Shown here: piece after piece, positions 1-35,756 of the stretch
Numbering within the stretch: position 1 is the stretch's first letter
Layout: each line of letters begins with the position of its first letter
Assembly: GCA_017412625.1 (NCBI GenBank)
Contig: JAFPWZ010000061.1
Location: forward strand, 1 to 35,756
DNA: 35,756 nt
Direction of reading: 5' to 3'
Source of the DNA: Methanomicrobium sp.
GTDB taxonomy: Archaea; Halobacteriota; Methanomicrobia; Methanomicrobiales; Methanomicrobiaceae
The notes under the pieces: model-generated
What the model saw: the letters and a program-made list of their open reading frames with translations, nothing else
What the model was told of the DNA's origin: nothing
The model's database searches: none
Program-made: the position numbers and the translations under genes

Positions 1-54
1 ATCTCCGTTGAAATATTGAATAGATTTACACCTGTGAAGAGTCAATTACTATAA

Positions 55-321
55 ATGCCAAAAGACACACCCGTTGACTTCAACGAAGACATGACCGGAA
101 TCGTCTTCGACGGCGAAAGATACGAGATTCCCGGGATGGACATGATATTTTACGCCGTATACCAGCGCGGCGCTTCCTCGCGCGAGGTCCTTAAGGAACT
201 GCTCATAAACGAGATCAAAAGAGCGGGCATTGCCTATCCGAAGGATAAAGAAGAGGAATTCGGCTTTGCGCTCGTCAAAAAATACAAGATGACGATGCAG
301 AGAGGCGGCGGCGAGGTCTGA
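55..321 (+). CDS. small protein of unknown function (88 aa)
   Basis: I do not recognise the family. The protein is soluble in appearance, with no signal peptide or membrane segment. It has an acidic first half (DFNEDMTGIVFDGERYEIPG) and a basic, Gly-rich tail. The middle (residues 36-60) looks helical and the whole could be one compact alpha/beta domain. The ATG at 55 has no clear Shine-Dalgarno sequence, as expected for a leaderless archaeal transcript. The gene is followed at once by runs of T and converges on pyrF. Codon use resembles the neighbouring real genes and no competing frame is better, so I think it is genuine. Confidence 0.6.
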   Translation: MPKDTPVDFNEDMTGIVFDGERYEIPGMDMIFYAVYQRGASSREVLKELLINEIKRAGIAYPKDKEEEFGFALVKKYKMTMQRGGGEV

Positions 322-340
322 ACCCGCAAAATCCGCAGAT

Positions 341-366
341 CACTTTTTTCATTTTTTCATTTTTCG
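341..366 (+). terminator. T-tract terminator after the 88-aa gene
   Basis: Three T runs of five or six, spaced by CA (CACTTTTTTCATTTTTTCAT and onward), start 20 bases after the stop codon. Archaeal RNA polymerase stops at such T tracts without needing a hairpin. A 14-bp palindrome, GGCATTATAATGCC at 376-389, follows. It is enclosed by the inverted pair GATGCGG (371-377) and CCGCATC (422-428) in the gap between the convergent genes. Confidence 0.6.
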
Positions 367-464
367 GACCGATGCGGCATTATAATGCCTCAGGTGACTC
401 ATAGGGCTCATCATATGCGAACCGCATCAGAACGGGTCATCTCATCATCGGCATCATGCAAAAA

Positions 465-1103
465 TCAGAGTTTGCGCACGAATGCGTATTTTGCGGCGGC
501 AGCCTGCGGATCGTCCGAGGTGTAAATCGACCTGCCGACAATCATGCCGTCGATGAGCGGCGCTATCTCCTCGGCACTGCCGCCCTGTGCGCCGACACCC
601 GGCGAGAGAATCTTCAGATTGCCGATAACGCCGCGGAGCTTCTTCACGGTCTCTGGACGTGTCGCCGGCGCGATAATGCCGTCCGCCTTGCAGTCCACGG
701 CAAGCTTTGCGAGTTTTACGCCGTTTTCGCCGCCGAGGAACTCAAGTGCACCCGGGTGACTCATCTCGGTCACGACATAGCATTCGCCCCCGGCATCGTG
801 AGCAGCCTCGACCGACGCCGTTACCGAGTCGCTTCCGGTGAATCCCTGGGTGATTATCCCCGAAAATCCCGCCTCAAAGACATGCTCGGCAATCAGTCTG
901 CTGGTATTGGGGATATCCGCGACCTTGAAATCGGCAATAAGCGGCAGCCCGAAATGCGAAAGTTCGCGTGCAATCGAGAGCCCGCTTCCCAGAACGAGCG
1001 GGTATCCTATCTTGATTGCGTCAAGATACGGCGCCGTCTTCTCGGCTATCTCAACAGCCTCATCGCGTGTAAGAACATCCAGTGCAAGTATAAGTTCGGT
1101 CAT
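465..1103 (-). CDS. pyrF: orotidine 5'-phosphate decarboxylase
   Basis: Converts OMP to UMP, the last step of de novo pyrimidine synthesis, in the cytosol. The 212-residue TIM barrel is normal length for the archaeal enzyme. Catalytic residues are visible: Asp9 and Lys31 (LALD, AIKIG), then the core D-x-K-x-x-D as Asp58, Lys60 and Asp63 in ADFKVADIPNT. The phosphate-binding end is SPGVGAQGG and IVGRSIY. The related hexulose-phosphate synthase shares this fold, but the phosphate loop and motif order fit OMP decarboxylase. It lies downstream of dys on the same strand with a 92-bp spacer full of TTTTCGT-like short repeats, so co-transcription is possible. The start is the only ATG that keeps the first beta strand. 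Confidence 0.95.
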   Translation of the reverse strand: MTELILALDVLTRDEAVEIAEKTAPYLDAIKIGYPLVLGSGLSIARELSHFGLPLIADFKVADIPNTSRLIAEHVFEAGFSGIITQGFTGSDSVTASVEAAHDAGGECYVVTEMSHPGALEFLGGENGVKLAKLAVDCKADGIIAPATRPETVKKLRGVIGNLKILSPGVGAQGGSAEEIAPLIDGMIVGRSIYTSDDPQAAAAKYAFVRKL

Positions 1104-1194
1104 ATTTTCCGGTTTTCGTTATTTCGTTGTTATGTTTTCGTTGCGTAGTTACGTTTTCGTGTTATGCTGTCGTTGCTGCGTTATCGCCGCTGTA

Positions 1195-2133
1195 TTATTT
1201 CTGCAATCTTTCGAGTGTTGCGGCGACAATCAGCGGAAGGTTGATTGTTGCATCGCCGTATACGGTCTGCGAGGTGGCATCCTCGGTGAGTTTGCCCCAC
1301 GACTTTGCCTCATCGAGTGTCGCACCCGAGAGTCCGCCGAGGTCGGGGCGGTCGCCGGTGAGCTGAATCGCGTAATCGAAGCCCTCGGGAGTCATGAGCC
1401 TGCTCTGGAAGATGTAGTTCTTCGGGACGCCGCCGCCGACAAGGAACGCTCCGCTTTTCTTCGCGGCAAAGCAGATATCCATGAGCTTTGACATGTCCTT
1501 GAAAGCGTCGATTGTGACGCCGCCGGTCTGGTTGAACATCCAGTACTGAAGACCGATCATAGAGTCCTGAAGTGCGGGGCAGAAGACGGGTATGTCCTTT
1601 CTGGCCGCGGTTGCAAGGATACCGCGGTCGAGGTTCTTTCCGATAAGGTTTGTTACCTCCTGAATCGAGTATTTCTGACCGCGTTCAAGCTGCGAGAAGA
1701 CGTCCTGCATGAACTCCTCGAACTTGATGAACGCCGTCGTCGGAAGGTAGATATCGAAAATTCTGTTGATCTCCTCCTCGCGAAGTTTGACGTCGTCGCA
1801 TATCTCGGTGCCGTGATAGTGCTTACAGCCGATTGCCTCGATGGTGTCGTGGGTGAGGTTTGCGCCCGTGGAGACCAGAACATCGATGTGACCCGCGTCG
1901 ATGAGGTCGGCGACGATTCCGCCCATGCCGCCGGGGACCATTGCCCCGGAAAGTCCGAAGAACTTGACGGCTTCCCTGTCGCGAAGCATATTCTCGTAGA
2001 TATTGACCGCACGCCACAGCGATCCGCCGTTATAGGCGCGGGCATTTCCGAACTGCTCGACAAGCTCGTTTACGGTCATTCCAGCTCTAACCCGTGCCTG
2101 CACTACAGGCGTTCCTAACAATGATTCATCCAT
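1195..2133 (-). CDS. dys: deoxyhypusine synthase
   Basis: Transfers the aminobutyl group of spermidine to a lysine of aIF5A, the first step of hypusine formation. Family hallmarks are NGGSLWRAV near residue 36, the NAD-binding STGANLTHD (88-96), HYHGTE (105-110), and the catalytic lysine Lys238 in GGGVPKNYIF. FCPALQDSMIG at 184-194 is also typical. Length (312) is normal. The active-site surround, VPKNY rather than the eukaryotic MAKHH, is the usual archaeal variant. Some DHS-like proteins are homospermidine synthases, so substrate is inferred from family and from archaea needing hypusine. No partner gene is next to it beyond pyrF. Confidence 0.93.
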   Translation of the reverse strand: MDESLLGTPVVQARVRAGMTVNELVEQFGNARAYNGGSLWRAVNIYENMLRDREAVKFFGLSGAMVPGGMGGIVADLIDAGHIDVLVSTGANLTHDTIEAIGCKHYHGTEICDDVKLREEEINRIFDIYLPTTAFIKFEEFMQDVFSQLERGQKYSIQEVTNLIGKNLDRGILATAARKDIPVFCPALQDSMIGLQYWMFNQTGGVTIDAFKDMSKLMDICFAAKKSGAFLVGGGVPKNYIFQSRLMTPEGFDYAIQLTGDRPDLGGLSGATLDEAKSWGKLTEDATSQTVYGDATINLPLIVAATLERLQK

Positions 2134-2270
2134 GGATATTCACTATCTGTTCCTCTATTATTTGCGGTGATAAACCATAAAATATCATATTGCAGAAAAA
2201 GCAGTATTATAGAGTTAAACATGAGTAATACCGCGGGCATGTCAGAGTGATGCCGCGGTAAAGGGGGCAG

Positions 2271-2822
2271 ATGCGGATGAGAAGGGACTTTGAGACGGCA
2301 ATGGCGTCGGTGTATGCGCAGAGAGGGTATCGCGTGAGTGCATACTTTGACTACTACGCCGCTAAGCTATTCTCGGATTCGGTCTTAAGCCGCATTCATG
2401 CCGCCGAATGTCTTGCCGAGGCACGGGGTGAGGATGCGGAAATCGCGGCCGAACTCCTGATCGAACGCATCGGGGTCGAGGATGATGCCGGCGCTGTCTA
2501 CGTCATGGAGACCGCTCTCGGTCGTCTCGGGGATGTTTCGGCAACGGCGCCGCTCTTAAAACTCCTCTCGTCCGATGACGGATGGGTGCGCAGGGGTGCG
2601 GCAAAGGCAATCGGGGCCATAGGCGGCGTCGATATCCTGCCGAAAATCACCGATATGCTTGCCTGCGCCGACGAACACACGCGGGCGGGGGCGGCGCTTG
2701 CGCTCGGAATGCTGGGTTACTGGGAGAAGAAGGAACTTCTGATTCCGCTCCTTGACGACAGTTCGGACGAGGTAAGGGAGTGCGCAAAAGAGGCGGTCCG
2801 AAGGCTCGGGGGCATTCACTGA
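2271..2822 (+). CDS. HEAT-repeat (PBS lyase-type) protein
   Basis: 183 residues made mostly of short paired helices. An N-terminal helical stretch (1-40) is followed by about four HEAT units. The two clearest, near 92-120 (PLLKLLSSDDGWVRRGAAKA) and 152-180 (PLLDDSSDEVRECAKEAVRR), share the pattern P-L-L-x-L-L-x-D-x-x-x-x-V-R-x-x-A. Such small HEAT proteins are common in methanogens and act as binding scaffolds; a lyase activity should not be assumed. ATG 2271 follows a G-rich stretch (AAAGGGGGCAG) that could serve as ribosome site; ATG 2277 is an alternative start. It is monocistronic and is followed by the convergent tRNA. Confidence 0.8.
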   Translation: MRMRRDFETAMASVYAQRGYRVSAYFDYYAAKLFSDSVLSRIHAAECLAEARGEDAEIAAELLIERIGVEDDAGAVYVMETALGRLGDVSATAPLLKLLSSDDGWVRRGAAKAIGAIGGVDILPKITDMLACADEHTRAGAALALGMLGYWEKKELLIPLLDDSSDEVRECAKEAVRRLGGIH

Positions 2823-2879
2823 AAGTGAAATGTGAAATGTAAAATGTAATATGTGAAATCTGAAAAGCGAAAAGTAAAA

Positions 2880-2915
2880 ACTGAAAATCCGAAAAATCCG
2901 AAAAAACGAAAAAAA
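2880..2915 (-). terminator. T-rich terminator behind the tRNA gene
   Basis: Read on the minus strand, the tRNA 3' end is followed by runs of T seven, six and five long (ATTTTTTTCG, TTTTTTCGG, ATTTTTCGG). This is a typical multiple T-tract exit for an archaeal tRNA gene. The adjoining 2821-2880 holds degenerate GTGAAATGTGAAATGT-type repeats. Confidence 0.6.
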
Positions 2916-2987
2916 TGGGCCTGGAGGGGTTCGAACCCACGGCCGCCCGGTTATGAGCCGGGCGCTCCACCACTAAGCTACAGGCCC
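2916..2987 (-). tRNA. tRNA with CAU anticodon, probably tRNA-Ile2 (else elongator tRNA-Met)
   Basis: The minus strand folds into a complete cloverleaf of 72 nt without encoded CCA. Acceptor stem GGGCCTG pairs perfectly with CAGGCCC, with discriminator A73. The D arm is GCTT/GAGC. The anticodon stem CCCGG/CCGGG carries loop CTCATAA (anticodon CAT), and the T arm is GTGGG-TTCGAAC-CCCTC with one T-T mismatch. It lacks the initiator signature. The GGGCC...A73 acceptor end fits archaeal tRNA-Ile(CAU), whose C34 becomes agmatidine, better than elongator Met, which usually starts GCC. Identity is inferred, not shown. A TATA-like AAAATATATG lies on the minus strand around 3065-3074. Confidence 0.92.
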
Positions 2988-4048
2988 CGAGATGATGTCA
3001 ACCGACCCGCCTGCATGAGATAATGGGGGGCATTGTCCTCACCGGCAATAAATCGGTTGTGCACATATATTTTGTATAGAACAGATAAAAAGATTTTGAG
3101 ATTGGCATTTCCGGATACTTTCCATTTATTTTCCGCATGCGTAACGGCGACTTTACGCGAACGCCGCGGTTCACGCGCACATTTATTAGGTTTTGTCGGA
3201 TTTGCCTAATCATATTCGCCATAACAAACGCTTCTTAGAGAGTTTTGGGACGCAGTTAAGTAAACCTAACGGGATAGTATGTATCAGCGAAGTTGAGAGG
3301 TGATAAGCAGGCCAGCGAATTGGAAAGCAAAATACAGTAATAACGGATATTGAGCCGCAAAGGCGCGTTTACCGTTTACGTCTGTGAAATTACACGGCAG
3401 TCATAATATGAATCTGATTTAATTAAAACGTTATACTTTCAAAACCGCAAAATGTGATAACATGAACAGATCATCCATAAGAGGCGTCGGTTCCGACAAA
3501 AAACTCCCTGACGAGTTCTTTGAGCTTTTCGGAATCTGCGTAAAAGACAAAAATAAGAGATAAGTATACGGACGCAGAAATCACGGGATTTTTGCGGGTA
3601 TACCAACGAGTTAAAACACAAACTATCCGAATTTCACGTAAAATTCACGCACCGTTACGTGAAACAGTCATCCATAATTAATTCCAACACACGTACACTA
3701 ACTCCGAAATACAAAAGCAACGGAAAAACCGCACCATAATTACAGCAAAACAGCGTATTCACAAAATTACAACACTTAATTACAACACTTAAAAACGAAC
3801 CGCAAAAACGACAAAATCAACAGAAACAGACATATAACAGACAGAAGCAAATTAATCGCATATCGATCGTTAAATTAACGCAGATGCAGATGCTTGAATA
3901 AGCATACTGTATACATCTGTGTGCTGCACGAAAGGTATCTTTTTTTATTCACGAAATTTCAGAGAATTATTTACACGATTCTATCAGGATTATTCGGAAT
4001 GTATTTACGGGGAATATCCGAACTGAGAAGGGGAGAAGGAGAAAACAG
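2988..4048. other. 1-kb gene-poor spacer
   Basis: AT-rich, with no long credible gene. It contains the tRNA promoter near 3065-3074, an inverted TTAGG/CCTAA pair (3185-3210, see findings), a possible 33-codon reading frame at 3462-3563, and a direct repeat TTACAACACTTAA twice near 3768-3795. The reading frame that runs into 4295 is an overlap of the IMPACT gene in another frame. The stretch 3236-3400 has mixed composition and could be transcribed, but I see no known RNA there. Confidence 0.5.
3462..3563 (+). CDS. possible 33-aa peptide or gene remnant
   Basis: Short frame MNRSSIRGVGSDKKLPDEFFELFGICVKDKNKR. Its codons are more GC-rich at third positions than the surrounding AT-rich spacer, which is why I mention it. 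No clear ribosome site. It could be a real microprotein, the remains of a longer gene, or chance. Confidence 0.2.
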   Translation: MNRSSIRGVGSDKKLPDEFFELFGICVKDKNKR

Positions 4049-4426
4049 ATGCAGGAGCTTGCCGCCGTCAAATACGAGATCTCAAAGTCGCGATTCTATG
4101 CGCATCTCTACCTGCTGGAATTTCCGGACGAATACGCCGATGCCGTCGCAATCCATGAAAAGCTCTACAAAAAGGCGGCACATCACTGCTCGGCAATGCT
4201 CTTTAAGATGCCGGACGGCAGGACAGCGTCCGAGTTCAAGAACGACGGCGAGGTGGGACACCCGGGACGGACACTTCTCAACATCCTCGAGGTAAACGGG
4301 CTTAATTCGCATGCGCTGATTGTTTCGAGGATATTCGGCGGCATTAAACTCGGACCTTCGGGGGTCACGCGGGCTTTCCGCGACAGCGGAGATATGGCGG
4401 TAAAACTCGCGCAGAATCAAGATTGA
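4049..4426 (+). CDS. IMPACT/UPF0029 (YigZ N-terminal) family protein
   Basis: The 125 residues carry the family landmarks in order: HHCSAMLFKM (49-58), DGEVGHPGRTLLNILE (about 73-88), NSHALIVSRIFGGIKLGPSGVTRAFRDS (about 94-121). These match the usual A-x-H-x-C-x-A, D-D-G-E-P-x-G-T-A-G-x-P and R-x-F-G-G-I-x-L-G-x-x-G-L-x-R-A-Y. The protein is the N-domain only, without the C-terminal EF-G-like domain of bacterial YigZ, and the second motif is altered (D-G-E-V-G-H-P-G). IMPACT proteins bind ribosome-associated factors or Gcn1 in eukaryotes; the archaeal role is unknown. A GGAG seven bases before ATG 4049 supports the start. The gene converges on the methyltransferase with a 15-bp gap. Confidence 0.8.
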   Translation: MQELAAVKYEISKSRFYAHLYLLEFPDEYADAVAIHEKLYKKAAHHCSAMLFKMPDGRTASEFKNDGEVGHPGRTLLNILEVNGLNSHALIVSRIFGGIKLGPSGVTRAFRDSGDMAVKLAQNQD

Positions 4427-4441
4427 GAGGATGTGGAGCGG

Positions 4442-5098
4442 TCACTTCTTGCGGAAGATGCCGTTTACCTCGGCACGCGGGTATCGGGCGCCGCGGACCT
4501 TCAGATCCCATCTGTGAGTCTGAAGGGATACGCATTCAAAGCCGCGATTGCAGAACAGTTCACGGACTTCGTCTTCCGTGAAGAAATGAGTCATTATTCC
4601 GTTTTTCTTTCGGTAAGTCCGCGGTTCTTGGACGGCATCTCCGCAGGCTTTCATATCGGCGGCTTCAAACTCCGTGAAATATAGGACCCCGCCCTGCTTC
4701 AGGACGCGGCAGAACTCCGCTACGATTGCGCAACGCTCCTCTTTTAATGAATGTCCGATTATATGCCGCGCAAATACGACATCGAAGGTGTCTGCCGCAA
4801 ACATGAGCTTTGAGGCATCGCCGACAAGGACTTCGCCGCTCATCCTTGCGGTGAGGTTCTTCTTTGCCAGAGTGGCGGCAGTCCGCGAAAAGTCGAATGC
4901 AAAGATATCCAGACCTTTTCCCTGCATTGCCAGAAGAGTTTTGCCGTTGCCGCATCCCGCCTCAAGAACTCTTGTGCCCGCAGGCAGTTCGGGCAGATCG
5001 ACTATTCCCCCCCAGATATTCCCCGAACTCCGATACTGCCTCTCCCATGATTCCCGCGATTCACGGGGCTTCGCATCGGCATCGGCTTCGGCATCCAT
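4442..5098 (-). CDS. class I SAM-dependent methyltransferase
   Basis: A UbiE/Methyltransf_11-type fold of 218 residues. Motif I is VLEAGCGNGKTL (about 45-56), the acidic end of strand beta2 is IFAFDFS, motif II/III is GDASKLMFAADTFDVVFARHIIGH, and the post-motif strand is LKQGGVLYFTEF. The C-terminus has the HFFTEDEVRELF helix common in small-molecule methyltransferases. The substrate cannot be read from sequence. The first 15 residues are a low-complexity D-A/E-A stretch encoded by a GCATCGGCATCGGC-like repeat, so the true start could be slightly downstream, but no other ATG is available before motif I. Confidence 0.85.
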   Translation of the reverse strand: MDAEADADAKPRESRESWERQYRSSGNIWGGIVDLPELPAGTRVLEAGCGNGKTLLAMQGKGLDIFAFDFSRTAATLAKKNLTARMSGEVLVGDASKLMFAADTFDVVFARHIIGHSLKEERCAIVAEFCRVLKQGGVLYFTEFEAADMKACGDAVQEPRTYRKKNGIMTHFFTEDEVRELFCNRGFECVSLQTHRWDLKVRGARYPRAEVNGIFRKK

Positions 5099-5210
5099 AT
5101 ACTACCAATATGTAAGGACTTCCCATTAAATAACAGGGTATGATGATTCAATCCTGAATCCGATGATTAAGGGATTATTGATTATTTGCAGGAATATTCC
5201 CGATATCCCA

Positions 5211-5618
5211 TCACACCCATGCGGTAAGCGGCATCTGATATGAGCCCGAAGTTACCTTTGAGGCAACGGTAGGATGCTCAATCTCGGCAACAGACGCACA
5301 CATGTTGCAGCCCTTTAAGACGCTGCTTAACGAGAGGATTGAGACGGTATACATCCTGCCGTCTTCCATGCGTATATTGACGGCTTTCTTTGAACCCGAT
5401 ATTGTTGCGGTCCCCGCAATATTGTCCAGAAACCTTCCCCAGTTCTGCCTGACGGTCCAGAGATATGCCTGACCGCCGATGTTGATGAGCCGCTTTATCT
5501 CGGCAACGCTTACAACATAAATGCGGTTGTGGACGCCGATCTCCAGGACCTGTATCTGTTCTCCGTTCCTGTCCTGCGCCGGATAACCGACTCTCTGAAT
5601 ATATCCCGCTCTTATCAT
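5211..5618 (-). CDS. hypothetical beta-rich protein (135 aa)
   Basis: I do not recognise it. Alternating hydrophobic residues (IQVLEIGVHNRIYVVSVAEIKRLI, AVNIRMEDGRMYTVSILSLSSVL) predict a beta barrel or sandwich. There is a C-x-x-C (CNMC) about 34 residues from the end and no membrane segment. Repeated x-R-x-Y-x-V-S units (NRIYVVSVAEI, GRMYTVSILSL) suggest an internal duplication, perhaps two SH3-like halves. It is monocistronic; a TATA-like element lies at 5723-5731. Codon use looks genuine. Confidence 0.6.
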   Translation of the reverse strand: MIRAGYIQRVGYPAQDRNGEQIQVLEIGVHNRIYVVSVAEIKRLINIGGQAYLWTVRQNWGRFLDNIAGTATISGSKKAVNIRMEDGRMYTVSILSLSSVLKGCNMCASVAEIEHPTVASKVTSGSYQMPLTAWV

Positions 5619-5722
5619 TTTATTTCATCTCCGCGATTTTCATATTGTGTTATTCCGGCGGGGTTCATTCGCTCTGTCAGCGCTGTTACTCCGCTCCTGT
5701 CTGATAAGAGAATTGACTTAGG

Positions 5723-5731
5723 GTATATAAA
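5723..5731 (-). promoter_or_regulatory. TATA box for the 135-aa gene
   Basis: TATATAAAG on the plus strand reads CTTTATATA on the minus strand, about 105 bp before the 135-aa start. The nearly symmetric box could also fire towards hxlB. The surrounding 5619-5908 spacer holds no gene I can support. Confidence 0.35.
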
Positions 5732-5908
5732 GTAACTAGCCGTGCGCGGTGCGAAAGTGAAATTTTCATCGCAGGCATTTCGGATAAACGCCATACGCAG
5801 CCCAATTTTAAAATTAAAGGCAAATTCAAGAGATTGCGAATGCAACCGAAGTGACGGGGTCAATCCCGACAAATTAAATTCAAGTACTTACTGCGCATAT
5901 ATCCTAAC

Positions 5909-6523
5909 ATGAGTCTCCAAAAGCCGAGTGTAAAATACTTCATGGGACAGATGACCTCGGAACTGTCCAATCTTGCCGCACGCATCTCCGATGAAAGTAT
6001 AGAGAGGCTAACCTCCGAAATTCTGAAAGAAAGGCGGATATATCTGGCAGGCGCAGGTCGCTCGGGTCTTATTGCGCGTGCATTTGCAATGAGACTCATG
6101 CATCTGGGCATGGAAAGCTACGTAGTCGGCGAAACAGTCACGCCCGCCATGCGAAAAGACGACATGCTCATAGTAATCTCCGGCTCCGGCGAGACCAAAA
6201 CGATGATAGACAACGCCGTCACCGCAAAGAGCATCGGCGGTCTCGTATGCCTGATTACGGGTCATCCCGAGTCCAAAATAGCGGCGATAGCCGACCTTGT
6301 GATATGTCTTCCGGCGGAAGCGCACAACGCCGAACTTGACAGCACCTACGAGATAAGGCAGCTCAAAGGCGAATCCAAATCGCTTTCTATGCCGCTGATG
6401 AGGCTTGGAACACTCTTCGAGACCTCCGCACTCGTATTCGCGGACGCGTTCATTGCCTCGATAATCGAGATAAAGCACTGCGATATCAGGGAAGTCGTTG
6501 ACAGATTCTCGAATATCCAGTAA
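5909..6523 (+). CDS. hxlB: 6-phospho-3-hexuloisomerase
   Basis: A SIS-domain enzyme interconverting hexulose-6-phosphate and fructose-6-phosphate. In methanogens lacking the oxidative pentose phosphate route it works with hexulose-phosphate synthase in reverse to make ribulose-5-phosphate. The signature GAGRSGLIARAFAMRLMHLG (48-67), VISGSGET (about 92-99) for phosphate binding, and the C-terminal MRLGTLFETSALVFADAFIA match PHI. Length 204 is normal. No hps or fae gene is adjacent. The next gene downstream is the SRP RNA, separated by repeat-rich T-containing DNA, so the gene is probably monocistronic. Confidence 0.93.
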   Translation: MSLQKPSVKYFMGQMTSELSNLAARISDESIERLTSEILKERRIYLAGAGRSGLIARAFAMRLMHLGMESYVVGETVTPAMRKDDMLIVISGSGETKTMIDNAVTAKSIGGLVCLITGHPESKIAAIADLVICLPAEAHNAELDSTYEIRQLKGESKSLSMPLMRLGTLFETSALVFADAFIASIIEIKHCDIREVVDRFSNIQ

Positions 6524-6525
6524 TC

Positions 6526-6612
6526 ATACACTTCTCAATACTCTTTTCAATACAATTTCAATCCGCATTTTAATGCACATTTTAATACACATTTCAATAC
6601 ACATTTCAATAC
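6526..6612 (+). terminator. tandem-repeat T-rich terminator of hxlB
   Basis: Imperfect repeats of CACATTTCAATA and CACATTTTAATA run from the hxlB stop to about 6612, with T exceeding A on the coding strand at each unit. Such repeats multiply short T tracts and probably stop transcription before the SRP RNA promoter. Confidence 0.45.
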
Positions 6613-6645
6613 AGATGACCGGCAAACTATGACCGCGTCATACAC

Positions 6646-6659
6646 GTTTTTATCTATTG
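6646..6659 (+). promoter_or_regulatory. SRP RNA promoter (TATA box)
   Basis: GTTTTTATCTATTG is centred about 25 bases before the predicted 5' end of the RNA. A second AT stretch at 6668-6675 is too close to the helix-forming 5' end to be the TATA box for it. Confidence 0.5.
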
Positions 6660-6674
6660 AAAGACCATTTATAA

Positions 6675-6989
6675 AAGGGACTAGTCCGGGTGGTTAGGCG
6701 TCACCTGTTGCCCGAAACCGTCATACGCGGGGGACGAAGTCTGTTGGGCGGCTTTGGCGACCTGTTTTTGAAACATACAACCCGACTGCGAAGCCTCGTC
6801 CTGAGAGATCAGTGTAAAAGATTGGTTCAATTCCGGAAGGAATTGTCCGCTTTGAATCGCGGGGACCGGTTCAGGCCCGGAAGGGAGCAGACTTACCGTG
6901 AACATCTGGTGCCCTCAGGGTTGCGGGGTGGAGAAGGGAAGATGCAACGGATTCAGGCACGCGATTCCCACCGACAGGCGTGTCCCTTC
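6675..6989 (+). ncRNA. signal recognition particle 7S RNA
   Basis: The S-domain helix 8 signature GTTCAGGCCCGGAAGGGAGC starts at 6869, with GGAA tetraloop and AGCAG asymmetric loop for SRP54 binding. The 5' end carries the Alu-domain pattern GTGGTTAGGCG...CCTGTTGCC. The ends pair to close helix 1: AAGGGAC (6675-6681) with GTCCCTT (6982-6988). Length of about 315 nt is typical of archaeal 7S RNA. The ends are inferred from pairing and could move by a few bases. Reading frames across it are artefacts. Confidence 0.93.
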
Positions 6990-7000
6990 TGTTTTGGCGC

Positions 7001-7024
7001 ATTATTTCGGAAATAATTCTTTTC
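7001..7024 (+). terminator. hairpin plus T-run after SRP RNA
   Basis: ATTATTT and AAATAAT form a 7-bp stem with a CGG loop, followed by TCTTTTC. It sits 12 bases after the predicted SRP RNA end. A second self-complementary element, CTGTTTAAACAG at 7067-7078, is followed by CCCTTTTTT and may be a backup terminator. Confidence 0.55.
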
Positions 7025-7033
7025 GGAAATCAT

Positions 7034-7053
7034 ATTGTGACATATGTCACAAT
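7034..7053. promoter_or_regulatory. perfect 20-bp palindrome, CRP/FNR-like operator
   Basis: ATTGTGACATATGTCACAAT is exactly its own reverse complement. It contains TGTGA-N6-TCACA, the layout bound by bacterial CRP-family regulators. It lies between the SRP RNA terminator and legB, 135 bp before the legB start. A protein binding site is likely; which protein binds is unknown. Confidence 0.5.
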
Positions 7054-7187
7054 TTCGCCGGCGACACTGTTTAAACAGGACCCTTTTTTCACGGATAAGA
7101 TGAGCATTTCCCATAAAAATATCCGGGATAATAATCCTGCCATCACATACTTTTTTAACCCCACACCTAACAAACTATATAACAGAG

Positions 7188-8174
7188 ATGTCTGAGACAA
7201 TACTTGTAACGGGTGCGGACGGATTCATAGGCAGTCACCTGACCGAACTGCTTGCACAAAATCCCGATAACAAAGTCCGTGCCTTCGTATACTATAACTC
7301 TTTTAACTCATGGGGCTGGATAGATACGCTCCCAAAAGAAATCAAAGACAGACTGGAGATTTTTGCCGGAGATATCCGCGACCCGAACGGAGTTCGCGAA
7401 GCAATGAAGGGAGTCGACACCGTATATCACCTCGCGGCGCTCATAGCGATTCCTTTCAGTTACCATTCCCCCGATTCATACGTGGATACCAATATCAAAG
7501 GAACTTTGAACGTCCTTCAGGCGGCTCGCGATCTGCACACAAGCCGCGTCCTCGTCACATCCACCTCCGAGGTCTACGGAACTGCGCAGTATGTCCCGAT
7601 TGATGAGAAACATCCGTATCAGGGACAATCCCCGTATTCGGCAACGAAGATCGGTGCGGACAGACTTGCCGAGAGTTTTTACCGTTCCTTCGATCTTCCC
7701 GTATCCATTGTGCGTCCTTTCAACACATTCGGTCCGCGTCAATCCGCACGTGCGGTGATACCGACTATAATTACCCAGCTACTTTCGGGATACAAAGAAA
7801 TCAAACTCGGATCGCTGACTCCGACGAGAGATTACACTTTCGTAAAAGACACGGTGAGGGGATTCGAGAGTATTGCAAAATGCGATGCGGCAATCGGTCA
7901 GGAGATAAATATCGCATCGCAGTTCGAGGTCTCCATCGGCGATCTGGCAAATGAACTGATAAGTCAGATCAATCCCGAGGCAAAGATTGTATGCGACGAA
8001 GAACGTATAAGACCCGAAAAGAGCGAGGTCAACCGACTCTTCGGCTGCAACGAGAAGATTAAGAGACTTACGGGATGGAAACCAGAATATACTCTTGAAA
8101 AGGGTCTTTCCGAGACAGTAGAGTGGATAAAAGACAACTTAAGCGCTTACAAAGCCGACATTTACAATCTCTGA
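7188..8174 (+). CDS. legB: NAD-dependent sugar-nucleotide 4,6-dehydratase (LegB-like)
   Basis: Extended SDR protein of 328 residues. Rossmann motif TGADGFIG (8-15), STSEVYG (125-131), catalytic Tyr150-x-x-x-Lys154 in SPYSATKIG, and RPFNTFGPRQ are all present. In Campylobacter legionaminic acid synthesis LegB removes water from GDP-GlcNAc to give the 4-keto-6-deoxy sugar. The assignment rests on similarity to this branch plus the full set of downstream genes; UDP- or other NDP-sugars remain possible. It is first in a tight operon, 12 bp before legC. A good TATA-like ACTATATAA sits only 5-15 bases before the ATG, too close to drive this start; ACTTTTTTAA at 7149-7158 fits a nearly leaderless mRNA better. 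Confidence 0.87.
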   Translation: MSETILVTGADGFIGSHLTELLAQNPDNKVRAFVYYNSFNSWGWIDTLPKEIKDRLEIFAGDIRDPNGVREAMKGVDTVYHLAALIAIPFSYHSPDSYVDTNIKGTLNVLQAARDLHTSRVLVTSTSEVYGTAQYVPIDEKHPYQGQSPYSATKIGADRLAESFYRSFDLPVSIVRPFNTFGPRQSARAVIPTIITQLLSGYKEIKLGSLTPTRDYTFVKDTVRGFESIAKCDAAIGQEINIASQFEVSIGDLANELISQINPEAKIVCDEERIRPEKSEVNRLFGCNEKIKRLTGWKPEYTLEKGLSETVEWIKDNLSAYKADIYNL

Positions 8175-8186
8175 AGAGAGGCAGTC

Positions 8187-9329
8187 ATGCAGAAATACAT
8201 ACCGTTATCCGTCCCCAACCTCAAAGGGAACGAGAAAAAATATGTCGATGATGCCATAACTCAGGAATGGGTATCAACCGGCGGCGCCTACATCACACAG
8301 ATGGAAAAGGCGGTTGCGGAGTACGTTCATACGCCGGATGCTGTGGCCTGCCAGTCGGGAACCGCGGCGCTTCACCTCTCATTAATCTGCTGCGGAATAA
8401 ACGCGGGCGACGAAGTAATCGTCCCCACCCTTACCTTTGTTGCGGCAGTCAACCCCGTCAAATACGTGAATGCCGAGCCCGTCTTCATGGACTGCGACGA
8501 TACGCTCTGCATGGACATGGATAAACTCGAGCGTTTCTGCCTCGAAGAATGCGAGATGCGAAACGGCAGACTGACTGACAAGTCCAACGGAAAGCACGTC
8601 TCCGCAGTCATTGTCGTCCACGTCTTCGGCAATATCGCGAACATGGAAAAACTCATGGATCTGAAGAAGCGCTTCGGATTCAAGGTCATAGAGGATGCAA
8701 CGGAAGCGTTCGGAAGTTACTTCAAGAACGGCGTCTTTGCAGGGAAGTTTGCGGGAACAATCGGCGATATCGGCGCGCTGTCGTTTAACGGCAACAAGAT
8801 TGTGACCACCGGCGGCGGCGGTATGCTGATATCTCAGGACACAAAAATTCTCGATAAAGCACGTTACCTCTCGACACAGGCAAAAGACGATGCCGTATAC
8901 TTCCTGCACAACGAAATCGGATACAACTACCGCATGACAAATATTCAGGCGGCGGTGGGGGTTGCCCAGATCGAACGCATTGAGGAGTTTGTCGCAATCA
9001 AGAACACGAATTATGATAATTACGTCAAAAACGGAGTTAAACTGTATCCGTTCCGCGAGGATATACGATCAAATCGCTGGTTCTACAGTTATCTGACGGA
9101 CAGGCGCGACGATCTGATAAAGTATCTGGGAGAGAACAATATCCAGTCCAGACCTATCTGGCATCTGATTCACGATCTTCCGCCTTACAAAAATTCGCGG
9201 GCATATCATATAGAGAAAGCGCAGTACTTCCACGACCGCGTTGTCAACATTCCGTGCAGCACGAATCTTACGGCGGATGACGTGAACACGGTCTCGGAAA
9301 CAATCATTAGATTCAATAAAGAGGTCTGA
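8187..9329 (+). CDS. legC: DegT/DnrJ/EryC1-type PLP aminotransferase (LegC-like)
   Basis: 380 residues, normal for sugar aminotransferases. The opening IPLSVPNLKGNEKKYV...EWVSTGG is characteristic of the LegC group. PLP-binding Lys204 sits in SFNGNKIVTTGGGGM, with QSGTAALH (56-63), VIED (167-170) and the tail pattern RPIWHLIHDLPPY. It should aminate the 4-keto sugar made by LegB using glutamate. AGAGAGG before ATG 8187 is a good ribosome site. Only one base separates its stop from the start of the split ptmE, implying translational coupling. Confidence 0.9.
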   Translation: MQKYIPLSVPNLKGNEKKYVDDAITQEWVSTGGAYITQMEKAVAEYVHTPDAVACQSGTAALHLSLICCGINAGDEVIVPTLTFVAAVNPVKYVNAEPVFMDCDDTLCMDMDKLERFCLEECEMRNGRLTDKSNGKHVSAVIVVHVFGNIANMEKLMDLKKRFGFKVIEDATEAFGSYFKNGVFAGKFAGTIGDIGALSFNGNKIVTTGGGGMLISQDTKILDKARYLSTQAKDDAVYFLHNEIGYNYRMTNIQAAVGVAQIERIEEFVAIKNTNYDNYVKNGVKLYPFREDIRSNRWFYSYLTDRRDDLIKYLGENNIQSRPIWHLIHDLPPYKNSRAYHIEKAQYFHDRVVNIPCSTNLTADDVNTVSETIIRFNKEV

Positions 9330-9330
9330 C

Positions 9331-9507
9331 ATGACAGATATCGGTAAATTTTTGATCCCGCAGAATGCGACAGTGTTGGACGCAATGTCCGCAATCGACA
9401 CCGGCGCAAAAGGTATTGTCTTTGTCTGCAGTGACAAAAAGATAGTCGCCGTGATTACGGACGGAGATATCCGCAGATACATAATCAGAGGCGGCGATCT
9501 GTCATGA
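9331..9507 (+). pseudogene. ptmE: N-terminal CBS fragment of a split ptmE
   Basis: 58 codons giving MTDIGKFLIPQNATVLDAMS and ending in ITDGDIRRYIIRGGDLS, the first CBS motif of a PtmE-type nucleotidyltransferase. The TGA at 9505-9507 is in the same frame as the rest of the gene: the next codons read NVMDIANRDFKSL, exactly where the second CBS motif should continue. A single base change can turn an ordinary codon such as CGA, GGA or AGA into TGA. It may be a nonsense mutation, a sequencing error, or a naturally split gene. Confidence 0.75.
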
Positions 9508-9513
9508 AATGTG

Positions 9514-10392
9514 ATGGATATAGCAAATCGGGATTTCAAGTCCTTGAAAGAAACTGACAGTATAGACTCCGATCTGCTTGCCGATATTAAACTGAATTAT
9601 AAAGCATTGCCCGTTCTGGATGCAGACGGCAAAATCCTTTCAATTGTCTTTGATGACGAAACCGCATCACTGCCGCATAAGAAACTGAATCTGCCCGTTG
9701 TCATAATGGCGGGGGGTAAAGGAACCCGCCTGTATCCGTATACGAAAGTCCTTCCTAAACCTTTGATTCCGATAGGGGATGTGCCGATTACCATGCACAT
9801 AATGCAGCATTTCGAGAGATTCGGGTGCACGCATTTTACTCTTGTTGTCAATCACCAAAAGGAACTGATAAAGGCATATTTCTCGGATCCCGAGATCCCG
9901 TATGTCGTTGACTTTGCGGAAGAAGTCAGACCTCTCGGAACCGCAGGGGGTCTGAAACTCCTCGAAGGCAGGATTAACGGGACTTTCTTCATGACCAATT
10001 GTGATATTCTGGTTGATGCGGATTATGACAAGATATATGAATATCACAAGAAATCCGGCAACCTGATAACCATGGTCTGCGCTGTCAAGAAGATAACCAT
10101 ACCCTACGGAACCGTATGCATGAATGAGTCGGGTCATATAGAAAGTATGGTCGAGAAACCCGAGATCTCGTATCTGGTGAATACTGGATATTATGTGTTG
10201 GAATCCGAGGTATTATCTGAGATTCCCGAAAACACGTTTATTCACATGACCGATGTCGTGCAAAAGTGCATTGATGAAGGAAAGCCCGTCGGGGTCTTCC
10301 CGATAAGCGAGAATCAGTGGTCTGATATGGGACAGATTGATGAGATGGAGAAGATGAAGGATAAAATGGTCGGCGGCAATGACGGACATTGA
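9514..10392 (+). CDS. ptmE: sugar-1-phosphate nucleotidyltransferase (PtmE-like) after the in-frame stop
   Basis: About 292 residues: the rest of a CBS domain (to about residue 45), then a NTP_transferase domain starting VVIMAGGKGTRLYPYTKVLPKPLIPIG, the nucleotide-binding G-G-x-G-T-R-L signature, with later NCDIL and VEKP motifs. In Campylobacter PtmE makes GDP-glucosamine from GlcN-1-P to feed legionaminate synthesis. The upstream TGA lies seven bases before ATG 9514 (TGAAATGTGATG), so terminating ribosomes could restart here at ATG or GTG 9511 and still make the intact catalytic domain. Its last 14 bases overlap the acetyltransferase gene. Confidence 0.85.
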   Translation: MDIANRDFKSLKETDSIDSDLLADIKLNYKALPVLDADGKILSIVFDDETASLPHKKLNLPVVIMAGGKGTRLYPYTKVLPKPLIPIGDVPITMHIMQHFERFGCTHFTLVVNHQKELIKAYFSDPEIPYVVDFAEEVRPLGTAGGLKLLEGRINGTFFMTNCDILVDADYDKIYEYHKKSGNLITMVCAVKKITIPYGTVCMNESGHIESMVEKPEISYLVNTGYYVLESEVLSEIPENTFIHMTDVVQKCIDEGKPVGVFPISENQWSDMGQIDEMEKMKDKMVGGNDGH

Positions 10393-11047
10393 ACGTAATG
10401 AACGGAAGTATCCCAAACTTGTTCTTGTCGGCGGCGGGGGACACTGCAGATCGGTATTATCATCGATTGACCGCAGTAAATACGCCGATATTGTTATTGT
10501 CGATTCCAAAGAGAATTTAGGGAAGGATGTAGACGGCGTCCCAATCGCCGGAACCGACGATGATCTTGCAAAACTGCATGATGAAGGCTATTGTGAGGCA
10601 TTCATAACCGTGGGATCCGTATCGAGCAATCCGAAGAGGCGCAGGATATATGAATCACTGGAAAAAATCGGATTTTCTTTTCCGTCTTTCATAGATCCGT
10701 CAGCAGCAGTCGCGGATTCCGCCGTAATCGAAGAAGGTGTTTTCGTCGGAAAGAATGCGGTAATCAATGCGGGGTCGCGAATCGGCAAGTTTTCCATAAT
10801 TAATACGGGTGCGATAGCGGATCATGACTGCAATATAGGATCATTTGTCCATCTCTCACCCGGCGTTGTCCTGTCAGGGACCGTGACAGTTGGTGATAAC
10901 ACTCATGTGGGAACGGGCACATGCGTTAAACAATGCGCTAAAATCGGTGAGAATACTACTGTCGGAATGGGAAGCGTTGTCATAACCGATATTCCGTCAA
11001 ACTGCGTTGCATACGGCGTTCCGTGCAAAGTGAGGGATACGTTATGA
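10379..11047 (+). CDS. legH: NeuD/PglD-type sugar O/N-acetyltransferase (LegH-like)
   Basis: 222 residues. A Rossmann-like N-terminus (LVLVGGGGHCRSVLSSI) binds the sugar nucleotide, and a left-handed beta helix of hexapeptide repeats follows from about residue 95 (VIEEGVFVGKNAVINAGSRIGKFSIINTGAIADHDCNIG). Catalytic His is expected in ADHDCNIG. This is the PglD/NeuD layout; in the legionaminate route it acetylates the 4-amino sugar. Start overlaps the preceding gene by 14 bp and its stop overlaps the next ATG (ATGA), so it is fully coupled in the operon. Confidence 0.88.
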   Translation: MTDIERNERKYPKLVLVGGGGHCRSVLSSIDRSKYADIVIVDSKENLGKDVDGVPIAGTDDDLAKLHDEGYCEAFITVGSVSSNPKRRRIYESLEKIGFSFPSFIDPSAAVADSAVIEEGVFVGKNAVINAGSRIGKFSIINTGAIADHDCNIGSFVHLSPGVVLSGTVTVGDNTHVGTGTCVKQCAKIGENTTVGMGSVVITDIPSNCVAYGVPCKVRDTL

Positions 11048-12051
11048 GCAAAGGGAATCATACTTTCATAATCGCCGAGATTGGTGTCAACCATAACGGC
11101 TCGGCCGATATCGCAAAGAAAATGATCGATACGGCAAAAGCCTGCGGTGTTGACGCCGTTAAATTCCAGACTTTCGTTTCCGAAAATTTGGTCTCGCGAT
11201 TTGCAGAGAAAGCCGAATATCAGAAAGAAACGACTGGAAAGGACGAGAGTCAGCTTGCCATGATCAAAAAGTTGGAGTTATCTTACGATGATTTCAGAGA
11301 GCTGAAGAGATATGCGGAATCGATGAATCTGACGTTCATGTCCACACCTTTTGATCATGACAGCATTGACTTTCTTGCCGAACTCGGCGTTGATATCTTT
11401 AAGATACCTTCGGGAGAGATAACTAACCTGCCGTATCTGATGAGGATCGGTAAATTAAAGCGAAAAGTAATCCTTTCCACCGGCATGAGCACTTTGCCCG
11501 AGATAAAGGATGCTATCGCGATTCTTAAAAAATACGGGACTGCCGATATAACACTGCTTCACTGTAATACGGCATACCCGACACCATACAGGGATGTCAA
11601 TCTCAACGCCATGAAAACGCTCCGCAATTCTTTCGGGTTGCCAGTGGGTTACTCCGATCACACAAAAGGTATCGAGGTGCCTATAGCGGCGGCAGCGCTG
11701 GGTGCGGTTGTAATCGAGAAGCATTTCACTCTCGACCGAAACATGGAAGGTCCCGATCACAAGGCAAGCCTCGAACCCGATGAACTGAAAGCGATGGTGA
11801 CTTCGATAAGAAACATAGAGGATGCGCTCGGAAGTTCCGAGAAGAGGCTTACGGAATCGGAAGCGGTCAACCGCGACATCGCCAGAAAAAGTATAGTCGC
11901 GAAGTGCGATATCAAAGCGGGCACGGTCTTCTCGGAAGATAACATTACTGTAAAAAGACCCGGAAACGGAATCTCGCCGATGAAATGGTTTGAGGTTCTC
12001 GGGAAGAAGGCACCCCGCGATTTCGAATACGATGAGTTGATTGAATTATGA
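11044..12051 (+). CDS. legI: NeuB-family nonulosonate synthase (LegI-like)
   Basis: Condenses PEP with a six-carbon sugar (here probably 2,4-diacetamido-2,4,6-trideoxymannose) to give the nine-carbon acid. The TIM-barrel domain starts FIIAEIGVNHNGS, followed by VDAVKFQTF, STPFD, FKIPSGE, LSTGMS, LHCNTAYP, GYSDHT and EKHFTLDR. A C-terminal SAF (antifreeze-like) domain begins near residue 280 (ARKSIVAKCDIKAGTVFSED). I chose ATG 11044 over the upstream GTG 11023 because it overlaps the legH stop as ATGA and begins right before the conserved strand. Sialate and legionaminate synthases cannot be separated with certainty by eye. Confidence 0.93.
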   Translation: MSKGNHTFIIAEIGVNHNGSADIAKKMIDTAKACGVDAVKFQTFVSENLVSRFAEKAEYQKETTGKDESQLAMIKKLELSYDDFRELKRYAESMNLTFMSTPFDHDSIDFLAELGVDIFKIPSGEITNLPYLMRIGKLKRKVILSTGMSTLPEIKDAIAILKKYGTADITLLHCNTAYPTPYRDVNLNAMKTLRNSFGLPVGYSDHTKGIEVPIAAAALGAVVIEKHFTLDRNMEGPDHKASLEPDELKAMVTSIRNIEDALGSSEKRLTESEAVNRDIARKSIVAKCDIKAGTVFSEDNITVKRPGNGISPMKWFEVLGKKAPRDFEYDELIEL

Positions 12052-13211
12052 CAAAGACAATCGGAATCGTAACGGCAACAAGGGCGGAATGGGGTCTGCT
12101 CAGACCGCTCGCTAAGCTGATCCAGGACGATCCCAAATTTAATCTGTTTCTTGCGGCAACGGGCACGCATTATCTCGAGGATTTCGGCGAAACATACAAA
12201 GAGATCGTTGCCGACGGATTCACGATAGACGCACGTGTTGACATTATTCGTTCGGAGATAAAAAATCCCGCAGATGTCAGTAATACAATGGCTAACGCCG
12301 TATCCGGTTTTGCGGATCTGTTCTCGAAGCATCGGATAGATCTGTTGATTCTTCTGGGAGACAGATATGAAACTCTTGCCGTCGCTATTGCGGCAATGAA
12401 CGCCAAAATACCGATTGCCCACCTTCACGGCGGCGAACTTACCGAAGGGGCGATTGATGATTCGATAAGACATACCATCACAAAACTCTCCTATCTTCAT
12501 TTCACGAGCTGCGAGGCATACCGCCGGCGCGTTATACAACTCGGCGAGCAACCAGACCGCGTATATAATGTCGGAGCCATCGGAATCGACAATATCAGAC
12601 AGATGAAACTGTTATCAAGAGAAGATCTCTCGTCCGCGATAGATTTCGATATTTCCGATTCAAAGTATGCGGTGGTGACATATCATCCCGAGACTCTCAA
12701 CGGCAATGTGAAATATCAATGCGAGCAACTTCTGGAGGCATTATCCGCATTTCCGGCGATGAAATTCATAATCACCAAATCCAATGCTGACGAGGGAGGT
12801 CTTATCATCAATGAGATGGTTGACGAGTATGCAAAAAATCATGCAAACGTTCTTGCCGTATCATCTCTCGGAAATCTGAAGTATCTTAGCGCACTTAAGC
12901 ATGCATCCGCGGTTATCGGGAATTCGTCAAGCGGCATCGCGGAAGCGCCGTATTTTAAGATACCGACCGTGAACATCGGCGTTCGTCAGAGGGGCAGGAT
13001 ACAGGCGGAGTCGATTATTAATTGCAATGCGGTTGCATCCGAGATTGCCGGTGCTATTAAGAAAGCTATGTCGGATGAATTTGCGAGGATTGCTGCGAAG
13101 TCGGTGTATCCTTACGGGGACGGTCATGCATCGGAAAAGATTGTTGCGGCGTTGCATGATTGGCTGGATGATGAGAAGATTGATTTGAAGAAAGTGTTTT
13201 ATGATCTGTGA
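12048..13211 (+). CDS. legG: hydrolysing sugar-nucleotide 2-epimerase (LegG/NeuC-like)
   Basis: 387 residues in the WecB/NeuC fold. It removes the nucleotide while inverting C2, supplying the mannose-configured sugar for LegI. Motifs: IGIVTATRAEWGLLRPL at the start, LGDRYETL, AHLHGGELTEGAIDDSIRHTITKLSYLHF in the middle, VTYHPET, and GNSSSGIAEAPYFKIPTVNIG(V)RQRGR near the end. EGAIDDSIRH is typical of the hydrolysing NeuC/LegG type rather than WecB. ATGA overlap with legI. The last 11 bases overlap an upstream in-frame ATG of legF. Confidence 0.92.
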   Translation: MTKTIGIVTATRAEWGLLRPLAKLIQDDPKFNLFLAATGTHYLEDFGETYKEIVADGFTIDARVDIIRSEIKNPADVSNTMANAVSGFADLFSKHRIDLLILLGDRYETLAVAIAAMNAKIPIAHLHGGELTEGAIDDSIRHTITKLSYLHFTSCEAYRRRVIQLGEQPDRVYNVGAIGIDNIRQMKLLSREDLSSAIDFDISDSKYAVVTYHPETLNGNVKYQCEQLLEALSAFPAMKFIITKSNADEGGLIINEMVDEYAKNHANVLAVSSLGNLKYLSALKHASAVIGNSSSGIAEAPYFKIPTVNIGVRQRGRIQAESIINCNAVASEIAGAIKKAMSDEFARIAAKSVYPYGDGHASEKIVAALHDWLDDEKIDLKKVFYDL

Positions 13212-13215
13212 TATT

Positions 13216-13923
13216 ATGAAAAACATTGCGATAATTCCTGCAAGAAGCGGTTCAAAAGGTCTTAAGGACAAGAACATCAAGTTGTTGAACGGCAAACCGT
13301 TACTGGCTTATTCCGTTGAAGCGGCACTCGAGTCCAAGATGTTTGATGAGGTTATGGTCTCAACGGATTCCGAGAAGTATGCCGCCATTGCAAGAGAATA
13401 CGGTGCGAATGTTCCTTTCCTTAGATCCGCAGAATTGTCATCGGATACGGCAACATCAAAAGACGTTATTCTGGATGTTTTAAGTCGATATGAAGCATCC
13501 GGAAAGATCTTTGACACCTTTTGTCTGCTTCAACCTACATCGCCTTTGAGAACGGCATCGGATATAATCAAAGCCTATGAATTTTTTGCCGAAAAAAATG
13601 CTTTGGCTGTTGTAGGTGTGACCGAAGCGGATCATTCGCCGCTGCTTTACGGAACGCTTCCGGAAGATCGTTCCATGGTTGGGTTCATCAAAGATAAAGT
13701 GAAGGATAAACCAAGGCAGGCATTGGAGACATATTACAGAATAAACGGAGCGATGTATATAGCAGATGTCGGGTATTATCGGGAATTTGGTGATTTCTAC
13801 AAATATCGCTGTTATGCTTATGTAATGGGGAGAGAGGTATCTGTGGATATTGACTCGGAGATGGATTTTAGGCTGGCTGAGTTGTTATTTCAAAATATCT
13901 TAGATGCAAAAAAGAAAAAGTAG
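13216..13923 (+). CDS. legF: CMP-nonulosonate cytidylyltransferase (LegF/NeuA-like)
   Basis: Activates the nonulosonic acid with CTP to form the CMP-sugar donor. The nucleotide-binding motif IPARSGSKGLKDKNIKLLNGKPLL opens the protein; SDTATSKDVI, LLQPTSPLRTASDI and the Asp pair in VSVDIDSEMDF follow as in NeuA. I prefer ATG 13216 (MKNIAIIPARSGSKG) because family members start just before this strand; ATG 13201 would add five residues. Length 235 is normal. It is the last gene of the operon. An AT-rich 370-bp gap separates it from the glycosyltransferase. Confidence 0.93.
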   Translation: MKNIAIIPARSGSKGLKDKNIKLLNGKPLLAYSVEAALESKMFDEVMVSTDSEKYAAIAREYGANVPFLRSAELSSDTATSKDVILDVLSRYEASGKIFDTFCLLQPTSPLRTASDIIKAYEFFAEKNALAVVGVTEADHSPLLYGTLPEDRSMVGFIKDKVKDKPRQALETYYRINGAMYIADVGYYREFGDFYKYRCYAYVMGREVSVDIDSEMDFRLAELLFQNILDAKKKK

Positions 13924-14295
13924 ATTTATGGCTTAGAAAAAGATTGCACTTTAATTGTCACATTATGGATCATCATGTCGAATGAGATGATTATTTTATT
14001 GAGTCAATTCCTATTTATCCGTATAATAAGGCAAAAAATGATGTAATAAATAATGTTCTCTTTTTGTACTATTGACAGTTACTAATATATTGTTGATAAT
14101 TCTTTAGATTTGGTTATCGTCATGTACATGTAAAAAAACAGCAGGTATATAATATTTATACTTTAATGAATATAATTATCATAATTATTTATTTTGTGTA
14201 AATAAAATGAGTGCTTGGCACATGTAGTATCAGATCTGAAAATAATGGGTGCTGTTAGTTATTATGTAATACAACTAAATAATAAGATATAATGT
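13924..14295. other. AT-rich intergenic spacer
   Basis: About 370 bp, strongly AT-rich compared with the leg operon. No reading frame of note and no clear structured RNA. The fall in GC starts here and continues through the next gene, suggesting that this is the edge of a transferred segment. Confidence 0.5.
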
Positions 14296-15543
14296 ATGAT
14301 GAGTCAATTTCATAATGTGACAAAGAAACAAAAAAAAATATCAACAATAATAATAATCACAGTGCATCCTTTCTCTGAAAGAGATTATGTTAGATTTGGG
14401 ATAGATACGTTCCTAGAAAATGGGTATGCTATAAAAGTATTTGTGATCTTCCCGATGTTTACACAAAATTATGCTGATAATGTCATCCCAGAAATAAAAA
14501 ATGGTATTGAATCTAAAATTATTTCGAGTGCAAATAAGATACGTTCGGAATTGCGCCAATACTCTCCAGAGAATTGTATGATTATTATGAATTGTCATAT
14601 CGTGTACAATAGTTTAAAATTATACAGAGTACTTAAAGAGTACTCCATAGACTATTCAATAGTCAATTTAGGATCAATTCCAGCCATCAAAAATGATGGA
14701 TCATTGAAAAGTGCATTTATTGCTGCCAAGATTAAGCGTTACATTCAATTATTCTCTTTAAGAGCAGTCTGCGACAAATTCCTTACAATTTTACCAAAAA
14801 AATACTATTGGCTACTGGGAGTTACCCCTGCAAAATACTATCTTGTTGGCGGAGCGATTGCTTTGGAAGCACCTTTTGGAATATATTTCTCCGATAAAAC
14901 AACGATAATTAATGCACATTCTATGGATTATGACCGGTATTTAGAGATGGATGCATATACATTTTCCGTTAATGACATTAATTCAAAGTATTGTGTATTC
15001 ATTGATCAATATCTGCCGCATCATCCCGATAATGCTGTTAGCTATGGGAAATCTCCATGTTCTGAAGAGAAATACTACTCTGCGCTCAACATATTCTTTG
15101 AATATATTGAAAAAAAGTTTGACATAAAAGTAATTATTGCAGCTCATCCGAGAGCAGACTATAGTTTGCATCCTAATGCATATCCTAATCGAACAATTAT
15201 TTTGGGTAAAACTAACTACTTGGTGCGTGATGCCGATTTTGTTATAATGCATAACTCAACCGCAATAAGTTATGCAGTACTGTTCAAAAAACCAATTCTG
15301 TTTCTCACCACGAATGAACTGATAGAAAATTATGGCGGTATGTACAATGATTCTATCTCCACATTTGCTCAATATTTTGGACAAGCACCAATTAACATAG
15401 ATACTGATTATTCACAACTAAGTGAAATTCCAAAAATTAATGAAAAATTGTATGATAAATACATTAATGACTACATAAAAATCAAAGGATCCCCAGACAA
15501 AAAGATATGGGAGATATTCATTGACGAAATCGAAAAGTGTTGA
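14296..15543 (+). CDS. putative nonulosonate (sialic-acid-like) glycosyltransferase
   Basis: 415 residues; I do not recognise a named family. Two features recall bacterial sialyltransferases: an HP motif, AAHPR at 282-286, and a later S/T motif, HNSTAISYA at 319-327, spaced by about 35 residues, followed by LFKKPILFLTT. The layout suggests a GT-B fold with CMP-sugar bound in the C-terminal half (VFIDQYLPHHPD at 234-245 opens it). The N-terminus IIIITVHPFSERDYVRFGIDTFLENGY would be the acceptor domain. Codons are very AT-rich, unlike neighbours, so horizontal transfer is likely. Position after the leg operon supports a legionaminyl or pseudaminyl transferase. ATG 14299 is an alternative start. 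Confidence 0.6.
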   Translation: MMSQFHNVTKKQKKISTIIIITVHPFSERDYVRFGIDTFLENGYAIKVFVIFPMFTQNYADNVIPEIKNGIESKIISSANKIRSELRQYSPENCMIIMNCHIVYNSLKLYRVLKEYSIDYSIVNLGSIPAIKNDGSLKSAFIAAKIKRYIQLFSLRAVCDKFLTILPKKYYWLLGVTPAKYYLVGGAIALEAPFGIYFSDKTTIINAHSMDYDRYLEMDAYTFSVNDINSKYCVFIDQYLPHHPDNAVSYGKSPCSEEKYYSALNIFFEYIEKKFDIKVIIAAHPRADYSLHPNAYPNRTIILGKTNYLVRDADFVIMHNSTAISYAVLFKKPILFLTTNELIENYGGMYNDSISTFAQYFGQAPINIDTDYSQLSEIPKINEKLYDKYINDYIKIKGSPDKKIWEIFIDEIEKC

Positions 15544-15624
15544 ATACTTTACAAATATTTGAAAGAATTTGCAATCAATCAAAACCAATAGATACCTCCA
15601 TCAACATAAATAAATATACCAACC

Positions 15625-15832
15625 ATGTTCAATAACTAATCAATACTCATTACCAGAGGCACGGGTTCTTTCGGTAATCACTTCATGGAAATACATCCTG
15701 AAACATTATGATCCAAAGAGGATCGTCATCTATTCCCATGACGAATACAAGCAATTCATAATGAACAATATATTCAAGGAATACGACAACAAACTCCGCA
15801 TTTCAGAAAGAATGTGTAGAAGATTCTCATAA
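15625..15832 (+). pseudogene. pseB: 5' remnant of pseB (UDP-GlcNAc 4,6-dehydratase/5-epimerase)
   Basis: Reads MFNN-stop-SILITRGTGSFGNHFMEI in one frame, then after a one-base shift LKHYDPKRIVIYSHDEYKQF and MNNIFKEYDNKLR. Together these match the first 60 or so residues of PseB: the G-x-T-G-S-F-G Rossmann loop and the P-K-x-I-x-I-Y-S-R-D-E-x-K-Q motif. It has a TAA at codon 5, one frameshift, G-to-R in the glycine loop, and then stops. The rest of the roughly 330-residue enzyme is missing. Confidence 0.8.
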
Positions 15833-16138
15833 CTGCCGGCGGTTTGTGAACTGTGTGCCTGCGGTGTGCCTTCAGTATGCTTTTCATGGGCGGACAATCA
15901 GATAGACTCTGTGTCGGTGTTTACGAAGAAGAGGTTGATGTTCGGAGCCGGCGATATCCGCTCCGATCCTAAGTAGTGTGTGACGGATATTGTTGAAGGG
16001 TTGCGAGCCTATTGTTCGGATTATGAGATGAGGGTAAAATGTGTGGGGAGGTTAATGGGTGTTGTTGATGGTGGGGGTGTGAGTAGGATTTGTGAAGTGT
16101 TATCTACCATTTCAGATACCCACAATAATATAAAATAA
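15833..16138 (+). pseudogene. pseG: 3' remnant of pseG (pseudaminate-pathway UDP-sugar hydrolase)
   Basis: Directly after the pseB piece, and in the same frame, lies LPAVCELCACGVPSVCFSWA, then DNQIDSVSVFTKKRLMFGAG, DIRSDPK-stop(TAG 15974-15976)-CVTDIVEGLRAYCSDYEMRV, then GRLMGVVDGGGVSRICEVL. This matches the C-terminal third of PseG: the E-L-C-A-C-G-x-P nucleotide-binding turn, A-D-N-Q, a G-D-x-R segment and the final L-V-D-G-x-G-x-x-R-I. A deletion evidently joined the start of pseB to the end of pseG and removed everything between. The TAG shows further decay. Confidence 0.65.
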
Positions 16139-16191
16139 AATATATCATATTTCACTCCGATACTCAATATAATAATCTAAATACGATAAAC

Positions 16192-17157
16192 ATGGCAAAA
16201 GTAACAATCATCGGCGCTTCCGGAAAAGTGGGTCAGTTCGCCGCATACTCGGTATCGGCAATACCGTACGTAAAAAAACTGCTTCTTTTCGGAAGAAAAG
16301 GTAACGAAGACGTGCTGGAAGGCACAAAATGGGATTTCATCGACAACTTCGCCGCACTCGGACGCGACGTAATGCTCCAATGGAGCTGCGACCCGAAAGA
16401 CCTCGAAGGCTCAGACATCGTCATAATAACGGCGGGAATCCCGCGTCGCGCCGGTCAGGACAGACTCGACCTGGCTAAGCAGAACGCCGTCATAATCGCC
16501 AAATACTCAAAGATGATAGCGGAAAACGCGCCGGACTCAATAATCTTCGTAGTCTCCAACCCCGTCGACGTCATGACCTCGGTTGCGCTGAAATACTCCG
16601 GTTTCCCGCAGAACCGCGTATTCGGTCTGGGAACACACCTTGACTCCATGCGCCTGAAATCCTTCGTCGCGCACCACTTCAAGGTCCATGTCTCGGAGGT
16701 GCACACCCGTATCATCGGAGAACACGGCGCTAGCATGGTGCCGCTGTGGTCCGCGACAACAATCGGCGGTATCCAGATAAGCAATCTGCCGAAATTCGAC
16801 AGCCTGCCGAAAGAAGAGATGGTCCACTGGGTACTTAATGCGGGGTCGCACATCATCGAGAAGAGCGGCGCCACCGTCTACGGACCCGGCGCCGCAATAG
16901 CCACGCTCGTAAAGACCGTGCTCGGCGACGAGAACAGGATTCTCTCGGTCTCGGCATACGTAAAGAGCGAGGTTCACGGCATCGGAAACGTAAGCATCGG
17001 AGTGCCCGCCCGCATCAACAGAAAAGGAGTATTCCCCGTCTCTATTATGATAAGCGAGGACGAGGTCAACCAGTTCAAGATCTCGGTCGAGAAGATTAAA
17101 GCCGCCACCGCCGATGTCATGAACGGTCTTGACGAGAGACTTGCCGCCGAAGAATAA
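16192..17157 (+). CDS. mdh: malate dehydrogenase (MJ0490-like, probably NADP-preferring)
   Basis: 321 residues of the LDH/MDH family. GASGKVG (8-14) binds the dinucleotide. Substrate residues are Arg85 and Arg91 in AGIPRRAGQDR, Asp151 and Arg154 in GLGTHLDSMRLK, and His178 in GEHGASMVPLWS. Arg at the position of Gln in lactate dehydrogenase marks malate/oxaloacetate specificity. Where NAD enzymes have Asp at the end of beta2, this one has Gly34-Arg35 (LFGRKGN), as in the NADP-using Methanocaldococcus enzyme. It likely makes malate for the reductive partial TCA route. An AT-rich promoter region (TAAAATATATCATA near 16136-16149) precedes it; a T6 run at 17182-17187 may end it. Confidence 0.92.
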   Translation: MAKVTIIGASGKVGQFAAYSVSAIPYVKKLLLFGRKGNEDVLEGTKWDFIDNFAALGRDVMLQWSCDPKDLEGSDIVIITAGIPRRAGQDRLDLAKQNAVIIAKYSKMIAENAPDSIIFVVSNPVDVMTSVALKYSGFPQNRVFGLGTHLDSMRLKSFVAHHFKVHVSEVHTRIIGEHGASMVPLWSATTIGGIQISNLPKFDSLPKEEMVHWVLNAGSHIIEKSGATVYGPGAAIATLVKTVLGDENRILSVSAYVKSEVHGIGNVSIGVPARINRKGVFPVSIMISEDEVNQFKISVEKIKAATADVMNGLDERLAAEE

Positions 17158-17238
17158 TTGAAAACAATAAATCATTTGATACTTTTTTGAAAATCCGTGA
17201 AAGATAAAGCACAACGATAAAACACGGAAACTTTAAAG

Positions 17239-17471
17239 AAACTGATACTTTTAAAATGAGAAATTCTTTTCCCGCAACAGAAGAAGGTTTAAACAATTTT
17301 CAGAATCACATTTGGTCGTGATTCTTCAGGTTTGGACAAGCAATTTTTTCTTTTTTTATCTGACCGCCTCCCTCAGTGGTCGTCTGATTAGAAAGTTCTC
17401 ACGAGAGTATATAAATGGACCAAATTCACCCGGGCGTATTGTATAACCGAAAGGTTAGACTGATGCACAAA
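17239..17471 (+). repeat. direct repeat copy 1: promoter plus hairpin unit
   Basis: Unit of about 233 bp repeated 316 bp downstream with high identity (by eye roughly 85-90%). In order: CCCGCAACAGAAGAAGG; stem AGAATCAC-ATTTGGTC-GTGATTCT (17302-17325); stem GACCGC/GTGGTC around CTCCCTCA (17362-17381); GTCTGATTAG; TATA box GAGTATATAAATGG (17405-17418); and about 25 bp later the hairpin TAACC-GAAA-GGTTA (17443-17456). The order upstream box, TATA, hairpin suggests a small RNA gene starting near 17435. Confidence 0.8.
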
Positions 17472-17550
17472 GAGCATGAATGCGAAGCTGAAAGTGAATG
17501 ACTGAATGTGAAGCCGAATGTGAACAGCCGGATGAGAACGGAATTCCAAG

Positions 17551-17787
17551 AAACTTTTAACTTTTTTAAAATGAGAAAAATCTTTTCCCGCAACAGAAGA
17601 AGGTTTAAACAATTTTCAGAATCACATTTGGTCATGATTCTTCAGGTTTGGACAAGCAACTTTATCTTTTCTTATCTGACCGCCTCCCTTAGTGGTCGTC
17701 TGATTAGAAAGTCATCCCGAGAGTATATATATGGACCAAATTCCCCAGGGCGTATTGTATAACCGCGAGGTTAGACTTATGCACAAA
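17551..17787 (+). repeat. direct repeat copy 2: promoter plus hairpin unit
   Basis: Second copy with the same order of parts: stem AGAATCA/TGATTCT (17618-17641), GACCGCCTCCCTTAGTGGTC (17678-17697), TATA GAGTATATATATGG (17721-17734) and hairpin TAACC-GCGA-GGTTA (17759-17772). The tetraloop changes from GAAA to GCGA, both GNRA, while the stem is unchanged. That pattern is expected of a functional RNA hairpin. Confidence 0.8.
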
Positions 17788-18460
17788 ACGTATTGACCCG
17801 GGTATGATGGCGGTATAACAATAAGTGGTCTGAAAATACTGAAAAAATACTTGAAAAGATAACTAAAAAATGCCTAAAAAATACCGGATAAATATCTGAA
17901 AAAAATACCTGAAAAACGGACATAATGTCCGGAATTTTTGTTAAATGATGACTTTTTGGTTTAAATGAAGATTAATACACATCACGTAAAATGAAACGGT
18001 TGGTTTTGGTTTTGGTTTACTTATTTTGTTTCACTTATTTTGATGCTTATTTTCCGGTTTTGTAGGTTGATTTTCCGGTCTTTCAGGATTGGAATTATCG
18101 GTTCTCTGTTTCGGTTATAACGGATATATCATCCGATCGGTTTTTCGGTTTTGGTCATGATAATCGTCTTTTCCGATTATGAGGTTTTTCGGATACTTTA
18201 TCCGATATCAAGGCTTTTAGTTAAATGACTACCAATTTTTCGTTCGTTTTCGTTCGTTTCTGTTTTGTTTCGTTTATTTCGTTCTTTTTCATAATGTCAC
18301 GCTTTGTGTCGTTCCCAACGGACATTAATGATATCAATATGGATGGATGAGACCTTTTCTCGCATAAAAAGGTGATTCAAATGATGTTTGCTGAAGATAA
18401 CCAAAACCTGCCGTCATGTTTTTCTGCACATTATTTTCAGTACAATAACAGTACATGCTT

Positions 18461-18570
18461 TTTCAGACCACCTCCCACTGAACAGTCTATGATAGTCAAT
18501 AGGCCTTTGTACTATATATATTTAATTTGTGGTCGAAATCCTGTCTATGAGCCGACCGCGGAACGAAAAA
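18461..18570 (+). repeat. diverged third unit of the same family
   Basis: CAGACCACCTCCCACTGAAC followed by AGTCTATGATAG and a TATA box CTATATATATTTAA (18512-18525) matches the upstream box, GTCTGAT element and TATA spacing of copies 1 and 2 (47 versus 45 bp from GACC to TATA). Downstream, GTGGTCG pairs with CGACCGC across a 17-base loop (one G-T wobble). Sequence beyond this differs from copies 1 and 2. Confidence 0.5.
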
Positions 18571-18781
18571 AATGGCATACTAAATGACCGAAAAAGTTGA
18601 CAACTATATATTGTTTCGCATGACCCCCGTAAAATGCATCTCTGAAAATATGACGATAATCTCAAAACAAAGGATAAATAAGGCTTTCATTAACAAAACG
18701 AAATTGCCGCACAAAACGTAAAGGGATTAGTGGATTGACAGATATTATGCATCCGTCAATCGTACGGGGGTATTTGCGGCA

Positions 18782-19672
18782 CTATTGTGATGTCTGCTCT
18801 TTTGATATGCAATTACGCTTAACAAATTCAAGAATAACCAGCAGGGCAACTCCCGCAAGGGCACAGACGATAACGGCGGGCGTAAAACCTCCGCTCAGCT
18901 CCACTTTGCCGATTAAAAGGCGGGATGTGCCGATCATAAGACCCGTAAGCATGGCAAGCATCGCGGCATGATAGCGGCTGAGCAGAAATTTGAGCAACTT
19001 CGTGAAACCCAGAATACCCAGAATACCTCCCGCGCTGAATACAATCAGCGGCACTATCTCCATCGTGTGAATACAATTCAGAAGATACTCATACTGATTG
19101 AAGATTAACGTGATGTATGCTCCCGAAATTCCGGGGAGGATCATCGCGCAGAACGCCACCATTCCCGTGATGAAAAGCACGAGGGGAGAGTGGCCGAGCA
19201 TCGCCGGCTCAAGCCCGCCCACAAGATAACCGATTACGAGACCGACCAGTGCCGAGCCGACGACCGCGATTTTATTGCCGCGGGACTCAACGGACCCGAT
19301 CTCCAGAAGAATCAGGACGGCGGAGGCGAGGATGAGCCCGAAGAAGAAGCTGTAGGTAAACGCGGTATAACTCTCAAGGAGCATGGAGATTATCTTCGAT
19401 ACCGTAACCGCGGCAATAACGATACCCGAGACCAGAATGACAAGGAAGAAGAAATCCATGTATTTCAGCTCGGCGACGAACGCTTTTCTGTCCGTAAAAA
19501 ATGTCTTCAGAAGGACGTCGGGACGTATGTTTCCGATTGCCGTCACAAGCCGCTCGTAAATTCCCGTCAGAAGCGCAATCGTGCCCCCCGAAACTCCCGG
19601 GATAATGTCGCAGGCACCCATCAGAAAGCCGCGTACAAGAATTAAAAGATATTCGCTTACGGTTTTATCCAT
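18782..19672 (-). CDS. DUF368 polytopic membrane protein (polyprenyl-phosphate carrier family)
   Basis: 296 residues with eight to ten hydrophobic segments and the DUF368 hallmarks RGFLMGACDIIPGVSGGTIALLTGIYERL near the N-terminus and MVAFCAMILPGISGAYITLI in the middle, two related P-G-x-S-G loops from an inverted repeat fold. Bacterial DUF368 proteins have been identified as recyclers of undecaprenyl phosphate across the membrane. In an archaeon the likely cargo is dolichyl or other polyprenyl phosphate used in glycosylation, which is inference. The start ATG is followed by KTVSEYLLILVRG. A near-palindrome CACGACATATATATGTTCGTG at 19692-19712 covers its promoter. Confidence 0.9.
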   Translation of the reverse strand: MDKTVSEYLLILVRGFLMGACDIIPGVSGGTIALLTGIYERLVTAIGNIRPDVLLKTFFTDRKAFVAELKYMDFFFLVILVSGIVIAAVTVSKIISMLLESYTAFTYSFFFGLILASAVLILLEIGSVESRGNKIAVVGSALVGLVIGYLVGGLEPAMLGHSPLVLFITGMVAFCAMILPGISGAYITLIFNQYEYLLNCIHTMEIVPLIVFSAGGILGILGFTKLLKFLLSRYHAAMLAMLTGLMIGTSRLLIGKVELSGGFTPAVIVCALAGVALLVILEFVKRNCISKEQTSQ

Positions 19673-19691
19673 TCTCTAAGAGATTTACGGT

Positions 19692-19712
19692 CACGACATA
19701 TATATGTTCGTG
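19692..19712. promoter_or_regulatory. TATA-containing near-palindrome before the DUF368 gene
   Basis: CACGA and TCGTG arms flank the symmetric core CATATATATG, with one unpaired base. It lies 20-40 bp before the DUF368 start on the minus strand, so it probably contains the TATA box and may be an operator overlapping it. Confidence 0.45.
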
Positions 19713-19898
19713 AAAAATATCTTCGCGAAAACAGGACAAAGGACAATAATCAGGCATCAATAAAATGGGCATCAAAAGTTAACGGGCATCAATAATAATC
19801 GGGCATCAGTACCCTGCTTCATCAGCAAAACACCTCATAAGAAGTGCCTTTCAGTGGGGGTAACTTTCATCATCTGCCCGAAAACTTACTTTCGCTTA

Positions 19899-19951
19899 GT
19901 TATTTGAGAATTCTACATGATATATATGACTCAGATTGCGACTCAAATAAC
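19899..19951. promoter_or_regulatory. 10-bp inverted repeat flanking the cdc6 TATA box
   Basis: GTTATTTGAG (19899-19908) and CTCAAATAAC (19942-19951) are perfect reverse complements, centred on GATATATATGA (19919-19929). The arrangement suggests a regulator or Cdc6 itself binding either side of the TATA box. The ATG follows 53 bp later. Confidence 0.5.
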
Positions 19952-20004
19952 AGATCCTTAATAAAAACAGATCCTTAATTACAGTATAACTCATAAAATT
20001 CTTC

Positions 20005-21129
20005 ATGAAAAAAGACCTGCTTATGTGGGATGAGACTCTCTTTCGCGACATTGAGGTATTCGAGATAGACTACATGCCCGAGCAGTTCGATTTTCGCGAC
20101 AATCAGATACGGGAACTCGCAATAAACGTCAAACCCGGACTTGCGGGGGCAAGACCGCTCAACACAATCTGCAAGGGACTTCCGGGCACAGGAAAGACCA
20201 CAACGGTAAAGATGCTCTTCGCCGACATCGAAGAGAAGACAAAGAAGATAATCCCTGTCTACATAAACTGTCAGATAGACAATACAAAGTTCGCAATTTT
20301 TTCGCAGATCTACAAAAAACTCACGAAACGACCCCCGCCGGCATCGGGAACGTCCTTCAAGAATCTCTTCGATCAGGTCTGCAAGATTCTCTCCGACAAA
20401 GATGCCGTGCTGCTCGTCTGCCTCGACGATGCCAACTACCTCCTCTACGAAAAGGAGATAAGCAATGTCCTTTACACGCTTCTGCGGTCGCATGAGGCAA
20501 ACGAAGGTGTCAGAATCGGCGTCATCACAATCATCTCGGACATGACCGTCGATCTCATGCAGGAAGTCGACAACCGCGTCGCCTCGGTATTCAGACCCTC
20601 CGAGATCTACTTCGCGCCCTACAGCGAGAGCGAGATAAGCGAGATCTTAAACCAGCGCGTCATGCAGGGGCTCTATCCGGGAGTTCTCTCATCCGATATC
20701 TTCGAGCTCATCGTGGAGCAGACCATGAAGAGCGGCGACCTCCGCGTCGGAATCGATCTGCTCAAGCGCTCGGCTCTGAATGCGGAGAAGGACGCCAGAA
20801 AGGAGATTGTAAAGGACGACGTCTGCCGCGCATATCTCATCTCGAAATATCTGCACCTCTCAAGCAGTGTAAAGACCCTCTCGGATGAGGAGAAAGGGCT
20901 TTTGAAAGCAATTGCCCTGATGTCTCAGAAGGAGAAGGAGATGAATGCGGGGGCGGTCTTTGACGAACTCAAAGATTCTCTCAAGATAGGATATACAAGG
21001 TATTCCGAGATACTCAAGAAATTCGACTCGATGCGTCTCATAAATCTCAACTACAAGGAAGGCAAGGGACGAACGCGGCTGATTACACTGCGCTACGACC
21101 CCTCCCGCATCATCGAGATTCTCGGCTGA
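20005..21129 (+). CDS. cdc6: Orc1/Cdc6 replication initiator ATPase
   Basis: 374 residues, normal for archaeal Orc1/Cdc6. AAA+ domain: Walker A GLPGTGKT (58-65), Walker B LLVCLDDA (136-143), sensor-1 region VITIISD, and GDLRVGIDLLKRSA as sensor 2 with its arginine. The C-terminal winged helix starts about residue 290 (LSDEEKGLLKAIALMSQKE). It recognises origin boxes and loads MCM. The N-terminus (MWDETLFRDIEVFEIDYMPE) is typical. No origin box is obvious in its own upstream spacer, although one like it lies at 32.5 kb. Start is supported by family N-termini and the preceding TATA/IR element. Confidence 0.93.
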   Translation: MKKDLLMWDETLFRDIEVFEIDYMPEQFDFRDNQIRELAINVKPGLAGARPLNTICKGLPGTGKTTTVKMLFADIEEKTKKIIPVYINCQIDNTKFAIFSQIYKKLTKRPPPASGTSFKNLFDQVCKILSDKDAVLLVCLDDANYLLYEKEISNVLYTLLRSHEANEGVRIGVITIISDMTVDLMQEVDNRVASVFRPSEIYFAPYSESEISEILNQRVMQGLYPGVLSSDIFELIVEQTMKSGDLRVGIDLLKRSALNAEKDARKEIVKDDVCRAYLISKYLHLSSSVKTLSDEEKGLLKAIALMSQKEKEMNAGAVFDELKDSLKIGYTRYSEILKKFDSMRLINLNYKEGKGRTRLITLRYDPSRIIEILG

Positions 21130-21224
21130 GATTTTGCACAGATTTCGGGCTGAAAAAACGTTTATTTCATTTAACAATACTTATCTATTTTGTTGATTTA
21201 ATCTACTTGAAAGAGGAATACTCT

Positions 21225-22172
21225 ATGATAAGTGTTAACGAACTTGCTCTTGACATCTTTGAGGAACTCGCCGAGTACCCCGAAGATTACAATGTAGAAT
21301 TACACGAACTGGACAACGGTGCACGCATTGTTGACTGCGGTGTAAACGCAAAAGGCGGATACCTTGCGGGAAAGCGCTTTACCGAGATCTGTATGGGCGG
21401 ACTTGCCGAGGTCTCATTCAGAAACGGCAACATCAACGGCGTTCCGATGCCGTTCATCGACATCAATACCGACTTTCCGGCAATCTCCTGTCTCGGTTCG
21501 CAGAAAGCGGGCTGGACGGTCAAGGTCGGCAACTTCTTTGCAATGGGAAGCGGACCGGCACGTGCTCTCTCGCTGATGCCGAAACACACCTTCGAAGTCA
21601 TCGAATACGAAGATGACTGCGACTGCGCCGTAATCTGTCTTGAATCCGACAAACTGCCGACCGCGGACGTCATGGACGAGATCGCAAAGAAATGCAAAGT
21701 CGAGCCCTCAAACGTCTGCGCGGTTGTTGCACCGACGGCGTCGATTGTAGGCTCCATTCAGGTCTCCGGACGCTGCGTCGAGACGGCAATCTACAAGCTC
21801 AACGAGCTCGGTTTTGACACGAAGAAGATTCAGGCGGCAATGGGAACGGCACCTATTCCGCCGGTAAAGAAGGATTCCACACGTGCAATGGGCTGCACAA
21901 ACGATGCGACAATCTACCACGGTCAGATATATCTTACAATGAGAGCACCCGAGATTGTCGATTACCTTGACAAGATTCCGTCCTGCAAGTCCTCATCCTA
22001 CGGAGAGCCGTTCTATGACACATTCAAGGCAGCAGGCTTTGATTTCTATAAGATTGACACATCACTCTTCTCACCCGCGGAAGTCATCATCAACGAACTC
22101 ACCGAGGGCAAGGTCTACAGAACAGGCAGTGTCAACCCCGAAGTTACTCTCAAGTCCTTCGGACTTCTCTGA
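21225..22172 (+). CDS. mch: methenyl-tetrahydromethanopterin cyclohydrolase
   Basis: Interconverts 5-formyl- and 5,10-methenyl-H4MPT, the third carbon step of CO2 reduction to methane. Family signatures along the 315 residues: ELDNGARIVDCGV, GGYLAGKRFTEICMGGLAEV, PFIDINTDFPAISCLGSQKAGW, FFAMGSGPARAL, VVAPTASIVGSIQVSGR, MGTAPIPPV and the C-terminal SPAEVIINELTEGKVYRTGSVNP. I start it at ATG 21225 because GAGG at 21213-21216 lies eight bases before it and family proteins begin MISVNE; the upstream TTG would add six residues. It is monocistronic and highly codon-biased, as expected for an abundant enzyme. Strong evidence that the organism is a methanogen or close relative. Confidence 0.97.
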   Translation: MISVNELALDIFEELAEYPEDYNVELHELDNGARIVDCGVNAKGGYLAGKRFTEICMGGLAEVSFRNGNINGVPMPFIDINTDFPAISCLGSQKAGWTVKVGNFFAMGSGPARALSLMPKHTFEVIEYEDDCDCAVICLESDKLPTADVMDEIAKKCKVEPSNVCAVVAPTASIVGSIQVSGRCVETAIYKLNELGFDTKKIQAAMGTAPIPPVKKDSTRAMGCTNDATIYHGQIYLTMRAPEIVDYLDKIPSCKSSSYGEPFYDTFKAAGFDFYKIDTSLFSPAEVIINELTEGKVYRTGSVNPEVTLKSFGLL

Positions 22173-22180
22173 GTTCTCCA

Positions 22181-22203
22181 ATTACATTTTTACACCTTTT
22201 TTG
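22181..22203 (+). terminator. T-tract terminator of mch
   Basis: ATTACATTTTTACACCTTTTTT starts 9 bases after the mch stop, with T runs of five and six spaced by ACACC. Confidence 0.6.
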
Positions 22204-22276
22204 CGGCAATTAACCGATTTATACGTATCCGAAAAAATTCAGAAGAATTAAAATTCTCCGATGTCAATTCTATTTC

Positions 22277-23281
22277 ATGAGCCGGTTTATGTCATATGCG
22301 GTATGTCTTGCCGCGCTGCTTCTGTTATCCGCCGCCGTATGCGGCTGCGTTTCGGGATCGGGCAAGGCAACGGATACGGGAACGGATAAGGTAACGGATA
22401 AGGGCAACGTCGTCAGTCCGGGAGACGGCGGCGGAAAAGGCGACGCAAAAGTCACGGATATCGGTGCCATCGTCGTAGAGCGTTCGGGCATCATCAAAAT
22501 ACCCGCATTTGAGATCAATCCCGAAGATGTAATCTGCGAGAACATAATCTCGCCTTCCATACTGATAGATGACGGATTATACCCGATGATTGATTTCGAG
22601 ATGTCTTTCATCACGGTATCGCCGAATCACGAGACGCCCCTGCATCTCCTGAAGGATACCTGCGAGTCGATATACATCACCTCGGGCACCGCGGATATGC
22701 TTATTAACGACAGGTTAATGACCGCAGACGCGGGAACTCTCGTCTATGTCCCCATGAACACGCCGATGTCGGTAAGAAACAACGGCACGGGCGATCTCAA
22801 ATATATCTCGATAACCAATCCGCCTTACGATCCGGCAAACGAGATCCTTGAGAACAACAGCGAATACGGGATACTGCGGTTAAAATCCGAGAATGCGACC
22901 GCCTTCATAATCGACGACATTAAGCAGGATACATTCTTCAGTGACGTCAGCGTCAGGAACCTGATAAATCCGGCAATACTTAAGGAATACAATCAAAATT
23001 ACACAATCGGATGCGGAATTGCATATGTCACGATTCCGAAAGGTTCCGGAACCGATCCGCATGTTATCGAAGGAACGACCGAAGTGGATCAGATTTTGAA
23101 AGGTAAGGGCGAGATCGTCGTTAATTCCAAGATTATGTCCTTTAAAGAGGGGGATACCGTGTATATTCAATCGGGTGCCCATCAGGGTGTTACCAATACG
23201 GGATCGGAAGATCTGATCTTTCTTGCGGTTACCTACCCGCCTTATGATCCTTCTGCGGATTCGTCGGTAAAGAGAGACTGA
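22277..23281 (+). CDS. secreted bicupin lipoprotein
   Basis: 334 residues. An N-terminal signal, MSYAVCLAALLLLSAAVCGC, ends in a lipobox (S-A-A-V-C or V-C-G-C), so a lipid-anchored or exported protein is likely. A Gly/Lys/Asp-rich linker (28-60) follows. Two cupin domains: about 100-185 (FITVSPNHETPLHLLKDTCE, then VYVPMNTPMSVRN) and about 245-325 (VTIPKGSGTDPHVIEGTTEV, then VYIQSGAHQGVTN). Each ends in a matching strand (YISITNPPYDPA and FLAVTYPPYDPS), showing an internal duplication. Metal ligands are only partly kept (His118 or so; His in GAHQG), so ligand binding rather than catalysis may be its role. It is first of three exported genes; ATG 22289 is an alternative start. Confidence 0.8.
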   Translation: MSRFMSYAVCLAALLLLSAAVCGCVSGSGKATDTGTDKVTDKGNVVSPGDGGGKGDAKVTDIGAIVVERSGIIKIPAFEINPEDVICENIISPSILIDDGLYPMIDFEMSFITVSPNHETPLHLLKDTCESIYITSGTADMLINDRLMTADAGTLVYVPMNTPMSVRNNGTGDLKYISITNPPYDPANEILENNSEYGILRLKSENATAFIIDDIKQDTFFSDVSVRNLINPAILKEYNQNYTIGCGIAYVTIPKGSGTDPHVIEGTTEVDQILKGKGEIVVNSKIMSFKEGDTVYIQSGAHQGVTNTGSEDLIFLAVTYPPYDPSADSSVKRD

Positions 23282-23319
23282 AAGTAACGGTAAAAAGTAA
23301 CGGGATAAAAGTAACGGAT

Positions 23320-23994
23320 ATGGCGGATACAAAATCGGATAAATACTGTCGGGAATACTGTCGGGACGAGGGTATGACCGTGCTGGAACTGATCCTCATA
23401 ATCGCGGCGGCATTCATCATCGTTTACGTGTTATTGGGAGCTGTTTCCTCGAATACGCCGTCCGAATCGGCTGCGGGCAATGCCCCCGGCGGCATCATAG
23501 GGGATTTCGAGTCCTCCCTGGAGAACGTTCTTGTCCGCAACGGTCCCAGTTACGGGATGCAGGATATCTCCGGAAATCTCTATGATGTCGATATTTATTC
23601 CTACGGAGTGCACCCCGACGAGCTCGGAAGTGCTGCCGTTTCCATTAAACTGGTGGCAATGAGCGGTGAGAGAATTGATTTCAACAGCGCCGATCTCGTG
23701 TTTAAATACGGCAATGATACCGAATGGCTTACATATTCGGCCGAGCAGCCGCTGACGCCGGGTCACTGGGTCATTGTCGAACGCGGTTCCGTGATTCCGT
23801 TCCACAAAGCCAACGGCGACGATATCCTCGAGAATAACGAGATGTTTACTCTGGTCGCAAATCCGGCAATTACCGTTCCCGCGAACGGGGTCTTTGAGCT
23901 GACGCTGAATACGAACACGAACCGGGCTTTCGATATGAAGTTCGGCGTTCCCCCGGAGATAAGAGAATACAATGTAGTCAAACTTCTGGTCTGA
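23320..23994 (+). CDS. type IV pilin / archaellin-like exported protein
   Basis: 224 residues. A charged leader ending CRDEG is followed by MTVLELILIIAAAFIIVYVL, a class III (prepilin) signal with cleavage predicted after Gly18 and Glu at mature position +5, which is the bacterial pilin rule and is less usual for archaellins. The remainder looks like an archaellin-type beta sandwich: AAVSIKLVAMSGERIDFNSA, DILENNEMFTLVANP, and PANGVFELTLNTNTNRAFDM up to the terminal NVVKLLV. Two cysteines (10, 14) lie in the leader. It sits between the lipoprotein and an OB-fold membrane protein, with spacings of 38 and 47 bp, so probably one operon. Assembly genes are not in the window. Confidence 0.75.
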   Translation: MADTKSDKYCREYCRDEGMTVLELILIIAAAFIIVYVLLGAVSSNTPSESAAGNAPGGIIGDFESSLENVLVRNGPSYGMQDISGNLYDVDIYSYGVHPDELGSAAVSIKLVAMSGERIDFNSADLVFKYGNDTEWLTYSAEQPLTPGHWVIVERGSVIPFHKANGDDILENNEMFTLVANPAITVPANGVFELTLNTNTNRAFDMKFGVPPEIREYNVVKLLV

Positions 23995-24041
23995 CGGGCA
24001 GTATTTTTGTATAGGGACAGGTTTTTTCGGGACAGGTTTAC

Positions 24042-24479
24042 ATGATTCTTGAGAAAGAGGAGAGGCTGGCACTTCTGCTTATGTGTGCCGTGCTTTTGGC
24101 AATCGCCGGCGCACACTTTGTCCTCGGCGGCGCCGACAAATACGACTTTGCATCGGTCTATACGAATACTTCGCAGGAGGGGGAACTTGTGAAGTATAAC
24201 GGCACCGTTCTCTCGGTTTCGGCAACGAAGACAGGCGGTCATCTGATTATCGACGCCGGTCGCGACTGCCCGACTGACGTCCCGCCCAAAGAAAAACCCG
24301 AGACCGAGATTGTTCTGTTTGTCAGCGGCGGTGCCGCCCTTAAATCCGATATCGATAAAGGGGACAACATCTCCGCCGTTGGTAAGGTGTCGATATACAA
24401 CGGTCATCGCGAGATTATGATCGAGAAACTCTCGGATATATCGGTTTTTAAGCAGAAGAACGGCACGCAGGCGGTGTGA
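24042..24479 (+). CDS. membrane-anchored OB-fold protein
   Basis: 145 residues with one N-terminal membrane segment (about 8-29, LALLLMCAVLLAIAGAHFVLGG), then a beta-barrel domain. The pattern VKYNGTVLSVSATKTGGHLI, then EIVLFVSGGAALKSDIDKGD and ISAVGKVSIYNGHREIMIEK is the classic tRNA_anti/OB-fold layout with five strands. Positive residues before the segment suggest the OB domain is outside. A nucleic-acid ligand is possible but not shown; OB folds of exported proteins also bind proteins or sugars. Last gene of the lipoprotein/pilin-like module, converging on the GNAT gene with an 11-bp gap. Confidence 0.7.
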   Translation: MILEKEERLALLLMCAVLLAIAGAHFVLGGADKYDFASVYTNTSQEGELVKYNGTVLSVSATKTGGHLIIDAGRDCPTDVPPKEKPETEIVLFVSGGAALKSDIDKGDNISAVGKVSIYNGHREIMIEKLSDISVFKQKNGTQAV

Positions 24480-24490
24480 GTTTCCTGCCG

Positions 24491-25246
24491 TCAGAGATCG
24501 CGGACATAGAGATGAAATTTCATCCCCTTTCTGCCGTCTTTGTAGTCGACATCGGTTGAGGCGACCCGCATATAACCGTGTTTTTCATAGTAGCCCGTAT
24601 TGCAGTAGTCATCGGCGCAGAGGTAATATCCGCCGCATCCGTTCCTGCGCAGATAATCCTGAAAATCCGCGATAAGCCGCGACCCTATGCCTTTTCCGCG
24701 GATATCACTCCTTACCGCGAAGAGAATGAGTTCGCCTTCGCATTCTGCGGGGACGCTTCTTTCGAGCGTCGATAAAGCCCGCTGCGTATCTCTCCTGTGT
24801 TCCAGATAAATCCGTCCGTATTTGGTCGTTCTGAGAATAACACCGTCATAATACTGCCGCAATGATGCCGAAAGACAACGTATCGCGTCGCAATATCCGC
24901 TGCGGGGAGAGCCCCGCGAACGCGGGGTGCATCTGCCCAAAAGGTATCCGCACGGAATTCCAGAGGGATTCACCGCCGTAACCGAATATGAGGAATGCTT
25001 AAGGAATATCAGGAGATAATCGCGGGCAATAAGCCCTTTTACCTTTGAGAGCCCCGCGAAATCTTCGCCGTGCGTGATTTTCGTATTGTTCTTCAGAATA
25101 TTGTCGAGCCAGAGGTCGTAAAGCAGATCTTCCAGATATCTTCGGTCGCTTCGGCGAAATTCGCGGAAAGTGACGGTTTCAACAGATACCGCCGATTCAA
25201 GAGAATTTACCGAATCCATCGATTCATCTGATTCAATGCCCGACAA
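24491..25246 (-). CDS. GNAT-family acetyltransferase
   Basis: 251 residues. The acetyl-CoA loop is RSDIRGKGIGSRLI (about 178-191; R-x-x-G-x-G/A family rule), preceded by strand ELILFAVR and followed by YYLCADDYCNTGYYEKHGYM, the end of the GNAT core. The first third (V-T-F-R-E-F-R-R-S-D-R-R-Y-L) is the usual alpha1/beta1, then an insertion of about 60 residues (SGYCDAIRCLSASLRQYYDG...) makes it longer than the common 150-170-residue forms. Substrate unknown. The first 22 residues are low-complexity Ser/Glu and may be a wrongly included extension; an internal start is possible. Confidence 0.8.
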   Translation of the reverse strand: MSGIESDESMDSVNSLESAVSVETVTFREFRRSDRRYLEDLLYDLWLDNILKNNTKITHGEDFAGLSKVKGLIARDYLLIFLKHSSYSVTAVNPSGIPCGYLLGRCTPRSRGSPRSGYCDAIRCLSASLRQYYDGVILRTTKYGRIYLEHRRDTQRALSTLERSVPAECEGELILFAVRSDIRGKGIGSRLIADFQDYLRRNGCGGYYLCADDYCNTGYYEKHGYMRVASTDVDYKDGRKGMKFHLYVRDL

Positions 25247-25301
25247 AAATAATCCTGCCCGAAATGTAAAAAAAGTGTAAGTTTGTCCTGCAAACTTCTT
25301 T

Positions 25302-25373
25302 CTTCAGCCTTTCTTCGGCCTATCTTCAGCCCTGTTCTTCGGCGTTCTTCCGTTAATCCCCGGTTAATCCCCG
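25302..25373. repeat. short tandem repeats between two minus-strand genes
   Basis: An 11-bp degenerate unit (CTTCAGCCTTT, CTTCGGCCTAT, CTTCAGCCCTG) repeats across 25302-25350. It is followed by GTTAATCCCCG twice in tandem at 25352-25373. The second duplication includes the stop codon of the disordered protein gene, so the 3' end may have been extended or shortened by slippage. Confidence 0.6.
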
Positions 25374-26857
25374 AAGAGATCGGAATCGTCGGTCTCCATG
25401 TAGTTGAACTTCTTCACCGCGGTCTTTCTCTCTTCCGGCATCTTCGGCGGCATTTCCTCGTGAACCGGCGCATTCACAGGCGCATTGACCGCGTCCTCTC
25501 GGGATACTGGCTCCTCGTCCTCGAAGATGTCGTCGTAATCTTCGTCCGCGGCATTATATCCCGCATAGAGCGGATCTCTCGCGGGGCTCGGTCTGAAACT
25601 CTGCGGCTCGCTTACTGGTGTCGTGAGTTCATCGAAGAAATCGTCGTATTCCGAATCCGAGCCGTCCGACAGGTTGCCGGATTGTTCATAAGGCGTACTC
25701 TGCAGACCGCTCTGACTGCCTATCTGCGAATTGCTCCTGTTTGCGAGTTTTTCTGCCTGCCGCTGTGCACGCAGATCGTCTTCCATGGTGTAGGCAACCG
25801 CTTTCGGACGGTTCTCCAAAGTGCGGTCGCGGAGATTCTCATCGTAGAGATCATCGGAGGTCTCCTTTCCGAAATGCAGATCCGATTCCGAACGGAAACT
25901 GATACCCCCGTGTTCCGCACCGTCAAGGGTGTCCTGCGGCGCATCTGAATCCTCTGCAATTCCGGACGGATTCTCATCGGAAGCCCCCGGGAAAGTCTCG
26001 GAGGATATGTTTAATTCCGAATCCGACTCATCTTCAACGCCGTCCTCAACATTATCCTCACCGTAAGGCGAGGGTGCGGGCTCATGATGTGCATCCGTTC
26101 CGAAGAAGGACTCCGTCTTTGAGATATCCGCATGCCCGCCCCTGTCTTCGGGATTCTCCAGAGGATTTACCGCAATCTTAGTCGCGAATATGTCGTTGCC
26201 GCCGATACCGAGATTTGAAGAGGAAACTTCGGGCTTCTCGTCGATTCTCTTATCATAGCGTTTCTCGCCGAACTTGCGTTTCGCCGACATCCAGCCCGCC
26301 TCATCCGAGCCGAAGCCGTCCGAAAAGATATCGGACTGGTCCTTAGTCATGTACTCGTCCGTGCTCTTCGGTTTCGGCGGCTCGCTGCCGTAAACGAGAT
26401 CATCCCTTGCGGGACCTGCGGCGTTCCCGTCCCCTGCGCCGGATGCGGGTTCCCTGTCGAAGAGATCGCCGCTTTTCGACGACGCATTACCCGATACTGA
26501 GTGCGTCTTGGGTGAGAGACGGTTGCCGCGTGCCGATCCGAAATCGGTGTCAAAGATATCGGTTCCCCTGCTTATCGACGAACTTGAGGTAAATTTCGGA
26601 CTGCTCCGCCCCGAACTGCTGCCGAACGACGACTCGAACATCCCCGAATTATCCGAGGGTCTTTCCCTTCGCCCTCTCTCGCCATCGTTTTTTATCCCCC
26701 CTTTTCCCGCGTATGAACCTTTTCCCCCGGTTTCATTGCCGAAATCGTCTATTATTCCTTCCGAACGGTTACCCGAGACGCGTGATTTTTTGTCGGGTCT
26801 GTTGCTTCCCCCGAACGCATCGTCAAGGCCGCCGGATATTATATTCTCTCGTGGCAT
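25364..26857 (-). CDS. large disordered acidic protein with repeated D-[ILF]-F motifs
   Basis: 497 residues with almost no predicted globular core. It is rich in S, G, D, E and P, with no signal peptide, membrane segment or Cys. A short motif recurs along the whole chain: LDDAFGG (11-17), DDFGN (37-41), MFESSFGS (73-80), DIFDTDFGS (100-108), DLFDRE (131-136), DIFSDGFGS (176-184), DIFATK (222-227), FFGTD (251-255), DLHFGK (326-331), DDLYDE (335-340), DDFFDE (405-410), DDIFED (442-447) and the C-terminal DSDLFGD (491-497). One short helical stretch (DDLRAQRQAEKLANR, 360-374) is present. No family recognised. The reading frame is intact over 1.5 kb and the codon pattern is normal, so it is a real gene. 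It could be a multivalent scaffold. Confidence 0.8.
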   Translation of the reverse strand: MPRENIISGGLDDAFGGSNRPDKKSRVSGNRSEGIIDDFGNETGGKGSYAGKGGIKNDGERGRRERPSDNSGMFESSFGSSSGRSSPKFTSSSSISRGTDIFDTDFGSARGNRLSPKTHSVSGNASSKSGDLFDREPASGAGDGNAAGPARDDLVYGSEPPKPKSTDEYMTKDQSDIFSDGFGSDEAGWMSAKRKFGEKRYDKRIDEKPEVSSSNLGIGGNDIFATKIAVNPLENPEDRGGHADISKTESFFGTDAHHEPAPSPYGEDNVEDGVEDESDSELNISSETFPGASDENPSGIAEDSDAPQDTLDGAEHGGISFRSESDLHFGKETSDDLYDENLRDRTLENRPKAVAYTMEDDLRAQRQAEKLANRSNSQIGSQSGLQSTPYEQSGNLSDGSDSEYDDFFDELTTPVSEPQSFRPSPARDPLYAGYNAADEDYDDIFEDEEPVSREDAVNAPVNAPVHEEMPPKMPEERKTAVKKFNYMETDDSDLFGD

Positions 26858-27085
26858 GTTGTAAAATATGGATCTCGAAGGTTATTAAGATTAGGTAATA
26901 TCCCCTGTATTTCGGCAAAAATCGCAAAAAAAGAACCAAAAAGATTTTCAATCGGCAGTTTCGGAGAGGGCGATTTCGGAGAGGTGCGGTGCGGGTTTTG
27001 AAGTGAGTTCGCGGGAGTTCGCGGGTGATCTGTACGGGGGTTATATGGGAGTTGTATGAGCGTTATGCGGATGCCGTTGCCGAAA

Positions 27086-28786
27086 TCAGTTCTTCGGCGA
27101 GGCCGAGGTCACCATGGCAACCGTCTCCCCTTTCGAGTTCTTAAGGAAGGTATTCTGCCAGATAACGCCAGTCTCTTTGCCGTCCTTTCTGACAACAACA
27201 CCCTCGGCACTCGGATTTATGGAGATCTTTCCCGATACTGCCTCCTCAAAGCGTCTCTTAAGTTCCTTTGCCCTGTCTTTGGGAACAACGGTCATGAACC
27301 AGTCGGCGCCGATTATCTCCTCTTCGCCGTAGCCCAGCATCTCGCAGCCCGTGCGGTTAAGCCTTCTTATCGTGCCGTCCGTGTTGATTACCGCAATCAT
27401 GACGCCGGCAACGTCCAGATAGCTCTGCGCCTCGTCGCGCTGCGAGACGAGGGCTTCCTGACTGCGTTTCTCCTCGGTGATATCCTCAAGGATTGTCAGA
27501 ATATACTCGAGTGCGTTGTCGATTCCGAATATGGGGACTTTTCTGACCTTTAATACATGCTCGCTGCCGTTCACCTTCAGGGTAAGTTCGGGCATGAAGA
27601 CCGGCACCTTATCGGCGGCAATCGATCTGTCGCCGGCGGCGAAGAACTCGGTCACTTTGTCGGGGAAGAGCTCGAAACCCATCTTGCCTATGCTGTTTTC
27701 GCCGACGATTCCGAAGAATTTTTCGGCGGCACTGTTAAAATGAACATAGGTGCCGTTTCCGACCTCCTTTACGACAACCATCGAGGGTATGTTGTCGACG
27801 ATTGAGTTAAGGAAGGATTTCCACTTGAAAAGCCCTTTTACCGCCCTGTCGCGTGCCGAGATGTCGCGGCCTACAACACGGTATCCGTTGAGCATGCCAA
27901 TCTCGTCGAACTTCGGCGTGATTGAAAGCTCCATCTTTATCTGACGCTCTCCGCCCTGTCCGCCGTCACGGTTTACGCTGAAATTGCATTCTATCAGCTC
28001 AGAGCCGTTGTTTTGGCGTGCGGACTGCATGGCGGCTTTAAAGCGCTCGCCGCAGACGGGGTCCATGTATTTGAACAGCGAGTTGCCGACGGTCTCATCG
28101 GCGGAGAGTCCCGTTATCTCCTTTATCTTGGGACTTGCGTAGAGGAGGTCGCCGGCATCGTTGATGTCGAGGATCGTGTCGTTTATCTCTTCGACAAGGG
28201 ACCTGAAATTGCGCTCGCTCTCCAGAAGCGCTTCCGTGGCGCGTTTTTCTTCGGTCGTGTCCTCCAGCATTATCGTGACGCCCGGGGAGGAGTCGTTGAG
28301 GACGGTCGGAATTATCTTTATCTTATAGTAGCGCTCTTCAAGGTCGCGGAATATTTTAATCTCGTCAACGGTCTCTTCGCCGTCAAGAGCGCTCTTCATG
28401 CGCTCGTTGATAATCGGGTGGTCAAAGCCGACGAGAGGAGAGTTGCGAAGCTCTTTGCCGACGATCTCGTCGCGGTTTACCTTGAGGAGTCTGCAAAGGG
28501 CGTCGTTTACCTGGACTACGCAGAGGTCGCTGTCGATTATTGCGACCATGTCGGACGAGAAGTTGAGCATCGCGGATAAGGGAGCACGCTGCGATATGAA
28601 GAAGACTTTGGCTTTGCCGTAGGTCTTCATGTCGACCTGACCCGAGATTCTGAGGATGTCGAGATAGCGGGATACGGTATTTCGGTTTACGCCGATTTTA
28701 TCCGCAATATCCGAAACAGACATGCCGCGCGGCGTTTCCTTTAACACCTTGAGTATGTCCGACAACTCATCTGCGTAATTGTCCAT
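27086..28786 (-). CDS. HTH transcription regulator with four PAS domains
   Basis: 566 residues. A winged/IclR-ArsR type HTH (about 1-65; MSVSDIADKIGVNRNTVSRY, then LDILRISGQVDMKTYGKAKV) is followed by four PAS/PAC units at about 70-180, 190-310, 325-440 and 450-560. Units 1 to 3 end in recognisable PAC tails (MLEDTTEEKR, VVGRDISARD, ILEDITEEKR); the last lacks the usual tail and stops at TSASPKN. No histidine kinase, receiver or GGDEF domain follows, so it is a one-component regulator of the kind common in Methanomicrobiales, presumably sensing a small ligand or redox cofactor. Target genes unknown; repeated TTGCAC words in its own promoter are candidate sites. Confidence 0.88.
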   Translation of the reverse strand: MDNYADELSDILKVLKETPRGMSVSDIADKIGVNRNTVSRYLDILRISGQVDMKTYGKAKVFFISQRAPLSAMLNFSSDMVAIIDSDLCVVQVNDALCRLLKVNRDEIVGKELRNSPLVGFDHPIINERMKSALDGEETVDEIKIFRDLEERYYKIKIIPTVLNDSSPGVTIMLEDTTEEKRATEALLESERNFRSLVEEINDTILDINDAGDLLYASPKIKEITGLSADETVGNSLFKYMDPVCGERFKAAMQSARQNNGSELIECNFSVNRDGGQGGERQIKMELSITPKFDEIGMLNGYRVVGRDISARDRAVKGLFKWKSFLNSIVDNIPSMVVVKEVGNGTYVHFNSAAEKFFGIVGENSIGKMGFELFPDKVTEFFAAGDRSIAADKVPVFMPELTLKVNGSEHVLKVRKVPIFGIDNALEYILTILEDITEEKRSQEALVSQRDEAQSYLDVAGVMIAVINTDGTIRRLNRTGCEMLGYGEEEIIGADWFMTVVPKDRAKELKRRFEEAVSGKISINPSAEGVVVRKDGKETGVIWQNTFLKNSKGETVAMVTSASPKN

Positions 28787-28863
28787 ATCTGTCTATTTAA
28801 TTTGTAAATCCGCATTACTTATTGCTTTCGTTAATGCATTTTATATTGCAGTGTTCAATGATA

Positions 28864-28940
28864 CACATAGTGCAAAGTATAATGCCAAGCATTAAAAGAT
28901 ACTTTTAAATACTTATGTGTGCAACAATTATGTGCAATAC
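28864..28940. promoter_or_regulatory. repeated TTGCAC words around a TATA box before the PAS regulator
   Basis: On the minus strand the words TTGCACATA (28929-28938), TTGCACACATA (28914-28924) and TTTGCACTATGTG (28864-28876) surround a TATA-like TATTTAAAAG (near 28901-28911). The gene starts at 28786. Repeated words of this kind either side of a TATA box suggest binding by a dimeric regulator, perhaps the gene's own product. Confidence 0.4.
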
Positions 28941-29263
28941 CGTGATAGCCGACGCAATAGGCAATCGCGGGGAAAAACCTCTACAAAGCCATGCGGGCCT
29001 GAATCCTCCCGCAGAGAGCGGAGAACGGCAACCATCCGATTGCCGCAATATTTCGCCGCCGAATCAAAATAATTGCAGAAGTTAATTGCATCACAGGCAT
29101 AAGAAGCCGAATTCCGTCGGGTAAGACTACCATACCTTACAAACGACTCAAGCATTCCATAATTCATCGCAAAAGTCAAATGCAACACTCCGTGACTTTT
29201 GTTAAACCTCTGTAATCCGAACGGAATTCCCGGCTTTGCCAAAACAGAACATAAATTCACCAT
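28928..29263 (-). CDS. doubtful 111-aa reading frame
   Basis: Begins MVNLCSVLAKPGIPFGLQRF and ends LLRRLSRYCT. Composition is protein-like but not similar to anything I recognise, and there is no signal or domain. AAGGAG lies just two bases before the ATG, too close to be a normal ribosome site. Its 3' end covers the repeated TTGCAC words of the adjoining promoter. It may be a relic or chance frame. Confidence 0.25.
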   Translation of the reverse strand: MVNLCSVLAKPGIPFGLQRFNKSHGVLHLTFAMNYGMLESFVRYGSLTRRNSASYACDAINFCNYFDSAAKYCGNRMVAVLRSLREDSGPHGFVEVFPRDCLLRRLSRYCT

Positions 29264-29619
29264 AACTCCTTAAACTATACCCCAGACCCCATAATTGCAT
29301 ACACACAAATCGGAGAACCCTAAAATTCCCACAAACTCTACAAAACCCACACACAAATTGCAATCCGGAAACACACGTACCATAGCAGTATCAGCAAATA
29401 CACCTAATCATTAACCTACAACAAGTTTTTCACCTCATAACCGGCAGAAAAGACGGGCAAGAGTCTTTCTGCGGGTTTTTCCCTATATCGTCATTACAGA
29501 AGAGCGAAAGCTATTCTCAAACTGTGCGCAAACCCTGTGTTCAAACCATGCGCTCAAATCCCGTGCACAAACCATTCTGCCATTCTCAAAGGCCCGGCAA
29601 TACATCATTACATCATTAA

Positions 29620-29760
29620 AAAAGTGAATTTAAAAGAGCAAAAGTGGCTTTAAAATGATTAAAAAGGATTTTTAAAAAGATTAAAAGAGATTTTAAAAAT
29701 TTAAAAATGATTCTAAAAAATTAAATGAGATTTTATCGGTTTTTACTCACCGGTCTTTAA
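29620..29760 (-). terminator. tandem T-rich terminator of the PGF-CTERM protein gene
   Basis: On the minus strand about ten runs of four to six T are spaced every 10-15 bases (AATTTTTTAGAATCATTTTT, AAATTTTTAAAATCTC, TTTTAATCTTTTTAAAAATC and so on). This is a multiplied T-tract exit directly after the stop codon. Confidence 0.55.
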
Positions 29761-29767
29761 TCACTGT

Positions 29768-31045
29768 TCACTCTTTCCGTCTTCCGGAAACAGCAAGAAC
29801 ACCGCCGACCGCAGCAAGCGCCGCAAAGACCGTAATCAGTCCGAATCCCGGGGACTGTTTGGCAGTCGACTGCCTCGGCCTGACGGGCGCGGCAGGCTCG
29901 GTCTTAATGATTACACTCTCTCCCGTCTTTCCGTCGGTTCCGAGGATGAGCAGACCGTTATCGGGCATACCCTGAATGCTCTTTACCGTAAAATCACCCA
30001 TATTCTTTGACCAGTCCGTATATCCTTCGGAATCGGTCTTAACAATGATATGCTCCGTAACTCCGGACGGCGTATCCCTGCTGCCGAAGAGGTAAAGACC
30101 GCCGTCGGCAGCTTTCTGAATATTGTATATGAGGTCGACCTCGTCTACCGCCTTCTTGGAGACCGCTTTTCCGTCCTTATCGAGTATGACCACGTAGGGA
30201 ACAAATTCGGCATCTCCATCGTTGTCAAGGCTCGGAACGAGCTGGGACTCGACGGCGCCCGCCGCATACCTGCCGTTGTCAATCGGCGCTATCGAGGTAA
30301 ACAGTATCGAGACGTTATCGGTCTTATACTGCTGGTTCCAGACGTCGCCGCCGGTCTCGTTTATCTCCATCGCAAAGGCGCGATACGGAGTTTCATAGTA
30401 AATCGGGTCGACGTAGCCCGTGACTATGTATTTGTCGTCATTTCCGGTCTGAACCGACCTTATACGGAACTGTCCGCCGCCGGCGGGGTTGCCCAGCGAC
30501 CTGTTCCACAGCTCGTTGCCGTCGGTGTCGAGTTTAATCAGGAATGACTGGAGGTGGTCGCCGCCCATGAGGATATCGCCGTGGGGGAGAACCTCAATCG
30601 AGGAGATGACGCCGAGCGGCAGGTGATACTGCCAGAGCTCTTTAGCATCGGCGGAAGCGTTGCTGAGTTTTATGAGGTTTTCGCCGTCTGTAAAGAGATA
30701 TACGCCGCCGTCCGGGCAATTCTGAAGGAATCTTACCGTGCCGTCGGCATCGCCGCCGGAGACATTCCTTACCCACTGAATATTGCCCGCGGTGTCCATT
30801 CCGAAGACTGCTCTGCCGTAATCGGTTTTGCCGCCGGCGATATAGGTGCCGTCCGGCATCTGCCATACGGATGCTACGGTGACATTGACCGCATCCGAAC
30901 CGTTGCCGCAGGTTGCGATATGCTTTTCCCATTCATACGCGGGACCCGTCGTCTGCCCGGCTGCCGCCGATACCGCACAGACCGTGGACAGTATCAGCAA
31001 TGCCGACGCAAGAAGGGATATTTTATAAGATATTTTCAGACTCAT
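29768..31045 (-). CDS. secreted PGF-CTERM surface protein with beta-propeller-like repeats
   Basis: 425 residues. Signal peptide (1-28, ISLLASALLILSTVCAVSAAA). The body has about seven W/Y-G-G-type blades, such as VWQMPDGTYIAGGKTDYGRA, FLQNCPDGGVYLFTDGENLI, EVLPHGDILMGGDHLQSFLI, KAADGGLYLFGSRDTPSGVT and QGMPDNGLLILGTDGKTGES, suggesting a propeller. At the end, SPGFGLITVFAALAAVGGVL then SGRRKE is the PGF-CTERM signal: P-G-F, membrane segment, basic tail. Archaeosortase A removes it and attaches the protein to a lipid. Several N-x-S/T sites allow N-glycosylation. It is transcribed away from gap with a shared 158-bp promoter region. Confidence 0.88.
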   Translation of the reverse strand: MSLKISYKISLLASALLILSTVCAVSAAAGQTTGPAYEWEKHIATCGNGSDAVNVTVASVWQMPDGTYIAGGKTDYGRAVFGMDTAGNIQWVRNVSGGDADGTVRFLQNCPDGGVYLFTDGENLIKLSNASADAKELWQYHLPLGVISSIEVLPHGDILMGGDHLQSFLIKLDTDGNELWNRSLGNPAGGGQFRIRSVQTGNDDKYIVTGYVDPIYYETPYRAFAMEINETGGDVWNQQYKTDNVSILFTSIAPIDNGRYAAGAVESQLVPSLDNDGDAEFVPYVVILDKDGKAVSKKAVDEVDLIYNIQKAADGGLYLFGSRDTPSGVTEHIIVKTDSEGYTDWSKNMGDFTVKSIQGMPDNGLLILGTDGKTGESVIIKTEPAAPVRPRQSTAKQSPGFGLITVFAALAAVGGVLAVSGRRKE

Positions 31046-31088
31046 ATCTTCTCCGTAATTTAGAGTTGGTTATCAGTTTAATTAACTC

Positions 31089-31146
31089 TTATTATTGCAA
31101 TATTATTCAATATTAGTGCGATTCCAACAGTTATTATTGCAATAAT
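31089..31146. promoter_or_regulatory. repeated ATTATTGCAATA sites in the divergent promoter
   Basis: TTATTATTGCAATA occurs at 31089-31102 and 31131-31144 in the same orientation, 42 bp apart (four helical turns). The second belongs to a perfect palindrome ATTATTGCAATAAT (31133-31146) and the first is a near-palindrome. They sit between the starts of the surface-protein gene (31045) and gap (31204), where one regulator could act on both. Confidence 0.5.
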
Positions 31147-31203
31147 CCTGCGCCGGATTTACAATAACATTCTTTATGGTATTCGAACGTGATAATTTAA
31201 GTA

Positions 31204-32226
31204 ATGATAAAGGTTGCAATCAACGGATACGGAACTATCGGTAAGAGAGTTGCCGATGCCGTCGCGGCACAGGAAGATATGGAGATAATCGGCGTTTCAA
31301 AGACACGACCGAGCAGTGAGGCGCTGGTTGCCAACAAACGCGGATACCCGCTTTATATCGCGGATATCTCTAAGAAACCGGCATTCGAGGCTGCGGGGAT
31401 AAAGGTCGCGGGAACGGTCGAGGAGATGATCGCGGCATGCGACGTCGTCGTCGATGCGACGCCGGGGGGAATCGGAAAGAACAACCGTGCTCTCTATGAG
31501 AAGGCGGGCAAAAAAGCCATCTGGCAGGGCGGCGAGGATCACGAGGTCGCGGGCTTCTCGTTCAACTCCTCCTGCAACTACGAGGATGCGATAGGCAGGC
31601 AGTTTGCAAGGGTCGTCTCCTGTAACACAACAGGTCTTTGCAGGATAATAAACGCGGTTGACAAGGCTTTCGGCGTCAAAAAGGTGCGCGCAACCATGGT
31701 CAGACGCGGTGCCGACCCGGGCGACCCGAAACGCGGTCCCGTCGATGCAATCGTCTTAAATCCCGTCACCATCCCGTCGCACCACGGACCCGACGTCCAG
31801 ACCGTGCTTCCGCATATCAATATTGTCACGACCGCTCTTGTGGTGCCGACAACATTCATGCACATGCACATTCTCTCCATGGACCTGAAGAAGAAGGCAA
31901 CGAAGGAAGAGGTAATCAAGATTATCAACGAGCATCCGAGAATCGGGCTTATCAGGCACGGTCTGGGTATCACGAGCACTGCCGAGATAAAGGAGTATGC
32001 ATCCGATCTCCTGCGACCGCGCTCGGATCTCTGGGAATCCTGCATATTCGAGGATTCAATCTCGGTCTCCGAGGATAACGAGCTCTATCTCTTCCAGGCG
32101 ATTCATCAGGAGGCGGATGTCGTCGTAGAGAGCGTGGATGCCATAAGAGCGCTCGCGGGCGATGTCAAATCCGGCGAAAAGTCGATTGCTATGACCAATA
32201 AGGCTCTGGGCTTTGAAGCGATATAA
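31204..32226 (+). CDS. gap: type II glyceraldehyde-3-phosphate dehydrogenase (phosphorylating)
   Basis: The archaeal GAPDH II of 340 residues, which interconverts glyceraldehyde-3-phosphate and 1,3-bisphosphoglycerate, mainly in gluconeogenesis in methanogens. INGYGTIGKRVADAV (6-20) binds NAD(P), catalytic Cys140 lies in SCNTTGLCR, and HHGPDVQTVLPH follows at about 193-204. The family-typical RRGADPGDPKRGPVDAI is intact. Ser32-Lys33 after strand beta2 (VSKTRP) is usual for the NADP-accepting archaeal enzymes. T6 at 32240-32250 downstream probably ends the transcript. Confidence 0.95.
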   Translation: MIKVAINGYGTIGKRVADAVAAQEDMEIIGVSKTRPSSEALVANKRGYPLYIADISKKPAFEAAGIKVAGTVEEMIAACDVVVDATPGGIGKNNRALYEKAGKKAIWQGGEDHEVAGFSFNSSCNYEDAIGRQFARVVSCNTTGLCRIINAVDKAFGVKKVRATMVRRGADPGDPKRGPVDAIVLNPVTIPSHHGPDVQTVLPHINIVTTALVVPTTFMHMHILSMDLKKKATKEEVIKIINEHPRIGLIRHGLGITSTAEIKEYASDLLRPRSDLWESCIFEDSISVSEDNELYLFQAIHQEADVVVESVDAIRALAGDVKSGEKSIAMTNKALGFEAI

Positions 32227-32527
32227 TTCAAATTTCAGACCACTTTTTTATCAAAATCAAAAAATGCCGCAAGGCAATGCCCCGCAGTAATACCGGCAGT
32301 GATACCCCCGGAATATAACGCGGGTCAGATGCCGCAGCAAACTTTATCATAATGATCTCATGGATGAGTACTTCCCTTTCCAATCGATTTTCTTAACCGC
32401 GGGAAACAAATTGCACCTTTGTGTGAGGAAGAGTAAATGTTTGTATCTTTGTCAGACAAATTTTCAAAAAATTCAGTACTGCTCACATACGCGCGAAAAT
32501 TTGAAACGAAGTTTTTATATCAAAGTC

Positions 32528-32547
32528 TCCAGTGGAAACCATGGGGT
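32528..32547 (+). other. origin recognition box (ORB)-like site
   Basis: TCCAGTGGAAACCATGGGGT matches the euryarchaeal ORB layout: a TCCA-x-TGGAAA dyad then a GGGG block about five bases later. Orc1/Cdc6 binds the dyad with its winged helix and the G-string with its AAA+ helix. Only one clear copy is seen, so it may be an origin edge, an isolated site, or chance. Confidence 0.4.
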
Positions 32548-32634
32548 TAAACAAGAGTGTATTACAATACAAATTACCTTTACTTTTTTTCGGAACGGTT
32601 TCAGATCTTCAGAAATATTCAAAGGTACTAATAA

Positions 32635-32664
32635 TATTAGGGACATAGATAAAGTATCCTAATA
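32635..32664. promoter_or_regulatory. TATTAGG-N16-CCTAATA operator before dtxR
   Basis: Seven-base perfect inverted arms, TATTAGG (32635-32641) and CCTAATA (32658-32664), with a following CCTAAC at 32665-32670. The half-site TTAGG/CCTAA is the core of bacterial DtxR/IdeR boxes. It lies about 55 bp before the dtxR start, consistent with autoregulation. Confidence 0.45.
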
Positions 32665-32719
32665 CCTAACGTATGTAAACAGGATAAACGGACGGGATTA
32701 ATCGTTCTGGAACGGAAAA

Positions 32720-33250
32720 ATGTTGAATTCAGCGGAAGATAATGAGAAGAGAGGAAAACGCGGAGAGTACAGAGGCTGTCACCGATCTCCGGCGGCTAAA
32801 AATCTCAGCAGGAAAGCCGAGGATTACCTTGAGGCAATACTGAACGTAAGCCTTGAGAAGGGGTATGCGAAGACAAGGGATATCGCAAAAGAGCTGGGCG
32901 TATGTCCGCCTTCGGTCGTCGAGATGTTCATAAAACTGAGCAAACTCGGACTTATAGAATACCGCAAGTATGAGGGCGTGATCTTAAAGCCCGAAGGCAG
33001 AGAGATTGCGACCGTAATCAAATACCGCCACGATACCCTCATGGCATTCTTAAAGCTCATCGCCGTTCCCGAAGATCTCGCAAACGACGATGCCTGTCTT
33101 ATGGAGCATGAACTTCATGCCAAGACAATCGAGCAGATTCACCTCTTCGTAAATTTCCTGAACGAAAAAGGTACTGCAAACCATATCCTTCAGGACTTCG
33201 ACGAGTTCTGCATTGTCAAGAGGAGCGAAGCGGAGAAAGAGCGGAACTGA
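32720..33250 (+). CDS. DtxR/IdeR-type iron-dependent transcription regulator
   Basis: 176 residues. After a basic 28-residue extension, a winged helix (LSRKAEDYLEAILNVSLEKG, then AKTRDIAKELGVCPPSVVEM) leads to the metal-binding dimerisation domain. Candidate ligands: Glu34/Asp35/Glu38, His104 in KYRHDTL, and Cys126, Glu129, His130 in DACLMEHELH. The C-x-x-E-H arrangement is that of DtxR/IdeR (Fe) rather than the E-x-x-E-H of MntR (Mn). No SH3 domain; the protein ends after the dimerisation helices. It precedes feoA-feoA-feoB by 306 bp, so ferrous-iron control of uptake is the likely job. Confidence 0.88.
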   Translation: MLNSAEDNEKRGKRGEYRGCHRSPAAKNLSRKAEDYLEAILNVSLEKGYAKTRDIAKELGVCPPSVVEMFIKLSKLGLIEYRKYEGVILKPEGREIATVIKYRHDTLMAFLKLIAVPEDLANDDACLMEHELHAKTIEQIHLFVNFLNEKGTANHILQDFDEFCIVKRSEAEKERN

Positions 33251-33262
33251 CCGATATCAAAC

Positions 33263-33320
33263 ATTTATCTCACATTTTATATATCACATTTTTTATCTCA
33301 CATTTTTTATCTCACATTTG
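33263..33320 (+). terminator. tandem T-rich repeat terminator of dtxR
   Basis: Four units of about 14-15 bp, variants of TTTTTTATCTCACA, follow the dtxR stop with T runs of four to six. The remaining spacer to 33510 is AT-rich with nothing else recognisable. Confidence 0.5.
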
Positions 33321-33513
33321 TTCTGAAAAATTTACCATAATATCATCCACATCAAAGTTATTCGATTTTTCCGAAAACCATCCTATTTTGAGATTGGACG
33401 CCGAATTTCATTCATTTTTCATGCACATTTTATTTTCGGCAAATTGTCGATATTTTAGATTTTTTGCGTAAAATCCGAAACTGATTAATTATCCCGTCAA
33501 AATCCTTCGAGAT

Positions 33514-33532
33514 TTAGGTCACCGGTTATAAC
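33514..33532 (+). promoter_or_regulatory. DtxR-like box overlapping the feo TATA box
   Basis: TTAGGTCACCGGTTATAAC keeps the TTAGGT left half of the DtxR consensus and a weaker right half. It overlaps GGTTATAACG, a plausible TATA box 25-30 bp before the feoA start. A repressor bound here would block transcription of feo. Confidence 0.4.
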
Positions 33533-33556
33533 GACCAAACAAAAAACAGATGAGCG

Positions 33557-33835
33557 ATGAATATATCAAACATCTCAGAATCAAGCAATGATAAAATCAC
33601 CACGCTTGACACACTTCCCCCGAATCACAAGGGGACAATAATGTGCGTTCACGGCGCCGGTGCGTTCAAGAAACGCATTCTCGGCATGGGAATAGTCGGC
33701 GGAACCGAAATAGAGACCGTGCGCTCGGCACCGCTGGGAGATCCGGTGGAATACAGACTCAAGGGATACTGTCTGTCCCTGAGGAAATCCGAAGCGAAAC
33801 TCATTGAAATCAGCAATGTCACGGAGGTAAAATAA
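33557..33835 (+). CDS. feoA: FeoA-domain protein 1
   Basis: 92 residues: a 15-residue Ser/Asn leader, then one SH3-like FeoA domain with L-D-T-L-P-P-x-H-K-G-x-I, LGMGIVGGTEIETVRSAPLGDPVEYRLKGYCLSLRKSEA. All the expected FeoA landmarks are present: the R-x-x-x-M-G-x-x-x-G turn and the P-L-G-D-P loop. FeoA proteins help FeoB import Fe2+. TAATG overlap with the next feoA shows coupling. A DtxR-like box lies upstream. Confidence 0.92.
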   Translation: MNISNISESSNDKITTLDTLPPNHKGTIMCVHGAGAFKKRILGMGIVGGTEIETVRSAPLGDPVEYRLKGYCLSLRKSEAKLIEISNVTEVK

Positions 33836-34272
33836 TGCCGTTAAGCATACCCGCAAGGCGTTCGGAGGTAAACCGTCAGGTTATGCCGCTCGCGTTCCTT
33901 AAACGCGGAGAAAGCGGTGTCGTAAACGCGGTTCATCTCGGCGACGACGTAAGGAAAAAACTGATCACGCTCGGAATCTGCCAAAACAGCGAGGTCAAAG
34001 TCTGTTCCGAGTCCTGCGGCTCGGTGATTGTGAGCGTCGGCAATGCACACTATGCCCTCTCGCGGGCAACGGCGATGAAGATTATGGTCGGCATCGGCGG
34101 CGGGGACGGCGGAAAAGCTGACGCGGGCAGCGGGTCGGCTGCGCCAACAGAAATGACGGATGCGGCCGAGATTCAGAGTGTCTCAAATATTGCGAATCCG
34201 ACGAATATCGGCGCCGGAAACGGGCTGCATGATCGGCTTAACGATCTCAAAAAGGCTGTCGGGACGATATAA
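33835..34272 (+). CDS. feoA: FeoA-domain protein 2 with low-complexity tail
   Basis: 145 residues. FeoA domain at about 14-86 ([40 protein letters not shown] and [16 protein letters not shown]). It is more diverged than the first; the C-x-x-x-C in VCSESC is unusual and the P-L-G-D-P loop is replaced. A Gly/Ala/Asn-rich tail (88-145) ends in a helix ([15 protein letters not shown]). Two separate FeoA proteins before FeoB is a known archaeal arrangement. Start and stop overlap the neighbours as TAATG. Confidence 0.88.
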
Positions 34273-35756
34273 TGGCGGAGAATAAAAAACTGCGGATCGG
34301 TCTTATCGGAAACCCGAATGTGGGCAAGACCACAATATTCAACGCCATCACGGGCGCAAGACAGAAAACGGGTAACTGGCCGGGAGTTACGGTCGAGAAA
34401 AAGACGGGTCAGGTCACCCGCAAAGGCGTCGATATCGAGGTAATCGACCTTCCGGGAACATATGCCATTACCGCATATTCGCCGGACGAGATAATCGCCC
34501 GCGACTTCATACTCGACGAGAAGCCCGACGTCGTTGTTCAGATAGTCGATACGACAAACCTCGAGAGAAATCTGTATCTGACGACGCAGCTTGCCGAGAT
34601 TACTCCGAATCTCATGCTTGCCCTCAACCTCACGGATTTTGCCGAGGCACAGGGTCTTGCTGTCGATGCGGATAAGCTCTCCAAGGAACTCTCTATACCC
34701 GTCGTGAAGACGGTCGGAACCAGAAAGGAGGGTATAGACGAACTCCTCGATGCCGCAATCGGACTTGCCGGCAGCAAAGGCAGATGCGATTCATGCAGCT
34801 CATGCAGTTCATGCAGCGGATTCGTCAATTTCAGCCCGAAGACCGAGGATGCGATAACAAAGATCTCCGAGGTGCTCGCAGAGGATACCTCGCTTACATC
34901 GAAGTATCCGACAAGATGGCTCGCGGTAAGTCTGCTTGAAGAGGACGCAAACGTCATCGAAAAGGTGAAGGCGAATTCGGGTCTTTATGAGAAGTTATCG
35001 CCGATTTTATCCTCGTACAGTCCGGAAGTTGCCGAAGCCGACATCGCGGACGGCAGATATACCGCGATAAGTGCGCTCGCACAGAAGGTGCGGCTCGGAA
35101 AGGTCGGGTCGAAGATTAGTCCTTCCGACACCCTTGACCACGTCCTTACGGACAAATGGCTCGGAATCCCGATATTCCTCGCGCTTATGTGTGCGGCATT
35201 CGATCTGACCTTCACGTTCGGAGCGCCGTTCATGACGATCATCGAGACGGTTGTCGGCTGGCTTGCGGCATACGTAGTAGAGACAATACCCGGAATGCTC
35301 GGTTCAATCCTCGGCGACGGTGTCATCGCAGGCGTCGGCTCTGTCCTCGTGTTCCTGCCGAATATCTGTATTCTCTTCTTCGTTCTCTCATTACTCGAAG
35401 ATACCGGATATCTGGCAAGAGCAGCGTTCATCATGGACCGCCCCCTTCATGCACTCGGACTGCCCGGCAAGGCGTTCATCCCGATGCTGAGCGGTTTCGG
35501 ATGCAATGTCCCGGGATTCATGGCGACAAGAACCATCGAGGATGAGAAGGACCGCCTTCTGACGCTTCTCGTCACGCCGTTCATGTCCTGCGGCGCGAGG
35601 CTTCCGATCTACGTTCTGTTTGCGGGTGTCTTCTTCGCGGCAAACGCGGGAGAAGTAATCTTCTCAATGTATCTGCTCGGAATCGTGATTGCAATCGTTT
35701 CTGCCTTCATCTTCAAGAGGACACTGTTTAAAGGCGATCCCGCTCCGTTCATCATG
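34272..35756 (+). CDS. feoB: FeoB ferrous-iron transporter, 3' end outside window
   Basis: First 495 residues of FeoB. The N-terminal G domain carries GNPNVGKT (13-20), the switch I stretch [26 protein letters not shown], and LNLTD (NxxD for guanine). A helical linker domain follows. The membrane part starts near 295 with landmark loops [21 protein letters not shown] and [15 protein letters not shown], whose Cys residues are conserved in the family. Between the G domain and the linker a Cys array [10 protein letters not shown] (172-181) is present, which I do not know from other FeoB proteins. No stop codon is reached before the window end. Confidence 0.95.

Follow-up and report, generated by a model that had tools for sequence, protein, structure and literature searches.

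A 1.6-kb region of the Methanomicrobium genome, flanked by malate dehydrogenase (16192-17157, plus strand) and a DUF368/VCA0040-like gene (18782-19672, minus strand), carries a repeated unit, which raises the question of what is transcribed there, from which strand and under what control. The window that we analysed is a stretch of 35,756 nucleotides, and its host is a rumen methane-producing archaeon.

The repeat units and their promoter

Two direct repeats, 17261-17471 and 17577-17787, are 211 nt each, share 93% identity and are spaced by 316; a diverged third unit follows them, as the initial annotation had described. The order of elements that it had reported (GACC-N-CCTCCC, GTCTGAT, TATA) was found in both units and in the third, which has GACCACCTCCC at 18466 with GTCTATGAT, and all the inverted repeats that it had named are in the sequence. 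A whole-genome pattern search returned the combined pattern three times, each time at this locus; GACCNCCTCCC alone occurs five times, three of them at the locus, and its copy on contig C90 apparently lies inside a coding sequence. We rejected the idea that the box pattern is more widespread: matches beyond this genome and that of M. mobile look unrelated, and three in other genomes encode, as read by eye, the same peptide, QTLFYPEGGG. All three units occupy the same position in M. mobile BP, and the locus is therefore not an assembly artefact. Genomes G003 and G005, of the same genus, have one unit each, on the same side of the DUF368 gene.

Several other features of the window were noted. 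Degenerate 14-15 bp tandem repeats (CCGAATGTGAATAG) lie between units 1 and 2 (17480-17560), and also at 8560-8640 of locus L009; they are longer in M. mobile. The palindrome CGGACATAATGTCCG at 17917-17931, kept in M. mobile, is terminator-like on both strands and may end transcripts from both sides. Between DUF368 and cdc6, a possible C/D sRNA lies at positions 19798-19882 (minus strand), where several C/D-box RNA families matched below threshold (best E 0.045, for sR1). Genes for a nucleotidyltransferase, NeuB, UDP-GlcNAc 2-epimerase and a cytidylyltransferase form a sialic-acid-like sugar cluster at 9511-13923.

A covariance model built from the six units (R1) was used to search related genomes, a search that had been proposed with the original description, and it found related elements in Methanomicrobiaceae, frequently as tandem pairs or triples. 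A promoter model of 38 sequences (R2), trained on the R1 matches, recovers both units on the minus strand (unit 1, 17375-17464, E=2.1e-18; unit 2, 17691-17780, E=1.9e-16). The minus-strand consensus reads (R)TNTAACC-N4-GGTTANAY, 15-16 bp, ATTTT-NNN-CATTTATAT, about 24 nt and TNATCAGAG. Its operator-like palindrome, which can also be given as GTTTAACC-N4-GGTTAAAC some 15 bp before the promoter core, is common to the 38 aligned promoters, and palindrome, TATA box and start region keep nearly fixed spacing in them, with the start region, ATCAGAG, about 24 nt beyond the TATA box on the minus strand. In unit 2 the palindrome is GTATAACC-GCGA-GGTTAGAC (17757-17776, minus), upstream of the minus-strand TATA box CATATATATA (17724-17733), which the alignments place at near-constant spacing from palindrome and start region. 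In unit 1, the R2 match identifies GTATAACC-GAAA-GGTTAGAC (17441-17460, minus), and the alignments the TATA box ATTTATATAC (17408-17417, minus). The outer pairs of the palindrome covary (34 double-changed cells vs 17.6 in shuffles). No tRNA promoters with the same architecture were seen.

The initial annotation had read the units on the plus strand, with the TAACC/GGTTA hairpin at the start of the transcript. Many of the elements, however, directly precede genes on the minus-strand reading. Taking an ATG preceded by a Shine-Dalgarno (SD) sequence 45-105 nt after the TATA box and an ORF of at least 80 aa as the mark of a promoter that drives an ORF, we found 23 such promoters among 83 classified on the minus-strand reading, 22 of them with a hydrophobic N-terminus in the product, and 1 of 83 on the opposite reading, against a background of 3.5% at random places. 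The palindrome is thus an upstream promoter element, found before protein genes too, rather than a transcript hairpin, and it is probably an operator. The stems that had been placed upstream are, on the minus-strand reading, the real hairpins of the RNA. The loop is GNRA only in this species pair, being AAAA, CTCG, GGAC, TTCC or another sequence in relatives, and this variability rules it out as a feature. A short plus-strand ORF (ATG CAC AAA, with SD-like GAGGT) was likewise set aside, being present in the species pair and lost in G003 and G005.

Predicted small RNAs on the minus strand

Read from this promoter, unit 2 would yield an RNA of about 130 nt (17576-17706, minus), predicted from the conserved ATCAGA start region, a T5 run and the M. 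mobile orthologue, with its start near 17700-17706 and its end at a U-run near 17576. The corresponding RNA of unit 1, also about 130 nt (17260-17390, minus), has a terminal U-run weakened by a deletion. No protein gene lies downstream of either unit's promoter, and the copies share no ORF of 40 or more codons; the non-coding calls here and in relatives denote the absence of a convincing ORF. The predicted RNA has a 5' hairpin, GACCAC...GCGGUC, which an unpaired A-rich stretch separates from a second hairpin. Between the latter and the U-run lie 37 nt, GAAAATTGTTTAAACCTTCTTCTGTTGCGGGAAAAGA, with almost no variation, or none, among the four copies of the two species. The 5' hairpin (17678-17697 in unit 2; 17362-17381 in unit 1; both minus) occurs in each of the four copies from the two species, and relatives have 5' hairpins of different sequence. 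The second hairpin (17618-17641 in unit 2; 17302-17325 in unit 1; both minus) is a compensated stem: AGAATCA/TGATTCT becomes GGGATTA/TAATCCC in M. mobile, so that three of eight pairs carry a double compensatory change and pairing stays at 100%, an outcome that random placement of an equal number of changes gave in 0.35% of trials (0.0035), although all the changes come from comparing a single pair of species, in which both copies changed together.

The unit boundaries at 17261 and 17577 coincide with the terminator, a plain T5 run in unit 2 and a weakened one in unit 1. In relatives, the matching end carries an intrinsic terminator: GGCAGAAAACUGCC with CCAUUCUUUUUU in G003, GGCUUUUAAGCC with CCUUUUUUU in G005 and GGCAGACCCG...UGCCCCUUUU in genus g7. 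Tandem copies in relatives are alike over the span between terminator and operator, about -215 to between +60 and +97 around the TATA box when read on the plus strand. The counterparts in genus g7 measure about 180-235 nt and combine a 5' helix (GUGUU../..ACAC) and the terminator GGCAGACC..GGU..UGCC(CC)UUUU with C/A-rich linkers that stay unpaired; RNAalifold recovered both the 5' and the 3' helices, with only one pair doubly changed.

The third unit (18334-18524, minus) has a TATA-like sequence (18512-18524), its box at 18466-18476 and a hairpin, ACCTTTT/AAAAGGT (18352-18373), and its identity with M. mobile over 18318-18497 is about 95%. Lacking the operator palindrome and not matching R2, it counts as no more than a partial relative of the other two. 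Its open frame of 40 codons (18456-18334, minus) has the same length in M. mobile.

Three other explanations of the units were weighed. That they are plus-strand genes, in which the TATA box is followed by a short transcript opening with the TAACC/GGTTA hairpin, would fit the near symmetry of the TATA box and a palindrome with covarying outer pairs at a fixed 31 nt from it. Yet similarity breaks off immediately beyond the hairpin, both between close species such as G119 and G120 and between tandem copies, the element precedes protein genes that are read from the other strand (23 vs 1) and the terminators are on the minus strand, which together make this reading very improbable. Somewhat less so, and still improbable, is that the minus-strand transcripts encode short peptides. 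A strong SD-like GGGAGG/GGAGGUG does lie within the 5' hairpin, and the 40-codon frame of the third unit is kept in two species; in the units of G000, G002, G003 and G005, however, no suitably spaced start codon follows the SD-like stretch, the frames differ among copies, and the differences in the third-unit frame, read by eye, are all amino-acid changing and none synonymous. Finally, repeats and inverted repeats close to a cdc6/orc1 gene (20005-21129) might mark a replication origin, the Cdc6 paralogue being 1.4-2.8 kb away and the region AT-rich. The 472-kb M. mobile contig shows no inflection of cumulative GC skew at the locus and other genomes have the same units at loci without cdc6, so that we give an origin hardly any weight.

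We thus favour, with a probability of roughly 0.7, the reading that the two units are small-RNA genes, arranged in tandem on the minus strand under a shared operator. The idea of a multicopy regulatory RNA is supported, since genomes across Methanomicrobiaceae contain several homologous units, often arranged in tandem, in which a promoter and a terminator enclose a structured body; the strand assigned to it was wrong. A mobile promoter cassette, the other suggestion made for the units, is unsupported, since the copies are syntenic between species and no mobile-element ends are visible. Relatives retain the stems and lose the protein frames, the reverse of what had been named as evidence against an RNA; the plus-strand frame, confirmed here as broken in copy 1, is not kept in them.

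Distribution and a candidate regulator

Matches to R2 were found in 23 of 28 Methanomicrobiaceae genomes (1-15 promoters each; G107 only at E=0.28), and few lie beyond this family. The size of the promoter family is partly circular, because R2 was trained on R1 matches; the link to a regulator is independent of that training. Genomes G005 and G108 have multiple further non-coding family promoters elsewhere (loci L203, L206, L151 and L200), some of them in tandem.

Many of the sites adjoin a cassette encoding a PP2C phosphatase, a fusion of an ArsR-type HTH to an FHA domain (HTH_5+FHA) and a membrane Ser/Thr kinase that includes a NosD/beta-helix part (Pkinase+NosD). The same set of PP2C, HTH-FHA and beta-helix transmembrane Ser/Thr kinase genes is conserved across Methanomicrobiales (for example, L138 8963-9739, minus, and its neighbours). 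Within the family, 21 of 28 genomes have both operator and regulator, one has the operator only, none the regulator only and six neither (Fisher test, 1.9e-5); in the genome with the operator only, G122, the operator cluster is close to a contig end. Across the order the operator occurs in 45 of 153 regulator-positive and 3 of 79 regulator-negative genomes (7e-7), related genomes being counted as independent in both tests. Outside the family, 8 of 29 operator matches lie 130-151 bp upstream of the start of the HTH-FHA gene. In 228 kb of sequence around regulator genes we counted 19 occurrences of AACC-N4-GGTT, compared with 0-3 for three control patterns.

On balance, these associations suggest that the HTH-FHA protein binds the operator. 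It could instead be that the promoter family and its RNAs are real and obey another protein, the HTH-FHA gene being a mere neighbour or a fellow target. Binding by HTH-FHA is a prediction from sequence, and most regulator-positive genomes outside the family have no detectable operator (108 of the 153 in the order), so that the binding site may differ there; both points suit another regulator. The co-occurrence, and the position 130-151 bp before the HTH-FHA gene in distant genera, speak against it, and we regard it as unlikely.

A possible circuit and its counterparts

Our best reading of the sequences as a whole is a kinase/FHA-controlled regulon that comprises envelope proteins and a multicopy small-RNA family. 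An envelope or surface signal would be sensed by the transmembrane Ser/Thr kinase, whose extracellular part is a beta-helix, and would change the phosphorylation of the cassette, which the phosphothreonine-binding FHA domain would read. The HTH domain of this fusion, the most likely binder of the operator, would then act at the palindrome, whose place ahead of the TATA box would suit an activator and would also allow repression. Secreted proteins, lipoproteins and small RNAs would in this way come under the joint control of the regulator. The mRNAs of this programme would be the pairing targets of the small RNAs, which in several relatives would use CCUCC motifs opposite the ribosome-binding sites.

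The motif itself is enriched in the non-coding RNAs that other promoters of the family are predicted to drive: over 33 such transcripts the anti-Shine-Dalgarno sequence ACCUCC was counted 21 times, where base shuffling predicts 1.5, and it exceeds the dinucleotide-shuffle mean in all four genera examined. The window's own two copies lack it, and the mechanism is therefore drawn from relatives; the M. mobile copies have CUCCU in a hairpin loop only. We accordingly propose pairing to SD sequences as the mode of action of these small RNAs only tentatively. More tentative still is the full scheme, in which kinase, PP2C and HTH-FHA protein would switch on multicopy small RNAs that reset the translation of surface proteins by pairing with ribosome-binding sites.

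The closest counterpart in design is LhrC1-5 of Listeria, a set of near-identical multicopy small RNAs controlled by the sensor-kinase regulator LisRK at upstream promoter elements, which face SD sequences with CU-rich motifs in loops and linkers and are linked to envelope proteins (PMC4132741). Several near-identical copies, upstream promoter elements with a putative shared kinase-linked regulator and a proposed link to envelope proteins recur here. The units are archaeal, however, and would depend on a Ser/Thr kinase with FHA-HTH, whereas LhrC is bacterial and answers to a two-component system. They are predicted from sequence and match no Rfam family (cmscan of 15500-20000 returned none for the units at E values up to 5), and the CU motif is found in relatives and is absent from the window's copies. 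They may work like the LhrC system, and no test made places them among its members. Nearer in phylogeny is sRNA162 of Methanosarcina mazei, a structured methanogen small RNA whose unpaired linker masks a ribosome-binding site (PMC3510493). It resembles the units, as predicted, in joining structured parts to an unpaired linker, and differs in coming from another order; nor is it known to form a multicopy family governed by one operator. Control of archaeal transcription by an FHA protein through phosphorylation is established for ArnA, with ArnB, in Sulfolobales (PMC6509490, PMC10470591); ArnA works with a vWA partner, whereas the FHA domain of the present candidate forms a fusion with an ArsR-type HTH, and RNAs belong to its putative regulon. 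A literature search of incomplete coverage found no small-RNA family for Methanomicrobiales and nothing on this promoter or RNA family.

Few archaeal small RNAs have a known regulator or target. Here an operator, a candidate regulator, co-regulated genes and an RNA family are named together, and the whole circuit is therefore open to experiment in species that are in culture, including the rumen methanogen M. mobile. If the proposal is right, it would tie Hanks-type kinase/FHA signalling to RNA regulation, an unusual link in archaea, and a eukaryote-like kinase circuit in an archaeon would be doing the job of the envelope-stress small-RNA regulons of bacteria.
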